Below the pieces are notes generated by a model. That model saw nothing but the letters and a program-made list of their open reading frames with translations. It had not been told where the DNA came from and made no database searches. Below, one piece after another: positions 1 through 64,000 of a stretch of DNA of 64,000 bases. Location of the stretch: positions 310,001-374,000 of the forward strand of contig NZ_RRCH01000003.1 in NCBI RefSeq assembly GCF_003862495.1. Reading direction: 5' to 3'. The position numbers were made by a program, and so were the translations under genes. The number at the start of each line of letters is the position of its first letter. The first letter of the stretch is position 1. This stretch comes from Halocatena pleomorpha (GTDB lineage Archaea > Halobacteriota > Halobacteria > Halobacteriales > Haloarculaceae).

Positions 1-852
1 AGCGTCGGAAGCATCGTCAACGACGAGCAACTGTTTCGAACGAGCATCCTTGCTCAGGGTCTCGGACTCGTTCTCGCGGTCGGCAGTGCGACGCTCTTCG
101 CGTATCTCATCAAGTTTACGATCATGCCGACTGTCGACCTGCACACGATAGACGAAGTGGTCTCACGAACCAATCCCAGCGCGCTGTCTCTCATCGTTGC
201 TCTCGGCTCCGGTGCAGTCGGGGCGTTCTCGGTGAGTTCGGGGGCAAGCGCGCCGTTGGTTGGTGTGATGATCGCAGCGGCCCTGATCCCGCCTGCAGCG
301 GCAGTCGGTCTATCGATGGCCTACTGGTCACCCGTCGTACTCATCAGCGTTACTGTGCTCTTGCTTGTCAACATCCTTTCGATCAATTTCGCAAGCCTCG
401 GTGTGCTCTGGATGCGGGGATACCGTCCCCCTCATTGGTTCGAGCAGGAGACTGCAAAACGAACGACCATGAAACGGATCGGAACGTTACTCATTGGACT
501 GTTGATCGTCTCCGCGTTTCTCATCACGACGTCAATAAATATAAGTCAGAACAGCCGTTTCGAAGAAGAAGTCGAAACGATCACCGCCGAAAGCGATGTT
601 CGAACACTGTCCGTTAATATTTCCTATAAGTTACGACCGTTCACTCGAACCCCGACGGCTGTCACAGTTCACGCCGAGACCAACTCGGATCAGTTCGCTG
701 ATCGGCTCAGATACCGGATCGAGAACAGAACTGGGACCGATGTCTCCGTCACTGTCGTTCAGGAAAGGCTCCAGACATCAAATGCCACGTCCGGAACGCC
801 CCAACTCGAATCACTGCACTCGACACGTTTCAGAGCCACATCCGCAAGCTAA
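1..852 (+). CDS. DUF389 (TIGR00341-type) membrane protein, 3' part
   Basis: The frame is open from base 1, so the start lies upstream; the ATG at 124 is internal. The visible 283 residues hold about five hydrophobic segments (near residues 15-37, 57-75, 80-105, 108-130 and 157-180). A soluble tail of about 100 residues follows. The segment with GSGAVGAFSVSSGASAPLVG and ALIPPAAAVGLS is typical of DUF389 proteins, a haloarchaeal and bacterial family of unknown function. Seen: topology and family motif. Inferred: an integral membrane protein whose cytoplasmic or extracellular C-terminal domain is intact. No partner gene is visible. Confidence 0.82.
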   Translation, partial: SVGSIVNDEQLFRTSILAQGLGLVLAVGSATLFAYLIKFTIMPTVDLHTIDEVVSRTNPSALSLIVALGSGAVGAFSVSSGASAPLVGVMIAAALIPPAAAVGLSMAYWSPVVLISVTVLLLVNILSINFASLGVLWMRGYRPPHWFEQETAKRTTMKRIGTLLIGLLIVSAFLITTSINISQNSRFEEEVETITAESDVRTLSVNISYKLRPFTRTPTAVTVHAETNSDQFADRLRYRIENRTGTDVSVTVVQERLQTSNATSGTPQLESLHSTRFRATSAS

Positions 853-902
853 ATCGAAGCCATGAATGACAAGTCGGATCTGGAACCAATTTATCTACCC
901 AT

Positions 903-945
903 ACTACAGTAATATTTATATTGTAGTCAATGATTACTACAATAT
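903..945. promoter_or_regulatory. Dyad-rich promoter region upstream of the TFB gene
   Basis: A perfect 10-bp inverted repeat, ATATTGTAGT (918-927) and ACTACAATAT (936-945), is separated by 8 bp. A third related half-site, ACTACAGTAATAT, precedes it at about 904-916. A TATA-like TTTATA lies at 915-920 between the half-sites. The layout fits an operator overlapping the core promoter of the downstream TFB gene, but the bound protein is unknown. Confidence 0.45.
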
Positions 946-1007
946 CGTGATCCAAAACGGTATCCAAGATTCAGAACAGGACGGCGGTTCGACGGTGGGT
1001 GAGCAAG

Positions 1008-1985
1008 ATGAGTGACACGATGGCGAGCGTGAACGAGCAGCAGGGGAACCAGAACGATACCACAACGGTGACTCAGCCATCGGAACTAGAGTGTCCGGAG
1101 TGTGGTAGTTCGTCCGTGTATCGCAATCAGGACCGAGGAGAACGGTGTTGTGATCGTTGTGGATTAGTGATCGAGGGATCGATGATTGATACGGGACCGG
1201 AGTGGCGAGCGTTCGACGCGTCCGAACGGGAGAAAAAGTCCCGTGTCGGTGCACCAGTGACGCGGATGCTGCACGATAAGGGGTTAACGACCGCCATCAG
1301 TTGGCAAGATCGGGATGGAAACGGTCGCACCCTCTCCGCAAAACGACGGGAGCAGATGCGTCGGCTCCGCACGTGGAACGAGCGCGCCCGGACCGCGAAC
1401 AACAGAGAACGGAACCTCCAGTTTGCGCTCTCGGAGATCGACCGCATGGCCAGCGCGCTCGGCGTTCCTCAATCCATCCGTGAGATCACGTCGGTGCTCT
1501 ACCGGCGAGCACTGGATGAGGATCTCATTCGTGGGCGGTCGATCGAAGGGATCGCCACCGCTACGCTGTATGCCGCCTGCCGACAGGAAGGGATACCACG
1601 CAGTCTCGACGAGTTAACGGAGGTTTCCAGGGTCGATCGGTCTGAGATCGCTCGAACGCACCGTTACGTCGCCCGCGAGCTTTCGCTCGCGTTAGAACCC
1701 GCCGATCCACGCCAGTACATCCCTCGGTTCTGTTCGGCACTCGATCTCTCAGAAGATATCCAAGCGAAAGCGATGGAGATCTGTAGCACCACCGCAAACG
1801 AAGGGTTGTTGTCCGGAAAATCACCCACGGGATACGCAGCAGCGGCCATCTACTCCGCAGCGCGTCTCTGTGGTGCTGAAACGACACAGAGCGACATCGC
1901 AAGCGTGGCCCAAGTGACCGAGGTCACGATCCGAAAACGCTACCACGAACAACTCGACGCCATCGGTCTCACGATTGAGAATTGA
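1008..1985 (+). CDS. tfb: Transcription initiation factor IIB (TFB)
   Basis: This general transcription factor bridges TBP on the TATA box and RNA polymerase. From the ATG at 1008 it is 325 residues, a normal length for haloarchaeal TFB; a GTG at 999 would add three residues. The N-terminal zinc ribbon has Cys29-x2-Cys32 and Cys48-x2-Cys51. It is followed by a reader/linker region (PEWRAF, then the arginine-rich stretch) and two cyclin-like repeats, roughly residues 130-220 and 225-320. Haloarchaea usually carry several TFB paralogs with partly specialised regulons, so this may be one of a set. The upstream dyad suggests its own expression is controlled. Confidence 0.93.
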   Translation: MSDTMASVNEQQGNQNDTTTVTQPSELECPECGSSSVYRNQDRGERCCDRCGLVIEGSMIDTGPEWRAFDASEREKKSRVGAPVTRMLHDKGLTTAISWQDRDGNGRTLSAKRREQMRRLRTWNERARTANNRERNLQFALSEIDRMASALGVPQSIREITSVLYRRALDEDLIRGRSIEGIATATLYAACRQEGIPRSLDELTEVSRVDRSEIARTHRYVARELSLALEPADPRQYIPRFCSALDLSEDIQAKAMEICSTTANEGLLSGKSPTGYAAAAIYSAARLCGAETTQSDIASVAQVTEVTIRKRYHEQLDAIGLTIEN

Positions 1986-2308
1986 CAACGAACTGCAATA
2001 CAACTATTCAAACTGTGGCTGACGAAACGTACATCTACTAAAACAGGTGTTCGAACCTGTCCGAACCGCTGACCATGAAAACGCAGGAATGCCTGATGAG
2101 TAGACACGCGAACCGACTACTGCTGCCTCGGTCCGCGGCCGTGATTCATCCGTTGTGTCCTGGATTCATCCTCCCGGTGCGCTCGTGCGCCACAGTTCCA
2201 TCCACCAACTACACCACTAAAAAAGTTTCCAAATGGGTTCGATATTTAATCAGTATTCGATTGTGACGTGTGATCGGCTTCGCGTTCGGTTGATCGTCCC
2301 CCACATCG
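1986..2308. other. Gap without a recognisable gene
   Basis: A 63-codon open frame at 2075-2266 has no family resemblance and an unconvincing composition. A short palindromic stretch near 2045-2065 (CAGGT...ACCTG around TTCGA) superficially recalls a tRNA T-arm, but no acceptor, D or anticodon arm is found. The gap looks like the shared 3' region of two converging genes. Confidence 0.5.
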
Positions 2309-3172
2309 TCATCGGTCCAAGACAGGCAGGTGCGTGCTGAGCGCGTCAGTCACCCGATCGATTTCGTCGATCTCGTCGGTGTCACAGCGGATCGTCGGTC
2401 GCCACCACTGCGCAGTATGGAGATAGAGCGCATCCTCGGCGTGGGTGTAGCCGGTGAACGTCGACCACGGACGGAATCGGCGGACAAAACCGCGTTCGGC
2501 AGCGAGTCCGGCGTCGGAAACGCGGTACGTCCTCCCGTGAGGACAGCTGATATGCACCGTCACTGCCACTACCAATATTACCTGTCCGAGGAGATAGCTT
2601 CCTTCGTACCCGAAGAGACCTTCGGCAATCTCTCCGAGAGTCAGACCCACACCGCCGACAATTCCGATTGCGTCCACTATCCGACGGTGACGCCGCGGGA
2701 GCCATGCCTCCCCCTCTGTGAGATCGATTGCGTCTGACAATTGGGCATTCGCGCACCGGGTCCAGCTCATTGCCACGACGAGACCGCCAAAAAATCCTCC
2801 AGCAACTATTCCCAGCAGCGACCACCCGATTACCGAGTCGAACGACCCGGGAACGATACCGGCGATAGCTCCCACGATCGGGAGAATGAACACCACCATT
2901 GGAACAACGCAGAGCGTCCACGAAAGACCTGAGTAGCCGATTTCAATAGCGAGTCCGGGGATGTAAACGACGGCGACACTCACAACCGTTATCACGACCG
3001 TTGTCGCGGTAACCACTACAAGCGTGAACAACACGGCGTCCGTGAGGAAGCCTGCCAATACGATAGAACCGAGCGGAATGAGGAGGGCACACGCATACAG
3101 TCCGGTGACCAGTGCGTAGATTGGATCCGGGCGAGGACCGTCTTGAAACGCCCGTGTCGTCAAGAACGCCAT
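2309..3172 (-). CDS. Hypothetical multi-pass membrane protein
   Basis: I do not recognise this 287-residue protein. It has about five hydrophobic segments in the first 200 residues (for example ALVTGLYACALLIPLGSIVL, residues 21-40, then runs near 50-70, 80-105 and 115-135, and VILVVAVTVHIS near 200). The C-terminal tail of about 80 residues is soluble and contains RTYRVSDAGLA, FRPWSTFTGY and HTAQWWRPTIRCDTDEID. That tail resembles PH-like membrane-associated domains in overall feel, but this is only an impression. It converges with TFB and is divergent from the MazG-like gene. Confidence 0.7.
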   Translation of the reverse strand: MAFLTTRAFQDGPRPDPIYALVTGLYACALLIPLGSIVLAGFLTDAVLFTLVVVTATTVVITVVSVAVVYIPGLAIEIGYSGLSWTLCVVPMVVFILPIVGAIAGIVPGSFDSVIGWSLLGIVAGGFFGGLVVAMSWTRCANAQLSDAIDLTEGEAWLPRRHRRIVDAIGIVGGVGLTLGEIAEGLFGYEGSYLLGQVILVVAVTVHISCPHGRTYRVSDAGLAAERGFVRRFRPWSTFTGYTHAEDALYLHTAQWWRPTIRCDTDEIDEIDRVTDALSTHLPVLDR

Positions 3173-3269
3173 ACCATCACTACTTGGCTAGAAGTGAAAT
3201 GTTTTCTGTATCTGAGCGGTCCGAAGAAAAACACTAGTAGTAAATAGTCTGTAGTGAAACGGAACACAA

Positions 3270-3575
3270 ATGGATCAACAGCAACGACGCGTTGCGTCGT
3301 TCATCGAACAACACGATCTTCACGCTCCGCCCGCGTATCGGCTGTTGGATCTCGTCTCGGAAGTCGGGGAGGTAGCAAAGGACGCCAACAGCTCAACGGA
3401 CTACGGAACCTCCCCCGGTGAACTCACACTCAGCGAGGAGGAGATCGGTGACGTGCTGTTCTCGCTGCTCGCACTCGCTGACAGTCAGGAGATCAACGCG
3501 GACGCAGCGCTACAAACGGCGCTCGAAAAGTACGAACGCCGATTGATCGACGCAGAGACACCGTCCTCGGAGTAG
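3270..3575 (+). CDS. MazG-like nucleotide pyrophosphohydrolase
   Basis: This 101-residue protein has the MazG/all-alpha NTP pyrophosphohydrolase layout. A first helix pair carries LVSEVGEVAKD (about residues 28-38), and a later EEEIGDVLFSLLALAD (about 56-71) completes the acidic metal-binding cluster. The family hydrolyses nucleoside triphosphates to monophosphate and pyrophosphate, often to remove damaged or non-canonical nucleotides. Length and motifs fit a single-domain haloarchaeal member. It ends 1 bp from the 3' end of cbiA (convergent), so it is not part of the cobalamin operon. The substrate cannot be read from sequence. Confidence 0.82.
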   Translation: MDQQQRRVASFIEQHDLHAPPAYRLLDLVSEVGEVAKDANSSTDYGTSPGELTLSEEEIGDVLFSLLALADSQEINADAALQTALEKYERRLIDAETPSSE

Positions 3576-3576
3576 C

Positions 3577-4872
3577 TCACAACCGGTCGACGAACGCGTC
3601 GAACGCGCCGCTTTCGGGATGGACGTGGCAGTACGTCCCGAGCGTGTCGTACTCCATCAGTCCGTCCCGTCCGTCGTCAATACCGTCGCCGCGCTCAACG
3701 TCGAAGGCGAATCGAGCGTCCGAATCAACGTCGGCGCTGGAGTAGTGGAACTCGTGACCACGGATTGTCTCACCAGCGGTGGCGGTGTGCGTGTCGGTTC
3801 GGGCGCGGAGTTCGACGTGGTCGAGCGCCTGGTACCGATCGTGCATTCGGACGTGGGCCGGAAGGACGCCGGCCATCTCGTAAGTTTCGTCGTCGGTGGT
3901 CAGCGTTTCTGACAGGGCGATCAGTCCCCCACACTCCCCAAACACCGGGAGTCCGTCGGCGGCCTGTTCGGCCACCTGCTCGATGGCGGGGCTGTCCGCC
4001 AGCGCAGCGGCGTGCAGTTCCGGATAGCCGCCCGGAAGATAGACGCCGTCACAGTCGGGCAGGTCGTCACCCTCGATCGGTGCGAACGGACACACGTCAG
4101 CACGCGCACGCAGTCGCTCGATCGTCGCCGGATAGTAGAATCGAAACGCCCCATCACGAGCAACGGCGATCCGTTCATCCGTGGATGACCGATCCGGCAT
4201 CCGAGCGGGTGGTGGCGGCGCGCGTGCGACATCCATGAGCGCATCGATCCGGAGGTGGTCTCCCGCGTGTTCGAGCACCTCCTGCGGGAGCGGGGATTCG
4301 TCGCCCATCTGCAATCCGAGGTGGCGATCGGGGATCGCCAGCTCCTCTCGCGGCGGGATACGGCCGTAGTACGTAATACCCTCGGGGAGCGCCTCACGGA
4401 TCCCGCTTTCGTGACGACCACCGTGTGCGCGTTGGGCGATCACACCGGCAACGTCGATGTCGCGGCCAGTCGTCGACGCGTACCGTTCGAATCCCAGTGC
4501 CGTGGCGGCAACACTCTCCATGCCGGCGCTTGCGTCGACGACGAGTACGACCGGTAGATCAAGCGCTTTGGCAACCATCGCAGTGCTCGATGCGTCCCCA
4601 TCGTACAGCCCCATGACCCCCTCAACGACACAGAGATCACCGTTCCCCCGGTAGTAGTTCCGCCGGAGTCCATCCGCACCCTGGAGCCACCGGTCGAGTG
4701 TCCGCGAACCCTGCCCAGCGACGTGTTCGTGGTGGCTCGGATCGATGAAATCCGGGCCGGCTTTGGCGGGTTGGACCGAGATCCCCGATGTCTCAAGCGC
4801 GTGGATGACACAGAGCGTGGCAACGGTTTTCCCGACACCGGAGCGCGTTCCGGCGAGAACGACGCCGTTCAT
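3577..4872 (-). CDS. cbiA: Cobyrinate a,c-diamide synthase
   Basis: CbiA amidates the a and c carboxylates of cobyrinic acid using glutamine or ammonia and ATP. The 431-residue protein begins with a P-loop (GTRSGVGKT, residues 8-16) and a [11 protein letters not shown] segment near residue 61, in the ATP-binding half. It ends with a class I glutamine amidotransferase domain containing the nucleophile motif FGECGGLI near residue 313 and the late His motif [10 protein letters not shown]. Its start overlaps the stop of the upstream cobT-like gene by 4 bp (ATGA), so the two are almost certainly co-transcribed and translationally coupled. Confidence 0.95.
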
Positions 4873-5870
4873 TCGGCCTCGTCCTGTTCGAGGAGCCGAT
4901 CATACACTTCAATGATCTGCTCGCGTACGGCGGCCATCGTGACATCGGCTTGATCGGCCAGCGCCAGCGCACCACCCATTCCCACCCCCTCTTTGGCCTC
5001 GCCAGTGAGATAGGTGTCCATCACCTGGTGATCCCGCTGATCGAATCCCGGATCGGTGACCGTCATGTCCACCGAAAGATCAGCTACCAACTCCTTGATG
5101 GCTGCGGACTCGTCTTCAACGATGAAGACGGTCGTGGCGATCGAAAGCGGGGCGTCAACGCCGGCGTGACGAACGAGCGCCGCGGCTGCGGCCATCTGGG
5201 TTCCGCCTGCAAGCGTCACATCGGTCCCTGACTCGGTAGCCCCGACAGCGAGTCCCCCGACGGTGGCTAACACTGGATCCCCAACACACCTGAGCGTCCC
5301 CGTCGGATCGCCAGCAGTATCACCGGCAGACAGACCACTCGCATTGAGTCCCACCTCGATCACGCCTTGCTTGAGTTCGAGTGGGTTTTCCGGCAGCGAG
5401 GACGACACCGTCGGGCGCTCCCCGAGTGCTGTGAGTACGCCTAACGCAGTCGTCGTTCCACCCGGAATGGTCTCACCGATGATGAGCTTCTCGTCCGGCA
5501 GCTGTCGTCCGAGTTCTCGAGCCGTTTTGAACGCTGCGGCGGCGGCCGGCACAGGCGTTGATTCCCGAACATTCTGGCCGGGATCGACACCGATCGACAC
5601 CGTGGGCGCGCTGGTCGGACGCGCGAGACCGGCGTCAACCGCGATCTGTTCGAATCCGACCAGCTCATAAACCGCGCGCGTGACTACTGCGGGTGTCGGA
5701 CATCCCGATGGACTGACGGGAACCACCGGCGCTCTCACCGGCTGTCCGTACGTGACGATTTCGAGATCGGCGCTCGGCGTGTGGACCATCATCGCCGGAG
5801 TAGCACCTGCGGCGCTGATCCCATCGATCCGGGCTGTCTCCGTGTTTCCCGCCACGAAAACGAACTTCAT
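4869..5870 (-). CDS. cobT: CobT-like nicotinate-nucleotide phosphoribosyltransferase family protein (TIGR00303 type)
   Basis: The 333-residue protein matches the archaeal TIGR00303 branch of the CobT superfamily. It starts [22 protein letters not shown]-like, and has glycine-rich [20 protein letters not shown] near residues 151-170 and [14 protein letters not shown] near 240. In bacteria CobT activates the lower-ligand base as its alpha-ribotide; the exact substrate of the archaeal branch is less certain. It is first in a two-gene operon with cbiA. Upstream lies an AT-rich divergent region shared with cbiX1, including a TTGTT/AACAA dyad. Confidence 0.9.
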
Positions 5871-5956
5871 CGCGCGATCAACCCCGCTCTGTAAGACGGT
5901 AACCGTTCGATACTGGAACTACGTCGGGTCATATTCGATAATAACACTAGTACAGT

Positions 5957-5970
5957 ATTGTTGGAACAAT
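5957..5970. promoter_or_regulatory. Inverted repeat in the cobT-cbiA promoter region
   Basis: ATTGTT-GG-AACAAT is a perfect 6-bp dyad about 90 bp before the cobT start in an AT-rich stretch. The same TTGTT...AACAA theme occurs before cbiT at 25721-25734, so it may be a regulatory site shared by B12 operons. The rest of 5871-6159 is AT-rich and non-coding on inspection. No B12 riboswitch core was recognised. Confidence 0.4.
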
Positions 5971-6130
5971 TCCATATTAATTCCTCGGTGAAGAGCGCGA
6001 GCAAGCGGCGAGTACTACACGAGCCAGCCGATTCGACCTACAATCATACATAAATTTTTGTTATATTTGACCAAAACTTATTTGCCAGTCTGCACCATGC
6101 ATCAATGCAAGCCTATTTGGGCTAGATCAG

Positions 6131-6144
6131 ATATACTTGTATAT
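6131..6144. promoter_or_regulatory. Palindrome at the cbiX1 promoter containing the TACAAGTAT motif
   Basis: ATATAC-TT-GTATAT is a perfect 6-bp dyad 16-29 bp before the cbiX1 ATG at 6160, where a TATA box is expected for a leaderless transcript. On the minus strand it contains TACAAGTAT (6133-6141). That 9-mer also occurs at the chlID start and before cbtB. Confidence 0.45.
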
Positions 6145-6159
6145 CCACCGAATTCATCA

Positions 6160-6930
6160 ATGACATCCGAAACACTCCTACTCATCGGCCGCGAGACGGC
6201 GCACGCTCAGGAGATGCTCGAAACGCACGCGGATCGTCTCGCCCGGCGTGGTGTTGTCGAGGAGGTGGACGCTGTGACGTACGAACGCGAGCCGGTCCGT
6301 GAGCTTCGCAGTCGGCTGCGATCGATACCGGGCGACCGGGTGTACGTAATGCCGGTGTGCGTCGCTCACACGTTCGAGACAGTCCGGGGACTCCCAGCGG
6401 CGCTGTCGTTCGTTTCCGGAACGGTGCAGTACTGTGAGCCGGTGGGGTGGAACCCGGCCATCACCGACGTGATCGTCCAGCGCGCCACCGATCAGATTCA
6501 GGCCGGTCCCGACGTGTCGCTGGTGTTGGTCGGGTTCGGGAGCAGTTCGAAGCCCTACCACCGCCAAATGGCCGAGTATCACGCGACGCGGCTCAGAGAG
6601 GGAACGGCGTACGGGGACGTTCACGCGTGTTATCTCGTTCAAGATCCAGCGATCGAATGCGCACGGTATGCGATCTCGAACGATCGAGCGGTTGCAGTGC
6701 CGTTGTTTCTCACTCACTGTGAGGCAACTGAGCGACGGATTCCCGAGCAGTTGGAGCCGACAGGAATCGAGTACACCGATCCACTCGGGACACACCCACT
6801 GGTCACGGACGCGATCCACGCGGAACTCGAAAAACAGCGGGTGCTGGCAGTGGGGGAATCAACCGCGTTCGAAGCCCGGTTGACGGCAACTCAGCGCCCA
6901 GTTGCAACCGATGGGGAAGGACCCGATTGA
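6160..6930 (+). CDS. cbiX1: CbiX-family cobaltochelatase-like protein, diverged copy
   Basis: CbiX enzymes insert Co2+ into sirohydrochlorin. This 256-residue protein has the two-half chelatase fold pattern: LLLIGRETAHAQ and PVCVAHTFE in the first half, LVLVGFGSSSKPYHRQ and PLFLTHCEATERRIPEQL in the second. The ATG at 6160 (MTSETLL) is chosen over 6058, which lies in AT-rich non-coding DNA. Odd point: the usual GHGS histidine is absent in both halves (GRET and GFGS), although the second histidine (VAH, LTH) is kept. It may therefore be a chaperone, a chelatase with altered chemistry, or specific for another tetrapyrrole. A second, canonical CbiX lies at 18552-19781. Confidence 0.8.
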   Translation: MTSETLLLIGRETAHAQEMLETHADRLARRGVVEEVDAVTYEREPVRELRSRLRSIPGDRVYVMPVCVAHTFETVRGLPAALSFVSGTVQYCEPVGWNPAITDVIVQRATDQIQAGPDVSLVLVGFGSSSKPYHRQMAEYHATRLREGTAYGDVHACYLVQDPAIECARYAISNDRAVAVPLFLTHCEATERRIPEQLEPTGIEYTDPLGTHPLVTDAIHAELEKQRVLAVGESTAFEARLTATQRPVATDGEGPD

Positions 6931-6992
6931 CGCGCGGAGGCGTGCGTTCCACCCGCTGAAAACAGTGGATCGGAACGCTCTCAGAGATCGAA

Positions 6993-7757
6993 CTAGCCAG
7001 CCCGCACGACGAGCACGGAGAGATCCGAGAACGGTGTGGACGCGGCTTCGACACCACCGGCGTGAGCCGCGAGGTCGCTGAGCGTCGTCTTGGTGATCGT
7101 TTCGTCGTCGTGAGTGAGCCGTTCGAAGACGATCGCGGTGAGCGATTCCGATGCGCCGGCTTCGACGAGCGTCGCGGCGACATCACCGGGCATCCAGTCG
7201 TACGGACGGGGCAGTACGAGCAGGTGACGGTGTCCGACCTGCTCACACAGCCGATGGAGATCCGAGGAGATTTCCCCGCTTTTGTGGAGGGTGACAAACG
7301 TCGTTTCCTCCATCGGGGTTCTGGCGCGACTGGCAGCCACCTGTAGCGAGGAAATCCCAGGGATGATCCGAACCGCAGAATCGACAGCGGCCTGAACCTT
7401 TCCGACGAACTGGTAGCCCGAGTGGTTGGGATCACCCATCAACACGGCGGTTCCGGTGGCACCCTCTGCCACCCGCTGGGCGAACAGCTCTAGCGTTTCG
7501 GTCTCATCCGCGTAGCTACACGCCAACAGCTCAGCGTCGGTACAGCCGCGGATGAACTCGATCACTGTCTCGAAACCGACGACGACATCGGCCTCTCTGA
7601 TGGCGCGTTCGCCGCGCGGCGTGAGGTACGCCGTGTTGCCGGGACCGATGCCGACGGCGAACACCGGCGTGGCGTCGTAGCTGGGTTCCGTCTCGGGAGT
7701 TGCCGCCGCAACGCTCGCCGGATCGGGACCGGCGTCGAGATCGTACTCCTCGGTCAT
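6993..7757 (-). CDS. cbiE: Cobalt-precorrin-7 C5-methyltransferase
   Basis: CbiE methylates C5 of the corrin ring with S-adenosylmethionine. After a disordered, proline-rich N-terminal stretch of about 28 residues, the tetrapyrrole methylase fold starts with FAVGIGPGNTAYLTPRG (about residues 33-49). It continues with LMGDPNHSGY and VRIIPGISSLQVAASR. At 254 residues it lacks a fused CbiT domain, and CbiT is encoded separately at 25115-25681. Its start overlaps the end of cbiC by 4 bp, so cobN-cbiC-cbiE form a minus-strand run. Confidence 0.9.
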   Translation of the reverse strand: MTEEYDLDAGPDPASVAAATPETEPSYDATPVFAVGIGPGNTAYLTPRGERAIREADVVVGFETVIEFIRGCTDAELLACSYADETETLELFAQRVAEGATGTAVLMGDPNHSGYQFVGKVQAAVDSAVRIIPGISSLQVAASRARTPMEETTFVTLHKSGEISSDLHRLCEQVGHRHLLVLPRPYDWMPGDVAATLVEAGASESLTAIVFERLTHDDETITKTTLSDLAAHAGGVEAASTPFSDLSVLVVRAG

Positions 7758-8440
7758 GACTCGGTGGAAAGATCCACAGCGTCGTTTCTGGCGTCGCTCG
7801 CGACGTGGATCAACTCGTTGGTCAGTGCCGCCGCAAGCCCGCTCCCCCCGCGCCGACCGACGTTCGTGACCGCAGGGACGTTGTGCGCTGCCGTGACTGT
7901 TCGGATCCGTTTTCGGCTCGTTTCGGCTTTGACGAATCCCACGGGCGTGGCGATCACGATGGCGGGCCGGGTACCGTCCTCGATACAGTCAGCGAGCGCG
8001 AGCGCCGCCGTCGGTGCGTTTCCGATCACCGCGATCGCTCCCTCATAGATACCCTGACGATCGAGTTCGAACACCGAGGCGGCCGTCCGGGTCATTCCAG
8101 TCCGTTCGGCCAGCTCGCTGCCGTTACCGATCGCTTTGCGAACCGGACAGGAATGTCCCCGATCGGTGATGCCCGCTTTGGCCATCGTGATGTCTGTGAC
8201 GATGGCCTGTTCACCGAGCACTGCCCGTGCGCCAGCACGGACGGGCGTGCCGGTGAACCGTAACAAGTGCTGAAACTCCGGATCGCCGGTTGCATGGACT
8301 GCCTTCTGTCGCATGCGGTCGGAGAGTGTCGCATCGGGAACGAGTTCCCGAACCCGATCCATGCTGGTCTCAGCGATCGCCATGGCGGACTCGGTAGTGG
8401 CACCGAGATCGGCGTACGGCTCGGTGTCCTCAGTCGTCAT
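7754..8440 (-). CDS. cbiC: Cobalt-precorrin-8 methylmutase
   Basis: CbiC moves the methyl group from C11 to C12, giving cobyrinic acid. The 228-residue protein shows the family core QKAVHATGDPEF with the likely catalytic histidine at residue 49. ITDITMAKAGI, the SCPVRKAIGN segment, IGNAPTAALALADCIEDG and TPVGFVKAETSR follow in the expected order. An N-terminal extension of about 20 residues is typical of haloarchaeal versions. It overlaps the 3' end of cobN by 11 bp and cbiE by 4 bp. Confidence 0.95.
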   Translation of the reverse strand: MTTEDTEPYADLGATTESAMAIAETSMDRVRELVPDATLSDRMRQKAVHATGDPEFQHLLRFTGTPVRAGARAVLGEQAIVTDITMAKAGITDRGHSCPVRKAIGNGSELAERTGMTRTAASVFELDRQGIYEGAIAVIGNAPTAALALADCIEDGTRPAIVIATPVGFVKAETSRKRIRTVTAAHNVPAVTNVGRRGGSGLAAALTNELIHVASDARNDAVDLSTES

Positions 8441-11400
8441 CGGCGGTCACCTCGCTGGACGCGCGGGCTTCGAGGTCGCCGTCCACCCGGAGATTGACAT
8501 CGTGTATCTGGTCTTTCATCGCGTCATCCGCCTCATACAGCCCGCGATCGATTGCCTCTAACAGCGTGTCGGTGATGCTCTCTAAGGCCCACGGATTCAC
8601 CTCGCGCAGCCACTCTTGGCGGTCAGAATCAAGGGCGTACGCTTCTGCAACGTCAGTCCAGAGCCGGTCGCTCACGACACCCGTGGTGGCGTCCCAACCG
8701 AGCACCACGTCGACCGTCGTCGATAGGTCACCCGCGCCTTTGTAGCCGTGGTCGGTCATGCTGTCGAGCCAATCGGGATTAAGCACTCGGGCGCGCATCG
8801 CCTTGCGCACCTTCTCCTCGTTGGTGTACACGGACACGTTGTCGGGATCGGCTGAATCGCCCACGTACGACGCCGGTTCGTCGTCTGCGATCTCGGAAAC
8901 GGCGGTAATGAACCCGCCGTGAAAGGCGTACCAGTCCGAGCTGTCGAATTCATCTTGTTCGGCGGTGTCTTCGATCTTCACGGTGGCCTCGACCGTGCCG
9001 AGTCGGCGCTCGAACGCGTCGTGGGCCTCAGTGACGCGGCCGCGCTTGCCGAGCGCGTAGCCACCCCACTGGACGTACACGTCAGCGAGATCCGCGCTGT
9101 CCGTCCAGTTTCCTTCGTCGACGGCCTTGTTGGTTCCCGCGCCGTAACCGCCGGGTCGCGTGGTGAACACGCGGTGTGTGACGGTCGGATTCTCGATGCC
9201 CTCTTCGCGCAGTCGTTCGGCTTCCTGCTCGACGTGTTTTTTGACGTAGTTCATCTCGTGTGGCTCGTCCAACTCGACCACCGCCTCGACCGCGTCGTGG
9301 ACGACGCTCGCGGCCTGTGGAAACGCGTCCCGGAACAGCCCCGACACACGGGTGGTCACGTCGATGCGCGGGCGATCCAACTCGGAAAGCGGGATCGGTT
9401 GTACGTCATCGATCCGCCCGGCGTCGGTCCACTCCGGTTTGACCCCCATCAGCGCGAGCACCTGCGCGATCGTCTCTCCGCGTGTTCGGACCGTCGGAGT
9501 GCCCCACGCAACGACGCCGATCTCCTCGGGGTACGCACCCGTGTCGGACCGGTGGCGTTCGAGCACGCCCGCGGCCACCGCTTTGCCGACTCGCCACGCG
9601 CTGTTTGCGGGCACTTTCCGCGGATCAAGCGTGTAGAAGTTTCGGGCTGTCGGCAACAGATCGACGCCGCCGCGTGTTGGCGCACCGCTGCCGCCCGGCG
9701 GAACGTACTCGCCAGTGAGGGCGTCAGCCGTCCGGGGAATTTCCGCGCTCGCGTCTCGAATGCGCGGCGTCACCTCCTCACAGATGAACGAGAGTACCGC
9801 CCGCAGCTCCTCGTGTGCGCCAGGGATCGCTCGCCCGTCTCCCAGCGGTTCGAGATCGACCACGAGGTGATCCATGGTCAGTTCGTCCGGCTCCGTGTCC
9901 GTCCCGGCTGCTGGAACGTCGAACCCGTGCTCCGCCAACGTTTCCACGAGCTCAACGCTCGTCTCATACACCACGTCAGCGGCCTCGGCGTAGGTCATTC
10001 CGAACGTCTCATTGTACGAACCGGGATCGTTGAGCATCCGATCGTACTCGACGCCGAGCACACCGGCGACGCTCTCCCGAAGACTCGGTGCCCCCGGATT
10101 TTCGAGCCGAGTGAGCGCGACAAGATACTCGATGAGACGCTCACCGTCAGGCGGTTCACCCATCGTGTGCAACCCCATCCGAATCTGCGTCGTTTTCACA
10201 TCGGTGAGATACTCATGAATGCGTTCGACGAGTTCGTCGATACCGATGTCGTCGCCCGCCACTGCGCCCTCCGCGAGCGTTGATCCGGCCGCATCGGGCC
10301 CCCGAACCTCGACCGATGACTCGATCGAGCCATCGATCCCGAGTTCGACAGCGAGATCCAACTCGTCCACTGTCTCTCGGATGAGCCGAGCGAGCTGCTC
10401 GCCGTCGTCGGTGCGGGCCGCGACCGTACCAGCCTCCCGGAACTGGTTGGCAAGCTCTTCTAGCTCGGACAGCTCGTCGTACGTGCCAGCAGAACGCATC
10501 ACCGGCGTCAGATAGTCCACGATGGCCGCGTACGACCGGCGTTTTGCCTGTGTCCCTTCACCGGGGTTGTTGATGATGTACGGATAGACGTTTGGGAGAT
10601 CGGAGAGCAACTGATCGGGAGCGCTCTCACCGTTCAGTCCAACCGTTTTGCCCGGCAGCCATTCCACACTTCCGTGCGTTCCGAGATGGACGACGGCGTC
10701 AGCTTCGAACGCGTTCCGGAGCCATCTGTAAAAGGCCACGTAATCGTGTGGTGGCTGGAGATCCGAGTCGTGATACACCTTCGAGGGATCCATCCCGAAT
10801 CCACGCGGCGGCTGGACGGTGACGAGCACGTTCTCGAACTCGACGCCCGGAACTGCGAACGCCCGATCGGGCACCGGCCCCCATTCCTCGACGACGTTCG
10901 CCTGAAACCGTTCGTCAAGCGCCTCGAACCACGCTGTGTACTGCTCGGATGAAACGGTGTCGACGCTCAACTCGCGTACGTCCTCTGGGGCGACCCACCG
11001 GTCTTCAAGCGTGAGTTGAGCGGTCAGCGCCTCAACCAACGCCTGTCCGCTGTCCGGACGCGCTCCGCCGAGATCGTATCCGCGAGCTGCTAGCTCATTG
11101 AGTAGATTGACAGTGCTTTCGGGTGTGTCGAGTCCAAACGCGGTGCCGATGCCGTCGTCGCTCGGGGGATAGTTATGCAAGATGACAGCGACCCGCCGCT
11201 CGGACGGTGAGATATGCCCCAGCGTTGCCCAGTTGACCGCGAGCCGCGCGGCGTGGTCGACACGATCGTTGATCGGGAAATGCTGTTTCGGTGCACACCC
11301 GATGCCGGCCGCGTCATCGGTTCGTTCCTTGCCACTGATGGGGTGCGTGATGAGGTTGCCGTCGAATTCCGGCAGCGCGACCGATAAGGCGAGTTCGAAC

Positions 11401-12290
11401 CCCATCACGCCCGTGTCGCTTCCCTCGTATCGATCGCGCGAGCGCATCGTCGTGATCGTCTGGACGACTGGTACGCCCAATCGGTCGAGAAACACCTCGT
11501 TTGCGCCCTCATCACTCGCGCTCCGTCCTCGTTCATCCATCGACAACGAGAACATGAACGACGACAGCACACAGTCCACGACCGGTTCGCCCTGCTCATC
11601 GGTGAGCCACGCGTCAGTCACCCACTCCGCGTCGTGTTGCTCGTCGCTATCGGTCGCTGGATTGCAGAAGATCGGAAGCGCGTCCGCTCCTTGGGCTTCG
11701 ATGGCGCGCACCTGTGCGTCCACGTACCGAGTGTTCTCGTGGGTCCAGTGGGACTCGTAGAACCAGACCGCGACCGTCGGCCGCTCCGATGAGAACGTTG
11801 CTATCAACTCCTCGTAGGTCGCCCCCGGATGATCCGGGTGGTACACGCCCTCCGTAGGGAGCGCAACCGGATCATCGTACGCCCACTCGTCTGTCGCGTA
11901 CTCGTCGGACAGAAACCGGGCGCAGTTAGCGATATTGCTGGTTCCGCCCCGCTCTAAATACGCGTACACCTGATCACGGACCGCCGCCGTGACACTCGTG
12001 TCCTCGACGGCGTAGGCGTCACCAGTGGATTTGACAATGCGGGGAACGTCCGCTTCCTCCAACCGACTGACTGCGTGGTCGTACCCCGGCATGCTCTCCT
12101 CGGTCCCGTGTAACCAGAACACCGCTGCTGTCGCGTCCGTCAACTCCTCTACGAATGCGTCGATCGCTGATTCGTCGTCGAGATCACTTTCGGATCGAAC
12201 GACCAGATCAATGCCCTCAGTCCGGGACCCGGCCTGCTGAATCGCCCCTAGCTCGTTTTCCGTCGCCGTGTACAAACCGATCGTTGGCAT
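8430..12290 (-). CDS. cobN: CobN-type cobaltochelatase large subunit
   Basis: CobN is the large porphyrin-binding subunit of the ATP-dependent cobalt chelatase; its ATPase partners are supplied by the divergent chlID-type gene. The protein starting MPTIGLYTATENELG is 1286 residues, full length for the family. The open frame continues upstream to 12491, but those extra residues overlap the opposite gene and look non-coding. Recognisable segments are IFCNPATDSDEQHD, HPISGKERTDD, VAVILHNYPPSDDGIGTAFG, the LGTHGSVEWLPGK motif and VYPYIINNPGEGTQAKRRS. It shares a 34-bp divergent promoter with chlID. Its presence beside CbiX genes means both ATP-dependent and ATP-independent cobalt insertion machinery are encoded here. 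Confidence 0.95.
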   Translation of the reverse strand: MPTIGLYTATENELGAIQQAGSRTEGIDLVVRSESDLDDESAIDAFVEELTDATAAVFWLHGTEESMPGYDHAVSRLEEADVPRIVKSTGDAYAVEDTSVTAAVRDQVYAYLERGGTSNIANCARFLSDEYATDEWAYDDPVALPTEGVYHPDHPGATYEELIATFSSERPTVAVWFYESHWTHENTRYVDAQVRAIEAQGADALPIFCNPATDSDEQHDAEWVTDAWLTDEQGEPVVDCVLSSFMFSLSMDERGRSASDEGANEVFLDRLGVPVVQTITTMRSRDRYEGSDTGVMGFELALSVALPEFDGNLITHPISGKERTDDAAGIGCAPKQHFPINDRVDHAARLAVNWATLGHISPSERRVAVILHNYPPSDDGIGTAFGLDTPESTVNLLNELAARGYDLGGARPDSGQALVEALTAQLTLEDRWVAPEDVRELSVDTVSSEQYTAWFEALDERFQANVVEEWGPVPDRAFAVPGVEFENVLVTVQPPRGFGMDPSKVYHDSDLQPPHDYVAFYRWLRNAFEADAVVHLGTHGSVEWLPGKTVGLNGESAPDQLLSDLPNVYPYIINNPGEGTQAKRRSYAAIVDYLTPVMRSAGTYDELSELEELANQFREAGTVAARTDDGEQLARLIRETVDELDLAVELGIDGSIESSVEVRGPDAAGSTLAEGAVAGDDIGIDELVERIHEYLTDVKTTQIRMGLHTMGEPPDGERLIEYLVALTRLENPGAPSLRESVAGVLGVEYDRMLNDPGSYNETFGMTYAEAADVVYETSVELVETLAEHGFDVPAAGTDTEPDELTMDHLVVDLEPLGDGRAIPGAHEELRAVLSFICEEVTPRIRDASAEIPRTADALTGEYVPPGGSGAPTRGGVDLLPTARNFYTLDPRKVPANSAWRVGKAVAAGVLERHRSDTGAYPEEIGVVAWGTPTVRTRGETIAQVLALMGVKPEWTDAGRIDDVQPIPLSELDRPRIDVTTRVSGLFRDAFPQAASVVHDAVEAVVELDEPHEMNYVKKHVEQEAERLREEGIENPTVTHRVFTTRPGGYGAGTNKAVDEGNWTDSADLADVYVQWGGYALGKRGRVTEAHDAFERRLGTVEATVKIEDTAEQDEFDSSDWYAFHGGFITAVSEIADDEPASYVGDSADPDNVSVYTNEEKVRKAMRARVLNPDWLDSMTDHGYKGAGDLSTTVDVVLGWDATTGVVSDRLWTDVAEAYALDSDRQEWLREVNPWALESITDTLLEAIDRGLYEADDAMKDQIHDVNLRVDGDLEARASSEVTADDD

Positions 12291-12326
12291 AAGTTTGTTA
12301 AACCTCCTTTTGTCTAATACAAGTAT
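12291..12326. promoter_or_regulatory. Short divergent promoter between cobN and chlID
   Basis: Only 34 bp separate the two divergent start codons. The interval holds GTTAAAC and the imperfect dyad TTGT-CTAAT-ACAA (12310-12322). TACAAGTAT (12318-12326) runs into the chlID ATG at 12325. A site this close to both starts could switch both transcripts together. Confidence 0.45.
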
Positions 12327-14388
12327 GGTTGAATTACGCACGGATAAAAAAACTTTGCCCGAGGGGAGCACGCTGTCGTTCACCGAGATCGTCGGCCAAG
12401 CGGAGTTGAAAGAAGCACTGCTCGCCACCGTGGTGAGCGACGGACTGGATGGGCTGTTAATCCGCGGCGAAAAGGGGACGGGAAAATCCACGACAGTGCG
12501 GGCGTTATCCGATCAACTGCCGTCGCAGTCGGTGATCGCGGGCTGTCCGTACGGCTGTCCACCGGATGAACCGAAACGTCAGTGTGCGGACTGTCGCAGG
12601 CGGACCGATCCGGAAACGGCCGAGCGATCGGTGCCCCTCGTGACGCTTCCGTTGGGTGCGACCCGGGAGCGTGTCGTGGGCACACTGTCGGTGGCGGACG
12701 CGCTTGCGGGTGAATACGAGTTCGATACGGGAGTGCTTGCGCGCGCGAACCGTGGCATCCTCTACATCGACGAGGTGAATCTCCTCGACGACCATATCGT
12801 AGACGTGTTGCTCGACGCCGCTGCAAGCGGTGTCAACCAGGTCGAACGCGACGGAGTGAGTGTCGTTCATCCAGCGGAGTTCACGCTCATCGGCACGATG
12901 AACCCCGAAGAAGGCGAGCTTCGACCACAGCTACGCGACCGCTTTGCGCTCCAAGCGACCGTGACGGCGTGTGAGGATCTCGACCAACGGGTCACAATCA
13001 TCAATCGGGCGATCGGACAGGCGGACAAGGACGGCAGATCAACGCTGGACACGGCGACAGTTCAGGATCGCGTTCGCGCCGCCCGCAACCGTCTTCAAGA
13101 CGTTTCAGTACCGCGATCGATCGCGGAAACGATCGCTGAATGTTGCCGGGACTCGGGCGTCGAAGGGCATCGAGGTGACATTGCCACGGCCCACGCTGCC
13201 ATGACGTTCGCCGCGCTCGATGACCGGACGACGGTGACCGAGTCGGACGTTCAGCGTGCTGTGTCGCTCGCGCTTCCACACCGGTTGCGATCTCGACCGT
13301 TCGAGGACGCTCAGGACATCGAGGATGTCATCCACGGGCAGTTTGACGAGGAATCCGAACCGGACGACTGCGGAGACGAATCAAGCAGTCGTGGCGAGGA
13401 ACCGAGCGAGGACGGTCCCGAGACCGATGGCGAGGCAGACCGAACGACGGAGGCCGAATCGGACGACCGGGAGCCGACTGCTCCGTCATCGACGGAAGCC
13501 CGTTCAGACGAACCGTCCGACAGCGATCAATCGGCGGAGCCACAGGGGGAAGCCAACGGAGACCGAACGGACGACGGCGATGAGGCCGCCCCGATCATTC
13601 CCGGACAGGACCGGGCTGACATCGGTACTGGGAACGCACCCGATCCGTCCGTTCCTCCCGTGTCCGATGAAATCGACTCGGTGCGGGGCGATCATGTTCG
13701 TGTGCCTTCGCGTATCAACGGATCGGGTAGTCGCGTTCGGACACAACAAGCAACACCGACCGATCGGCGGCTTGACGCTGCGGCGTCCGTCAGAGCCGCC
13801 GCGTCCCGCGGCGCGCAGTCGGTGGCGTCGCGGGATCTCCGCCACTCAGTGCGACAGTCTGAGACGGCTGCCCTCGTGGTGTTCGTCGTCGACGCCAGCG
13901 CGTCGATGCGGCCCGCGATGGCTGTTGCGAAGGGAACCGTGCTCGGACTCTTACAGGACGCCTACCAACACCGCGACGAAGTCGCGTTCATCGCCTTTTC
14001 TGGCGAGCAAGCCGACGTGTTGCTTCCACCAACCGACAGCGTCGCGCTCGCCGCCCGCCACCTCAAGGAACTGCCGACCGGAGACCGGACGCCGCTCCCG
14101 GCCGGACTCCGAACCGCTGGCGAACTGCTCGAACACGCCGATCCGGACGCGGGCCTCGTCGTAGCGGTCACCGACGGACGGGCGAACGTCCCGCGTGAAA
14201 ATCCGGTGAGCGAGACGCGCACGGCAGCGACGCGACTTGCCGAGACCGGTGCTCACACGCTTGTCGTTGACGCCGGCGACGGCTCCGGACTCACGAAAAC
14301 CGTCGCTGAAATGACCGGTGGCGAACGCGTCCCTCTCGACGCGCTGTCACCAGAACGCGTCGATGCTGCTATCAATGCTATAGAATAA
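12325..14388 (+). CDS. Fused chelatase AAA+ ATPase / VWA subunit (ChlI-ChlD type)
   Basis: The 687-residue protein joins the two small subunits of a Mg/Co chelatase. An AAA+ module has Walker A GEKGTGKST (residues 48-56) and Walker B ILYIDEVNLLDD near 147-158. A four-cysteine insert lies in between (CPYGCPPDEPKRQCADC, about 73-89). A very acidic linker spans roughly 350-450. A VWA domain follows with the MIDAS motif DASAS near 521. Start: ATG 12325, leaving 34 bp to cobN; the upstream ATG at 12268 lies inside cobN. It probably energises CobN and leads the plus-strand operon that continues with the cobalt transporter. Confidence 0.95.
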   Translation: MVELRTDKKTLPEGSTLSFTEIVGQAELKEALLATVVSDGLDGLLIRGEKGTGKSTTVRALSDQLPSQSVIAGCPYGCPPDEPKRQCADCRRRTDPETAERSVPLVTLPLGATRERVVGTLSVADALAGEYEFDTGVLARANRGILYIDEVNLLDDHIVDVLLDAAASGVNQVERDGVSVVHPAEFTLIGTMNPEEGELRPQLRDRFALQATVTACEDLDQRVTIINRAIGQADKDGRSTLDTATVQDRVRAARNRLQDVSVPRSIAETIAECCRDSGVEGHRGDIATAHAAMTFAALDDRTTVTESDVQRAVSLALPHRLRSRPFEDAQDIEDVIHGQFDEESEPDDCGDESSSRGEEPSEDGPETDGEADRTTEAESDDREPTAPSSTEARSDEPSDSDQSAEPQGEANGDRTDDGDEAAPIIPGQDRADIGTGNAPDPSVPPVSDEIDSVRGDHVRVPSRINGSGSRVRTQQATPTDRRLDAAASVRAAASRGAQSVASRDLRHSVRQSETAALVVFVVDASASMRPAMAVAKGTVLGLLQDAYQHRDEVAFIAFSGEQADVLLPPTDSVALAARHLKELPTGDRTPLPAGLRTAGELLEHADPDAGLVVAVTDGRANVPRENPVSETRTAATRLAETGAHTLVVDAGDGSGLTKTVAEMTGGERVPLDALSPERVDAAINAIE

Positions 14389-14419
14389 CACACTCGAAAG
14401 ATTTACAATCTAGATTGAT

Positions 14420-14432
14420 CTTGTACAAGTAT
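14420..14432. promoter_or_regulatory. Palindrome before cbtB sharing the TACAAGTAT motif
   Basis: CTTGTACAAG (14420-14429) is a perfect 10-bp palindrome 11 bp before the cbtB ATG. It is followed by TAT, giving TACAAGTAT at 14424-14432. The same 9-mer is present at the chlID start and, inverted, before cbiX1. It lies in an AT-rich 52-bp gap that may hold a separate cbtAB promoter. Confidence 0.45.
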
Positions 14433-14440
14433 AGTTTGTC

Positions 14441-14623
14441 ATGACGACGGACACTGTCCACGGACGGATCGAACGGGTTCGTATCGACGTTACACCGACG
14501 CAGTTAACGCTGATGGTGGCATCGATCGTCGCGGCCGGGTTCGTACTGCTGTTTTTACAAGATCCGATGGTCCACGATTCAATGCACAATTTCCGTCACG
14601 CGGTTGGCGTCACCTGCCACTGA
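14441..14623 (+). CDS. cbtB: CbtB-type small cobalt transporter subunit
   Basis: The 60-residue protein has one transmembrane segment (about residues 22-40, QLTLMVASIVAAGFVLLFLQ). Its C-terminal tail is rich in histidine (HDSMHNFRHAVGVTCH), the signature of CbtB. CbtB and CbtA form a predicted cobalt uptake system that recurs beside B12 genes. The tail may bind the metal. The next gene, cbtA, starts 3 bp after the stop. Confidence 0.87.
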   Translation: MTTDTVHGRIERVRIDVTPTQLTLMVASIVAAGFVLLFLQDPMVHDSMHNFRHAVGVTCH

Positions 14624-14626
14624 GCA

Positions 14627-15367
14627 ATGTTCACTGAATACGTCACTCGAGGGGCCAAAGCGGGAGTGGTGGGCGGCGTCGCGTTCGGTCTGTTCATCGC
14701 GCTGGTTGGAAATCCGCTCATCGGATACGCGGAGACGTTCGAGCACAGCCATGGACACTCTTCAACAGTTTCGGACACCGTTGCGGCGGTGGTCAGCGTC
14801 GTTGGTGGCGTGCTGTTGGGTGTGTTGCTCGGAATCGTGGTGTTCGGTGCCATCTACTACTTTCTGGAGCCGGTGTTGCCCGGTGGATCGATGGACGCAG
14901 AAAGTTACCTGCTCGGCGGTGCTGGGTTCATCACGATATCTGGTGCGCCGTGGCTCGCGTTGCCGCCCCAACCGCCGGGCGTAGAGCAATCGCTTTCGGT
15001 TGATGTGCGGATCGCGTGGTACGCCCTCATGATGGGCGCGGGTGCGCTGTCGTGTGGGCTGGCCGGGTACGTGTATCGGCGGCTCCGACGACGATTTGAC
15101 GATCGGAGCCGGGCGATCGCAGCGTTCGGAGCGACCACGATGTTCGGAGTGCTCCCAGTGGTTGCCCTCGTGGCACCGGCGAACTCGGTTACTGGACCGA
15201 TCCCATCCGAATTGGCGACGGTGATACGGGCAGTCACTGCGATGGGACAGGTCGGGTTCTGGTTCGTACTCGCTACTGCCCACGCGTGGTTGGTTCGACG
15301 CGATCGATCGATCCCCGAGTCGGAGACCGACCCGATCGACGCGCCGTCGATGGCTGTCGAGCCATGA
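14627..15367 (+). CDS. cbtA: CbtA-type cobalt transporter membrane subunit
   Basis: The 246-residue integral membrane protein begins MFTEYVTRGAKAGVVGGVAFG, the family start. It has about five to six hydrophobic segments (near residues 12-30, 50-75, 88-108, 128-150, 165-182 and 200-220). A histidine-containing loop (HSHGHSS) lies near residue 45. It follows cbtB directly and overlaps the ferredoxin gene by 4 bp (ATGA). Role inferred from family and position: cobalt import for the corrin pathway. Confidence 0.87.
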   Translation: MFTEYVTRGAKAGVVGGVAFGLFIALVGNPLIGYAETFEHSHGHSSTVSDTVAAVVSVVGGVLLGVLLGIVVFGAIYYFLEPVLPGGSMDAESYLLGGAGFITISGAPWLALPPQPPGVEQSLSVDVRIAWYALMMGAGALSCGLAGYVYRRLRRRFDDRSRAIAAFGATTMFGVLPVVALVAPANSVTGPIPSELATVIRAVTAMGQVGFWFVLATAHAWLVRRDRSIPESETDPIDAPSMAVEP

Positions 15368-15711
15368 ACGACCGAACGGCCGAGGTTCGGGCGAACGGAT
15401 TCACCGATCACGTATTGGTCTGTACGAACGACCGAGAGTCGTCGTACGCCTGTTGTGCCGATGCTGGCGCGATGGAGGTGTACGAAGCGATTAAAGGCTG
15501 GCTGCGTGAGCGTGGCGTGTTCTGGTCGCACGTCCACGTTGCTCGAACGAGCTGTCTCGGGCTGTGTAGCGAAGCGGGGACGGCGATCGTGATCCATCCA
15601 CGCAACCGGTGGTACTCGGACGTCCAACCGGAGGACGTGCCTGATTTGCTCCACGAAGAGTTCGGAGCGGACGCCTCGCAGTTGGGTGTGAGACCGACGG
15701 GGGAGTCCTGA
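15364..15711 (+). CDS. Thioredoxin-like [2Fe-2S] ferredoxin
   Basis: This 115-residue protein has the cysteine pattern of thioredoxin-like [2Fe-2S] ferredoxins: Cys20, Cys30/Cys31, Cys64 and Cys68 (VCTNDRESSYACC, then TSCLGLCSEAG). A C-terminal WYSDVQPEDVPDLL segment follows. The same domain is fused to the C-terminus of CbiX2 at 18552-19781. Such domains supply electrons in B12 gene clusters, perhaps for cobalt reduction, although this is inferred from context. The ATG at 15364 overlaps the cbtA stop. Confidence 0.87.
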   Translation: MNDRTAEVRANGFTDHVLVCTNDRESSYACCADAGAMEVYEAIKGWLRERGVFWSHVHVARTSCLGLCSEAGTAIVIHPRNRWYSDVQPEDVPDLLHEEFGADASQLGVRPTGES

Positions 15712-15734
15712 GCCACGATCGAATAAACCACCTC

Positions 15735-16376
15735 ATGTGTTCGGCTGTAGCGTCTTCGACATCCAACGCGAACGTTGAAACGGAGATGATCGCGCTGAAC
15801 GTTACAGTGGTCGTATTTGCCGCTGGATTGGTTGGGGCTGCTGGCGTGTATGGCTTATTGCTCGTGACGCTCACGACCGACCACCAGCTGTGGCCGCCCG
15901 GCGAGAAGACGCGGGCGTACTATCTTCATTGGACGCTCGTCTGGCTGTTCAACGGCTCGTTGGTGACCGTCGCCGTTCTGGACTGGAACGCGTGGCTACT
16001 GCCACGGCCCGGAACGCTCCTCGCGGGTGCGGTGCTCGCCGTCGTCGGTACGGCAATCTTTCTCCGGAGCGCGGGTGTGATGCGTTCGGAGGAGACGATG
16101 GGCGTGACTGGTGAGCTGTACACGGAGGGACCGTACGCGTACAGCAGAAACCCCCAGTACGTCGGGATGATCGTCGGAACGGTCGGGGTCGCGCTGCTCA
16201 TCAACTCTGTGTTGGTAGCCGTGCTCGCAGCGGCTCATGTCGGCTGGGTGGTGCTGTTACCGTACGTCGAGGAGTCGCATTTGCGTGTGGAGTACGGCAC
16301 GGCCTACGACCAGTACATGGATCACGTTCCCCAGTTCGTCGGGACTTACACCGTTCGTCTGCTGATCACCGACTGA
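15735..16376 (+). CDS. Isoprenylcysteine methyltransferase / phospholipid N-methyltransferase family membrane protein
   Basis: The 213-residue protein has about five transmembrane segments. Near residue 134 it carries the family signature GPYAYSRNPQYVG, followed by EESHLRVEYGTAYDQYMDHVPQF, which forms the SAM-binding C-terminal pocket in ICMT/PEMT proteins. The substrate is not evident. An alternative start is ATG 15786, which removes a 17-residue soluble leader. It lies 23 bp after the ferredoxin gene and may belong to the same transcript, but a direct B12 role is unproven. Confidence 0.75.
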   Translation: MCSAVASSTSNANVETEMIALNVTVVVFAAGLVGAAGVYGLLLVTLTTDHQLWPPGEKTRAYYLHWTLVWLFNGSLVTVAVLDWNAWLLPRPGTLLAGAVLAVVGTAIFLRSAGVMRSEETMGVTGELYTEGPYAYSRNPQYVGMIVGTVGVALLINSVLVAVLAAAHVGWVVLLPYVEESHLRVEYGTAYDQYMDHVPQFVGTYTVRLLITD

Positions 16377-16443
16377 TCGAACTGATTGTTGAATGGGCAA
16401 AGGATATTGGAATACCGCCCCGTAAGGACAAGTAGGTGGAAGA

Positions 16444-16950
16444 ATGTCAAAAAAGTCCTCCGATGTGATCGCGCTCGCGGACACCGTCTCCGATCTGATG
16501 TACGGGGTTGCTGGGTGGATGCTGGTGGTGTTGGGTGTCGCTGGAAGCGTTGGGGCGGTCGGTGGTGCGATCCAGAATCCGAGTAGCATCAGTATTGCTG
16601 CCGTCTTGTTTCTGCTCTCAGCGTGTTTCATCGCGTTCGGCGTGTTTGTGAATCCCCAATTCCGTCGGCGGCTGAACCGTCGTCATTCTCTCACTCGGTT
16701 CGGGGAGGTACAGAGCGTCGATCGGCGCGTTCTGTCTCCGAACGAAGGCCGATCGGAACTGTGTATCGAGTGTGATACACAAATGACGCGGGGTGTGATT
16801 CGTCGCTATCGGGAGGAGTTCGCCGTCGCTGGCGTTCCGGTGTACACTCGTTCAGACGGAACGAACCACTACTGTCCGGACTGTGCCACAGCGGATTTCG
16901 CTCACGACGCGAGCGAACGGTCCCAGCCACCAGCGGTCGAACGATCCTGA
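16444..16950 (+). CDS. Hypothetical two-TM protein with C-terminal zinc-binding motif
   Basis: I do not recognise this 168-residue protein. It has two hydrophobic segments (about residues 20-45, VAGWMLVVLGVAGSVGAVGG, and 50-72). A cytoplasmic tail follows with a split zinc-ribbon-like motif, CIECDTQ near 110 and YCPDCA near 149. The pattern is common in haloarchaeal DUFs. It starts 67 bp after the methyltransferase and converges with the beta-propeller gene. Confidence 0.75.
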   Translation: MSKKSSDVIALADTVSDLMYGVAGWMLVVLGVAGSVGAVGGAIQNPSSISIAAVLFLLSACFIAFGVFVNPQFRRRLNRRHSLTRFGEVQSVDRRVLSPNEGRSELCIECDTQMTRGVIRRYREEFAVAGVPVYTRSDGTNHYCPDCATADFAHDASERSQPPAVERS

Positions 16951-16973
16951 TGCATCGAACGGGGGAGCCATCT

Positions 16974-18191
16974 TCAGAGCGAGCCGACGAGCAGTCGGTA
17001 CGCGCCCCGCCGCTGATCCTCCTCGTGATACACCACGGGTTCCTCGACGGCAGCGATCGTCTCGCTGTTGAGCGCGACAGCGGTGGCGATGCCCGTCGTT
17101 TGATGGCTGGTTATCGTGTCCGTTGCCACGTTGAACACGCTCAGCCCGTGGACACCGGGATCGCGCGTCCGGAACTGCTGTGCGCTCGGCACCGCCACCC
17201 TGTCGGCAGCAGTGGCGAGTTCAGTCGCGAAGCCGCCGACGGACGCCGACCACTCGCGGCTCCCGTCGGGTGAGACGCCAATGGCCGTGTGTTCCTCGGG
17301 GTGGAGCACGGTTGTCTCTCGGCCCACTTCGGGATACGTGTTGCCGGTGACGAACACCGCCCCGTCGTGGGTCGCGTGAACGTGATTCGGGTACGCGTAC
17401 ACCGTCTCCCCGTCGATCTCTGTGGGTATGGCGAGAGCCACGCCCCACTCCATGCCGTCGGGACCAATCCGATAGCCACGGTGGTCGGCGTGACTCGTGA
17501 CCACTGCCCCGGTATCGAGTAGCGACACGTCACCTACCCGTCGCTGGCCGTCTGCTGGCGGATCCCATCGGTACCGGATCATACCGTCTTCGGCGTCGAG
17601 CACGACTAGCCCAGAATCGTGCTCGCCGGGGCACCGGTTGTACGCCACAGCGACCCGATCGTCTCGAACAGCGACACTGATGGGCGACGCGTCCGTTTCG
17701 TGGATCCACGCAATCGCACCATCCGCGTCGAACGCGTAGACGGCGCTCGAAAACGATCGTCGTTCATCATCGCGCTCATACCGCCGGACGGCGGCGTACA
17801 CACGAACATCATCGGTGACGAGATCCACGACGAACGGGAGGAAAAACCGTGTTCGCTTTCGTGGCTCGCCCACGTCGGTGGCTGCCGCGTATTGCCAGCG
17901 GACGGTTCCTGTATCGAGATCGTGCGCACGGATAGCACCGGTCGCACTGCGTTCACCAACGACCACGCTGTCCGCGAACGATGCGATCGACACGACTGCC
18001 GCCTCGGCGTCCGATTCGACACGCCAGCGTTCCTCAAGCGTCCACCGGTCGTAGGCGACGACAGTGCCAACAGCAGTTCCGACCACGACGTGATTTCCGG
18101 TCACGGTGACGGCCGAGCGCCGTCCTGTGTGGCGCGACCGCGCGGAGTCGATATCGCTGTCGATATCGACGGTCTGCCACGCGTCACTCAT
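16974..18191 (-). CDS. PQQ/WD40-like beta-propeller protein of the cobalamin operon
   Basis: This 405-residue protein is built of repeating blades with the pattern GTxVAYDxxTLEERWRV, GAIRAHDLDTGTVRWQY, SAVYAFDADGAIAWIHE and VVLDAEDGMIRYRW, like PQQ-type propellers. There is no signal peptide, so a cytoplasmic location is likely. The start MSDAWQTV at 18191 overlaps the DUF3209 stop by 8 bp; the upstream ATG at 18242 would overlap more. It is the last gene of the cbiT operon. Its role is unknown; a scaffold for the membrane or soluble enzymes is one guess. Confidence 0.83.
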   Translation of the reverse strand: MSDAWQTVDIDSDIDSARSRHTGRRSAVTVTGNHVVVGTAVGTVVAYDRWTLEERWRVESDAEAAVVSIASFADSVVVGERSATGAIRAHDLDTGTVRWQYAAATDVGEPRKRTRFFLPFVVDLVTDDVRVYAAVRRYERDDERRSFSSAVYAFDADGAIAWIHETDASPISVAVRDDRVAVAYNRCPGEHDSGLVVLDAEDGMIRYRWDPPADGQRRVGDVSLLDTGAVVTSHADHRGYRIGPDGMEWGVALAIPTEIDGETVYAYPNHVHATHDGAVFVTGNTYPEVGRETTVLHPEEHTAIGVSPDGSREWSASVGGFATELATAADRVAVPSAQQFRTRDPGVHGLSVFNVATDTITSHQTTGIATAVALNSETIAAVEEPVVYHEEDQRRGAYRLLVGSL

Positions 18192-18555
18192 CGACCGGGA
18201 ACGCCTCGTGGAGTAGATCGTGAGCGTCGTCCAGTCCGTCAAGCACGTTCTCTCCGTGGTTGGTCACGCGAGCGACCGCTTGCTCTGCGTCCCGAACAGC
18301 GACCAGCCGTCCCCGGAGATAGCCGTAGGCGGGATCGTCGGTGTCGGTGACGGCGATCTCGGATTCGAGATCAACGAGTGCCGAATCGAGGTGTCGCTCG
18401 ATCTCAGCGAGCGTTTCGGCACGAGCCAGCGCCCCGATAGGGCCGTCCATGCGGCCCTCAAGTTCCCGCTCAGCGTGCTGGCGCGCGCTCTCGTCTTCGG
18501 TTCCGAGAACGTTCATCAATCCGAGTCGTAACGCTTCGAGTTCGTAACAGCTCAT
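18184..18555 (-). CDS. DUF3209 family protein
   Basis: The 123-residue helical protein begins MSCYELEALRLGLMNVLG and matches DUF3209, a small haloarchaeal family found in B12 clusters. It is acidic, with no membrane segment and no clear catalytic motif. A single Cys3 and several histidines (His30, His71, His100, His112, His115) are present. It overlaps cbiX2 by 4 bp upstream and the propeller gene downstream, which argues for a shared function. That function is unknown. Confidence 0.85.
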   Translation of the reverse strand: MSCYELEALRLGLMNVLGTEDESARQHAERELEGRMDGPIGALARAETLAEIERHLDSALVDLESEIAVTDTDDPAYGYLRGRLVAVRDAEQAVARVTNHGENVLDGLDDAHDLLHEAFPVDE

Positions 18556-19781
18556 GATGTCAGTGTTTGATCGACAAGCTCCGAAACGATGCGATCCCGA
18601 TCGAGGTGAGACGAAACGATACGCTCTGCATCCGCTGCGTCGACATCACCGTACCAGACGCCGTCGGGGTAGACGGCCACCATCGGACCGTCCCCACACC
18701 GACCGAGACACGACGAACGGGTGATGCGCGCGTCACACGCCTCTGAATCGCGGGCGTGCTGGCGTAGCCGCTCTAAGACGGCAGGCGCACCGTCAGCGGC
18801 GCACGTCTGATTCGTACAGACGGCGACGTGTTTCTCTGGAGCGTCGTGGGCGTGTGGCTGCTCGTCAACGTCGTCGCGGTCGGCGTGTTCAGCCTGATGA
18901 GTGAGCGCCCGGAGCATCGCTCTTGCACCACCAATGTCCTCGGTATGGCCGTCGAGTTCGACCTTGTACTTACACGTATCACAAGACATCTGGACGCTGT
19001 CGGTGCGCGCCTCCTGCCATCGATCACCAAGCACGTCTAGCAGACGAGAATCAGTGCCCAACGGATCGCCTGCGCCGACGGTGACGTACGGATACGTTTC
19101 GTCAAAATCGGCGGTCCAATCCCGAACGCGCTGTGTGAGGACGCCATCACCGAGCATGTATGGAAGGACGATGACGGCGTCCGGACGGTGTTTCACCGTC
19201 GCATGCAGCGCGTCAGTGAGCTGTGGCTCGGTCACACCGACGAAACAGGTTTCGACCCGGTCGAACGCGCGCCCCTCATACAGGAGGCGCGCCAGCTTCT
19301 TGGCGTCGCCGTTGGCGTCGGGATCGCTGGAGCCGCGAGCACAGAGCACGACCGTGACGGTGTCAGTATCGCGGTCGACACCGAGCGTACTCTCGACAGC
19401 ACTGGCCCGCTCGTCGAGCAGATCGACGATCGCTGGATGGATGCCGAGGTGGCTACCGACGTGGATCGTCACGTCGGAACGCTCGGCGCGGACCTGTTCG
19501 ATCGCCAGCGGCACGTCGGCTTTTACGTGGCTCGCTGCGAACAGGGAGAGTTGGACCACTGTGATCGTTGACACCGCAGACGCTAATCCCGCGATCGCCT
19601 CAGAGATCGCGGGCGCTGCGAGTTCGAGAAACCCCGCGTCGACCGGAATTCCGAGTCGTTGTTCTAACCCCGCAGCGAGAGAGCGAACCTGCTCGTTCGA
19701 TCGCTCTCGGCGCGATCCGTGACCGATCAGCAACACCGCTTCGTCCTCGATCGCGGTCGTCGGTAGGATGGTCTCCGTCAT
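18552..19781 (-). CDS. cbiX2: Sirohydrochlorin cobaltochelatase fused to a ferredoxin domain
   Basis: The first about 265 residues form a two-half CbiX chelatase. The N-terminal half carries the canonical LLIGHGSRRE histidine (near residue 20) and FAASHVKADVP (near 87). The C-terminal half has lost both (LCARGSS and PYMLGDG). A CxxC (MSCDTCKYKVELDGH) and a His-rich linker (HDAPEKH) follow. A thioredoxin-like [2Fe-2S] ferredoxin domain closes the protein, with CTNQTCAADGA and SSCLGRCGDGP. Cobalt insertion early in the anaerobic pathway is the expected reaction, with the Fe-S domain perhaps regulating metal or electron supply. It overlaps its neighbours by 1-4 bp. Confidence 0.92.
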   Translation of the reverse strand: MTETILPTTAIEDEAVLLIGHGSRRERSNEQVRSLAAGLEQRLGIPVDAGFLELAAPAISEAIAGLASAVSTITVVQLSLFAASHVKADVPLAIEQVRAERSDVTIHVGSHLGIHPAIVDLLDERASAVESTLGVDRDTDTVTVVLCARGSSDPDANGDAKKLARLLYEGRAFDRVETCFVGVTEPQLTDALHATVKHRPDAVIVLPYMLGDGVLTQRVRDWTADFDETYPYVTVGAGDPLGTDSRLLDVLGDRWQEARTDSVQMSCDTCKYKVELDGHTEDIGGARAMLRALTHQAEHADRDDVDEQPHAHDAPEKHVAVCTNQTCAADGAPAVLERLRQHARDSEACDARITRSSCLGRCGDGPMVAVYPDGVWYGDVDAADAERIVSSHLDRDRIVSELVDQTLTS

Positions 19782-20488
19782 TATTCTGAGAACGAAAGCG
19801 ATCCGACATCGCCACCTGTCGCGCGTTCGACGCTCCGTCGGAGCTTCCGGCGTCTATCGGCGGCGTACAGCCCCGAGTCATCACTTCCAGCGTACACCCA
19901 TCGCGCAAACGCCGCGGGATCGGCGGTGGCTGCAAGCCCGAACCAGTAGCCACCCGAGGAGCTTTCTGAAAGCCCCTCGGTGGGAATCTCGGGAGCCGCG
20001 TTGCCGAGCAGCGTCCGAAGCGCTTCGAGTAGCTGCTTGTCCTCGTGAACGAACGACACTCCGACCGACGCCGAGGATTCCTGGAAACAGACGGTGCCAC
20101 AGGCTTCGAGCAGTCCCCGCACCAGCTGCTGGCGGTGGTCATCGAAGCCCGTAAACCGACGATTCTCGGGCACGTCGGCTCCGGTCACCACGCCCGCGTC
20201 AGTGGCGCGTTGGGCGAACGACGGTGACACCGGTATCCGGAGTTCGTACACCTCCTCATAGCGAACGACGGTCGCGTCGTGGGCCGATTCGTGGACCGCA
20301 ATCGTGTGCTTGGGGTCCTCACCATTGGCATCGGCTTCGGAGGTCCCAGCCACTGCGTCGAGTGCGGACTTGTCACCGACACGTACAATCACTCGATCAG
20401 TCGTGACCGTGCCGTTGCCGGCGACCCGACCCCAGAAGTACGCCGTCTCCGGCGTTGGATCGAGGAGATCGTCGCCCGTCTCACGCAT
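19781..20488 (-). CDS. LAGLIDADG-like protein with lost catalytic acids, in the cobalamin operon
   Basis: The 235-residue protein shows two diverged LAGLIDADG-type helices. The first is AYFWGRVAGNGTVTTDRV near residues 16-33; the second is QLVRGLLEACGTVCF near 121-135. Each is followed by a beta-rich stretch and helix, and a late WVYAGSDDSGLYAADRRRK resembles the fold's C-terminal element. The position of the catalytic aspartate is Asn in the first repeat and Cys in the second, so nuclease activity is unlikely. It overlaps the ferredoxin gene by 8 bp and touches cbiX2, which makes a B12 role likely. It could be a WhiA-like domesticated endonuclease fold used for binding. Confidence 0.72.
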   Translation of the reverse strand: MRETGDDLLDPTPETAYFWGRVAGNGTVTTDRVIVRVGDKSALDAVAGTSEADANGEDPKHTIAVHESAHDATVVRYEEVYELRIPVSPSFAQRATDAGVVTGADVPENRRFTGFDDHRQQLVRGLLEACGTVCFQESSASVGVSFVHEDKQLLEALRTLLGNAAPEIPTEGLSESSSGGYWFGLAATADPAAFARWVYAGSDDSGLYAADRRRKLRRSVERATGGDVGSLSFSE

Positions 20489-20729
20489 CGTCGATCACCG
20501 TCACGTCGATGGCGTCAACCGGACACGCGCGAGCTGCGAGGCGGGCATCCGCAAGACGGTCGTCGCTGAATCGAGCGATCGTCTCGTCTGCTTGTTCATC
20601 GGATCCGTCAGCTCGTTCGATCGTCACCAGTCCGTCTGGGGCTTCCTCGAACCGGTCATCACGAACGAGACACGCGAAGACACCCACACAGGCGGTCCGA
20701 TCAATCCGGATGTGGTACTCAGTACTCAT
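20481..20729 (-). CDS. Small three-cysteine ferredoxin
   Basis: This 82-residue protein resembles bacterial-type single-cluster ferredoxins. It has Cys14-x5-Cys20 (CVGVFAC) and Cys69-Pro (ACPVDAIDV). Only three cysteines are available, which predicts a [3Fe-4S] cluster or a [4Fe-4S] cluster with an open site. An acidic insert separates the two halves. It overlaps cbiH1 by 11 bp and the LAGLIDADG-like gene by 8 bp. A redox role in the ring-contraction steps is plausible from position, but not shown. Confidence 0.83.
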   Translation of the reverse strand: MSTEYHIRIDRTACVGVFACLVRDDRFEEAPDGLVTIERADGSDEQADETIARFSDDRLADARLAARACPVDAIDVTVIDDA

Positions 20730-21657
20730 ATTTGGATTCGTAGCCTCGGGGCGTCACCATGCGGTCATCCCAGACGTACGTCTCCTCGTTGCCGACGATG
20801 ATGGTCGTCGTCATGTCGATGAGTTCCGTTTCGCCAAGCTCCTCAAGTTCGTCTAGCGCAACGATCTCCGTTCGTTCGTCCTCGCGGCCCGCGCCGTGGA
20901 CGATTCCCACGGGCGTGTCTGGATCGCGGTGTTCAGTGAGAATCTCACAGCACCGCTTGAAATTCTCTCGACGCTTGCGACTCCAGGGGTTGTAGATGGT
21001 GATGGTGAACCCTTCGGCTGCGACGGCGTGAAGCCGTGACTCGATCGTCTCCATCGGTGTCAGGTGATCCGACAACGAGATACTGACGCTGTCGTTCACT
21101 AACGGCGCACCAACGCGTGCCCCACAGGATTGGGCAGCGGGTACGCCCGGCACGACCTCGAAGTCGACCATACTCGCGGTCGCACCTTTCGATTCGAGGA
21201 TCTCTAAGGCCAGCCCTGCGAGCGCGTACACGTTCGGGTCGCCGCTTCCAACGATAGCGACATTGTTGCCCGCGAGCGCGCGATCGACTGCCTCCTCAGT
21301 GCGGGAGACTTCCCCACACATCGGCGTGTCGTACAGCTCCTCGGCCGATTCCGTGATCTCCTCGGGGAGGAGATCGATGTACGTCGTGTACCCGACGATG
21401 TGCTTTGCCTCCAAGAGGCTAGCACGGGCGCGCTGGGTCATTCCCTCTGGCTGACCGGGACCGATCCCCACCGCGAGCAACCGACCGGGATCGGCGTCGA
21501 ATGCCTCGATAGACGCTCCAACCCGCTCATCGGTGGCTTCCCGCTTCGAGTCGTCACACGCCGATCCTGATTTCGACTCCGACTCCGACTCCGATTCCGA
21601 TGTCGAACCGCCATACGTTCGTTGCTCTGTGCTCGTGCTGGTGTTGTCACTACTCAT
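20719..21657 (-). CDS. cbiH1: Cobalt-precorrin-3B C17-methyltransferase
   Basis: CbiH methylates C17 and drives ring contraction. The 312-residue protein has a low-complexity acidic N-terminus with a Ser-Glu repeat. The methylase core then runs LLAVGIGPGQPEGMTQRA (about residues 58-75), VAIVGSGDPNVYAL, FEVVPGVPAAQSCGARVGAPL and ITIYNPWSRKRRENF, ending with IIVGNEETYVWDDRMVTPRGY. It lies directly after the frameshifted paralog (5 bp gap) and is intact, so it could supply the activity alone. Confidence 0.93.
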   Translation of the reverse strand: MSSDNTSTSTEQRTYGGSTSESESESESKSGSACDDSKREATDERVGASIEAFDADPGRLLAVGIGPGQPEGMTQRARASLLEAKHIVGYTTYIDLLPEEITESAEELYDTPMCGEVSRTEEAVDRALAGNNVAIVGSGDPNVYALAGLALEILESKGATASMVDFEVVPGVPAAQSCGARVGAPLVNDSVSISLSDHLTPMETIESRLHAVAAEGFTITIYNPWSRKRRENFKRCCEILTEHRDPDTPVGIVHGAGREDERTEIVALDELEELGETELIDMTTTIIVGNEETYVWDDRMVTPRGYESKYEY

Positions 21658-21662
21658 AATTA

Positions 21663-22531
21663 TTAGAAATCCTCCACATCACGCCCGCCGCGCGGGGTGT
21701 AGAGGTGTGTTCGGTAATCGTTCTCCCAAACCATCGTTTCGTCCGTACCGACGAGGATCGACGTGCCCATGCCTCCGACCTCCTCGTCGTGGTCGGTCGC
21801 CGCTCCAAGCGTCGTAATGGTGTGGGTCTCACCGTTGATATTTCGACCGGCGTCATCACGCCCGGCGTCGTTGAAGATACCAACCGGAACGTGGTCGGCG
21901 CGCTCCTCCTGGATGAGACCGACCGCGCGCTGATAGTTGCGCCAGCAGTTGTACAACACGATGACGAACCCACTGACCGCGCCGCGCGCAGTTTTTCTTC
22001 GATCTCCTCCCATCCCCGCCATTTATCAGACAGAGAAACTGTACAGAAATCGTTACTGAGCGGCGCGCCGAGATTCGCCGCGCCACCGAGTGCGGCCGTC
22101 ACGCCTGGAATCACGGTGATCGGAACGTCGTAGGCGTTCTCTGCTTCGGCCATCAGATAGAGAAGATCGCTTTTCCCGTACACGTTCGGATCGCCGCCCG
22201 ACACGTGAGCGACGGTTTGACCGTTACGCACCCGCTCGAACGCCTCCCGAGCGAGTTCGACCTGCCGACCCATCGAGGAACGGATGATCGTTTGGCGGGT
22301 GCCGTCGGAGCGAGCGACGACCGCCTCCTCGTCCGAACCGGTCGCCGTCTCGTTGGCTGGAAGCGTTCCGTCTGCCCGGAGGAACGCCTGATAAAGGTTC
22401 GACGCGATAACGCAGTCGACGCTCGAAATCACGTCTTGAGCGCGTTGGGTCATCGTGTCGGGAAGTCCGGGACCGATCCCGACGACGTACAGTCGGCCGC
22501 GTTCGCCGTCGGATGGTTCAGCGTCAGTCAC
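21663..22531 (-). pseudogene. cbiH2: Second CbiH-type methyltransferase, interrupted by a frameshift
   Basis: The first part (from 22531) reads YVVGIGPGLPDTMTQRA, VSGGDPNVYGKSDLLYL and ITVIPGVTAALGGAANLGAPL. It continues to EKLRAA and then leaves the family frame. The rest of the methylase (SGFVIVLYNCWRNYQRAV, PVGIFNDAGRDDAG, ILVGTDETMVWENDYRTHLYTPRGG) continues in the -1 frame to a stop at 21663. The shift falls in the GC-rich tract at about 21977-21988 and needs one extra base to restore it. Paired cbiH genes are usual in haloarchaea, so the gene was recently intact. A sequence error, a true mutation or a recoding site are all possible. Confidence 0.85.
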
Positions 22532-22537
22532 GGTGTC

Positions 22538-23509
22538 TCACCGCCCCACCGCGACTGTCACCGCGTCGTCGTAGCGTTCTTTCTCCTGAAGGAGTTCGTG
22601 GTTGCGTCCGCCAGCGATGGCCGACGCCTCTGCGATACCGGGCCAGCCGATGAGTTCGTTCGATCGGGAGGGACTCGGCCCTTCGAACCTTGCGAGCATC
22701 TCCTTCTCGAAGAGCACGATCCCGACATCGATCTTCTGGGCCGCTTCGTACAGCCCCGATTCGTCTTTTTTCCGAGTGCCGGTGGCGACGAACGTCACAT
22801 CATCGAAGCCCAGATCCAGCGCCGATAGCGCGGTCTCCCATGCGGTGAGCACCTGCTCTGTTCGGACGCCCGAAACGGTGCCGGTGCCGAGGACGACGCC
22901 ATCCTTGTTTGGCTTGAGAACCGTTACGTCGTCGTCAACGAAGACGGCACGAGGACCGTCGAGTCGGGCGACTGGTCCGAGTTCGTCGTCGAGCACGGCG
23001 AGATTCGTTGCGACCGTCGAATCGCCGTTGACCACGTGCGCGTCCAAGGCTTTGGCCTTGCTCTCGACGCCTTGCTTGCCAGCGGCTTCGCTCGCGGTCG
23101 TCATCGCAGGCACTGCACCCAACTGCGCGAGATCGGTAACGACCTGATTCGCGCCGTGGTGGCCACCCGTGAGCGGGATCGCCCACGTGAGTTGTTCGTC
23201 GACGACCACGATAGCCGGATCGTCCCACTTGTCCGCGAGCAGCGGCGCGGCTTTGCGCACCGCGATGCCCGACGCCATCAACCCGACGAAACAGTCGTAC
23301 TCCTCCCACTGGTCGGCAAACACGTCGCCGTGGTATTCGATAACGTCAACTCGGTCGTAGGCGTCTTCGATCTCCGCTTTGATCGTGCGGGCGGTGTCGA
23401 GCTTGCGCTCGAAGCTGATGATGGCGATCTCCTCGGCCACCTCGCCGTCAGAATCCGGCGTTGAGCAGTGGCTCGCTCCGTTCGATTCCGTGGTATTGTT
23501 CGTACTCAT
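22538..23509 (-). CDS. cbiG: Cobalamin biosynthesis protein CbiG
   Basis: CbiG opens the delta-lactone of cobalt-precorrin-5A, releasing acetaldehyde. The 323-residue protein has the N-terminal domain with LMASGIAVRKAAPLL and the glycine/histidine motif LTGGHHGANQVV near residue 112. A central domain follows (AVFVDDDVTVLKP), then the C-terminal domain GVVLGTGTVSGV through VTFVATGTRKKDESGLYEAA. A serine/asparagine-rich leader of about 25 residues precedes it. It lies 6 bp upstream of cbiH2 and 30 bp after cbiF in the same operon. Confidence 0.93.
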   Translation of the reverse strand: MSTNNTTESNGASHCSTPDSDGEVAEEIAIISFERKLDTARTIKAEIEDAYDRVDVIEYHGDVFADQWEEYDCFVGLMASGIAVRKAAPLLADKWDDPAIVVVDEQLTWAIPLTGGHHGANQVVTDLAQLGAVPAMTTASEAAGKQGVESKAKALDAHVVNGDSTVATNLAVLDDELGPVARLDGPRAVFVDDDVTVLKPNKDGVVLGTGTVSGVRTEQVLTAWETALSALDLGFDDVTFVATGTRKKDESGLYEAAQKIDVGIVLFEKEMLARFEGPSPSRSNELIGWPGIAEASAIAGGRNHELLQEKERYDDAVTVAVGR

Positions 23510-23539
23510 GTGTCTACAGCGCTCGTTTTCATTTGTGTG

Positions 23540-24397
23540 TCAGTCATTACTCTCTCCGTCTGCAGCGGTGCGGTTCGCCCATTCGCCGTACAGATACGAG
23601 CGTTCGTATCCCGCCTTTCGCGCTGCGTCACCGATGATGACGAGCGCGGAGGCACGGTACCCGGCCGCTTCGATCCGATTACCGATGGTAGCGATGGTTC
23701 CCTCGATGATGTCCTCATCAGGCCAAGACGCGTGATAGACGACCGTAACCGGCGTTTCGGGATCATGCCCTCCCGCAAGAAGCCGGTCCATCGTCTCAGC
23801 GATCGCGTGTGTCCCGAGATAGATGCAGGTCGTCACATCACCCATCCCAACGAACTCATCGATGTGGTCATCTGACGGATCGAGCGTTGTTCCCTGTGGC
23901 CGAGTGAACGCGACGTGATTCGCCACGCCGTTGAGCGTGAGCTGGGTTCGGAGGCTTGCACTGGCAGCAAACGCCGCTGTCACCCCTGGCACAAGATACG
24001 TCGGAACGCCGTCGTGTTCGAGGGCGTCCATCTGTTCGAGCGCCGCCCCGTAGACGGCGGGATCACCGCTGTGAAGCCGAACGACCGACCGGCCAGCCTC
24101 GTAGGCCCCGGCCATCAGCGGCACGAGCTCCTCCAAATCCTTCCCGATGCTCGATACCTGCTCGGCGTCTGCACAGTAGGTAGCGAGGAGTTCGCTGTTG
24201 ACCAACGATCCCGCGTGTACCACGAGATCGGCGGCTTCGACCAGCTCTTTTCCCGTGACCGTGAGCAGTCCTGGATCACCCGGTCCGGCTCCGACGAACG
24301 GAATGCCCTCCTGACGCTCGCCAGCGGTCCGTTCGTGGATACGAGGATCGCGCTCGGCCGCAGTGGCCGCATCGATGGCCGTTTGGGGATCACTCAT
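23540..24397 (-). CDS. cbiF: Cobalt-precorrin-4 C11-methyltransferase
   Basis: The 285-residue tetrapyrrole methylase adds the C11 methyl group. Key segments are FVGAGPGDPGLLTVTGKELV (about residues 34-53), VRLHSGDPAVYGAALEQMD and YLVPGVTAAFAASASL. AFTRPQGTTLDP and TCIYLGTHAIAETM follow. The start MSDPQTAID at 24397 overlaps cbiL by 8 bp; the longer open frame upstream to 24682 lies antisense-like within cbiL and is rejected. An N-terminal extension of about 30 residues is present. Confidence 0.95.
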   Translation of the reverse strand: MSDPQTAIDAATAAERDPRIHERTAGERQEGIPFVGAGPGDPGLLTVTGKELVEAADLVVHAGSLVNSELLATYCADAEQVSSIGKDLEELVPLMAGAYEAGRSVVRLHSGDPAVYGAALEQMDALEHDGVPTYLVPGVTAAFAASASLRTQLTLNGVANHVAFTRPQGTTLDPSDDHIDEFVGMGDVTTCIYLGTHAIAETMDRLLAGGHDPETPVTVVYHASWPDEDIIEGTIATIGNRIEAAGYRASALVIIGDAARKAGYERSYLYGEWANRTAADGESND

Positions 24398-25118
24398 TGT
24401 GACTCCGTTCCGCGAGATCAGTGCCGTGCGTGTCAGCTCCCTCGAACGCCGCAGTTGGTGATTCATCGTCAATTCCGCGTTTTTCGGCGTACGCGAGCGT
24501 GTAGTAATCCCGACCATCGACGGCGTGGGGATCGTCAGTGACGACGGTATCCCCCGATTCCATGAACAGCCGGCGGCCGTACACCACGTCGTAGCCGCTC
24601 TCGATGAGTCCTTCGTGAGTCGACGGTGCGTCGGTGACTTTGAACAGAACCATCCGGTCGGGACCACTCGGAGCAACACCACCAGCGGCCTCCCGCAACG
24701 CGAGGCTCGAACCAGCTGTGATCTCGATCCCGAGTGCTGTCGTAAACGCCGTGACGGCGCTCACACCGGGGACGATCTCGATCTCGACCGAATGAAACGC
24801 GTCAAGCGTCCGCCGGAGATGGCCGAACGTCGAATACACGTTGGGATCACCAAGCGTCACGAACGCCACAGAGTCCTCGCGTGCACGCGGGGCGATCTCT
24901 GCAGCGGCTTTCTTCCACGCCGTTCGGAGTTCGTCCTCGTCGCGGGTCATCGGGAATGAAAGGCCCGAAATCCGCGCGTCAGGCACGTGTTCGGCGGCGA
25001 CCGATCGGGAAAGCCGACCGGGCGTGTACACCACGTCGGCTCGTTGGAGTATCTGCTTACCGCGTACAGTCACGAGATCCGCACGGCCCGGACCCAATCC
25101 GACGCCGTACAGCGTCAT
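24390..25118 (-). CDS. cbiL: Cobalt-factor II C20-methyltransferase
   Basis: CbiL adds the C20 methyl group early in the anaerobic branch. The 242-residue protein starts directly with MTLYGVGLGPGRADLVTVRG, the SAM-binding motif. It continues with FVTLGDPNVYSTFGHL, EIVPGVSAVTAFTTALG and a C-terminal CbiL-like VVYGRRLFMESGDTVV segment. It overlaps cbiT by 4 bp and cbiF by 8 bp, consistent with tight translational coupling. Confidence 0.94.
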   Translation of the reverse strand: MTLYGVGLGPGRADLVTVRGKQILQRADVVYTPGRLSRSVAAEHVPDARISGLSFPMTRDEDELRTAWKKAAAEIAPRAREDSVAFVTLGDPNVYSTFGHLRRTLDAFHSVEIEIVPGVSAVTAFTTALGIEITAGSSLALREAAGGVAPSGPDRMVLFKVTDAPSTHEGLIESGYDVVYGRRLFMESGDTVVTDDPHAVDGRDYYTLAYAEKRGIDDESPTAAFEGADTHGTDLAERSHNE

Positions 25119-25681
25119 CTGCCACCTCTGGCGTCCGATTCGTCGGTCTCGCCAACCACCATGTACACCGGATTGTCTGAGTCGAAACTCGTCGCGCCGG
25201 CCAGCTCGTAGCCGTGGCTCACCTGAATCTGGATGACCTCCTCAAGTACTCCCCGCTCGCGGAACGCTTGAACAGCCTCACCCGCGACTTCAAGACGGGA
25301 GACGTTCATTATGATCCGGTCGATTCCCGTTTCGACCGCGTGATCGAGCACCGCCTCGTAGTTGCGGCTGCCGCCGATGAACAACGCGTCACCGTCTTCC
25401 GGCAATCCTGCCGGTGCGTGTGCTTCTCGAAGTGTGACATCACCACTCACGTCGTTTGCGGCCAGGTTCTTCCGCGTCACCGCTATCCGGTCGGGCTTGC
25501 GTTCGAGCGCGGTAACCCGGTCAGCACGACGTGCTGCTTCGATGGTAACGGCACCAGTACACGAACCGACTTCGACAACATGGTCGGCCGCCGTGAGATC
25601 GAGTTTGTGTAACAGCACAGCCCGAACCTCCGCCTTGGTCGGCCCTGCCTTTGCGTCGTATGGGAGCGATACGCGCGACAT
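25115..25681 (-). CDS. cbiT: Cobalt-precorrin-6B C15-methyltransferase (decarboxylating)
   Basis: CbiT methylates C15 and decarboxylates the acetate side chain at C12. The 188-residue Rossmann-type methyltransferase shows the start LPYDAKAGPTKAEVRAVLL and motif I VVEVGSCTGAVTIEAA (about residues 36-51). ALERKPDRI and ALFIGGSRNYEAVLDHAV follow. It is the first gene of the long minus-strand cbi operon, so the regulatory region to its right controls at least ten downstream genes. Confidence 0.94.
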   Translation of the reverse strand: MSRVSLPYDAKAGPTKAEVRAVLLHKLDLTAADHVVEVGSCTGAVTIEAARRADRVTALERKPDRIAVTRKNLAANDVSGDVTLREAHAPAGLPEDGDALFIGGSRNYEAVLDHAVETGIDRIIMNVSRLEVAGEAVQAFRERGVLEEVIQIQVSHGYELAGATSFDSDNPVYMVVGETDESDARGGR

Positions 25682-25709
25682 CAGTCTCTACAACTCACGT
25701 AGTACGTAA

Positions 25710-25734
25710 AACAATTTTGGTTGTTATAGAACAA
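25710..25734. promoter_or_regulatory. Interleaved AACAA/TTGTT repeats between cbiT and the divergent regulator
   Basis: AACAA (25710-25714), TTGTT (25721-25725) and AACAA (25730-25734) form two overlapping dyads with spacers of 6 and 4 bp. They start 29 bp before the cbiT ATG, where the TATA box of that operon is expected. A matching TTGTTggAACAA dyad lies in front of cobT. This is a natural operator candidate for the adjacent winged-helix protein. Confidence 0.45.
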
Positions 25735-25828
25735 GTGAATTTGGCTCAAGGGCCAGAATCAGCAGTTGAGAACAAATTCACCAGGTCTAAAGCAAAAATA
25801 CTTGAGTTGTCGGTGTTGAGAGCCACTA

Positions 25829-26644
25829 ATGCCGAAGGACGTTGTGGGGACGGATGACTCCGGTGTGCTCCGAAGCAAACGGAACGCCACCCGATATCAG
25901 ATCCTAGTACAGGTCGCAGAGCACCAGCCGGCAGTGAGTCAACAGGAGATTGCGGACGCGATCGGGATTACGGCGCAGGCAGTGAGCGATTATCTCCGGG
26001 ATCTCATCGAACAGGACTACGTCGACAAACAGGGGCGTGGTCGGTACGAAATCACCAAAGAAGGTGTCGACTGGCTCATCACGCAGACCGACGAGCTACG
26101 CGGATTCGTCCAGCACGTCTCGGAGGACGTTATCGGACAGGTCGACATCGAAACTGCGCTTGCGAGGACGGAGATCAGCGAGGGTGAGACCGTGACGCTC
26201 ACGATGCAGGACGGCGTGCTGCGGGCGATGTCGGGGGATATTGGCGGCGCAACTGCGGTTGCAGTAACGGACGCCGACCCGGAACAGGACGTTGGTGTCA
26301 CTAACTTCGAGGGCGTCCTCGATTACGATCTCGGAACGGTGACGATCGTAGCGGTGCCGACGGTGCAAAACGGTGGGAGCACGGCGGTTGATCCGGACGC
26401 GATCCAGTCGGTCAGAGACGATCACGATCTCGTCGCCGTTGCAGGTACTGAAGCACTCGCCGCGGTGCGTCACCTCGGTGTCGATCCCGATATCCGGTTC
26501 GGAACTGAAGCTGCCGTCGAAGAGGCAGCAACGAAAGGCCAGTCCGTGCTGTTGGTGGCCACGACCGACGAACTGTCGACACACACCGATCGGCTCCGGG
26601 AAGGCAACATCGGTTATGAAGTCGTCGACGCGACCGACGAGTGA
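25829..26644 (+). CDS. Winged-helix transcriptional regulator (MarR/DUF7839-like), candidate cobalamin regulator
   Basis: The 271-residue protein has an N-terminal winged helix-turn-helix (ILVQVAEHQPAVSQQEIAD and AQAVSDYLRDLIEQDYV, about residues 27-73). A long alpha/beta effector-like domain follows, with ISEGETVTLTMQDGVL near 115 and the AVAGTEALAAVRHLGVDPDIRF segment near 195. The C-terminal half looks like a small-molecule or ligand domain, but the ligand is unknown. It is divergent from the cbiT operon across 147 bp that holds repeated dyads. A role as local regulator is therefore an inference from position. Confidence 0.8.
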   Translation: MPKDVVGTDDSGVLRSKRNATRYQILVQVAEHQPAVSQQEIADAIGITAQAVSDYLRDLIEQDYVDKQGRGRYEITKEGVDWLITQTDELRGFVQHVSEDVIGQVDIETALARTEISEGETVTLTMQDGVLRAMSGDIGGATAVAVTDADPEQDVGVTNFEGVLDYDLGTVTIVAVPTVQNGGSTAVDPDAIQSVRDDHDLVAVAGTEALAAVRHLGVDPDIRFGTEAAVEEAATKGQSVLLVATTDELSTHTDRLREGNIGYEVVDATDE

Positions 26645-26741
26645 GCTACTATTTTATTTCCATTACTTATATTTATAAATTGAAATGCCGTAGTTTCAAA
26701 AGTACTGTCACGCCCCCTGGTTTGATTCGTCTCGGTGTCAG

Positions 26742-27764
26742 ATGAGTGGTATGGAGATCGGAACTGGACTGTTCACCTGTCAACGCCGACCTGACGACGA
26801 TCGATCGATGAGCGAGATATACGAGGAGATGCTGGAACTGGGTCGGACAATCGATGATGCTGATCTTGCGAGTGCGTGGGTATCCGAACACCACTTTGAA
26901 TCCGACGGCTATCTTTCAGCGACAATGCCCGCGCTCGGGGCGCTGGCCGCGGTCACGGAGACCATCGAAATCGGCTCGTGTGTCGCGCTCGCGCCGTTGT
27001 ACGATCCTGTTCGGCTCGCTGAAGATGCCGCCACGGTCGATCTGCTTGCCGATGGTCGACTCACGCTCGGGGTAGCGATCGGTTCGAATCCTCGGGAATT
27101 CGAGGCGTTCGGCGTGCCCACAGACGAACGCGTCGACCGGCTGACCGACGCAACGCAGTTGCTGCGCTCGGCGTGGTCCGACGGTTCGATCAGCTACGAG
27201 TCAGGATTTCACGACGCCGCGCCCGGCGTGACCGTCACGCCAAAACCGGATGGAGAGATCCCGATCATGCTGGGTGGGGGATCGAAACCCGCCGTCCGCA
27301 GGGCGGCCCGGATCGGTGACGCGTGGTGTGCGCCCTCGGCGCTCTCACTCGAACAGCTACGAACGCGGGTCGAGGACATCCGAGCTGTCCGTGAGAATGA
27401 AAACATCGACGGCGAGTTCACCATCTACGTGCTCCAACACGGGTTCGTCGGTGATCCGACCGACGACAAAGCGGCGGCGTGGGAGCGGATGAGAGACGGC
27501 TATCTCTACCTCCATCGCCGGTATGCTGAGATCTTCTCGGGTGACTCCGTGTCGCAGCTTCCGGCCGAACGCCGGTCCGAACTGAAAGACCGAGCCATCT
27601 ACGGCACGCCCGAGCAGGTCACCGAGGAACTCGAACGGTATCGGGCGGCACTCGGTGACGATGTTCATTTCATTCTCCGCACGTACCACCCAGGGATCGG
27701 GACCGACGCCATGTGCGCGTGTATCGAACGCCTCGGTCAGTACGTCGTTCCACAGCTCCGGTGA
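26742..27764 (+). CDS. LLM-class flavin-dependent oxidoreductase (luciferase-like)
   Basis: The 340-residue protein shows the luciferase-like monooxygenase TIM-barrel pattern. GTGLFTCQRRP and the WVSEHHFESDGY motif (near residue 47) come first. GSCVALAPLYDPVRLAEDAATVDLLADGRLTLGVAIG and IPIMLGGGSKPAVRRAARIGD follow, with a late YGTPEQVTEELERY. These enzymes use F420 or FMN; the cofactor here is not evident. It is a single gene after the regulator, so a link to B12 is not implied. Confidence 0.87.
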   Translation: MSGMEIGTGLFTCQRRPDDDRSMSEIYEEMLELGRTIDDADLASAWVSEHHFESDGYLSATMPALGALAAVTETIEIGSCVALAPLYDPVRLAEDAATVDLLADGRLTLGVAIGSNPREFEAFGVPTDERVDRLTDATQLLRSAWSDGSISYESGFHDAAPGVTVTPKPDGEIPIMLGGGSKPAVRRAARIGDAWCAPSALSLEQLRTRVEDIRAVRENENIDGEFTIYVLQHGFVGDPTDDKAAAWERMRDGYLYLHRRYAEIFSGDSVSQLPAERRSELKDRAIYGTPEQVTEELERYRAALGDDVHFILRTYHPGIGTDAMCACIERLGQYVVPQLR

Positions 27765-27785
27765 TCGACTGGAATCGACGCCGGG

Positions 27786-28169
27786 TCACCCTGTCTTGTA
27801 CACGCCGCGCGCGTCTGCGAGGTGGGTATCGTCGGCGGCGAACACGTCTACGTCTACCACGCCGACATCGCTGCCACACCGGACGACATCGGCTTGTGCG
27901 TACAAGTCGCCGGTCCCGGCGTTCAGATAGTCGATCCGCATGTCGATTGTCGGCACGGGCTGATCGATGCGCGAGACGAGTGCCGCCCCGCCGACTGTGT
28001 CGGCAAGCGTGAACGTCACGCCGCCGTGAGCCATGATTCGGTCGGCGTTCCATGAGAGTTCGTCGCGCATCTCGATCCATCCTTCGGCGTGCCCATCAGC
28101 AGCCTCGGTCACCTCAACGCCAAGGAGGTCTGCAAACGGCATCTCCTCGAAAAACGATTCGATGTCCAT
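27786..28169 (-). CDS. PaaI-type hotdog-fold thioesterase
   Basis: The 127-residue protein has the hotdog thioesterase order LLGVEVTEAADGHAEGWIEM, LSWNADRIMAHGGVTFTLADTVGGAAL (helix and HGG motif near residue 55), then MRIDYLNAGTGDLYAQADV. Family members cleave aromatic or aliphatic acyl-CoA thioesters. ATG 28169 is preferred over GTG 28175. It converges with the LLM oxidoreductase (21 bp gap). Confidence 0.85.
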   Translation of the reverse strand: MDIESFFEEMPFADLLGVEVTEAADGHAEGWIEMRDELSWNADRIMAHGGVTFTLADTVGGAALVSRIDQPVPTIDMRIDYLNAGTGDLYAQADVVRCGSDVGVVDVDVFAADDTHLADARGVYKTG

Positions 28170-28220
28170 ACCCACCGGTTCGATGACTGATACAATAAAA
28201 CCGGGTGACGGCTCCGATTC

Positions 28221-29138
28221 TCACCGGTCGGTCAGATCGGCAGCGAGAACGAAATCGGGATGGTCGCTGACGCCAGCCCGAAGCCACGCGACGTCGGAGA
28301 CGTGTCGGGGCGTTTCCGGAACGAGTACCCGTGTTCGATCCGCTCCGACATCAGCGGCGTCGGCTTTGATAGCGCGGAACAACGCCTGTGCGGCGTTGAT
28401 GTCGTCCCATGCACCGACGCCGTATTCAGCGACGGTTTCGGTCTGTCCTGCGTCGGTTTCGGTAGTCCGAACGTCGGTCCGGAACGTCATGGCACAGACA
28501 CCGTCACTGAGCACCGCAACGACGGCGGTTTCTTCGGCCGCCTGTTCGAGGTCCGACAGCGTGAGTTCTGAGAGCGCCCACGATTCGACGCGGTCGAGCG
28601 TTACTCCGGCTAACTGTTCGCGGGCCGTGCTGTCGACCCAGTAGCGCCACGCTATCGTGGGATCGTGCGAAACGGCAAGTTCCGACTCCCCGAGGTCGGA
28701 CGCCGGATCCGGCTGTGCCCACCGGAACTCGGTGACAGGTTCGAACCCCACGGCCCGTGAACCACCCAACCCGGCGACGTTCCACGAAAACACCATGTTT
28801 CGACAGACAGTTGCTCCGCGATCGCGTGCCCACTCGAACAGCGCGGCGTTGAGGTCGGTGCTGATTCCTTCGCCCCGGTATGTAGGGTTGACGCGCATGC
28901 CTTGTGCCCACGCTTCGTGAGACGACAGCATGACAACTTGACAGATGCCGGCGATTTCATCGCCAGCGTCAGCGACAAGCGTCCGTTTGCGGTCCCCGCC
29001 ACCCTCAATCCAGTCGTGATAGACCTGCGGGAGATAATCCGTTCCCTCCCGGTCGGGCCACGTGTTTCGCGTGAACGCCGCAACCGCCTCATAGTCGTCA
29101 GGGCGGGCCGGTCGGATAGCGATCTGGGTCACGTCCAT
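28221..29138 (-). CDS. GNAT-family N-acetyltransferase
   Basis: The 305-residue protein begins with a GNAT domain. Motifs are IRPARPDDYEAVAAFTRNTWPDREGTDY, then the acetyl-CoA-binding strand/loop QGMRVNPTYRGEGISTDLNAALFEWA near residues 79-104. A second half of about 150 residues (VSHDPTIAWRYWVDS, later RVLVPETPRHVSDVAWLR) is typical of larger haloarchaeal GNAT proteins. The substrate is unknown. It overlaps the gatD stop by 10 bp, so the two are co-transcribed. Confidence 0.83.
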   Translation of the reverse strand: MDVTQIAIRPARPDDYEAVAAFTRNTWPDREGTDYLPQVYHDWIEGGGDRKRTLVADAGDEIAGICQVVMLSSHEAWAQGMRVNPTYRGEGISTDLNAALFEWARDRGATVCRNMVFSWNVAGLGGSRAVGFEPVTEFRWAQPDPASDLGESELAVSHDPTIAWRYWVDSTAREQLAGVTLDRVESWALSELTLSDLEQAAEETAVVAVLSDGVCAMTFRTDVRTTETDAGQTETVAEYGVGAWDDINAAQALFRAIKADAADVGADRTRVLVPETPRHVSDVAWLRAGVSDHPDFVLAADLTDR

Positions 29139-30370
29139 GGCACCGAGCGTTCGGTCACCTCGCCCGCAATCGGGGTTTGCATCGCTTCAGAGACCGTCGA
29201 TCGGTTCGCCAGCGTCCACATCAGTTTCACCATCGCTGTTCCGGGGAGGATGTTCTCCCCTTCGATTACGCCCGCGTTGAGCAGATCACGCCCCGTATCG
29301 TACACGCGATCGCAGATCCGTCCGTCCAGACACTGGCTGGTCATCACGACTGTCGTTCCGTCCTCGATCATCGTCTCGATGCGATCGATGAGGTCCGTAC
29401 GAACGTGGCCGAGTCCGGTCCCCTCGATGACGACGCCAGCTTTCCCCGCACAGACATCCAGAAACGCCTCGTCCATGCCAGGCGTCACCTTGAGGAGTTC
29501 GACATCGGTTTCGAGGGCAGGCGCGATGTCCAGTGTAGTGTCGCCTCGCGGCTCGTACGCCCGTCGGAACGACACTGCCTCCGTGTCGTAATCGATCGAT
29601 CCCAGCGGTTCGTTGCCGATCGTCTCGAAAGCGTCCCGCCGTGACGTATGGTTCTTCCGAACGCGGGTCCCTCGGTGGAGCGCACACGTCGTGTCGTTTT
29701 CGGTTTCGTGCATACATACGAGCACCTCTGCGCAGTCGGATTTGGCCGCTTCGACCGCACAGACGGCGTTCATCACGTTGTCGCTCGACGGTCGATCGGC
29801 CGAGCGCTGGCTCCCGGTGAAGACGATCGGAACGGGGGTGTCGAGCATGAACGAAAGCGCGGACGCCGTATACTGCATCGTATCCGTACCGTGCATGACG
29901 ACCACGCCGTCCGCCCCGGCGTCGATCTCCTCATACACCGCCCACGCGAGATCCTGCCACACCTCGGGCGTCATGTTCTCGCTCAGGATGTTCGTGACCA
30001 CCCGTCCGCGGTAGTTTGCCCGGCCGGCGAGATCCGGCACTGCGCGTAACACGTCCTCAGCATCGAACTGGGACGTGACCGCACCGGTTCGGTAGTCCAC
30101 CGTAGAAGCGATCGTCCCCCCTGTCGAGATCAACGAGATTGTCGGGAGATCGGGATCGGTCTCCACGGCAGATTCTTCGCTGCTCGTTGTGGTCTCGATG
30201 TCGTACACGTCCGGTTCGAGCAGTTCGATACGACTCTCCTCGCGGTCGATACCGACGTTGTATCCCCCATCAAGTTTCACGACGACTGTCTCCTCGGTCG
30301 ATGAAGGCAGATACACGCCTTCATACGCCACATCACCGCGCTCGACGCGAATGCGGTCCCCAGTGTCCAT
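29129..30370 (-). CDS. gatD: Glutamyl-tRNA(Gln) amidotransferase subunit D
   Basis: GatD is the asparaginase-like subunit that releases ammonia from glutamine or asparagine for the GatDE amidation of Glu-tRNA(Gln) in archaea. The 413-residue protein has the N-terminal AppA-like domain (RGDVAYEGVYLPS) and the asparaginase motif ISTGGTIASTVDY near residue 79. VVMHGTDTMQYTASALSFML follows near 157, then FTGSQRSADRPSSD. GatE is not adjacent. Its promoter abuts the left arm of a 207-bp inverted repeat that begins 31 bp upstream of the start. Confidence 0.93.
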   Translation of the reverse strand: MDTGDRIRVERGDVAYEGVYLPSSTEETVVVKLDGGYNVGIDREESRIELLEPDVYDIETTTSSEESAVETDPDLPTISLISTGGTIASTVDYRTGAVTSQFDAEDVLRAVPDLAGRANYRGRVVTNILSENMTPEVWQDLAWAVYEEIDAGADGVVVMHGTDTMQYTASALSFMLDTPVPIVFTGSQRSADRPSSDNVMNAVCAVEAAKSDCAEVLVCMHETENDTTCALHRGTRVRKNHTSRRDAFETIGNEPLGSIDYDTEAVSFRRAYEPRGDTTLDIAPALETDVELLKVTPGMDEAFLDVCAGKAGVVIEGTGLGHVRTDLIDRIETMIEDGTTVVMTSQCLDGRICDRVYDTGRDLLNAGVIEGENILPGTAMVKLMWTLANRSTVSEAMQTPIAGEVTERSVPWT

Positions 30371-30400
30371 GTCGGGTCTACCAACACCGCGTACTTCAAC

Positions 30401-30607
30401 CCCACCTTTTTTGCGCTCGGGTGGCCTTCGGCCACCCTCACCACGCGAGACGGTCGCTCACTTCGTTCGCGCTGCGACTCGCTGTCGCCAGAAGCAGAAG
30501 GCTTCTGGCTGCTTGAGGCGCTACGCGCCTCTCTGGTTCCCACTCGCTACCACTCGCGGGAACGCAAAAAATCCGGACCAAAAAAGCCGCTCGCTTCGCT
30601 CGCGGTG
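30401..30607. repeat. Left arm of a 207-bp inverted repeat
   Basis: Bases 30401-30607 are the reverse complement of 31251-31457 with two mismatches by eye (ACTCGC/GCTCGC and TCCGG/TCTGG). The arm contains three perfect stem-loops: GGGTGGCC/GGCCACCC (30419-30437), CCAGAAGC/GCTTCTGG (30488-30508) and GAGGCGC/GCGCCTC (30515-30531). It also has a direct GCTCGC repeat. It starts 31 bp before the gatD start codon. The open frames through it look like composition artefacts. Confidence 0.92.
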
Positions 30608-31250
30608 CTGCATCTTGTCCGCACCGCCTCCGCATACCACTCGCGCAAAAATCTGCATTGCAAGAGCGAAGTGGTTCGAAAGACGCGGAGTGTCTTTTGT
30701 AGCACTCTTGCAGGCTCTCACTCGCTGTGCTCGCGAGAAGAACGAGACGACGCTGCCCGTGTTTCAGTTCTGGGTCTTGCTGGACGAATCAGTGAACGTC
30801 TCGACCGTCGAAGATCGAGAGCGGATCTTCGAAGCCGAACTGTACCACGTGATGGACGTGGGCGCAGCAACGTGGTGGCGCCAGAATCTCCGATTCTTGT
30901 GGTGCAAGCCCTGTCGGAATACGGGCTGTTCACATGCGACCCAGATCGAGGAGATCTTAGCAACCGCTGGGCCTGGTCGATCACAAGTGAACTACGACAA
31001 TCTGTCCGGCATTGCGACATCGCGCGCTACGACGCGGCAAAGGGGTTGGTCGTCGCCGGGCGGTGCGAGAACGGTAGGCGCGTTCGGTATCACGAATAGC
31101 CCGATGCGAAGAGCGCCCCAACTGCGCAGGTCACACGTGTCGTTAGCGAGGCTCCAGCCGTCCACGCCGATGACTGAGAACACAAAGGCGGCGGAGGCAG
31201 AGGCAGCCGCGGAGCGGAGGCGGTCGCGGAAGCGGAGCGGGCAGGTCACT
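30608..31250. other. 643-bp spacer between the inverted repeat arms, no intact gene
   Basis: No open frame here has a recognisable family or a convincing start. Fragments that look faintly protein-like occur in different plus frames (VLLDESVNVSTVEDRERIFE near 30776-30835, SEYGLFTCDPDRGDLSNRWA near 30920-30980). They suggest a decayed, frameshifted gene. Bases 30640-30740 carry further short repeat-like, CTC-rich sequence. No transposase remnant and no target-site duplication outside the arms were seen. Confidence 0.55.
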
Positions 31251-31457
31251 CACCGCGAGCGAAGCGAGCGGCTTTTTTGGTCCAGATTTTTTGCGTTCCC
31301 GCGAGCGGTAGCGAGTGGGAACCAGAGAGGCGCGTAGCGCCTCAAGCAGCCAGAAGCCTTCTGCTTCTGGCGACAGCGAGTCGCAGCGCGAACGAAGTGA
31401 GCGACCGTCTCGCGTGGTGAGGGTGGCCGAAGGCCACCCGAGCGCAAAAAAGGTGGG
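31251..31457. repeat. Right arm of the 207-bp inverted repeat
   Basis: This is the inverted partner of 30401-30607, with the same three internal stem-loops in reverse order. It ends 38 bp before the ATG at 31496. Each arm thus sits just outside the start codon of an outward-facing gene (gatD leftward, a membrane protein rightward). Inversion of the whole 1057-bp unit by recombination between the arms would leave both promoters nearly unchanged. Confidence 0.92.
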
Positions 31458-31495
31458 TCCCAAAACCGATATGGCATGGTTCCCTACATGTATGT

Positions 31496-31951
31496 ATGAG
31501 TACTGACGAACTCCTCCGCGAGCGGGAGGAAACCGCTTCCCGCTCTGACTCACAGCCCACCTCTCGGCGCGATCGTCTCGTCTCAAAGTTCACTGGCGTG
31601 TTCTCCCCGCGGTATTTCCTGCTCGCGCTCGTGGCGCTGTCGGTTGGGTTGTTCACTCCTTCGCTGCTCCCAATCATCTCGGCCCTTCCGGGGATCGGTC
31701 TCGTCGGTCTGTTCGGTGCCGCGTTCGCGCTTGGCGGGTTTAGAAGCGAACGCCACTACCTCGAAACCGGTGTTGCCGGCGCGACGGCCGTCGCCGTGAG
31801 TCTCCTCACTCAGTACATGACGATCGCCCTCGTCGGCTCCAATGTGATGGAATTCGCCACCGTCGGCTTCGGCGTCGGCATGGTGGTGGCAGTGCTCGGT
31901 TACTACTTCGGACGGGACCTCCGTGATGGCGTAACCCGAGACATCGAGTGA
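31496..31951 (+). CDS. Hypothetical haloarchaeal membrane protein
   Basis: I do not recognise this 151-residue protein. A charged N-terminus of about 30 residues (REREETASRSDSQPTSRRDR) precedes three or four hydrophobic segments. These are near residues 38-57 (YFLLALVALSVGLFTP), 62-82, 90-110 and 118-138 (TVGFGVGMVVAVLGYYFG). It ends in a short charged tail. Its 3' end is 7 bp from the convergent ArsR-type gene. Confidence 0.72.
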   Translation: MSTDELLREREETASRSDSQPTSRRDRLVSKFTGVFSPRYFLLALVALSVGLFTPSLLPIISALPGIGLVGLFGAAFALGGFRSERHYLETGVAGATAVAVSLLTQYMTIALVGSNVMEFATVGFGVGMVVAVLGYYFGRDLRDGVTRDIE

Positions 31952-31957
31952 GCGCCC

Positions 31958-32641
31958 TCAGTCCGCAGTGAGTGTCCATTCTCCATCATTCTGTTCGACG
32001 ACGCCGTGACGAGCGAGTGAGTGAAGCGCGTTCTCAACGAGATCCGGAGACGCATCGACTGAGCGACCGATCTGATCGACCCGCTCCGAACCGTTCGCAA
32101 GCGCGGACAACACTTCAGCATAAAAACGAGCGTCGTCGCCATCGCTCGTTCCAAGCGCGGAATCCTCGTGAATCTGGCGCGAAATACCGTCCATTACCTC
32201 CGTCAGCCGACCGTGAACCCACCGTTGGGCCATCGATAACTCGCTCGAAAGTTTCTCTAACCGTTGCAACTCGCGCGTGAGCTCGGTCAGTTCTCCCACC
32301 TGTTCCGGCGTGGTGATATCGATAGTGAGATACCGGCAGCGAGTCATATCTAACCCACGACTCGCTGAATACGCGCTTTTCGCACCGAACCCGTACGGAG
32401 AGACATTCACCTCTAGGCGGAGATTTCGGGCGATCGAGAAATACTTTCGACGCTGATCGTCAACACGAGATTCGACCAATCCTGCCTTCTCCAGTTTGCG
32501 GAGGTGATCGATGACTGCTTTCGGACTGACACCGAGATATTCGCTGATTTCAGTGACGTAGCACGGCTTTCGTGCTAACAGACGGAGGATGCGCCGACGG
32601 TTCTCGTTCCCTAATAGATCGAGTAGCGCGGCGGAATCCAT
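31958..32641 (-). CDS. ArsR-type winged-helix transcriptional regulator
   Basis: The 227-residue protein has an N-terminal ArsR winged helix: LLDLLGNENRRRILRLLARKP (about 7-27), then ISEYLGVSPKAVIDHLRKLEKAGLV and a wing with VDDQRRKYFSI. A middle region with a heptad-like helix follows (ELTRELQRLEKLSSELSMAQ near 135). A second winged-helix-like C-terminal domain comes last (ALANGSERVDQIGRSVDASPDLVENALHSL). No metal-binding cysteine pair is evident. ATG 32641 is chosen over 32668. The target is unknown. Confidence 0.82.
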   Translation of the reverse strand: MDSAALLDLLGNENRRRILRLLARKPCYVTEISEYLGVSPKAVIDHLRKLEKAGLVESRVDDQRRKYFSIARNLRLEVNVSPYGFGAKSAYSASRGLDMTRCRYLTIDITTPEQVGELTELTRELQRLEKLSSELSMAQRWVHGRLTEVMDGISRQIHEDSALGTSDGDDARFYAEVLSALANGSERVDQIGRSVDASPDLVENALHSLARHGVVEQNDGEWTLTAD

Positions 32642-32719
32642 TACCTGAGGTAAGTGGTTCAACCTCAAAACCGTAACGCTCTCCTCAGATCTCTCGGAGC
32701 GATCGCCCTCCGAAGACGA

Positions 32720-33562
32720 TCAATCAACCCGAGCGGCGTACGCTGCCGACCGATCGCTCCGAAACGGGAATTCGAGTATTGTGGTCGGATCGTTCGTCGT
32801 CTCGGTTTTCATAGTGGTGTTCTCCTGTGGCGTTTTCGTTGTGTTGTCGCCGGGGGTCCGTGGCGTTTCTGTCGTGTTGTCGCCGGGGGTCTGTGGCGTT
32901 TCCGTCGTGTTGTTTCCGGGGGTCTGTGGCGTTTCCGTCGTGTTGTTTCCGGGTCCCTGTGGCGTTTCTGTTGTATTGTTGGCCGATCCATTGTCGGTCG
33001 CGGGAGGCGTTTCTGTCGTGTCATTAGCGGGAGTACCTCCCGGTGACTGGGGTGGACAACGAAGTTCCGTGCTGTTCGAGACGACTACGATTTCAGAGCC
33101 GTTGGAGACGGGCACGCTGCACGCCTCTTCCCGAAGCCCTGAGAGCGACTCCGAGCTAACGTTCGATTTATTCGCGGTTTGACTGGTGTTCTGGACGGAC
33201 TGTCGAAGCTCAGTAACGTGAGCGGTGAGGGCATCAGTGTACGCCTGCGAGAGGGTCCCGTTTTTGATCTGTTCCTGTTGGGCGTGAACCGCCGACAGAT
33301 CTCTTGAGAGTTGTTCCGAGCGCTGTTCGATCAGCTCTGCTTTCACAGACTCGTTTTCGGCGTTTTCGAACGACGCTCTCCACATCTCTCGGTCAACTGT
33401 GCTATCAGCTTCCACAGCGCTGACCTGCATGAATGACGACACCGAGTGACCCATCGGGTCGCCGTCCTCCATCTGTGCGCTGCCGTTTGTGGCCGTCCCT
33501 GGCATCACACCGACAGCAAGCATTACGGCAGTTAAGAGCACGAGTGTGAGGTGACGATCCAT
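32720..33562 (-). CDS. Secreted repeat protein with Thr/Pro/Asn-rich stalk
   Basis: The 280-residue protein has a Sec-type signal (LTLVLLTAVMLAVGVMPGTA). A helical domain follows at about residues 40-130 (REMWRASFENAENESVKAELIEQRSEQLS), then a two-cysteine segment (EEACSVPVSNG ... STELRCPPQ). An 11-residue tandem repeat, NNTTETPQTPG-like, covers about residues 190-250. The repeat carries many N-x-T sequons and would be heavily N-glycosylated in haloarchaea. No membrane anchor is seen at the C-terminus. It resembles haloarchaeal DUF7096-type surface proteins, but weakly. Confidence 0.72.
   Translation of the reverse strand: MDRHLTLVLLTAVMLAVGVMPGTATNGSAQMEDGDPMGHSVSSFMQVSAVEADSTVDREMWRASFENAENESVKAELIEQRSEQLSRDLSAVHAQQEQIKNGTLSQAYTDALTAHVTELRQSVQNTSQTANKSNVSSESLSGLREEACSVPVSNGSEIVVVSNSTELRCPPQSPGGTPANDTTETPPATDNGSANNTTETPQGPGNNTTETPQTPGNNTTETPQTPGDNTTETPRTPGDNTTKTPQENTTMKTETTNDPTTILEFPFRSDRSAAYAARVD
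32841..32972. repeat. 33-bp tandem repeat inside the secreted protein gene
   Basis: Four 33-bp units start at 32841, 32874, 32907 and 32940, with a degenerate fifth at 32973. Each begins GTGTTGT on the plus strand and encodes one 11-residue stalk repeat on the minus strand. Unit-to-unit changes are few, so copy number may vary between strains. Confidence 0.85.
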
Positions 33563-33652
33563 TTAGCTGTTCCACTTCGCCCATACATAAAAGGACAGCT
33601 GTCCGTTCGGACTGTTTATGGCCTAAACGATCCGTGGTAGCCGCGGTAGAAA

Positions 33653-34315
33653 CTATTCTCCGGGTTCAAACCGTTCGAACAATCGGGACGCAACGACGAC
33701 CGAACAGACCGAGAGCACAACAGTTAGGAGTGGAATAACCACGCCGGGCTCGGCGCGCAGCGGCGGATACAGATCACACCGGCTGAGTGGCTGGCCGAGT
33801 GCGCACACACCAACGTCGGCAAGCCAATAATCGACGAAATCGTTGCACAACAGCGCAACAAAGGAAACCACGAGTGCCCCCCGCGTCGTTTCTCCGTACT
33901 GCGGAATGAGAAGTGCTTCCACAACGAACAACAGGTGGGTGATGATAATGCCAAAATACGCCCACAGATCGGGGTAGTATGAGGAGAATTCGAGATTGAG
34001 CACGAGCACCGTCCAGAGACCGTACTTTACAAGCCACACGAACGCCAGCGTGTGGAGATACGCGAGCGGACGGTTCATCGGTGCGTCATCGATTCGACGG
34101 CCGAGATTCGGTAACAGCGTCGTTATCGACAGTGCTGCGAGCAACACGGCAGTCGGTGAATCCGCGTACAACGGCCACGCGAACGTCGAGACGGCGGGCA
34201 TCGTCTCCACGTAGTACCGAACACCGACAAGCACACCCACCACGTTTGCCAGCAACAACCAGACGAGGCTCGGACCGTTACCCAGATAATACTGTGCCCA
34301 CCGCTTTGGGATCAT
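33653..34315 (-). CDS. DUF1405 family membrane protein
   Basis: The 220-residue protein has about six transmembrane helices and the DUF1405 opening: YYLGNGPSLVWLLLANVVGVLVG then RYYVETMP. LAYLHTLAFVWLVKYGLWTVLVL and LLFVVEALLIPQYGETT follow. The family is found in haloarchaea and Bacillus and has no known activity. It stands alone between a secreted protein gene and a divergent DUF5802 gene. Confidence 0.85.
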   Translation of the reverse strand: MIPKRWAQYYLGNGPSLVWLLLANVVGVLVGVRYYVETMPAVSTFAWPLYADSPTAVLLAALSITTLLPNLGRRIDDAPMNRPLAYLHTLAFVWLVKYGLWTVLVLNLEFSSYYPDLWAYFGIIITHLLFVVEALLIPQYGETTRGALVVSFVALLCNDFVDYWLADVGVCALGQPLSRCDLYPPLRAEPGVVIPLLTVVLSVCSVVVASRLFERFEPGE

Positions 34316-34454
34316 GACCGACTTCCTTCACTCCCAGAATAAAGCGGTGTCGACTTCACCACATGTCGATTTTATCAGAACTGATTGCACGTCAATATAA
34401 ATCCACTGCCAAACCCTTATTCATGTGAATGGCTAACAAATAACTGTGGGAAGA

Positions 34455-34799
34455 ATGTTCGAACCGTTCTCACGGGCGTACTATCTCGGCCGGTTGTACG
34501 TAGAGCCATACGCAGGCGACCGGCCGGTGATGCACGACGAACAACACGAGGCGGTCAACGAGCAACTGTACGCTACCGGTCGGGGGATTGAGCGCCTCGA
34601 CAATCCACTAGTAATGAAGCTCGGAAATCGCCATCTCGCGGTTCACGGGGACACCGGCATTCCGGGCCAGACGTTGGCTGTTCCTGAGTCGATGCTTCCC
34701 GAGCGATTGGACGAGCCACCAACGCTTCGGGAGGTCTTCTTGGCGAAAGCCGACCGCGCTACACAGCTCGTCGAGATGGGAATTGCGGCCGGAATCTGA
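34455..34799 (+). CDS. DUF5802 family haloarchaeal protein
   Basis: The 114-residue soluble protein begins MFEPFSRAYYLGRLYVEPY and contains HDEQHEAVNEQLYATG and PLVMKLGNRHLAVHGD. It matches a conserved haloarchaeal family (DUF5802) with no known function. ATG 34455 is preferred to GTG 34446. It precedes the dgcN-like gene by 59 bp and may be a separate transcript. Confidence 0.8.
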   Translation: MFEPFSRAYYLGRLYVEPYAGDRPVMHDEQHEAVNEQLYATGRGIERLDNPLVMKLGNRHLAVHGDTGIPGQTLAVPESMLPERLDEPPTLREVFLAKADRATQLVEMGIAAGI

Positions 34800-34858
34800 C
34801 GGCTCGACCGATCATCGGACGTCGGGCCAGTTAACTACGTTCACCGCAAGGAGAACGT

Positions 34859-35875
34859 ATGCGACTCGCGTTACTCGCTCACGATCGATTTCCATCGAGG
34901 GCCAAAACCGCCCAGGGACTGTTGCGGTACGGCGACCACGATATCGTAGCTGTCATCGATCGTGCGACGGCCGGGAGCCGGGTAAGCGACCACCTGACAG
35001 ACGTACAGGACGCACCCATCGTCGACACCATCGAAGCGGTTCCGGAGGCTGATGTCCTCGTTGTTGGGATCGCACCGATCGGTGGGACGTTCGACGAAAC
35101 GTGGCGCTCGGATATCGCCGGAGCGCTCGCGCGCGGGAGTGACGTATGGTCCGGCTTGCATCAGTATCTCGGGACCGATGAGGAGTTCGCGCAACTCGCG
35201 GCAACACACGACTGTCGGATCTGGGACGTTCGTCGCCCACCAGAGGAACTCACAGTGAGCGATGGTTCGGCGCGTGACATCGACGCGACGGTAGTGCTCA
35301 CGGTCGGAACGGACTGTTCGGTCGGGAAAATGACCACGACGATGGAGTTGGTCGAGGCTGCCCGCGACCGGGGACTCGACGCGGGAATGGTGCCGACCGG
35401 CCAGACAGGCGTGATGCTCGACGGCGATGGCATCGTCATCGACCGCGTCGTGAGTGATTTCGCGGCAGGGGCACTGGAGCGGATGCTCCTCGACCGGGCA
35501 CACCACGACTACCTCTTTGTTGAGGGACAGGGATCGATCGTTCATCCCGCGTATTCGGGAGTGACGAGCAGCATCCTCCACGGCACGATGGCGGATGCAC
35601 TCGTTCTCTGTCACGAGGCTGGTCGAGATGTCATCCATGGATATGAATCGTTCTCGCTTCCGTCCGTTCCGGAAGTCGTCGAGTTGTACGAATCGCTCGC
35701 AGGAGCGTTCACGCCGTGTTCGGTCGTCGGTGGCGCGCTCAACACGGCAGCACTCGACGCGGCGGACGCACGGGACGCCCTCGAAACCTACGAAAACGCC
35801 ATTGGCGCGCCTGCGACCGATCCAATCCGGTGCGGCGTCGAGGAGATCGTAACCGCTATTGAGGAACACCCATGA
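34859..35875 (+). CDS. dgcN: DUF1611/DgcN-family protein with P-loop-like domain
   Basis: The 338-residue protein has an N-terminal Rossmann-like region (ADVLVVGIAPIGGTFDETWR near residue 61). A P-loop-type domain follows with GTDCSVGKMTT near residues 151-161, PTGQTGVMLDGDG and FVEGQGSIVHPAYSG. This is the DUF1611 (DgcN) family, reported as an N-acetyltransferase acting on D-glutamate together with a racemase. It overlaps the downstream epimerase gene by 4 bp, the usual pairing. The exact substrate in this organism is inferred. Confidence 0.83.
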   Translation: MRLALLAHDRFPSRAKTAQGLLRYGDHDIVAVIDRATAGSRVSDHLTDVQDAPIVDTIEAVPEADVLVVGIAPIGGTFDETWRSDIAGALARGSDVWSGLHQYLGTDEEFAQLAATHDCRIWDVRRPPEELTVSDGSARDIDATVVLTVGTDCSVGKMTTTMELVEAARDRGLDAGMVPTGQTGVMLDGDGIVIDRVVSDFAAGALERMLLDRAHHDYLFVEGQGSIVHPAYSGVTSSILHGTMADALVLCHEAGRDVIHGYESFSLPSVPEVVELYESLAGAFTPCSVVGGALNTAALDAADARDALETYENAIGAPATDPIRCGVEEIVTAIEEHP

Positions 35876-36921
35876 CGCAGAACGTCGATCTCGAAGCCTC
35901 CTTCGAACGCGTTTCGTTACCCCTCGATCGGCCATTTACCATCTCCCGAGGAACGACTGAAACGACCGAGAACGTCATCGTTCGGATCGACGACGGGGAA
36001 CGAACAGGTGTCGGCGCGGCAGCGCCGGACCCCTACTACGGCGAAACTCCAGCGACGGTCGAATCCGTTTTGCCAAGGCTGTTCGACGCCCTCGAAACGG
36101 TTGGGGACCCGTTGAACCGGGCCGCGATCACACGCGCGATGAACGATCACGTTCGGGGCAATGCCGCAGCGAAGGCTGCGGTTTCCATCGCGGTTCATGA
36201 TCTCGTTGGGAAACGGCTCGATCTCCCATTGTACCGGCTTTTCGGTCTCGATCCTTCTCGATCGATCACCTCCTCGTTCACTGTCGGTCTCGACGATCCG
36301 CAGACGATGGCTGACAATGCCCGCGAGGCCGTCGATGCGGGCTACACGGTGCTGAAAACGAAACTGGGAACCGACCATGATCCCGAAATCATCGAGGCTG
36401 TCCGGAATGCCGCGCCCGAGGCACGGATCCGCGTTGACGCCAACGAGGCGTGGACACCCCGAGAAGCGGTCGAAATGAGTAAAACACTCGCCCACCACAA
36501 CATCGAATTCCTCGAACAACCGGTTGCTGCCACTGATAGGGATGGACTCCGGTTCGTCTATGAACATGCTCGCCTCCCGATCGCTGTCGACGAATCGTGT
36601 GTCACTCCGGCTGACGTGCCGAACGTGGCCGACCGCTCCGACATCGTCGTGGTCAAGCTCATGAAATGCGGTGGTCCACGCCAAGCACGCAAGTTGATCC
36701 ACGCCGCCCGCGCGCACGATCTCGAAATCATGCTCGGCTGTATGGTCGAGACGAACGCTGCCATCGCTGGCGCGTGCCACCTCACCCCGCTGGTCGATTA
36801 TGCTGACCTCGACGGGGCGCTCCTCTTGGCGGAGGATCGCTACAGCGGGATCGATCTGTCGGCGGGAACCATCGATCTGTCGACGGTCAACCGACCCGGA
36901 ACTGGCGTGGAGCCGATATGA
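35872..36921 (+). CDS. dgcA: Enolase-superfamily dipeptide epimerase / DgcA-like racemase
   Basis: The 349-residue protein has the enolase-superfamily layout. A KTKLG motif with the catalytic Lys lies near residue 162. The metal ligands follow: RVDANEAW near 187, EFLEQPV near 212 and AVDESC near 239. The second catalytic Lys is in VVKLMKCGG near 262. Family members epimerise L-Ala-D/L-Glu dipeptides or N-acyl amino acids. The ATGA overlap with dgcN suggests N-acetyl-D-Glu to N-acetyl-L-Glu conversion here. A role in dipeptide salvage is the alternative. Confidence 0.85.
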   Translation: MTQNVDLEASFERVSLPLDRPFTISRGTTETTENVIVRIDDGERTGVGAAAPDPYYGETPATVESVLPRLFDALETVGDPLNRAAITRAMNDHVRGNAAAKAAVSIAVHDLVGKRLDLPLYRLFGLDPSRSITSSFTVGLDDPQTMADNAREAVDAGYTVLKTKLGTDHDPEIIEAVRNAAPEARIRVDANEAWTPREAVEMSKTLAHHNIEFLEQPVAATDRDGLRFVYEHARLPIAVDESCVTPADVPNVADRSDIVVVKLMKCGGPRQARKLIHAARAHDLEIMLGCMVETNAAIAGACHLTPLVDYADLDGALLLAEDRYSGIDLSAGTIDLSTVNRPGTGVEPI

Positions 36922-37117
36922 AATCGAGTGTGAACGATCCGCCTAACCACTGATTTCCCTGTGTTCCGTCACGTTTGGTGACCATAGCCACGACCGATAC
37001 GTATCAGCCATTCCGTTCCTGTAAATATGTACATTTGTAATGTATTGCGGGAGGGATTGTCACTATAGGAAACGTAGCGAACGTTTTTGGTCGTTTACGC
37101 CGTGGTGTACAGACAAG

Positions 37118-37618
37118 ATGTCCGAGAATGCCAGCTCGTCCAAACGGATGGAATTGTACGTTCGGTCACTTTCCTCGGGGACCGGTGTGCAAGTGGAGAC
37201 GATGATTGACCGTCTTGAGGAGTTCACGACAGAGGGAGAGGTCGAGGAGTACACGGTCACAGTATGGGGTTCACGGGTGAGTACTGATCCCGCAGTCGCT
37301 CGTACGGACGCTGGGGCAACGATCCGGGAACGGGTTGCCGAATTCAAGCAGTGGGCCACCGAATGCGGTGCGACGCTCGAAGGAGGGTTCGACCGGGAAA
37401 CCATCCATTCAGCGATCACCGGCGAGACCCACGAGTTCATCTCGTTGCCGAGCGTGGCGTTGGCTTGTCGACGTGACGGTGAGGTTGAATGGGTCGTTCC
37501 CTCCGCTACCGCCGAGGAAGCGACGCCCACAACGCCGATGGATCGGATCAGGGCGCTCAACAATGAGCGACAGGAGTCCGAACCGAGCGATCGAGCCGCC
37601 GTTCCGAGCGACGACTGA
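37118..37618 (+). CDS. Conserved haloarchaeal protein of unknown function
   Basis: I recognise the type but not a function. The 166-residue soluble protein starts MSENASSSKRMELYVRSLSSG. It has a ferredoxin-like alternation of strands and helices (EYTVTVWGSRVSTDP, then IRERVAEFKQWATECG). An HTH-poor centre with SLPSVALACRRDGEVEWVVPS precedes an acidic tail. ATG 37118 fits the coding composition better than 37040. It is followed by the threonyl-tRNA synthetase relic on the opposite strand. Confidence 0.7.
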   Translation: MSENASSSKRMELYVRSLSSGTGVQVETMIDRLEEFTTEGEVEEYTVTVWGSRVSTDPAVARTDAGATIRERVAEFKQWATECGATLEGGFDRETIHSAITGETHEFISLPSVALACRRDGEVEWVVPSATAEEATPTTPMDRIRALNNERQESEPSDRAAVPSDD

Positions 37619-37692
37619 ATTCATCCCCCTCCCTACTCGCGTGCCACCGTTGGCGTGGATCCTCCCGGCCAACCCTCCAGTCAGCGACAGCC

Positions 37693-38109
37693 TCACGCGA
37701 ACTCCGGGTGATCGCTGACATACCGGGGAAGATGCCGCGGTTTGGCGGGTTTGTCACCCACATCGTTGGCTACTGTCTCAGCAAGAGCGTCGATAGACAA
37801 CTCCGTGTCGTCTTGCCCCCGGACAGTGACGCTGAACATCGGTTCTTCGAGTTCCTGATCGCCCACAACCGCGTAGTAGGGGACCCAATCGGTTTCTGCT
37901 GTAGCGATCCGTTTGCCGACGGACTCATTCCGGTCGTCAATGTCCGCCTAGATCCCGGAGTCAGCGAGCGTCTCCACGAGATTATCACAGAACGCAACGT
38001 GGTCGTTGCTCACAGGAATGAATCGGACCTGTGTGGGCGACAGCCACGTCGGCAGCCGAGGCGTCTCGTGGCGAGCGGCCTGTTCGAGCAACGCGGCCAT
38101 AAATATCCG
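37693..38109 (-). pseudogene. C-terminal relic of a second threonyl-tRNA synthetase
   Basis: Read on the minus strand, about 135 residues match the class II anticodon-binding domain at the end of ThrRS. LPTWLSPTQVRFIPVSNDH, ADIDDRNESVGKRIATAE, TDWVPYYAVVGDQELEE and RHLPRYVSDHPEF are in the right order. An in-frame amber codon lies at 37948-37950 (after DSGI), and nothing upstream of about 38109 is recognisable. The sequence is clearly different from the C-terminus of the intact thrS at 39035-40984. It looks like the scar of a distinct, archaeal-like thrS gene. Confidence 0.82.
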
Positions 38110-38139
38110 GCCATACATATCAACTCATTGTCTCTATAG

Positions 38140-39034
38140 AGTACTCTATGTCATACAATGATACAGAAAGGGTTCAGATCCGTCCATCTGGCTATACGGT
38201 CTCACAAATCGCGTATCTTTCGATTAAAGATGTCGAAAATGTTACTAAACGAAAAATAGTCCGCCACGGTATCGTTTTTATCATCTGAGGAAAAGAGTTA
38301 TAAATTAGTGGAATATCAGAATCGTATATGAGTGACGAAACGTCGATGTCGGTTTCCGATGCTGCTCAACAAGCGAAACAACACCCAGATGATGCCTTCG
38401 GGGCAACTCAAACGCTGTTCGATTACCGGGATCGCCTGAAGCGAACGCGCTTGCAGTCCAAACAGCACCAATACGATGAGCACCAGCACAGGTACACACA
38501 GCCAATGGACGCGTCGCCACGGATCAAAAATCGAGGACACCCCACGCCAGAACGGCGTCCACATCGGCCGCTCAACAAAGAGCGGACCGACTGCTAACAC
38601 GACGAGTCCGGCTAGGATCCACAAACTGACAGCACTCGCTACACCCATCAGCAACCCTCCCGTGCCTGGTGCTGGCTGCAGCGACACTCATGATAGTGCT
38701 GGAATAATTTTTGAGCTTCGCTTGCAGTCAACCGACTGGTGTTGTGCCACAGCGCTCGCTGAGAACATGTTTGAAGCTGAAGCACTTCCCATCTCATATA
38801 GACAGTGATTCAGTCAATTCAAACATATATTCTGTGATTTATTGTTTAGAGACGGGGCACTGCATGAGTATTTAGGTCAACACTCCATATAGACGAGATA
38901 TAAAACAAAATTCATCAAACTGTATGTAGGATCACACTTGATTAGCCACCCAGTCACGGGCAGATCCTAAGCTCCCCCTGGAACCGTTCGCACGGTCTCA
39001 ACACACTTATCCTCCGTCCTCGGTTTGCTGGTGT
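38140..39034. other. AT-rich gap with two opposing ORF fragments
   Basis: A plus-strand frame (38328-38597, MSDETSMSVSDAAQQAKQHP...) has a TTATAAATTA box about 30 bp before its ATG, so its start looks real. Its second half runs antisense to a minus-strand frame (38648-38316). That minus-strand frame encodes two hydrophobic segments (VSLWILAGLVVLAVGPLFV, VPVLVLIVLVLFGLQA). At least one is probably a fragment. The rest (38700-39000) is AT-rich with no gene. The area next to a dead thrS suggests past insertion and deletion. Confidence 0.45.
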
Positions 39035-40984
39035 ATGGACGAAATCACGGTCACGCTTCCAGACGGATCTGAGCTCACCGTCGAGGAGGACGCAACCGTC
39101 GAGGATGTCGCCTACGAGATCGGCACCGGTCTCGGGCGCGACACTGTGGCGGGCGTTATCGACGGAGAGCTTGTAGACGCACAGACGCCGATCCACGACG
39201 GTGCCTATGTTGAGATCGTCACCGAAAGCAGCGAGGAGTATCTCGACGTGCTCCGGCACTCCGCAGCCCACGTCTTCGCACAGGCGTTGCTCCGACTCTA
39301 TCCCGAGGCGAAGCTCACGATCGGCCCGTGGACGGATGACGGCTTTTACTACGACGTGCACAACGTCGATCTCGACGATACGGCGCTGGCGCAGATCGAA
39401 GACGAAGCACAGGAGATCATCGCGGAAGACATCCCGATCGAGCGCGTCACCCACTCGCGGAGCGAAGCATTCGAGATCTATCAGGACAACCGATTCAAAC
39501 GCGAGATCCTCGAAACGGAGGCGGCCGGCGAGGAACCGGTGTCATTCTACGAGCAAGCGGAGTTCAAAGACCTCTGTAAGGGTCCGCACGTCGACTCGAC
39601 GGGGGAAATCGGCGCGTTCAAGCTGTTGTCGATCTCTTCTGCGTACTGGCGCGGCGAAGAGGACAACGAAAGCCTCACGCGGGTGCACGGAACGGCGTTT
39701 GAATCCGAATCAGAGCTCGAATCGTTCCTCGAACGCCGCGAGAAAGCCAAAGAGCGCGATCACCGCAAGATCGGTCAAGAGCTCGATCTCTTCTCCGTGC
39801 CCGACCACTCGCCGGGCTGTGTGCATTACCACCCTAACGGGATGACGATCCGGCGCGAACTCGAAGAGTACGTCCGGAACAAAAACGACGAACTGGGCTA
39901 TGAGGAGGTGTGGACGCCCGAACTCAACAAAGCCGAGCTCTGGAAACCGACGGGTCACTACGAGAACTTCACCGAGCAAGGTGAAATGTTCAATTGGGAA
40001 CAGGACGACACGGAGTACGGCCTGAAGCCCATGAACTGTGCGAACCACGCCTACATCTACGACCGGGACACCCACTCTTACCGAGATCTTCCGATCCGGT
40101 TCTCCGAGTTCGGCACGTGCTACAGAAACGAACAGTCGGGTGAGTTATCGGGGTTGCTCCGGGTTCGTGGGTTCACCCAGGATGACGGTCACGCGTTCAT
40201 TCGTCCCGATCAGATCCGCGGTGAGATCATCGACGCCATTCAGGTCATCGAAGAGATCTACGGTCACCTCGATTTGGAGGTGGTGTACAAACTCGAAACG
40301 CGGGGGGATAACGCGATCGGGAGCGAGGAGATCTGGACGAACGCCACTGACGCGCTCCGAGACTCGCTGGAGTCCGAGGATCTCGACTACGACGTAGAGG
40401 CTGGCGAAGCCGCCTTCTATGGGCCGAAGATCGGTATCAACGCCAAAGACGCGCTCGATCGAGAGTGGACGATCGGAACGGTGCAGTTGGATTTCAACAT
40501 TCCCAAGCGATTGGGACTCACCTACATTGGCGAGGACAACGAAGAACACCGGCCGGTGATGATTCACCGAGCGCTGTTAGGATCGTTCGAGCGTTTCATG
40601 GGCGTCATCATCGAGCACTTCAACGGTCGCTTCCCCCTTTGGCTCGCGCCCGAACAGATCCGTATCCTGCCGATCACCGACGATCACATCGAGTACGCTG
40701 AGACCATCAAAGAGGCGTTGGGTTCGTTCCGTGTGACCGTCGAAGATCGGTCATGGACCGTCGGAAAGAAGATTCAGGCCGCCCACGACGACCGCGTTCC
40801 CTACATGCTGATCATTGGTGACGACGAACAAGCAGCCGGGACGGTCTCGGTCCGAGACCGGAAAGAGCAAGAGCGAAACGACGTGGATATCAAAGCCTTC
40901 CGGAGGCGTCTTGAACGGGAGCGGGACGAAAAACACGTCGAGCCAGACATTCAGCGCGCGATGGAATCGAGTTCGGCCGATTAA
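39035..40984 (+). CDS. thrS: Threonyl-tRNA synthetase, bacterial-type architecture
   Basis: The 649-residue enzyme charges tRNA(Thr). It has an N-terminal TGS domain (about residues 1-65). An N2 editing domain follows with HSAAHVFAQALLRLYPEAKL near 73 and KDLCKGPHVDSTGEIG near 180. The class II catalytic core comes next, with ELNKAELWKPTGHYENF, KPMNCANHAYIY and GELSGLLRVRGFTQDDGHAF. The anticodon-binding domain starts near 540 (FPLWLAPEQIRILPITDDH). TGS plus N2 is the bacterial arrangement. A TATA-like ACTTATCC about 30 bp upstream suggests a leaderless transcript. A relic of another ThrRS lies 0.9 kb upstream. Confidence 0.95.
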   Translation: MDEITVTLPDGSELTVEEDATVEDVAYEIGTGLGRDTVAGVIDGELVDAQTPIHDGAYVEIVTESSEEYLDVLRHSAAHVFAQALLRLYPEAKLTIGPWTDDGFYYDVHNVDLDDTALAQIEDEAQEIIAEDIPIERVTHSRSEAFEIYQDNRFKREILETEAAGEEPVSFYEQAEFKDLCKGPHVDSTGEIGAFKLLSISSAYWRGEEDNESLTRVHGTAFESESELESFLERREKAKERDHRKIGQELDLFSVPDHSPGCVHYHPNGMTIRRELEEYVRNKNDELGYEEVWTPELNKAELWKPTGHYENFTEQGEMFNWEQDDTEYGLKPMNCANHAYIYDRDTHSYRDLPIRFSEFGTCYRNEQSGELSGLLRVRGFTQDDGHAFIRPDQIRGEIIDAIQVIEEIYGHLDLEVVYKLETRGDNAIGSEEIWTNATDALRDSLESEDLDYDVEAGEAAFYGPKIGINAKDALDREWTIGTVQLDFNIPKRLGLTYIGEDNEEHRPVMIHRALLGSFERFMGVIIEHFNGRFPLWLAPEQIRILPITDDHIEYAETIKEALGSFRVTVEDRSWTVGKKIQAAHDDRVPYMLIIGDDEQAAGTVSVRDRKEQERNDVDIKAFRRRLERERDEKHVEPDIQRAMESSSAD

Positions 40985-41067
40985 CGGCGGCTGCGGAATC
41001 AAGTGACGCGATTCACGCCCGCCCTAAAGGAGGAGGATTCTCTCGCTGTTTAAAGATAGATGTGAGA

Positions 41068-41910
41068 TTACTTCGATTTGTCGTCCTGAAGCTCCTCCAG
41101 TTCACTCTCGATCTCCGAGTTCGAGTCAGACGAGGAGTTAGACGCGACATCCGTCTCTGTCTCCGTTTCAGTCTCCGTCTCGGTCGTCGTGTCGTTGCTT
41201 TTGTTCTTGGACTCTTTGCCCATCTCCGAGCGGAGGGTATCAAGTTCGGCTTCGACTTCGTTATTGGCCGATATCTCATCGAGCTCGCGTTCAAGGCTGT
41301 CTTTGTCCGACAGCGAGCTGTCGAGTGCCCCCGTTTCTTCAAGCTCATCGAGCGCCGCAGAGCGAGCTTCCATATCCTGAGTACGTTCTTCGGCACGGTC
41401 GATGGCCTGTGAGACGTTTTCCATCTCGTCGCCTGCCCCGGTCACGGCTTCGGAGACGCGCGCTGACGCTTCGGCGGCCTCGTAGCGGGCTTTCATGGAT
41501 TCCTTTTTCGTGCGGAACTCCTCAATGCGGTTTTGGAGCTTATCCTTTTTCTCAACGAGGGAATCCTGGGTTTGTTGTAGATCGGCAATCTGTCCTTCGA
41601 GATCCTCGATCTGATTCATCTTCTGCTTTTTCTTCTCTAAGGCTTGGCGAGCGAGGTCTTCCCGGTCCTGTTCGACCGCCGTCCGCGCCTGCTCGTTGTG
41701 CTTGTCAACGTTCTCTTCAAGACGCCGTTTCTGCATCTCGAGGCGCTTTTTCTGTGTGGTAAGATCGGCAATCCCCTCTTTGACCTCCTGTAGCTCGTCT
41801 CGCATCTGTTCGTAGGAATAATCGAGCGTTTCGGAGGGATCTTCAGTGCGGTTGAGGAGGGCGTTGATCTTCGAACGGATAACGTACGACGTCCGTGAAA
41901 GGATTCCCAT
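41068..41910 (-). CDS. PspA/IM30-family coiled-coil protein
   Basis: The 280-residue protein begins MGILSRTSYVIRSKINALLNRTEDP, the amphipathic membrane-binding helix of PspA/Vipp1 proteins. A long coiled coil follows at about residues 30-190 (SYEQMRDELQEVKEGIADLTTQKKRL and so on). The tail is acidic and low-complexity, with a TETETETETETD repeat and poly-Ser stretches. Such proteins protect or remodel membranes under stress. ATG 41910 is chosen over 41958. It is divergent from the hydrolase gene across 53 bp. Confidence 0.88.
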   Translation of the reverse strand: MGILSRTSYVIRSKINALLNRTEDPSETLDYSYEQMRDELQEVKEGIADLTTQKKRLEMQKRRLEENVDKHNEQARTAVEQDREDLARQALEKKKQKMNQIEDLEGQIADLQQTQDSLVEKKDKLQNRIEEFRTKKESMKARYEAAEASARVSEAVTGAGDEMENVSQAIDRAEERTQDMEARSAALDELEETGALDSSLSDKDSLERELDEISANNEVEAELDTLRSEMGKESKNKSNDTTTETETETETETDVASNSSSDSNSEIESELEELQDDKSK

Positions 41911-41963
41911 AGTCAGACTATAACGATCCAGCCTATTAAACCACATACTAACGAACACGACCC

Positions 41964-42596
41964 ATGACGGATCACAACGGCTCTGAATCGGAGGACACTC
42001 CCACGGAATCGGAGCCAGTTCTCATTGGCGGTGCGCGTGACGTTCGCGGAACGGTGACTGCTCCAGAGGAAACTGCGTGTGTTGTTGCTTGCCCACCCCA
42101 TCCACAGATGGGTGGGACCCGCACTGATCAACGACTGACCGCTGTGACCGACGCGCTCGCTGCCACCGGGGTCGCCGCACTCCGGTTCGATTACGGCGAG
42201 TGGGACGAGGGACGCGGTGAGCACACCGACACGCTGAACGCGATCGCGTGGGCCAACGAGCGGTACGAACGCGTCGGAGTGTACGGATTCAGCTTTGGCG
42301 GGACGCTTGCGCTCGTCGCCGCGGGCCACAGCGACACCGACGTGGCGTGTGTCTGTGCCCTCGCTCCCGGTGCTCGGATCGGAGAACTGGACGCCGTCAA
42401 TGCCCTCCAAACGATCGACTGTCCGACACAGATCGTCTATGGCGAACGCGATACGACCGCTGACTGGGAGCCCCTCGTTGATCGAGCAATCGAAACCGAC
42501 CACACTGTCCTCGAAGTGAGCGCAGACCACTTCTTCGTCGGACAAACCGAACGCGTCGCAGAACAGGTATCAACGTTCTTCCAGAACGAGCTGTAA
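41964..42596 (+). CDS. Alpha/beta hydrolase
   Basis: The 210-residue protein fits a small alpha/beta hydrolase. [17 protein letters not shown] and [14 protein letters not shown] come first. The nucleophile elbow [13 protein letters not shown] (Ser near residue 110) and [12 protein letters not shown] near 158 follow. A late [13 protein letters not shown] supplies the catalytic His. The trio resembles dienelactone hydrolase-like or carboxylesterase-like proteins; the substrate is unknown. A single gene upstream of pyrG, with a 92-bp gap. Confidence 0.85.
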
Positions 42597-42688
42597 CGGG
42601 CACAACGAACCGACGCGTCGGTGCGCCATCGGTTCACGCATCGCCTCGCGCCCGAAACGGTTTTCACCGACAGCGGCCCACCCACAGT

Positions 42689-44332
42689 ATGCCGACGGAG
42701 CCGACAGACTACGACCCAACATTGGGAAACAAGTTTATTTTCGTCACTGGCGGCGTGATGTCTGGACTCGGCAAGGGGATCACGGCCGCGAGCACCGGCC
42801 GACTGCTCGCCAACGCTGGCTTCGACGTTACTGCCGTCAAGATCGACCCGTATCTGAACGTCGACGCGGGAACGATGAACCCCTTCCAACACGGAGAGGT
42901 GTACGTGTTGAAAGACGGTGGTGAAGTCGATCTGGATCTGGGCAACTACGAGCGCTTTCTTGATATCGACATGACATCCGATCACAATATCACAACGGGC
43001 AAAACCTACCAACACGTGATCGAGAAGGAGCGTTCTGGGGATTACCTCGGAAAGACGGTCCAGATCATTCCTCACGTCACCGACGATATTAAGCGCCAGA
43101 TTCGAGAGGCCGCATCGGGCCACGACGTGTGTATCGTTGAGATCGGCGGGACGGTCGGTGACATCGAAGGGATGGCGTTTCTCGAAGCGATCCGGCAGTT
43201 CGTTCACGAGCAACCGCCGGAGGATTTTCTCCTCACCCACGTGACGCTCGTTCCGTACTCGAAAAACGGCGAGCAAAAGACCAAACCGACCCAACACAGC
43301 GTTAAGGAACTTCGGAGCATCGGTCTTCAGCCGGACGTGCTCGTTGGCCGGTGTGACGACCGACTGTATCCCGAAACGAAAGAGAAGATCGCGCTGTTCT
43401 GTGACGTGCCGACAGAAGCAGTGTTTTCGAACCCGGATGTCGACGACATCTATCACGTGCCGCTGATGGTTGAGGACGAAGGGCTCGATGAGTACGTGAT
43501 GGAGCAGCTTGGGCTACAGGAGCCAGCGATCCCGAAGGACGAACGAGACAACGGCTGGCGAGAGATCGTCACCCGTGAGGCCGACGGCGAGGTTGACGTC
43601 GCGCTCGTCGGGAAATACGCGCTGGAAGACGCCTATCTCTCGGTCCACGAAGCGCTCAAACACGCCGGCCTAGACCACCGCGTCGATGTGAACGTCAGCT
43701 GGGTCAACTCCGAGGAGATGAACCCCGAACACGAACAACGACTCGAATCCGCCGACGGGATTGTCGTTCCCGGTGGGTTCGGCGTCCGGGGGACCCAAGG
43801 TAAGATCGACGCCATCCAGTACGCGCGCGAGAACGGGATCCCGTATCTGGGGCTGTGTCTGGGCTTCCAGCTCGCAGTCGTGGAGTACGCCCGCAACGTT
43901 CTCGGTTTCGACACCGCTCATTCTCGGGAGTTCGATGAGGAAACACCCAACCCAGTGATTGATCTGCTGCCCGATCAGTCGGATCTCGACGAGATGGGAG
44001 GGACGATGCGACTCGGATCCTACGAAACGGAACTCCAGTCAGATACCCTCGCCGCCCAGTTGTATGATGGGCCGTGCGTCGAACGCCATCGCCACCGATA
44101 CGAGGTGAATCCCAACTACATCGCCCAGCTAGAAGCGAACGGACTGCGCTTTTCGGGCCGTGTCGGCAACCGAATGGAGATATTGGAGTTGCCCGATCAT
44201 CCGTATTTCTTCGGGACGCAGTTCCATCCGGAGTTCCGATCCCGGCCCGGCCGCGCGAGTCCGCCGTTCGTCGGGTTGATCGACGCCATAATCGAGCAAC
44301 GTGAAACCGACCGAGCCGAGGTGGCTCGATAA
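42689..44332 (+). CDS. pyrG: CTP synthase
   Basis: The 547-residue enzyme aminates UTP to CTP. The N-terminal synthetase domain begins [22 protein letters not shown] and carries [24 protein letters not shown]. The C-terminal class I glutamine amidotransferase has [11 protein letters not shown], the nucleophile motif [10 protein letters not shown] near residue 390, and [13 protein letters not shown]. Its stop codon overlaps the guaAb start (TAATG), so these purine and pyrimidine synthesis genes are coupled. Confidence 0.97.
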
Positions 44333-45249
44333 TGGTCGAAACAGAGCGATTCATCGAGGACGCCGTTGCCGAGATCCGCGAGGAGATCGGCTCGGCAAAG
44401 GCGATCATCGCGTTGTCGGGGGGTGTAGACTCCTCGGTTGCTGCGGCGCTCGCCCACAAAGCCGTCGGTGACCAACTCGTCCCCGTGTACGTCGACACAG
44501 GACTGATGCGGAAGGGTGAAACCGACGAGATCCAGGAGACGTTCGCGTACATGGATCGCCTCCGGATCGTTTCCGCACAGGATCGGTTTCTCGAAGCACT
44601 GACGGGCGTCACTGATCCCGAGGAAAAGCGCCACGCGATCGGTGAACAGTTCATCCGTGAATTCGAGCGTGAAGCCCGCAGTAGTGACGCCGACTATCTC
44701 GTCCAAGGGACGATCTACCCCGACCGCATCGAGAGCGACGGCAATATCAAATCTCACCACAACGTTGGTGGACTGCCCGATGTCGTCGATTTTGATGGCA
44801 TCGTTGAACCGGTGCGGGAGCTGTACAAAGACGAGGTTCGGGAAGTGGCCCGCGCGCTCGGACTGGAATCGGTTGTCTCCGAACGGATGCCGTTCCCCGG
44901 TCCGGGGCTTGCGGTTCGTATTATTGGAGAAGTCACTGAAGACAGACTCGAAGTTGCGAGAGAGGCGACCGCTGTCGTGGAGGACGAACTCGAAGAGTAC
45001 GAGCCGTGGCAGGCGTTCGCGGCGGTGCTCGGCAAAGCGACCGGCGTGAAAGGTGACAACCGAGTTCACGGGCACGTGGTCGCTGTTCGGTCGGTCGAAA
45101 GCCGTGACGGGATGACCGCCCGCGCACAGCCGTTAGACTGGGACGTTCTCCAGCGGATCCAGAGTCGGATCACGGGAACACTCCCGAACGTCTCTCGCGT
45201 GTTGTATGACGTTACACACAAACCTCCGGCGACCATCGAGTACGAGTAA
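44332..45249 (+). CDS. guaAb: GMP synthase ATP-pyrophosphatase subunit (subunit B)
   Basis: This 305-residue protein is the separate ATP-PPase half of archaeal GMP synthase, which makes GMP from XMP and ammonia. The PP-loop is [21 protein letters not shown] (about residues 24-44). [27 protein letters not shown] and [13 protein letters not shown] follow, and it ends with KPPATIEYE. The glutaminase partner (guaAa) is not in this window. Its stop overlaps the next gene's start by one base (TAATG). Confidence 0.97.
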
Positions 45250-45569
45250 TGAACGCTGTCGTTATCGGACCCGACGACGATGGACTGGGTGACGCACTCG
45301 AAGCCGCTGGTGTCGATACCACCCGCGCCGCGGGAACGGCTGCACGCGAACAGCTCCTCGACGCGGGCACTGAGACCGCCGAGTTGCTGATTGTGACCGA
45401 CGCCACGCTTGCGACTTCGATCCCGGTCGCAAACGAGATCAACCCCCAACTACGGGTCGTCGTTTACAGCCACGACTCGCTCCCCGAGTTCGCGCGCACT
45501 GGCGCGGAACTCATCCTCGATCCCAAACTGATGGCCCCCGAAACCGTCGCTGAAGAACTCACTGCCTGA
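45249..45569 (+). CDS. DUF7126-like haloarchaeal protein coupled to guaAb
   Basis: The 106-residue protein starts [21 protein letters not shown] and has a Rossmann-like order (AELLIVTDATLATSIP, LRVVVYSHDSLPEFARTGAELILDP). It resembles a TrkA-N-type fold without a clear nucleotide glycine motif. It is translationally coupled to guaAb and so probably tied to nucleotide synthesis. The function is unknown, and similar genes recur beside guaAb in haloarchaea. Confidence 0.78.
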   Translation: MNAVVIGPDDDGLGDALEAAGVDTTRAAGTAAREQLLDAGTETAELLIVTDATLATSIPVANEINPQLRVVVYSHDSLPEFARTGAELILDPKLMAPETVAEELTA

Positions 45570-45641
45570 TCACCTCGCTACCGAAGGACTCCCATGTGGC
45601 TGGCGAACGGGTCGTGGTCACCCGACATGAGACACCGCGAC

Positions 45642-46349
45642 TCACGCGATCGCTCGGCCGAGTTCGGCTAATCGGACACAGCCGTTTTTGAGAAATGGCA
45701 CGCCGTGCCCGACGCCGACCGTCTCGATCGGAGGTTGCCGATCTGCGAGATCGCGAATGCTGTCAGCGACCTGATCAGTGTCGTAGCTCAGATACCACGG
45801 AGACGGAACTAGTTCTCCCTTGCGTTCAATGACGAGATCTCCGAGAAAGCCGATCGAAAGGGACTCGCTGAGATACGCCATGTGTCCCGGCGTGTGTCCG
45901 GGCGTGTGGTACGCTTTGAAGCTGCCGATCGCATCGCCATCCTCGACAGGTTCGATCACGTGATCCCGATCCCGGAGAAACGGACCGACGACGCGGTGTA
46001 ACACTCCTTTGGGTGTCGACAAGGGTGGCCGTTCCTGCCCGGTGAGAAAGCCCCGATCGGGCGTCCCGAGATACACGGGGATATCGCGGTCTAATCCACG
46101 GAGACCGCCAACGTGATCGATGTCGTAGTGGGTGAGCAAGACTTGGTCGATGTCCGTGACAGCGTGCCCAGTTCGTTCGATCTCACGGACGAGCCTCGAA
46201 ATACCCCACGGCGTTCCGGTATCCACGAGCGTTACTGTTCCGTCGTCAACGAGATACGCGTTCACACCGGTTAGATCGAGTTGCCACGCGGTGCGTCTCG
46301 CTGCGTGCGGAGCTTCGCTCCTCTTTGACTCTGTGAGTTCGAACACCAT
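45642..46349 (-). CDS. MBL-fold metallo-hydrolase
   Basis: The 235-residue protein has the metallo-beta-lactamase fold: AYLVDDGTVTLVDTGTP, LLTHYDIDHVGGLRG (residues 71-85), YHTPGHTPGHMAYL near 149 and IGFLGDLV near 167. The metal motif reads H-Y-D-I-D-H (His74, Asp76, Asp78, His79), with Asp where most members have the second His. Substrate unknown; hydroxyacylglutathione hydrolase-like enzymes are the nearest type. ATG 46349 is chosen over 46415. Confidence 0.85.
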   Translation of the reverse strand: MVFELTESKRSEAPHAARRTAWQLDLTGVNAYLVDDGTVTLVDTGTPWGISRLVREIERTGHAVTDIDQVLLTHYDIDHVGGLRGLDRDIPVYLGTPDRGFLTGQERPPLSTPKGVLHRVVGPFLRDRDHVIEPVEDGDAIGSFKAYHTPGHTPGHMAYLSESLSIGFLGDLVIERKGELVPSPWYLSYDTDQVADSIRDLADRQPPIETVGVGHGVPFLKNGCVRLAELGRAIA

Positions 46350-46437
46350 ACAAGTAGTACGAACGCGAACTATGAAACTCCCGATGATTCTGAGAACGCC
46401 TTCCCGGCATACCACACACGGAGATCTATCTCATTCC

Positions 46438-47277
46438 TCACTGGTTCCAGTCGGAAAGCCGTGAGGCGACCATGCTCGAAACCGTCCGGAGCTTGGATGG
46501 ACGGTGAATCGTCTCCATTTCCGAATCAGTGAGTTCGAAATCGAACACGTCGATGTTCGCTTTGAGATGGTCGGGCGACGACGCCTTCGGAATGGCACAC
46601 ACCATCTCCTGTTGGAGCAGCCACCGAAGCGCGACCTGTGCGCTGGATTTCCCGTACCGCTCGCCGATCTCGCACAGCGTCTGATCTCCGATCACGCTGC
46701 CGTGACCGAACGGACTGTACGCGGTGAGAATGACATCGTGTATCTGGCAGTAGTCGAGGAGCTGCGTCTGGTCCCAAAACGGGTGGTACTGCACTTGGTT
46801 GGTGAGAATCGGTATCTCGGAGAGGGTGCGTGCACGGTGGAGGCGATCAATGCCGAAGTTGCTCACACCGATGTGTCTGACCTTGCCCCGTTGGTGGAGT
46901 TCGTTCATCGCGTCGATCGTTTCGCTGAGCGAGGGTGCGGTCGGAAGGCGATCAACGGGCCAATGGATCAACAACAGATCGAGATACTCCGTATCGAGTT
47001 TTGAGAGGCTCTCGTCAGTCGATCGGAGCACAGCGTCGTAGCTGTAACTGCCACGACCGAGCTTCGTCGTTAGAAACAACGAATCTCGATCGACACCGCT
47101 CGCACCGATTGCGTCTCCGATTTCACGTTCGTTACCGTACACCTGTGCGGTGTCGATGTGCCGATACCCGAGATCAACCGCCGACTGCACGGCTTCATAA
47201 CAGTCCGCTCCCGTCAGCTGCCACGTTCCGAGACCGACCGCTGGAACCGCCTGACCGGCGGCGGTGACGTGTTTCAT
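46438..47277 (-). CDS. Aldo/keto reductase
   Basis: The 279-residue protein is a canonical aldo/keto reductase with the catalytic tetrad Asp42, Tyr47, Lys73 and His106 (GYRHIDTAQVYGNE, LTTKLG, LLLIHWP). Later motifs are VRHIGVSNFGIDRL, ILTNQVQYHPF and VCAIPKASSPDHLKAN, which binds NADP(H). The substrate is not predictable. ATG 47277 (MKHVTAAG) fits the family start. It is divergent from leuA. Confidence 0.92.
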   Translation of the reverse strand: MKHVTAAGQAVPAVGLGTWQLTGADCYEAVQSAVDLGYRHIDTAQVYGNEREIGDAIGASGVDRDSLFLTTKLGRGSYSYDAVLRSTDESLSKLDTEYLDLLLIHWPVDRLPTAPSLSETIDAMNELHQRGKVRHIGVSNFGIDRLHRARTLSEIPILTNQVQYHPFWDQTQLLDYCQIHDVILTAYSPFGHGSVIGDQTLCEIGERYGKSSAQVALRWLLQQEMVCAIPKASSPDHLKANIDVFDFELTDSEMETIHRPSKLRTVSSMVASRLSDWNQ

Positions 47278-47567
47278 GATTTGAATTACGGGACGGACAT
47301 AGGAATAGCTACGGATAACCGCCTGCAACCACTACGAAGCTCCGAGCAACCGGTCCGCGAAGACATGTTTTCGTGCCACCATTATTTATTTTTTCACTTT
47401 CTAAACCCTTGTTACCGACTGAATCGGTGGGGTCACGGCGGAGTATAAGGTATGAAGATGACCTTGATGATGATTACGTCGGGCGATTAACGAGACAGTG
47501 GCCGGGGCGTTCGGCGCAGAAATCACCGAGAGAGCCACACTTATATTCAGTGTGGGATATTGGACGA
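47278..47567 (+). promoter_or_regulatory. Divergent gap with the leuA core promoter
   Basis: No gene is seen in 290 bp. A TATA-like TTATATT lies at 47541-47547, about 27 bp before the ATG at 47568, as expected for a leaderless leuA transcript. An AT-rich tract near 47385-47405 (TTATTTATTTTTT) may be the 5' region of the leftward aldo/keto reductase or a weak terminator. Confidence 0.5.
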
Positions 47568-48795
47568 ATGCACATGAGCGAAAGTATGGAGGACACGTCG
47601 GCGTCGCCGGCGGGTCGAGTTCTTCCAGGGCACGTTAGATTCCACTTCTGAGATCAGCCACGCACGGATTTTCGATACGACGCTCCGTGATGGGGAGCAG
47701 TCACCGCGAACATCGTTCTCCTATGATGACAAACGGGAGATAGCGGCGCTGCTCGACGAGATGGGAACACACGTTATCGAAGCGGGGTTCCCAGTGAATT
47801 CGGACGCGGAGTTCGAAGCCGTCCGTGACATTGCAGAGGGTACAGAGACGACGGTGTGTGGATTGGCGCGCGTCGTAGAGGCGGACATCGAGGCCGCACT
47901 CGATTCGGGTGTCGAGTTGGTCCACGTGTTCGCGAGCACGAGCGACGTGCAGATTCAGGATTCGATGCATTCGACGCGCACAGAAGTCCGCGAGCGATCC
48001 GTTGACGCCGTCGAGCGCGTCCGTGAAGCGGGTGTCGACGTGATGTACTCACCGATGGACGCCACGCGAACTGACGAGGCGTTTCTGACGGAGATTGTCG
48101 AGGCCGTCAGCGAGGCGGGCGTCGACTGGATCAACATCCCGGACACCTGTGGGGTGGCAACCCCCGGCCGGTTCGGGGAACTGATCGACACCGTCTGTAC
48201 GCACACCGACGCGCAGGTCGACGTTCACACACACGATGACTTTGGGTTGGCCGCCGCGAACGCCGTTGCGGGGTACGAAGCGGGCGCAGCCCAAGCACAA
48301 GTTAGCGTGAACGGCATCGGTGAACGCGCGGGCAACGCCGCATACGAGGAGGTTCTCACCGCATTATCCTGTCTGTACGATGTCGATACCGGCATCGATA
48401 CGAGACAGCTAACAGAGCTGTCACGAACGATCGAGCGGAAAAGCGACATCGGCGTTCCAGCGAACAAGCCTGTCGTCGGGCAAAACGCGTTCGCCCACGA
48501 GTCGGGCATCCACGCCGCGGGTATCATCGAGAACTCCGATACGTTCGAACCGGGAGTGATGACGCCCGAGATGGTCGGTGCAGAACGGGAGCTCGTACTC
48601 GGTAAGCATACCGGACAGCATTCGGTTCGTGAACGACTCGAAGCCGACGGGTTCCAACCGACGGACGAAGAAGTCCGCGAACTCACACGACGCGTCAAGG
48701 ATAAAGGAGCTACGAAGGAGCGGATCACCGTAGAAACACTCCGAGAGTTCGCCCGCGATATGGATGTTTCCAAAGAGCAGGTGAGAGTAAACTGA
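47568..48795 (+). pseudogene. leuA: 2-isopropylmalate synthase, N-terminal frameshift
   Basis: LeuA condenses acetyl-CoA with 2-oxoisovalerate, the first leucine-specific step. The start (MHMSESMEDTSASPAG) is in one frame. From about 47614 the family sequence VEFFQGTLDSTSEI, ARIFDTTLRDGEQSPRTSFSY and everything after runs in the +1 frame to 48795. Removing one G in the GGCGGG tract near 47605-47616 rejoins them. No start codon exists in the second frame before ATG 47761. That ATG lies after the catalytic DTTLRDGEQ, so an internal start would give an inactive enzyme. The rest is intact (VHTHDDFGLAAANAV, NGIGERAGNA, AHESGIHAAG). A sequence error is as likely as a true lesion. Confidence 0.87.
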
Positions 48796-48852
48796 TGATT
48801 CTCACTGCTCGCTGCTGTCGACAGCGACGGCACAATTGCCGGACGCGGAAGG

Positions 48853-48882
48853 TTTATACATCACCCGGAACATCGTCCGATA
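48853..48882 (+). promoter_or_regulatory. Promoter of the ilvB leader transcript
   Basis: TTTATA (48853-48858) is centred about 27 bp before the ATG at 48883. This is the archaeal spacing for a transcript that starts at or just before that ATG. ilvB itself lies 183 bp further on, so its mRNA would have a long leader. That is unusual beside the leaderless genes of this window. Confidence 0.6.
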
Positions 48883-48954
48883 ATGACGCTCACAGTCGCC
48901 CGGAATACGACCGTACCGAGCGTCACGTCTCTCATTATTGTAGGGGCCAACTAG
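48883..48954 (+). CDS. Putative leader peptide of the ilv-leu operon
   Basis: A 23-codon ORF begins MTLTVARNTTVPSVTS at the predicted transcription start and ends Leu-Ile-Ile-Val-Gly-Ala-Asn-stop. The Leu, Ile, Ile and Val codons occupy 48931-48942, one after another. These are the three end products of the operon it precedes. The stop codon TAG (48952-48954) falls in and at the edge of a hairpin loop. The arrangement matches what a translation-sensing attenuator would need. Coding status is inferred from position and composition only. Confidence 0.5.
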   Translation: MTLTVARNTTVPSVTSLIIVGAN

Positions 48955-48962
48955 CCCCTACA
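48939..48962 (+). promoter_or_regulatory. Perfect hairpin overlapping the leader peptide stop
   Basis: TGTAGGGGC (48939-48947) pairs perfectly with GCCCCTACA (48954-48962) around a 6-nt loop. It begins within the last Ile codon of the leader ORF and overlaps the Val codon. No U-tract follows, so it is not a classical terminator. The GCCCCT of the right arm could also pair with AGGGGT of the ilvB ribosome-binding region (49052-49057, with one G-U pair). That gives two mutually exclusive structures. A DNA operator is the alternative reading. Confidence 0.6.
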
Positions 48963-49030
48963 CCACCTCACATCCGGCGTTCGCTGCACCGTTTTGGAGC
49001 TATCCACCACCAACAAACAACCACACAGAC

Positions 49031-49069
49031 ATGTATGATGAGCGACGCGAGAGGGGTGACTACCGATGA
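49031..49069 (+). CDS. Possible 12-codon ORF coupled to ilvB
   Basis: ATG 49031 opens a short frame (MYDERRERGDYR) whose TGA at 49067-49069 overlaps the ilvB ATG at 49066 (ATGA). It spans the ilvB Shine-Dalgarno-like GAGGGGTGAC (49051-49060). If translated, it would couple leader translation to ilvB. It may also be a chance frame. Confidence 0.3.
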   Translation: MYDERRERGDYR

Positions 49070-50841
49070 GTGATCACGTCTCGACCGTTCACACAGACGA
49101 ACAGAGCACGACCACCGCTGCGGCAGAAACGCGACCAGATGAGGACTCGATCTCGGTCACGAACGGCGCGGAGGCCGTCGTTACCGCGCTCGAAAACGCC
49201 GGTGTCGAGCATCTGTTTGGCGTTCAGGGCGGTGCGATCATGCCCGTTTACGACGCGTTGTACGCCAAGCAGGATTTGACCCACATCACGATGGCCCACG
49301 AGCAGGGGGCGGCCCACGCCGCCGACGCCTACGGACAGCTCACCGGTGAACCCGGCGTCTGTATGGCGACATCAGGACCGGGTGCGACGAACCTCACGAC
49401 GGGGTTAGCCGACGCCGACATGGATTCCGATCCGGTGATCGCGCTGACCGGGCAGGTTCCCACGGACCTCGTCGGCCACGACGCGTTTCAGGAGACCGAT
49501 ACGGTCGGTGTCACCCGTCCGGTGACGAAAGCGAGCTACTTCGCAGACAACGCGGCGACGGTCGGAGACGTGGTCGGTGAGGCGTATGCACTCGCGCGTG
49601 AGGGTAGACCCGGACCGACACTCGTTGATCTCCCCAAGGACGTAACGAACGGGACGACAGACAGCGTCCCCGACGGACCTACGACGCCGGAGTACCACGA
49701 GATCTCCGAAACTGCAGCCGAGAGCGCCGTTAAGGACGCGATTCAAGCGCTTTCGAACGCGAGAATGCCGTTGATCCTCTCTGGCGGTGGGGTCATCAAA
49801 GGAGACGCGAGCGAGGAACTGCGGACGTTCGCCATCGAACACCAGATCCCCGTTGTGACGACGATGCCCGGTATCGGGAGCTTCCCGGAAGACCACGAAC
49901 TGGCGTTGGAGTGGGCCGGGATGCACGGAACGGGGTATGCGAACATGGCGATCTCTCACTGTGATTGCCTGCTCGCCATCGGGACGCGGTTCGACGACCG
50001 GCTCACGGGCGGGATCGAGACGTTTGCGCCCGAAGCCGAGATCATCCACGTCGACATCGATCCCTCCGAGATCTCGAAAAACGTTCACGCCGACTATCCG
50101 CTGATCGGAGACGCATCGTGCGTTCTCGAACAGCTTCGGACCGCGATGGATGACGCTCCAGCGGCGTCCCAGTGGCGCAAGCAGTGCCAGACGTGGAAAG
50201 AGGCGTATCCGATGGCGTACGCCACGCCAGAGGACGAGCCGTTGAAACCCCAGTTCGTCGTTGAGGCGATGGACGAACTCACGCCCGATGACGCCATCGT
50301 CACCACGGGCGTCGGCCAACACCAGATGTGGGCCGCCCAGTACTGGACGTACACGGAGCCGAACACGTGGATCTCTTCACACGGGTTGGGAACGATGGGA
50401 TACGGACTGCCAGCGGCCATCGGTGCGAAGGTGGCCGCGCCCGATCGGGATGTCGTCTGTTTCGACGGCGACGGGTCGCTGTTGATGACGATTCAGGAGT
50501 TGAGCGTCGCCGTCCGCGAGGGACTCGACATCACTGTCATCGTGTTGAACAACGAGGCCGTCGGGATGGTCCGCCAGTGGCAGGACGCGTTTTTCGACCA
50601 GCGTCGGATGGCGTCCGAATACCAGTGGGTGCCCGATTTCGCCACGCTTGCGGAGGCGTTCGGCGCGAAGGGCTTTACGGTCCGTGAGTACGAGGCGGTC
50701 CCGGACACACTCGAAGCGGCGCAGGCGTACGATGGGCCGAGCGTCGTGGACGTGTTCATCGATCCAGAAGAGAACGTCTACCCCATGGTGTCCAGCGGCG
50801 GTAACAACGCCGAGTTCGCCCTTTCGGAGGACCAACTATGA
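49066..50841 (+). CDS. ilvB: Acetolactate synthase large subunit
   Basis: IlvB makes acetolactate or acetohydroxybutyrate from pyruvate (and 2-oxobutyrate), the first common step of Val, Leu and Ile synthesis. The 591-residue enzyme has a disordered acidic leader of about 30 residues. The active-site region is GVEHLFGVQGGAIMPVYDAL and MAHEQGAAHAADAY (Glu). SGPGATNLTTGLADA and the thiamine diphosphate motif FDGDGSLLMTIQEL...NNEAVGM near residue 465 follow. A GAGGGGTGAC ribosome-binding site lies 5 nt upstream. It overlaps ilvN by 4 bp. Confidence 0.96.
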   Translation: MSDHVSTVHTDEQSTTTAAAETRPDEDSISVTNGAEAVVTALENAGVEHLFGVQGGAIMPVYDALYAKQDLTHITMAHEQGAAHAADAYGQLTGEPGVCMATSGPGATNLTTGLADADMDSDPVIALTGQVPTDLVGHDAFQETDTVGVTRPVTKASYFADNAATVGDVVGEAYALAREGRPGPTLVDLPKDVTNGTTDSVPDGPTTPEYHEISETAAESAVKDAIQALSNARMPLILSGGGVIKGDASEELRTFAIEHQIPVVTTMPGIGSFPEDHELALEWAGMHGTGYANMAISHCDCLLAIGTRFDDRLTGGIETFAPEAEIIHVDIDPSEISKNVHADYPLIGDASCVLEQLRTAMDDAPAASQWRKQCQTWKEAYPMAYATPEDEPLKPQFVVEAMDELTPDDAIVTTGVGQHQMWAAQYWTYTEPNTWISSHGLGTMGYGLPAAIGAKVAAPDRDVVCFDGDGSLLMTIQELSVAVREGLDITVIVLNNEAVGMVRQWQDAFFDQRRMASEYQWVPDFATLAEAFGAKGFTVREYEAVPDTLEAAQAYDGPSVVDVFIDPEENVYPMVSSGGNNAEFALSEDQL

Positions 50842-51476
50842 GTCGGGGACTCGATGGACCGCACCCCGAAGCCCGAGACATCCCCGACGGACGACGCTCC
50901 CCGGAGGGGATCCGGCTCGATCCCCAGAACGGAGCCGACCACGAACGTCACCGAACCGTCATCTCCGCGCTCGTCCAACACGAGCCGGGAGTGTTGTCGA
51001 AGGTGTCGGGGTTGGTGAGTCGGCGGCAGTTCAACATCGAGAGCCTCACCGTCGGTTCCACAACGAATCCCGAGACCGCGCGCATCACACTCGTCATCGA
51101 GGAGTCACAGCCAGGGATCCGGCAGGTCGAGACCCAACTCAAAAAGCTCCTTCCGGTGATCTCGGTGCGCGAACTCGGCGGCGACGCCGTTCGACGCGAA
51201 CTGGTCGTGCTGAAAGTCCACGGCGAGGAGCCGGACAAAGTCCACGCGATCACCGAGATGTACAGTGGGACGATTCTCGATGCGGGTCCGCGAACAATCA
51301 CCGTCGAGATCACTGGCGATGAGCAGAAGATCGACGACGCCATCGACGCGTTCGCGCAGTTCGGCATCCGGGAGATCGCTCGTACAGGACAGACAGCGCT
51401 CGCACGCGGAGAGGTGTGGACCACAGACGCAGAAGAAGAGCGGTACGAACGAACACAGACGAACGACTCACAATGA
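50838..51476 (+). CDS. ilvN: Acetolactate synthase regulatory (small) subunit
   Basis: The 212-residue subunit activates IlvB and gives valine feedback control. After an N-terminal extension of about 38 residues comes an ACT domain ([32 protein letters not shown], about 36-67). The second domain has [18 protein letters not shown] and [21 protein letters not shown] overlaps join it to both ilvB and ilvC, so the three are one translationally coupled set. Confidence 0.95.
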
Positions 51477-52519
51477 GCAATTCAAACACAACGATCTACT
51501 ACACCGAAGACACGGACAGAAGCGCTATCGAAAACAAGACCGTCGCCGTACTCGGCTTCGGAAGTCAGGGGCACGCCCACGCCCAAAACCTCGCTGACAG
51601 CGGCGTCAACGTCGTCGTCGGGCTTCGGAAGGGGTCATCTTCTCGGGCGGCCGCCGAAGACGCGGGACTAGAGGTAGCGACGCCTGCAGTCGCTGCTGAA
51701 GCGGCTGACATCGTCTCGATGCTCGTCCCGGACACCGTTCAGCCGGCGGTGTACGCGGATATCAAGGACGGACTCGAAGCGGGCGACACGCTCCAGTTCG
51801 CGCACGGCTTCAACATCCACTACGGCCAAATTGAGCCGCCTGCGGACGTTGACGTGACGATGGTTGCCCCGAAAAGCCCCGGCCATCTCGTCCGACGCAA
51901 CTACGAGAACGGCGAAGGCACTCCCGGATTGCTCGCCATCTACCAGGATTCGACCGGCACCGCGAAAGAAGAAGGGCTCGCGTACGCCCAAGCCATCGGC
52001 TGTGCCCGCGCGGGTGTGGTCGAAACCACGTTCCGTGAGGAAACCGAGACCGACCTGTTCGGTGAGCAAGCCGTTCTCTGCGGTGGCGTGACGAGCCTCA
52101 TCAAACACGGCTACGAAACGCTCGTGGATGCCGGCTACAGCCCCGAAATGGCGTATTTCGAGTGCATGAACGAGCTGAAGCTCATCGTCGACCTGCTGTA
52201 TGAGGATGGACTGGGCGGAATGTGGGATTCGGTCTCCGATACAGCAGAGTACGGCGGACTGACGCGAGGCGACCGGATCGTCGACGACCACGTCCGGGAG
52301 AACATGGAGGAGACGCTCGAAGAAGTCCAAAACGGGGAATTTGCGCGCGAATGGATCGTGGAAAACCGCGCGGGACGACCGAGCTACTCGCTCCACCACC
52401 AAGCAGAGCAGAACCACGACATCGAGGCGGTCGGTGAAGAACTCCGTCAACTGTTCGCATGGAGCGAAGCCACCGACGCCGAGGAAAGTGAGGAAGAACG
52501 AATCACTGCGGACGATTGA
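51473..52519 (+). CDS. ilvC: Ketol-acid reductoisomerase
   Basis: IlvC isomerises and reduces acetolactate to dihydroxyisovalerate with NAD(P)H. The 348-residue protein has the Rossmann motif [17 protein letters not shown] (about residues 24-40) with GLRKGSSS downstream. Substrate and metal residues lie in [23 protein letters not shown], and the C-terminal knotted domain with [11 protein letters not shown] and [22 protein letters not shown] 51473 is chosen because it overlaps the ilvN stop. An acidic tail is typical of halophiles. Confidence 0.96.
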
Positions 52520-52529
52520 GGACAGAAAA

Positions 52530-52796
52530 ATGACAGAGCAGACGCTAGGAGCGGTCGATCACACGAATCCGTTCACTGAAGAGGCGTTCGGGACGGCGAT
52601 GGTGTACCGGCGCGGACCGGTCGTCGTCACGGACGGCGGCGCAGCGACGGAGGACGAATCAGCAACAGGCAGCCGTGACCACCCCGCTGAGGAACAGACA
52701 GGTCCACGACTCGCGGAGATCGATCACACGCCGCCGCACGGAGAAGGTGTCGCCCGCGATCGACTCTACGAGCGGGGACGGAGCGAGGACGCATGA
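52530..52796 (+). CDS. Small protein of unknown function between ilvC and leuC
   Basis: This 88-residue acidic protein (MTEQTLGAVDHTNPFTEEAFGTAMVYRRG...) has no membrane segment or motif that I recognise. It starts 10 bp after ilvC and overlaps the leuC start by 4 bp, so it is made with the pathway enzymes. A His-rich stretch, EIDHTPPHGEGVARDRLYERG, lies near its end. A role in assembly or regulation of LeuCD is only a guess. Confidence 0.7.
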   Translation: MTEQTLGAVDHTNPFTEEAFGTAMVYRRGPVVVTDGGAATEDESATGSRDHPAEEQTGPRLAEIDHTPPHGEGVARDRLYERGRSEDA

Positions 52797-54214
52797 GCCG
52801 CGGAACGCTGTACGATAAGGTGTGGGACCGCCACACCGTCACGACGCTTCCCAACGGACAAGATCAGCTGTTCGTCGGGTTGCACCTGATCCACGAGGTG
52901 ACTAGTCCCCAAGCGTTCGGCATGTTGCGCGAACGGGACATCGAGGTCGCCCGACCCGACCTCACGCACGCGACCGTCGATCACATCGTTCCGACGGCCG
53001 ATCAGTCCCGGCCGCTGGGTGACGACGCCGCCGAAGAGATGATGAGTGAGTTGGAACAGAACGTCAAAGCGGCGGGGATCGAGTTCGACGATCCGACGAC
53101 CGGGAACCAAGGCATCGTCCACGTTATCGGTCCAGAACAGGGCCTGACCCAACCCGGCATGACGATCGTCTGTGGCGATAGTCACACCTCGACACACGGC
53201 GCGTTCGGCGCGCTGGCCTTTGGCATTGGAACGAGTCAGATCCGTGACGTACTCGCCACGCAATCAATCGCAATGGACAAGCAGCGGGTCAGACAGATCC
53301 GCGTTACCGGAGAGCTGTCCGAGCACGTCGGAGCCAAAGATATCATCCTGACAATCATTCGAGAGCTTGGCACTGATGGCGGCGTCGGCCACGTGTACGA
53401 ATACGCCGGTGAAGCCATCGAATCGCTCGGGATGGAAGGCCGGATGAGCATCTGCAACATGTCGATCGAAGGTGGTGCCCGAGCGGGCTACGTCAATCCC
53501 GACGAAACCACTTATGAGTGGCTCCGGGACACCGAAGCGTTTGCCGATGATCCCGAGCGATTCGAGGAGCTACGACCGTACTGGGAATCGATCAAAAGCG
53601 ACGACGACGCCGAGTACGACGACGTGGTCGAGATCGACGGTTCTGCGATCGAGCCGTGCGTCACGTGGGGAACCACCCCAGGACAGGTCGCTGGCGTCAC
53701 CGAGCCGATTCCCGATCCCACCGAGCTGCCCGAGGCCAAACGAGAGACGGCCCGGCGCGCACAGGAGCACATGCGGGTCGAACCGGGTGAGACGATGAAC
53801 GGTTACGAGATCGATGTCGCCTTCCTCGGTTCGTGTACGAACGCCCGGTTGAGCGATCTCCGAACCGCAGCCAGTTTCCTAGAGGGACGAACGGTACACC
53901 CAGACGTGCGGGCGATGGTCGTTCCCGGCAGCCAACGCGTCAAAGCCGCCGCCGAAGCCGAGGGGCTCGACGCGGTGTTCACCGACGCCGGCTTCGACTG
54001 GCGCGACGCGGGCTGTTCGATGTGTCTCGGCATGAACGAGGATCAACTCGACGGCGATGAGGCGTGTGCAAGCTCCTCGAACCGGAATTTCGTCGGACGG
54101 CAAGGGAGCAAAGACGGCCGTACCGTGTTGATGAGTCCCGTGATGGTCGTCGCCGCAGCCGTCACCGGCGAAGTGACCGACGTGCGAACCCTACCGGAGG
54201 TGACCGTCGCATGA
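52793..54214 (+). CDS. leuC: 3-isopropylmalate dehydratase large subunit
   Basis: LeuC with LeuD isomerises 2- to 3-isopropylmalate. The 473-residue aconitase-like protein has the TLYDKVWDRHTV opening and IVCGDSHTSTHGAFGALAFGIGTSQ near residue 123. The [4Fe-4S] cysteines are in FLGSCTNARLSDLR near 345 and GCSMCLGMNEDQL near 405. It ends TGEVTDVRTLP. The start overlaps the preceding small gene and the stop overlaps leuD, each by 4 bp. Confidence 0.96.
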   Translation: MSRGTLYDKVWDRHTVTTLPNGQDQLFVGLHLIHEVTSPQAFGMLRERDIEVARPDLTHATVDHIVPTADQSRPLGDDAAEEMMSELEQNVKAAGIEFDDPTTGNQGIVHVIGPEQGLTQPGMTIVCGDSHTSTHGAFGALAFGIGTSQIRDVLATQSIAMDKQRVRQIRVTGELSEHVGAKDIILTIIRELGTDGGVGHVYEYAGEAIESLGMEGRMSICNMSIEGGARAGYVNPDETTYEWLRDTEAFADDPERFEELRPYWESIKSDDDAEYDDVVEIDGSAIEPCVTWGTTPGQVAGVTEPIPDPTELPEAKRETARRAQEHMRVEPGETMNGYEIDVAFLGSCTNARLSDLRTAASFLEGRTVHPDVRAMVVPGSQRVKAAAEAEGLDAVFTDAGFDWRDAGCSMCLGMNEDQLDGDEACASSSNRNFVGRQGSKDGRTVLMSPVMVVAAAVTGEVTDVRTLPEVTVA

Positions 54215-54852
54215 GCGACAGTGACGCCGACGCTGCGTCGGTCCCGTCGATCGACCGCGTTTCCGGCACCGGTGTCCCAGTCCGAGGCAACGACATCGAC
54301 ACCGACCAGATCATTCCAGCACGGTTCATGAAGGTCGTCACCTTCGACGGGTTGGGCGAATTCGCGTTTTTCGATCAGCGATTTGACGATCAGGACGACC
54401 GGAAAGACCACCCGTTCAACGAACGGCGGTTTCAGAACGCGTCAGTGCTGGTCGTCAACGCGAACTTCGGGTGTGGCTCTTCGCGCGAGCACGCCCCCCA
54501 AGCGCTCATGCGGTGGGGAATCGACGCCATCGTCGGGGAGAGCTTCGCGGAGATCTTCGCGGGGAACTGTCTCGCGTTAGGCATCCCGACAGTCACCGCC
54601 GACGAGGGGACCATCAGTGAGCTACAGACGACCGTCGAAAACCACCCAGACACCGAGCTGACAGTGGATGTCGAGACGGAGACGGTCACCTACGAACGCG
54701 GATCAGACGATCAGTCCACAACCCTCGATGTGGCGGTCGATCCGGCCCAACGGACCGCCTTGGTCGATGGTATCTGGGACACGACAGCGCTGATGAAATC
54801 GAACGAACAGGCCATCGAACAAACAGCGGCCGACCTTCCATACATCCAATGA
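54211..54852 (+). CDS. leuD: 3-isopropylmalate dehydratase small subunit
   Basis: The 213-residue swivelling subunit completes the LeuCD active site. Motifs are [16 protein letters not shown] (about residues 26-41), [17 protein letters not shown] near 87 and [22 protein letters not shown]. The ATG at 54211 ([10 protein letters not shown]) overlaps the leuC stop; the longer open frame from 54064 is inside leuC. Overlaps leuB by 4 bp. Confidence 0.95.
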
Positions 54853-55826
54853 GCGAAACGATCGCGGTGATTCCAGGCGACGGTATCGGGCGCGAGGTGG
54901 TGCCGGCAGCGGTGCGGATACTCGATGAACTCGACCTCGGGCTGTCGTTCGTGATGGGTGAGGCCGGTGACGACACGCGTTCAGACACGGGTGAGGCGCT
55001 TCCCGACCGGACGGTCCGGTTGGTCGAAAACAGCGACGCAACGCTGTTCGGCGCAGCCGGCGAGACGGCTGCGGACGTTATTTTGCCCCTCCGGGCAGCG
55101 GTCGGCTCGTTCGCCAACATTCGGCCGGCTCGGGCGTATCCCGGCGTTGACGCCGTGAAACCCGAGACCGATCTCGTGTTCATCCGTGAGAACACCGAAG
55201 GCGTCTACGCCGGGATCGAAAACGAGATCGAACCGGGAATCACGACGCTCACACGTGTTGTCACCGACGACGCCTCTCGACGGATCGCTCGCTTCGGCTT
55301 TGATTACGCCGCAGAACGCGACGATCCGGTGACCGTCGCCCACAAGGCCAACGTCATGCGCGCCACCGACGGGCAGTTCCTTGAAAGCATTGACGGCGTT
55401 GCTGAGGAACGCGACGCCGAGTACGACACGGCACTGATGGACGCGCTCGCTATGCAGCTCATCATGCAACCGGAAGAGTACGGCGTGGTCCTCTGCCCGA
55501 ACCTCGCTGGTGACATGCTGTCGGATCTTGCCGCTGGACTCGTCGGAGGACTGGGGCTACTTCCGAGCGCGAACATCGGCGCGGAGAACGCGCTGTTCGA
55601 GCCGGTACACGGCAGCGCACCCGACATTGCCGGAGAGGGGATCGCAAACCCGACCGCGACCGTCCTCAGCACAGCGATGATGCTCGAACACCTCGGCTAC
55701 GACGACACTGGGACACGAGTCAGAGCGGCTGTCGAGGAAACGCTCGAACAGGGACCGCACACCCCCGATCTCGGCGGAAGCGCTTCCACCGAGGACATGA
55801 CGAGCGCGATCATCAACCGGCTTTAA
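54849..55826 (+). CDS. leuB: 3-isopropylmalate dehydrogenase
   Basis: LeuB oxidises and decarboxylates 3-isopropylmalate to 2-oxoisocaproate. The 325-residue protein is in the isocitrate/isopropylmalate dehydrogenase family: [47 protein letters not shown] (catalytic Lys), [22 protein letters not shown] and [21 protein letters not shown]. It is the last gene of the run and ends 5 bp before a convergent membrane-protein gene. Confidence 0.95.
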
Positions 55827-55831
55827 GACAC

Positions 55832-56488
55832 TCATTCACTCCGGTCATCGAACCGTTCGGTGAGAGCGCCGACAACGCCGCTGAGATACGCCGTTCCCCA
55901 GACGGCGACCACGATTGCACCGACAGCGTTGAACACGAGATCGAGCATCGTGTCCTCGATGCCGTACTGGGTCAGGATCGATCCCCCACCGACGATACGA
56001 GACACTTCACTGAGCGTGAATTCGACCACCTCCCAGAGCACGCCGAACGCGAGGACGAACAACAACAAGAACACGAACATGAATTCTGATGGGAGATGGA
56101 CGTCGCTGCTGTGGAGATCGATTGCGCGAACAGTCGCGTACCCGACTGCGGTAACGACCGACGCTGAAAGGGCGTGTGTGAGATGATCCCACCACCACAC
56201 TGATCGATAAAACGAGAGATCAGCGCCTGGAATCCCAACTGTCCCGAGCGCATGAAAGAACACTGCGCCCGTAATCCACAGCGTGAGCGTGGGATCCATC
56301 GGGATGTCGTAATCGCGCTCCATGAGCGGTGGCAGCTGAGCGACGAACAGCCCGATGAAGCTGTTCACGATGATACCAGTGTTTCGACGGTCGAGACCGA
56401 TGAAGAACATTCCAATGAGACCGACCTGCATGACCCACACGAGTCGCCGTTCGAATCGGTCTCCGATGGGGAGTGTGGGCCATCTCAC
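55832..56488 (-). CDS. DUF2238 (YjdF-like) membrane protein
   Basis: The 218-residue protein has six or so transmembrane segments and the DUF2238 signatures WWWDHLTHALSASVVTAVGY near residue 98, FGVLWEVVEFTLSEV near 146 and GIEDTMLDLVFNAVGAIVVA near 177. The acidic and histidine residues within the membrane resemble those of VanZ-like proteins. The function is unknown. Its start overlaps the stop of the next membrane-protein gene by 4 bp. Confidence 0.83.
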   Translation of the reverse strand: MRWPTLPIGDRFERRLVWVMQVGLIGMFFIGLDRRNTGIIVNSFIGLFVAQLPPLMERDYDIPMDPTLTLWITGAVFFHALGTVGIPGADLSFYRSVWWWDHLTHALSASVVTAVGYATVRAIDLHSSDVHLPSEFMFVFLLLFVLAFGVLWEVVEFTLSEVSRIVGGGSILTQYGIEDTMLDLVFNAVGAIVVAVWGTAYLSGVVGALTERFDDRSE

Positions 56489-57069
56489 GCGTCACTCACC
56501 CGTGAACTGTCCGTCTGGCGGAGTCGGCGGAAGTAGACATCGAAAACGACGCCAGCGATCACACCCGCGATCGTGGACGCGATGAACTCGATCATTAACT
56601 CCCGTTCTGTGAGCGGGAAGACGATCCCCAGATACACGTCTCCGCTCCACCGAACGACTGCCCAAACGCCCGACGCAGCCATCGTGGTGATGACAACGAA
56701 AAGGACGGCGAACGTGTCGGTCATCGATACGGCTGTAAACGCATCGAGTTCGACCGCGATAATGAGGGCGACCGTCGCAACAGAGAGATACGTCGCTACG
56801 CGACCAGTTCCGGGAATTCCAAACGTTCGTGCCAACAACGGGAGCGACGCGAGCACAAGCACTTCCCACGGCAGCATCGTCCACATCGAACGGCGTCGAA
56901 CAGCCGGAATCACGCTGAGCACAACAATGACCGTCGCAAACCCTGCCCATAAGGGATTACGGCTCGCGTTGACGACGGCAACGCCACCGACAAAGCCGAT
57001 CAACGACCACGCGAGTACCGCATTGACGTATCTATGTTGAAGAATTCGATTCAGAATAGAGGTATCCAT
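56485..57069 (-). CDS. Hypothetical multi-pass membrane protein coupled to the DUF2238 gene
   Basis: The 194-residue protein has about six hydrophobic segments (for example YVNAVLAWSLIGFVGGVAVV near 12-31, FATVIVVLSVIPAV, LATYLSVATVALIIAVELDA-like). An acidic, Arg-rich tail FDVYFRRLRQTDSS closes it. I recognise no family beyond haloarchaeal relatives of DUF2238 partners. ATG 57069 is preferred over 57216, which runs through intergenic sequence. It forms a two-gene unit with the downstream DUF2238 gene. Confidence 0.72.
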   Translation of the reverse strand: MDTSILNRILQHRYVNAVLAWSLIGFVGGVAVVNASRNPLWAGFATVIVVLSVIPAVRRRSMWTMLPWEVLVLASLPLLARTFGIPGTGRVATYLSVATVALIIAVELDAFTAVSMTDTFAVLFVVITTMAASGVWAVVRWSGDVYLGIVFPLTERELMIEFIASTIAGVIAGVVFDVYFRRLRQTDSSRVSDA

Positions 57070-57145
57070 ACGCCAATTACCACGGCCACAGATAAATGTG
57101 TACGCCTCATAACTTGATAAAAAAGATAGCCGAAGCGACTGCGAA

Positions 57146-57475
57146 TCACACGGACGATGAGGCCGAGATTCCCCCGCCCGTTTCCGGGTGGTAGATCCGA
57201 TAACCACCGGAGTCAACGAGACCCATCACCGCCCACTCATAATCCGGGGCACGGGAGAGCAGATCCTCACACAGTGACGCCGCCCGATCTTCGGGTGCCA
57301 CGAAACACCGGAGATTGCCCCGATTAGGAGTGTTGTCTGGATCGGACGTTGTGACGTACACTACACGCCATTTCCGCTCTGCCCGGAGTTCGGTCCCAGC
57401 AGTGGACACGGTGTACCCCAGATCGCTGAAAATCGACCGTGCTTCCTCCAGTAAGGGCGTGCTAATAATCCCCAT
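57146..57475 (-). CDS. DUF7116-like haloarchaeal protein
   Basis: The 109-residue soluble protein starts MGIISTPLLEEARSIFSDLGYTV. ELRAERKWRVVYVTT, NLRCFVAPEDRA, and DYEWAVMGLVDSGGYRIYHPETGG follow. It is a small alpha/beta protein conserved in haloarchaea with no assigned role. ATG 57487 would add four residues. It is divergent from bioB. Confidence 0.77.
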   Translation of the reverse strand: MGIISTPLLEEARSIFSDLGYTVSTAGTELRAERKWRVVYVTTSDPDNTPNRGNLRCFVAPEDRAASLCEDLLSRAPDYEWAVMGLVDSGGYRIYHPETGGGISASSSV

Positions 57476-57593
57476 CTGGGACAACATAGCACACTCTCCA
57501 CTATAGCTGTACCGGCTAAGTTTATACTCGATATGAATAATTGTAGTAATTTGCGTATGCTATAATTCCATACTATTCTACAAGAACCGTAAA

Positions 57594-57624
57594 CGTTTAT
57601 AACTAGTCAACCAGTTGTAGCTGT
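57594..57624 (+). promoter_or_regulatory. bioB promoter with an imperfect dyad
   Basis: TTTATAA near 57596-57602 is about 27 bp before the GTG start at 57625, as for a leaderless transcript. Between them, AACTAGTC and AACCAGTT (about 57601-57616) form an adjacent imperfect inverted repeat (12 of 16 positions symmetric). A repressor bound there would block initiation of the biotin operon. Confidence 0.45.
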
Positions 57625-58734
57625 GTGGTTAACGAGACTGGTAACCGAACGGTTGACGGCGCTGTCACGCGCGTACTCGACGGTGAGACGCTCGATCGGA
57701 CGGACGGACTCGCGTTGCTCGCTCAGCCGGTCAGGGCACTAGCAGCGGGAGCGGATCTCATTCGGTCACAGTTCAGCGATGGAACTGTCGATGCGTGTAG
57801 CATCGTGAACGCCAAGGCAGGCAACTGCGCGGAGGACTGTGGGTTCTGTGCCCAATCAGTGCATTTCGACACCGGGATCGACACGCACGGGTTTCTCGAT
57901 CCCGAGGAAATCCTTTCGGCGGCGAAACGCGCCGAGCGGGACGGTGCACAGCGTTTTGGCGTCGTGGTCGCGGAAAAGGGTGTGAGCAAGGAACACCGGC
58001 CTGAGGAGTGGGAGCAGGTCATCCGTGCGATCCGGCTGGTTCGTGAGGAAACGAGCGTCGAAGTCGATGCGAGTCTCGGCATCCTCACCCACGAGGAGGC
58101 TGCGATCCTTGCCGAAGAGGGGATCAACCACTACAACCACAACATCGAGACTTCCCCGCGATATTTCCCGGAGATCGTCACCACCCACTCCTTCGAGGAT
58201 CGGGTGCAAACGCTCCGAGTCGCAAGGGAGGCAGGGATGGAACTGTGTGCCGGCGTCATTTTGGGGATGGGTGAGACGCCGACGGATCGGGTCGAGGCCG
58301 CCATCGCGCTCCAAGACATTGGGGTGTCCTCACTCCCGGTGAACGTCCTCAACCCAGTGGCTGGAACGCCACTCGGTGAGCGGGAGTCGGCGCGGATCTC
58401 GACGACTGAGCTGATCAAAACGGTTGCAGTGTATCGGTTCCTCCATCCCTACGCTCGGGTGCGACTCACCGGTGGTCGGGAGGTGAATCTCGCTCCGGAC
58501 GAGCAACATCTTCCGTTCGAAGCGGGCGCTGACGGCGTTCTTACAGGGGATTACCTCACGACTGAGGGTCAATCTCCGGGAGAGGACATCCGGATCATCG
58601 AGCGGGCAGGACTGGAACCAAACCGGACCGTTAACGATTTCGACTCGGCAGCGGTGAAAGCTCGGGACGGCGACTCGCCGGGCGTCGAGACCGCTGCCGG
58701 AACGGCGACCAACACCGCACAGCAAGACGACTGA
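57625..58734 (+). CDS. bioB: Biotin synthase
   Basis: BioB inserts sulfur into dethiobiotin, the last step of biotin synthesis. The 369-residue radical SAM enzyme has the cluster motif Cys68-x3-Cys72-x2-Cys75 (NCAEDCGFCAQS). EEGINHYNHNIETSPRYF near 168, GVILGMGETPTDRVE near 211, and VRLTGGREVNLAPDEQHL with TGDYLTTEGQ near the end follow. The start is GTG, supported by the TATA spacing. An acidic tail of about 40 residues beyond the usual end is low complexity. Confidence 0.95.
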   Translation: MVNETGNRTVDGAVTRVLDGETLDRTDGLALLAQPVRALAAGADLIRSQFSDGTVDACSIVNAKAGNCAEDCGFCAQSVHFDTGIDTHGFLDPEEILSAAKRAERDGAQRFGVVVAEKGVSKEHRPEEWEQVIRAIRLVREETSVEVDASLGILTHEEAAILAEEGINHYNHNIETSPRYFPEIVTTHSFEDRVQTLRVAREAGMELCAGVILGMGETPTDRVEAAIALQDIGVSSLPVNVLNPVAGTPLGERESARISTTELIKTVAVYRFLHPYARVRLTGGREVNLAPDEQHLPFEAGADGVLTGDYLTTEGQSPGEDIRIIERAGLEPNRTVNDFDSAAVKARDGDSPGVETAAGTATNTAQQDD

Positions 58735-58759
58735 CACGAGAGAACTCAACGTTACAACC

Positions 58760-59818
58760 ATGATTGATGATATTACAGTTGCGGTACTCGGCACGGGTGG
58801 TATCGGACGACGGACGCTTGAACTATCGACTCACAAAGAATGGCTCACACCTGTTGCGGCGTGTGATCGTCACGGGATCGCAGTCGATCACGAGGGATTG
58901 GACGTAACGGAACTTCTCGACGCGACAGAGGGCAACATCGCGAGCGGCGACGGCGGAGCTGGCGACCCAGTGACCGATGGCGGAACCGCGATCAAACAGA
59001 GCGGAGCAGGCGAGGGCGTCGCCGCCTCGGTTCAGGGAGACAGTACAACAACGCCGATCGACGACGTGATCGCAGAAAGTGGTCTCATCGACGCAGTGCT
59101 CATGGCGTTGCCGAACCTCGAACACGATTTCATCCCGCGCGTCGCTGACCGTTTCGTCGGTGCTGGATACGACGGCGTGTTGATCGACGTGCTCAAACGG
59201 TCGCGCGTCATCGGACTGCTCGACGAACGGGAAGAACAGCTGGTCGATTCGGGCATCACGTTCGTCTGCGGCGCGGGTGCGACACCCGGATTTCTCACCG
59301 GCGGCGCGGCGCTTGCGGCCCAGTCGTTCGTAGACGTGGAGTCGATCGACATCAGGTGGGGTGTGGGACTCAAATCCGGTTACGAGGACAACCGAGGAAC
59401 GGTCAGGGAGGACATCGCCCACCTCGATGGATACGATATCGAAACCGCCCGAGAGATGACCGACGCAGAGATTGAGGCAGTGATCGACGACCACGATGGG
59501 GTGCTTGAGTTCACTGATATGGAACACGCCGACGATGTGTTACTCGAACGGGCTGGGATCTGCGACGCGGACGACGTTTCTGTCGGCGGGGTTCTTGACG
59601 TTCGTAACGACGAGAAGCCGACGACAACGACCGTGAGCGTAACCGGAACGACGTTCGACGGCGAACGCGCGACCAATACGTTCCAGCTTGGTGACGCGAC
59701 GAGCATGGCAGCGAACGTGAACGGGCCGGCGATCGGCTACCTAAAGACGGGGGTCCGGATGAACCGAAACGGCGTCTACGGCGTGTTCGGTCCGGCAGAG
59801 CTGCTGCCGGGGTTCTAA
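58760..59818 (+). CDS. Saccharopine dehydrogenase-like oxidoreductase in the biotin operon, candidate BioU-type DAPA synthase
   Basis: The 352-residue protein begins with a Rossmann motif (VAVLGTGGIGRRTLEL, Gly11-x-Gly13-x2-Gly16). An insert of about 35 residues, rich in Gly and Asp, follows. Then come VLMALPNLEHDF, a DVLKRSRVIGLL segment (Lys146) and FVCGAGATPGFLTGG near 172. It lies between bioB and bioF, and bioA is absent. BioU of cyanobacteria replaces BioA and uses one of its own lysines as amino donor. This protein has the right operon position and fold class, but I cannot confirm homology. It could also be an ordinary dehydrogenase. Confidence 0.75.
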   Translation: MIDDITVAVLGTGGIGRRTLELSTHKEWLTPVAACDRHGIAVDHEGLDVTELLDATEGNIASGDGGAGDPVTDGGTAIKQSGAGEGVAASVQGDSTTTPIDDVIAESGLIDAVLMALPNLEHDFIPRVADRFVGAGYDGVLIDVLKRSRVIGLLDEREEQLVDSGITFVCGAGATPGFLTGGAALAAQSFVDVESIDIRWGVGLKSGYEDNRGTVREDIAHLDGYDIETAREMTDAEIEAVIDDHDGVLEFTDMEHADDVLLERAGICDADDVSVGGVLDVRNDEKPTTTTVSVTGTTFDGERATNTFQLGDATSMAANVNGPAIGYLKTGVRMNRNGVYGVFGPAELLPGF

Positions 59819-59831
59819 CTGATTGGCCGAT

Positions 59832-61058
59832 ATGAGCGACGACCAAGCGGAACGCCCCAGTTCAGCCGATCGGGGGTTCGACTTCAAGACACGACTAGAC
59901 GACCGCGAGGAGCGAGGGCTACGACGGGATCTCACCCCGATCGAATCGGTGCGCGAACGAAGCCGATACGCCGAGGATCCCGGTGCCGACCAGCCGGTCT
60001 TCGGAAAGCAACCAGAGATGGTGGTGTTCGGATCGAACAACTATCTCGGACTGGCTACCGACGAGCGCGTTCAACGCGCTGCCGGAGACGCTGCTCACTC
60101 GATCGGAACGGGAGCGGGGGCGAGTCGGTTGGTCACCGGCGACACACCCGTTCACCGCGCGCTCGAACGCGATCTCGCTGAAGCGAAAGGAACCGAGCGG
60201 GCGCTCGTCTTCTCCTCGGGGTATGCGGCGAACGTCGGCACCATTACAGCGCTTGATCCGGATGTCGTGTTTTCTGACGCGTATAACCACGCGAGTATAA
60301 TCGATGGCTGTCGGTTATCCGACGCGGAGACCGTCGTCTACGACCACTGCGACGCCACCGCGCTATCCGAAGCAATGGCCGATCGTGCCCCTAAAAGCAG
60401 TGATGAATCGTGGCTTGTCGTCACCGACTCAGTGTTCAGTATGGATGGCGACGTTGCTCCCTTGAGTGCGGTGTGTGACGCCGCAGAGCGGTACGGCGCG
60501 TGGGTGATGGTCGATGAAGCCCATGCAACCGGCGTGTTCGAAGACGGTGGCGGGATCGTCCAGCGCGAGGGACTCACCGAGCGGGTTGACGTACAGCTCG
60601 GAACGCTCTCGAAAGCACTCGCCGCACAGGGTGGGTTCGTCGCTGCCAGCGAGCCGGTCGTCGAACACCTCTCGAACGTCGCGCGTTCGTTTGTCTTCTC
60701 AACCGGCTTATCACCGCCAGCCGCTGGAGCGGCACGAACGGCGCTTTCGATCGCCAGAAACGGGTCTCGGCGTACACAGCTGTGGGACAACGTCGAACGG
60801 CTCCGCACCGGACTAGAATCGCTTGGCCTCGACGTGATGGGAACAACGCACATTCTACCGGTGGTGGTCGGGGACCGATCCGAGGCGGTAGAACTCGCCA
60901 CCCACCTCACAGAAGCGGGGATCATCGCGCCCGCCATTCGTCCACCAACAGTGCCCGACGGGCAGAGCCGGATCCGATTGGCACCCATGGCAACCCACAC
61001 CGAACGCGACATCGAGCAGTGTGTGACGGCGTTCGAACGAGCGGAGGGGAAACGGTGA
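59832..61058 (+). CDS. bioF: 8-amino-7-oxononanoate synthase
   Basis: BioF joins pimeloyl-thioester and alanine in a PLP-dependent reaction. The 408-residue protein has the alpha-oxoamine synthase pattern. VVFGSNNYLGLATDERV, GTGAGASRLVTGDTPVH and FSSGYAANVGTITAL come first. FSDAYNHASIIDGCRLS, VMVDEAHATGVF and the PLP-lysine motif LGTLSKALAAQGGF follow. ATG 59832 is preferred over a TTG at 59823. Its stop overlaps the bioD start (GTGA). Confidence 0.93.
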   Translation: MSDDQAERPSSADRGFDFKTRLDDREERGLRRDLTPIESVRERSRYAEDPGADQPVFGKQPEMVVFGSNNYLGLATDERVQRAAGDAAHSIGTGAGASRLVTGDTPVHRALERDLAEAKGTERALVFSSGYAANVGTITALDPDVVFSDAYNHASIIDGCRLSDAETVVYDHCDATALSEAMADRAPKSSDESWLVVTDSVFSMDGDVAPLSAVCDAAERYGAWVMVDEAHATGVFEDGGGIVQREGLTERVDVQLGTLSKALAAQGGFVAASEPVVEHLSNVARSFVFSTGLSPPAAGAARTALSIARNGSRRTQLWDNVERLRTGLESLGLDVMGTTHILPVVVGDRSEAVELATHLTEAGIIAPAIRPPTVPDGQSRIRLAPMATHTERDIEQCVTAFERAEGKR

Positions 61059-61729
61059 AGATTGCTGTTGTCGGCACCGATACGGGCGTCGGAAAGACTG
61101 TCGTTACCGCCGGCTTGGTGGGTGCGCTCCGTGAACGTGGATGTGACGCTCGGGCCGTAAAACCGGCCCAAACGGGCTTTCCACCCGACGATGACGCGAA
61201 CGTCGTCGCCACGGTTTGTGACGATCCCGACGCCGCCGTCTGTCTCCGGTATCTTACGGAACCACTGGCCCCCGCCGTGGCGGCCGAACACGAAGACGCC
61301 GATCTCTCCTACCAGTCGATTCAAGAGGAGACGGCCGCCGCACTCACGGACGCCGCGGTGGGCGTCCTCGAAGGGATCGGAGGGCTGCGTGTACCACTTG
61401 CCGATGGTCGGGAAGTCGTGGATCTCGTCGCCGCGCTCGACTGTTTCGCGGTGGTCGTCGCGCGCTCAGGACTCGGTACGCTCAATCACACCGCGCTGAC
61501 GATCGAAGCATTACAACGGCGCAACGTTCCGGTGCTGGCGGTCGTGTTGAACGAGTACGACGGCACCACCATCGCGGAACGATCGAATCCACACACGCTC
61601 GAAACGATGATCGACGCCCCGGTGGTAACGATGCCGTCGGTCGAACAGGCCGACCTCATCGACACGGCGAGTGAACGGTTGCTCCCGCTTCTCGATCCAC
61701 TCCCTGCTCGTGGTGCGCCCGACTCTTGA
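61055..61729 (+). CDS. bioD: Dethiobiotin synthetase
   Basis: BioD closes the ureido ring from DAPA, CO2 and ATP. The 224-residue P-loop protein starts MKIAVVGTDTGVGKTVVTAGL (Walker A GTDTGVGKT, residues 7-15). KPAQTGFPPDDDAN and EGIGGLRVPLADGREVVDL follow. A GTG start at 61055 overlaps the bioF stop, giving translational coupling. It ends the biotin operon. Confidence 0.93.
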   Translation: MKIAVVGTDTGVGKTVVTAGLVGALRERGCDARAVKPAQTGFPPDDDANVVATVCDDPDAAVCLRYLTEPLAPAVAAEHEDADLSYQSIQEETAAALTDAAVGVLEGIGGLRVPLADGREVVDLVAALDCFAVVVARSGLGTLNHTALTIEALQRRNVPVLAVVLNEYDGTTIAERSNPHTLETMIDAPVVTMPSVEQADLIDTASERLLPLLDPLPARGAPDS

Positions 61730-61862
61730 CATCCTCTCGAAAGCGCCACGTACGGTCTGCAACCGCGTTATTGGCCGCGATCTGTCGATCGATATCGTAG
61801 TAGATCAAACAACCATCTGTTATTTCCGAACACCTTTGTAGAATAATGACACAGAATACATT

Positions 61863-62357
61863 ATGAATCGACGCGCGCTTCTCAAAGCTATCGGTGGAAG
61901 CGCCACGTTCGGACTGGCTGGTTGTACCACTCGACGGAGTAGTAGGGGAACCGAGCAGAACGACACGAGACCAGAGACAGCGACTACCGACGCAGGGGAC
62001 ACGACAACTGACACCGGCACCTCAGTCTTCACGAACCGCTCGTTCGATGTGATTTCTACCGAGTGTGGCGCAGGAACAAACGAGAGCAGCGCGTCGTTCG
62101 AGACAGCCCGCATCCGCGTTACAGGGACCATTACCGGATCGGACTCGTGTTATACGGCAAAACTAAAACGCGCGACGAGTAAAGCGGGGACACTCACCGT
62201 TTCGATACAGTCCTACAAACGCGAGAACGACGGCCCGTGTTCGATGTGCTTAACGGATATCAAATACGACGCCGTCTTCGAGTTCAAAAACGAAGCGCCC
62301 CGACGAATCGTCGTCTTACACAACGACACTGAAGTCCTGAACGAATCCCGCGAGTAG
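61863..62357 (+). CDS. Tat-type lipoprotein of unknown function
   Basis: The 164-residue protein has a twin-arginine start (Arg3-Arg4, MNRRALLKAIGGSATFG) and lipobox LAGC with Cys21, so it is probably an exported, lipid-anchored protein. A Thr/Asp-rich linker follows. A small beta-rich domain contains four cysteines (TECGAG, SDSCYT, GPCSMCL). I do not recognise the family. A 133-bp gap separates it from bioD. Confidence 0.75.
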   Translation: MNRRALLKAIGGSATFGLAGCTTRRSSRGTEQNDTRPETATTDAGDTTTDTGTSVFTNRSFDVISTECGAGTNESSASFETARIRVTGTITGSDSCYTAKLKRATSKAGTLTVSIQSYKRENDGPCSMCLTDIKYDAVFEFKNEAPRRIVVLHNDTEVLNESRE

Positions 62358-62397
62358 CGACATCGTTTCCGTTCTTACTGCTGTGGACTAATTCCTC

Positions 62398-62432
62398 CGC
62401 GACTGATCACACTGTCTCGGTGATCAGTCGCG
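62398..62432. terminator. 13-bp perfect hairpin between the lipoprotein and dpsA genes
   Basis: CGCGACTGATCAC (62398-62410) pairs perfectly with GTGATCAGTCGCG (62420-62432) around a 9-nt loop. It lies 41 bp after the lipoprotein stop. No T-tract follows directly, so it may be an RNA-stabilising element or an operator rather than an archaeal terminator. Confidence 0.45.
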
Positions 62433-62488
62433 CTATCGATGTAAGTTTTCCATATGTGCGTTATTGATCTCAATCATGAAAATGGAGT

Positions 62489-62502
62489 TTTGGTTAGCCG
62501 AA
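62489..62502. promoter_or_regulatory. Degenerate iron-box (DtxR/Idr-like) before dpsA
   Basis: TTTGG-TTAG-CCGAA matches the dyad form TTAGG-N4-CCTAA with one mismatch in each half. It lies 57-70 bp before the dpsA ATG. A near-perfect version lies at 63380-63393 on the other side of dpsA. A TATA-like TTTAAG at about 62526 gives the expected leaderless spacing. Confidence 0.45.
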
Positions 62503-62558
62503 GATTATTTTCTGTCTCACGAAGATTTAAGTGATAGGCGCGAGTATAACCGACTGAG

Positions 62559-63107
62559 ATGAGCACACAAGAAGGGCGGATCCGTCAGAAGCAAGGAACC
62601 GTGACCGAGAACGATCTCCGGATCGATACTGATCGATCCGAGCAGATCATCGACGCGTTGAACACCGATCTTGCGAACGCTTACGTTCTGTACCACCAGC
62701 TGAAAAAGCATCACTGGGACGCCGAAGGCGCTGAGTTTCGGGATCTCCACCTATTCCTCGAAGAGGCCTACGAGACAGTTGAGCACGGAGCCGATGAGAT
62801 CGCAGAACGCGCTCAGGCACTCGGTGGCGTGCCGGTCGCTGGCCCGACCACTCAAGCAGAACGGGCTACGGTTTCGTTCGAGGGCGAAGACGTGTACGAC
62901 CTCCGACTCTCGCTCGCGAACGACCTCGAAATGTACGGCGACATCATCGAATCGCTCCGTGACCACATCGAGCTTGCGGATAACCTCGGTGACTACGCGA
63001 CTGGGGAGCTACTGCGGGACATTCTCGTAGAGGTCGAAGAGGACGCTCACCACATCGAACATTACCTCGAAGACGATACGCTGGTCCTTGAGGAAGCAAC
63101 CCACTGA
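62559..63107 (+). CDS. dpsA: Dps-family ferritin-like protein
   Basis: DpsA stores iron in a 12-mer shell and protects DNA from Fenton chemistry. The 182-residue protein matches haloarchaeal DpsA from its start. The ferroxidase region is YVLYHQLKKHHWDAEGAEFRDLHLFLEEAYE (about residues 47-77), with later EVEEDAHHIEHYLED near the C-terminus. The length fits the family. The iron-box-like dyad upstream suggests iron control of its expression. Confidence 0.95.
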   Translation: MSTQEGRIRQKQGTVTENDLRIDTDRSEQIIDALNTDLANAYVLYHQLKKHHWDAEGAEFRDLHLFLEEAYETVEHGADEIAERAQALGGVPVAGPTTQAERATVSFEGEDVYDLRLSLANDLEMYGDIIESLRDHIELADNLGDYATGELLRDILVEVEEDAHHIEHYLEDDTLVLEEATH

Positions 63108-63226
63108 TCGCTCCGATTTTTCCGTCCGACTGTCGACACGCGGACCTTCCCGTCCGAACTCCAGACAGCAGCAATTACTCCGCTCGTTTCACGGTTTATG
63201 GAAAAACGAGACTGCGGCGAACAGAA

Positions 63227-63370
63227 CTATCGTTCGAGATCGACGACTAGATTCGTTGCGATCCACGCGTCGTGATTGCCGGATTCGACGAACACCGTTT
63301 TCTCGGGCGCAGTCGCGTGTGCGGTAACGATCGCCTCGGCGGACTCCACTGCGGGTTCGGACGTAGCCAT
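63227..63370 (-). CDS. 47-residue haloarchaeal protein (DUF7331-like)
   Basis: A minus-strand frame from ATG 63370 encodes MATSEPAVESAEAIVTAH, then EKTVFVESGNHDAWIATN and the ending LVVDLER. The DAWI-x2-x-VVDLER ending is shared by many tiny haloarchaeal proteins of unknown function. It is preceded by an iron-box dyad 10 bp upstream of the start codon and by an A/T-rich TATA-like stretch. Iron control is inferred from the site; the function is unknown. Confidence 0.68.
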   Translation of the reverse strand: MATSEPAVESAEAIVTAHATAPEKTVFVESGNHDAWIATNLVVDLER

Positions 63371-63379
63371 TACCGTTGA

Positions 63380-63393
63380 TTAGGCGCACCTAA
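63380..63393. promoter_or_regulatory. Perfect iron-box (DtxR/Idr-like) dyad
   Basis: TTAGG-CGCA-CCTAA is a perfect 5+5 dyad between the TATA region and start codon of the 47-residue protein. A weaker copy, TTTGG-TTGG-CCTAG (63406-63419), lies 12 bp further upstream. Haloarchaeal DtxR-family iron regulators (Idr/SirR) use dyads of this general form. Binding is not shown here. Confidence 0.6.
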
Positions 63394-63415
63394 ATCTAAA
63401 AATGTTTTGGTTGGC

Positions 63416-64000
63416 CTAGATCCTCAGCCAGCCGGTTTGGATGTCATCATCGAGGAGGTGCCACCGGTGTTTGCCGCCCCGGAGTTCGACGTGTACGTCG
63501 AACCGATCGATGAGTGTTGAGACGATCGTTCGCTCGGGATCGACGGGAAGATGGAAATGACCCATCCCCTTCGTTTCGTGGACGCGTTCGGTCGTGCGAT
63601 CGATGAACTGTGTGATGGTCCCGGAGCGATGGGTGTCGAGGAGTGGCTGAAGCGAGTCAACGCAGAGCCGAAGCTCGCCGGGGGCCAGTCCATTGGCGTC
63701 GCTGTCGAATTCATCGATCGTTACGGAAACGTCGCGTGCCACCCGCCCGAGATCGACCCGTGAGGAGCGCGCACAGACCGCACTGCTTCGTATCGCTGGT
63801 CGACGGTCAATGATTCGGTAGCGGTGTGTCTCGGCCCGCTTCGGACAACGGGTTTCGATCCCCTCGGTGTCGGTCGCCACGATCACCCGCCAGCGTCGGT
63901 CTGTGTCGATATCGCCCAGCAAGCGCCGGGAGAGTCGGAGGTGAGAGCCATCACGGACCGGGCCAGTGATGAGTAAGCTACATCCCTGTCGTTTGAGCGC
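63416..64000 (-). CDS. DUF7504-like protein, 3' part
   Basis: The frame is open to the window edge, so the start lies beyond 64000; the TTG at 63922 is internal. The visible part reads SLLITGPVRDGSHLRLSRRLL, then VIVATDTEGIETRCP, VDLGRVARDVSVTIDEF and ELRLCVDSLQPLLDTH. GMGHFHLPVDPERTIVSTLIDRFDVHVELR follows before the C-terminus. This order fits haloarchaeal DUF7504, a RecA/KaiC-like family of regulators. Its last codons abut the second iron-box-like dyad. Confidence 0.75.
   Translation of the reverse strand, partial: ALKRQGCSLLITGPVRDGSHLRLSRRLLGDIDTDRRWRVIVATDTEGIETRCPKRAETHRYRIIDRRPAIRSSAVCARSSRVDLGRVARDVSVTIDEFDSDANGLAPGELRLCVDSLQPLLDTHRSGTITQFIDRTTERVHETKGMGHFHLPVDPERTIVSTLIDRFDVHVELRGGKHRWHLLDDDIQTGWLRI

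Follow-up and report, generated by a model that had tools for sequence, protein, structure and literature searches.

A degenerate LAGLIDADG-fold protein, probably recruited to a job in B12 synthesis, has a fixed place in the cobalt-early corrin operon of aerobic haloarchaea

Why does a homing-endonuclease fold occur inside an operon for B12 synthesis? The question is raised by a 64,000-nucleotide stretch of the genome of Halocatena pleomorpha (contig NZ_RRCH01000003.1, positions 310,001-374,000 of the forward strand), hereafter the window, from whose start all positions are counted. It holds a run of corrin genes (Table 1), one of which an earlier note on this DNA had read as encoding a domesticated LAGLIDADG fold with lost catalytic acids. 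Relatives of this gene bear the PGAP name 'cobalamin biosynthesis protein'. In Haloferax volcanii it is equated with HVO_B0055 by its position, with cbiX on one side and on the other the ferredoxin that follows cbiH2, and not by the sequence of that protein; relatives from Haloferax (L081, L095, L098 and L106) are family members. HVO_B0055 has been described as a cobalamin-cluster protein with 'function unassigned', in a paper that makes no mention of LAGLIDADG (PMC8305020).

Table 1. Features of the corrin operon in the window (window positions; ORF, open reading frame).
Feature	Position	Strand	Remarks
PQQ-type beta-propeller protein, after DUF3209	16974..18242	-	True start probably downstream of 18242
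DUF3209 protein, relative of Thermus TTHB059 (PDB 2ehw)	18184..18555	-	Domain match
cbiX: two CbiX repeats with MSCDTC motif and C-terminal thioredoxin-like [2Fe-2S] domain	18552..19781	-	Domain match; recurs in synteny comparison
Two-repeat degenerate LAGLIDADG-fold protein gene	19781..20488	-	235 aa, ATG start; ORF, fold models, family members
Second LAGLIDADG helix end, GLLEACG, residues 125-131	20096..20116	-	Cys130 at catalytic-acid position, Cys134 at +4; modelled helix 113-130
First LAGLIDADG helix end, GRVAGNG, residues 20-26	20411..20431	-	Asn25 at catalytic-acid position; modelled helix 13-25
Small ferredoxin, Fer4_15	20481..20729	-	Domain match; recurs in synteny comparison
cbiH2, precorrin-3B C17-methyltransferase family	20719..21657	-	TIGR01466, 6.8e-93
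Remaining corrin operon: cbiH1 (frameshifted in window), cbiG, cbiF, cbiL, cbiT	21650..25681	-	Order as annotated in Haladaptatus

Read from the operon end, the order is beta-propeller, DUF3209, cbiX, the LAGLIDADG-fold gene, ferredoxin, cbiH2, cbiH1, cbiG, cbiF, cbiL and cbiT. The start of the LAGLIDADG-fold gene overlaps the ferredoxin ORF by 8 nt, and its stop shares 1 nt with the ATG of cbiX at 19781. Relatives of the beta-propeller protein occur in 68 of the loci fetched. An apparent frameshift near 21.96 kb interrupts cbiH1 (21650-22531, minus strand), whose second half is read in a different frame (ORF 21663-22022); either a sequencing error or damage may be the cause. Beside cbiT lies a divergent gene for a winged-helix regulator with DUF7839 (25829-26644, plus strand), and a copy 72% identical to it is found at the equivalent place in Haladaptatus (L146, 3522-4322).

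The fold was read from predicted structures. An AlphaFold2 model of the window protein, built on 59 sequences of its own family, was confident (pLDDT 90.2, pTM 0.89), as was a second AlphaFold model, of a Haloferax relative (pLDDT 93.3, pTM 0.90). The modelled topology is alpha-beta-beta-alpha-beta-beta-alpha in two copies, with GRVAGNG and GLLEACG closing the helices given in Table 1. Foldseek searches of the PDB gave 42 matches at E≤1e-3 for the window model and 47 for the Haloferax model, every one of them a LAGLIDADG protein; they include I-Tsp061I (E = 3.9e-8 against the Haloferax-relative model), I-DmoI, the bI3 maturase (rank 4), I-SceI, PI-SceI, I-WcaI and WhiA, the last being among the best (8dy9_I, query-normalised TM-score 0.60; 3hyi, E = 1.1e-6). 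TM-scores of the PDB matches were moderate (query-normalised 0.39-0.60), as expected of distant relatives. Because the two motifs end the correct helices of both repeats and the structure search gives LAGLIDADG proteins only, they are not chance matches.

At the sequence level, a Pfam and NCBIfam scan of the window protein alone, CbiD and CbiJ included, found no match, a sequence-profile search of the PDB yielded chance matches only, and the N-terminal and C-terminal halves of the family profile were not significantly similar to each other (E = 0.15). In agreement with the structures, PF14528 (LAGLIDADG_3) matched 29 of the 59 relatives at a permissive E≤10 (best 3.6e-5), the window protein itself being unmatched, and the WhiA Pfam models matched none of the 59. 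The window protein has no helix-turn-helix (HTH) domain, and its model stops after the second repeat. Against 243 genomes, the family profile found a single match outside the family (E = 0.0045), which hhalign aligned to the family with E = 7.6e-4. This match is the LAGLIDADG homing domain of an intein carried by the GyrB of G113 (L155, 1809-4829, minus strand).

Among 98 distinct relatives, the first catalytic-acid position (P1, residue 25) is Asp in 60, Ser in 16, Gly in 12, Asn in 9 and Glu in 1, whereas the second (P2, residue 130) is Cys in 97 and Ala in one (L086). The family trait is Cys130, not Asn25, and loss of the N-terminal acid is not family-wide. Cys134 (98/98), His70, Arg124, Glu128, Ser145, Phe183, Tyr199, Arg212 and Lys215 are invariant, Trp182 is conserved, and K/R136 and R76 are conserved basic residues on or near the sheet. 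Selection is purifying, with dN/dS of about 0.07-0.29 in eight pairs (dN 0.11 and dS 0.38 for the window gene and its nearest relative, lower ratios in the seven other pairs). A normal homing nuclease is ruled out for the family since nearly every relative (97 of 98) has Cys in place of the second acid, and this Cys together with the purifying selection marks the family as a fixed, non-nuclease protein, cleavage being judged from sequence. Nor does the gene have the mobility of a homing endonuclease, being a free-standing ORF in fixed synteny with no intron or intein. Given their conservation, Cys130, Cys134 and His70 may bind metal.

The two helix repeats and the overlaps with both neighbours that the earlier note had described are thus real, and the predicted structure, which it had set in advance as one test of its reading, is a LAGLIDADG fold with I-DmoI and WhiA among the matches. 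Its terms 'domesticated' and 'lost catalytic acids' are both supported, although across the family only the Cys at the second position is fixed and most relatives keep Asp at the first.

We then considered how closely the gene follows the corrin pathway, with cbiH (cbiH2 family) as pathway marker. In a draw of 393 genomes of the phylum, relatives occurred in 40, all from the order of the window, so that the family is confined to Halobacteria within the genomes searched. Within that order, the family profile lists 123 of 243 genomes, or 122 with the gene once the GyrB intein is set aside, and cbiH was found in 127. The distribution, which was the second test named in the earlier note, tracks cobalamin genes: 122 genomes have both, five cbiH alone (G043, G045, G113, G573 and G335), none the gene alone and 116 neither, that is, presence in 122/127 genomes with cbiH against 0/116 without, in tests that ignore kinship. 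Counted by genus, the figures are 42, 3, 0 and 27, respectively. The gene is patchy inside genera, where its gains and losses coincide with those of cbiH. Synteny with cbiH2 and cbiX holds in 24 of 26 loci in one set and in nearly all of 80 in another, and where both flanks are complete, the gene almost always has ferredoxin-cbiH2 on one side and cbiX-DUF3209 on the other. Its place in the cobalt-early corrin operon of aerobic haloarchaea is fixed, and we are very confident of the joint claim that its product has a LAGLIDADG fold and belongs to the cobalt-early corrin pathway. A dead homing-enzyme fold has probably been recruited to a job in B12 synthesis. A search for fusions to cbiX or ferredoxin gave no convincing case, the apparent one in L149 being a frameshift.

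The genomes that depart from this pattern are instructive. In G043, G045, G113 and G573 the cluster is cbiT-L-F-G-H1-H2-X only; a His-rich tail replaces the [2Fe-2S] domain of CbiX, the neighbouring ferredoxin and DUF3209 are missing, and DUF3209 is missing genome-wide save for a sub-threshold match in G573. Three of these four lack haem-copper oxidase subunit I (COX1) and are the sole COX1-less genomes among the 127 with cbiH (Fisher 3e-5, kinship ignored); with G045 and G113 in the same genus, they count as about two lineages that lack the oxidase independently. G573 is without the gene despite having oxidases. The fifth genome, G335, keeps the ferredoxin, CbiX-[2Fe-2S] and DUF3209, and a second, His-tailed CbiX occupies the slot of the gene. 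This hinted that a His-tailed CbiX is a strict substitute for the gene, which G021 contradicts, since it has both the gene and a His-tailed CbiX, with no DUF3209 in the vicinity. In G044 the gene stands apart from the cluster, flanked by two cation-efflux transporters and a rhodanese, with cbiX-DUF3209 and the cbi operon on other contigs. From these exceptions it follows that the gene goes with the form of the cluster that carries the ferredoxin, in aerobic haloarchaea, and is retained when the operon is broken.

Haloarchaeal CbiX is of two kinds (L137-L141, L156), with a thioredoxin-like [2Fe-2S] domain or a His-rich tail, and G335 has both; for His-rich CbiX tails, storage or delivery of cobalt has been proposed (PMC7689651). 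In Leptospira interrogans and Thermus thermophilus, whose cobalt-early clusters include CbiD, DUF3209 lies directly 3' of CbiX (L144, 9001-9372; L145, 11472-11834). CbiH2 and ferredoxin share a single open frame in G490 (L148, 1501-2788), a possible natural fusion on a contig with frameshifts elsewhere, which suggests that the ferredoxin serves CbiH2. In G044, a dCTP deaminase-like ORF with a LAGLIDADG intein (L143, 13362-15443, plus strand) is only a few kb away from the gene that stands apart from the cluster.

What the protein does in this setting can be proposed only tentatively. Its most likely role, we infer, is that of a non-catalytic, metal-handling accessory of the CbiX/CbiH2 cobalt-insertion module. 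A LAGLIDADG-fold protein that has stopped acting on a mobile target site would have become the partner of a module for cobalt insertion and ring contraction (ferredoxin, CbiH2, CbiX-[2Fe-2S] and DUF3209), translational coupling would keep its synthesis in step with that of both neighbours, and the former active-site, DNA-facing saddle with Cys130, Cys134 and Lys/Arg136 would serve to bind cobalt, a cobalt-tetrapyrrole or another protein of the module. The outcome would be an oxygen-independent pathway able to run in oxygen-respiring cells. We favour this role because the gene is translationally coupled to cbiX and ferredoxin, because it is absent jointly with other accessory parts, because a second cobaltochelatase takes its slot in G335 and because metal transporters adjoin it where it is unlinked. 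In the LAGLIDADG topology, as in I-CreI, the residue four positions beyond the catalytic one points into the groove, and the two near-invariant cysteines, which would both lie on the predicted former active-site face, are a further reason. Against it, the co-occurrence of gene and His-tailed CbiX in G021 means that the tail is no simple replacement, G335 manages without the gene, Ala130 in L086 indicates that Cys130 is not strictly required, and the oxygen link rests on the few lineages described above, with G573 as an exception. That the fold has left nucleic acids wholly, its nuclease site now being a Cys-based site for cobalt, Fe-S or a tetrapyrrole in aid of cobalt-early B12 synthesis in oxygen-respiring archaea, is a stronger version that we consider rather unlikely.

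To our knowledge, all functions known for the LAGLIDADG fold are exerted on nucleic acids, which speaks against an accessory role and for the main rival, a WhiA-like domesticated regulator of the B12 operon that binds DNA or senses redox state, does not cleave, and might have the neighbouring Fe-S protein as a partner. This alternative, a serious one even if we incline to doubt it, agrees with the place of WhiA among the best structural matches, with the Asp kept at P1 in 60 of the 98 relatives and with the basic residues K/R136 and R76; moreover, WhiA co-controls its regulon with the [4Fe-4S] protein WhiB (PMC4850268), and here a ferredoxin adjoins the gene. However, the DNA-binding HTH of WhiA lies outside its LAGLIDADG domain (PMC3781837) and is absent here, a lack that fits an accessory better. 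Of the four sheet regions, three carry a net negative charge (about -10 to -20 per 100 aa), which likewise favours the accessory role, although whole haloarchaeal intein domains are mildly acidic too. The gene is also in mid-operon and translationally coupled, and a separate divergent winged-helix regulator stands before cbiT in both the window and the Haladaptatus cluster. The same mostly acidic sheets weigh against a maturase-like RNA-binding factor for the operon mRNA, which the bI3 maturase among the top structural matches might suggest and which we regard as very improbable.

The protein could instead be an enzyme or essential subunit that fills a gap in the haloarchaeal corrin pathway, at C1 methylation (CbiD) or precorrin-6 reduction (CbiJ), a reading to which we give little credence. 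CbiD and CbiJ profiles are missing from all 18 genomes considered, with and without the gene, and unassigned cluster genes have been named as candidates for such gaps (PMC8305020). Nevertheless, the five gene-less genomes with cbiH have the same gaps, which in those genomes at least must be closed by something else, so the gene is probably not simply CbiD or CbiJ, and the fold is not one that binds SAM or a nucleotide cofactor; nor do we know of any LAGLIDADG protein that acts as a methyltransferase or reductase. Least credible of all is a decaying selfish homing endonuclease carried as a passive passenger of the operon: the origin of the fold would suit it, but purifying selection, a position fixed across the order, the conservation of C134, H70 and W182 and the presence and absence shared with cbiH all argue otherwise. 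Phage or viral relatives of the family were searched for and none was found, a viral candidate (L157) proving to be a 20-residue chance match inside an unrelated ORF.

The joint loss of the gene with [2Fe-2S] CbiX, DUF3209 and ferredoxin in haloarchaea that lack the oxidase suggests a module that lets the oxygen-independent B12 route operate in air. Cleavage-dead domesticated LAGLIDADG proteins are rare as far as we know, WhiA being the prokaryotic example known to us, and a second case, fixed in a B12 operon and free of the DNA-binding domain of WhiA, would show reuse of the fold in a new setting. Genetics is routine in Haloferax, a member of the group. The fold also gives a structural handle on one of four unassigned haloarchaeal cobalamin-cluster genes (PMC8305020). 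In the literature searched, outside which most subscription journals lie, no paper joins LAGLIDADG with haloarchaeal cobalamin genes; what is new here is a cleavage-dead LAGLIDADG protein, of a known sort, in a new setting, the B12 operon.

Among known systems, WhiA of Gram-positive bacteria (DUF199/COG1481) is likewise a two-repeat, degenerate LAGLIDADG protein that has lost its acids, is inherited vertically and is not a nuclease. In contrast to WhiA with its C-terminal DNA-binding HTH (PMC3781837), the haloarchaeal protein is a bare domain; it is archaeal, lies within a B12 operon and has a near-invariant Cys at the second acid position. With the monomeric homing endonucleases I-DmoI and I-Tsp061I and the archaeal inteins (PF14528) it shares the topology, the P1 and P2 helices and, in its relatives, PF14528 scores, whereas it differs from them in lacking the second acid, in lying outside any intron or intein and in its fixed operon position. 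Finally, Bacillus megaterium CbiXL, with its His-rich and [4Fe-4S] tail, resembles the proposed role in having accessory parts at an early cobaltochelatase, with metal delivery as their proposed function (PMC7689651); its fold is unrelated, and the haloarchaeal counterpart is a separate protein.
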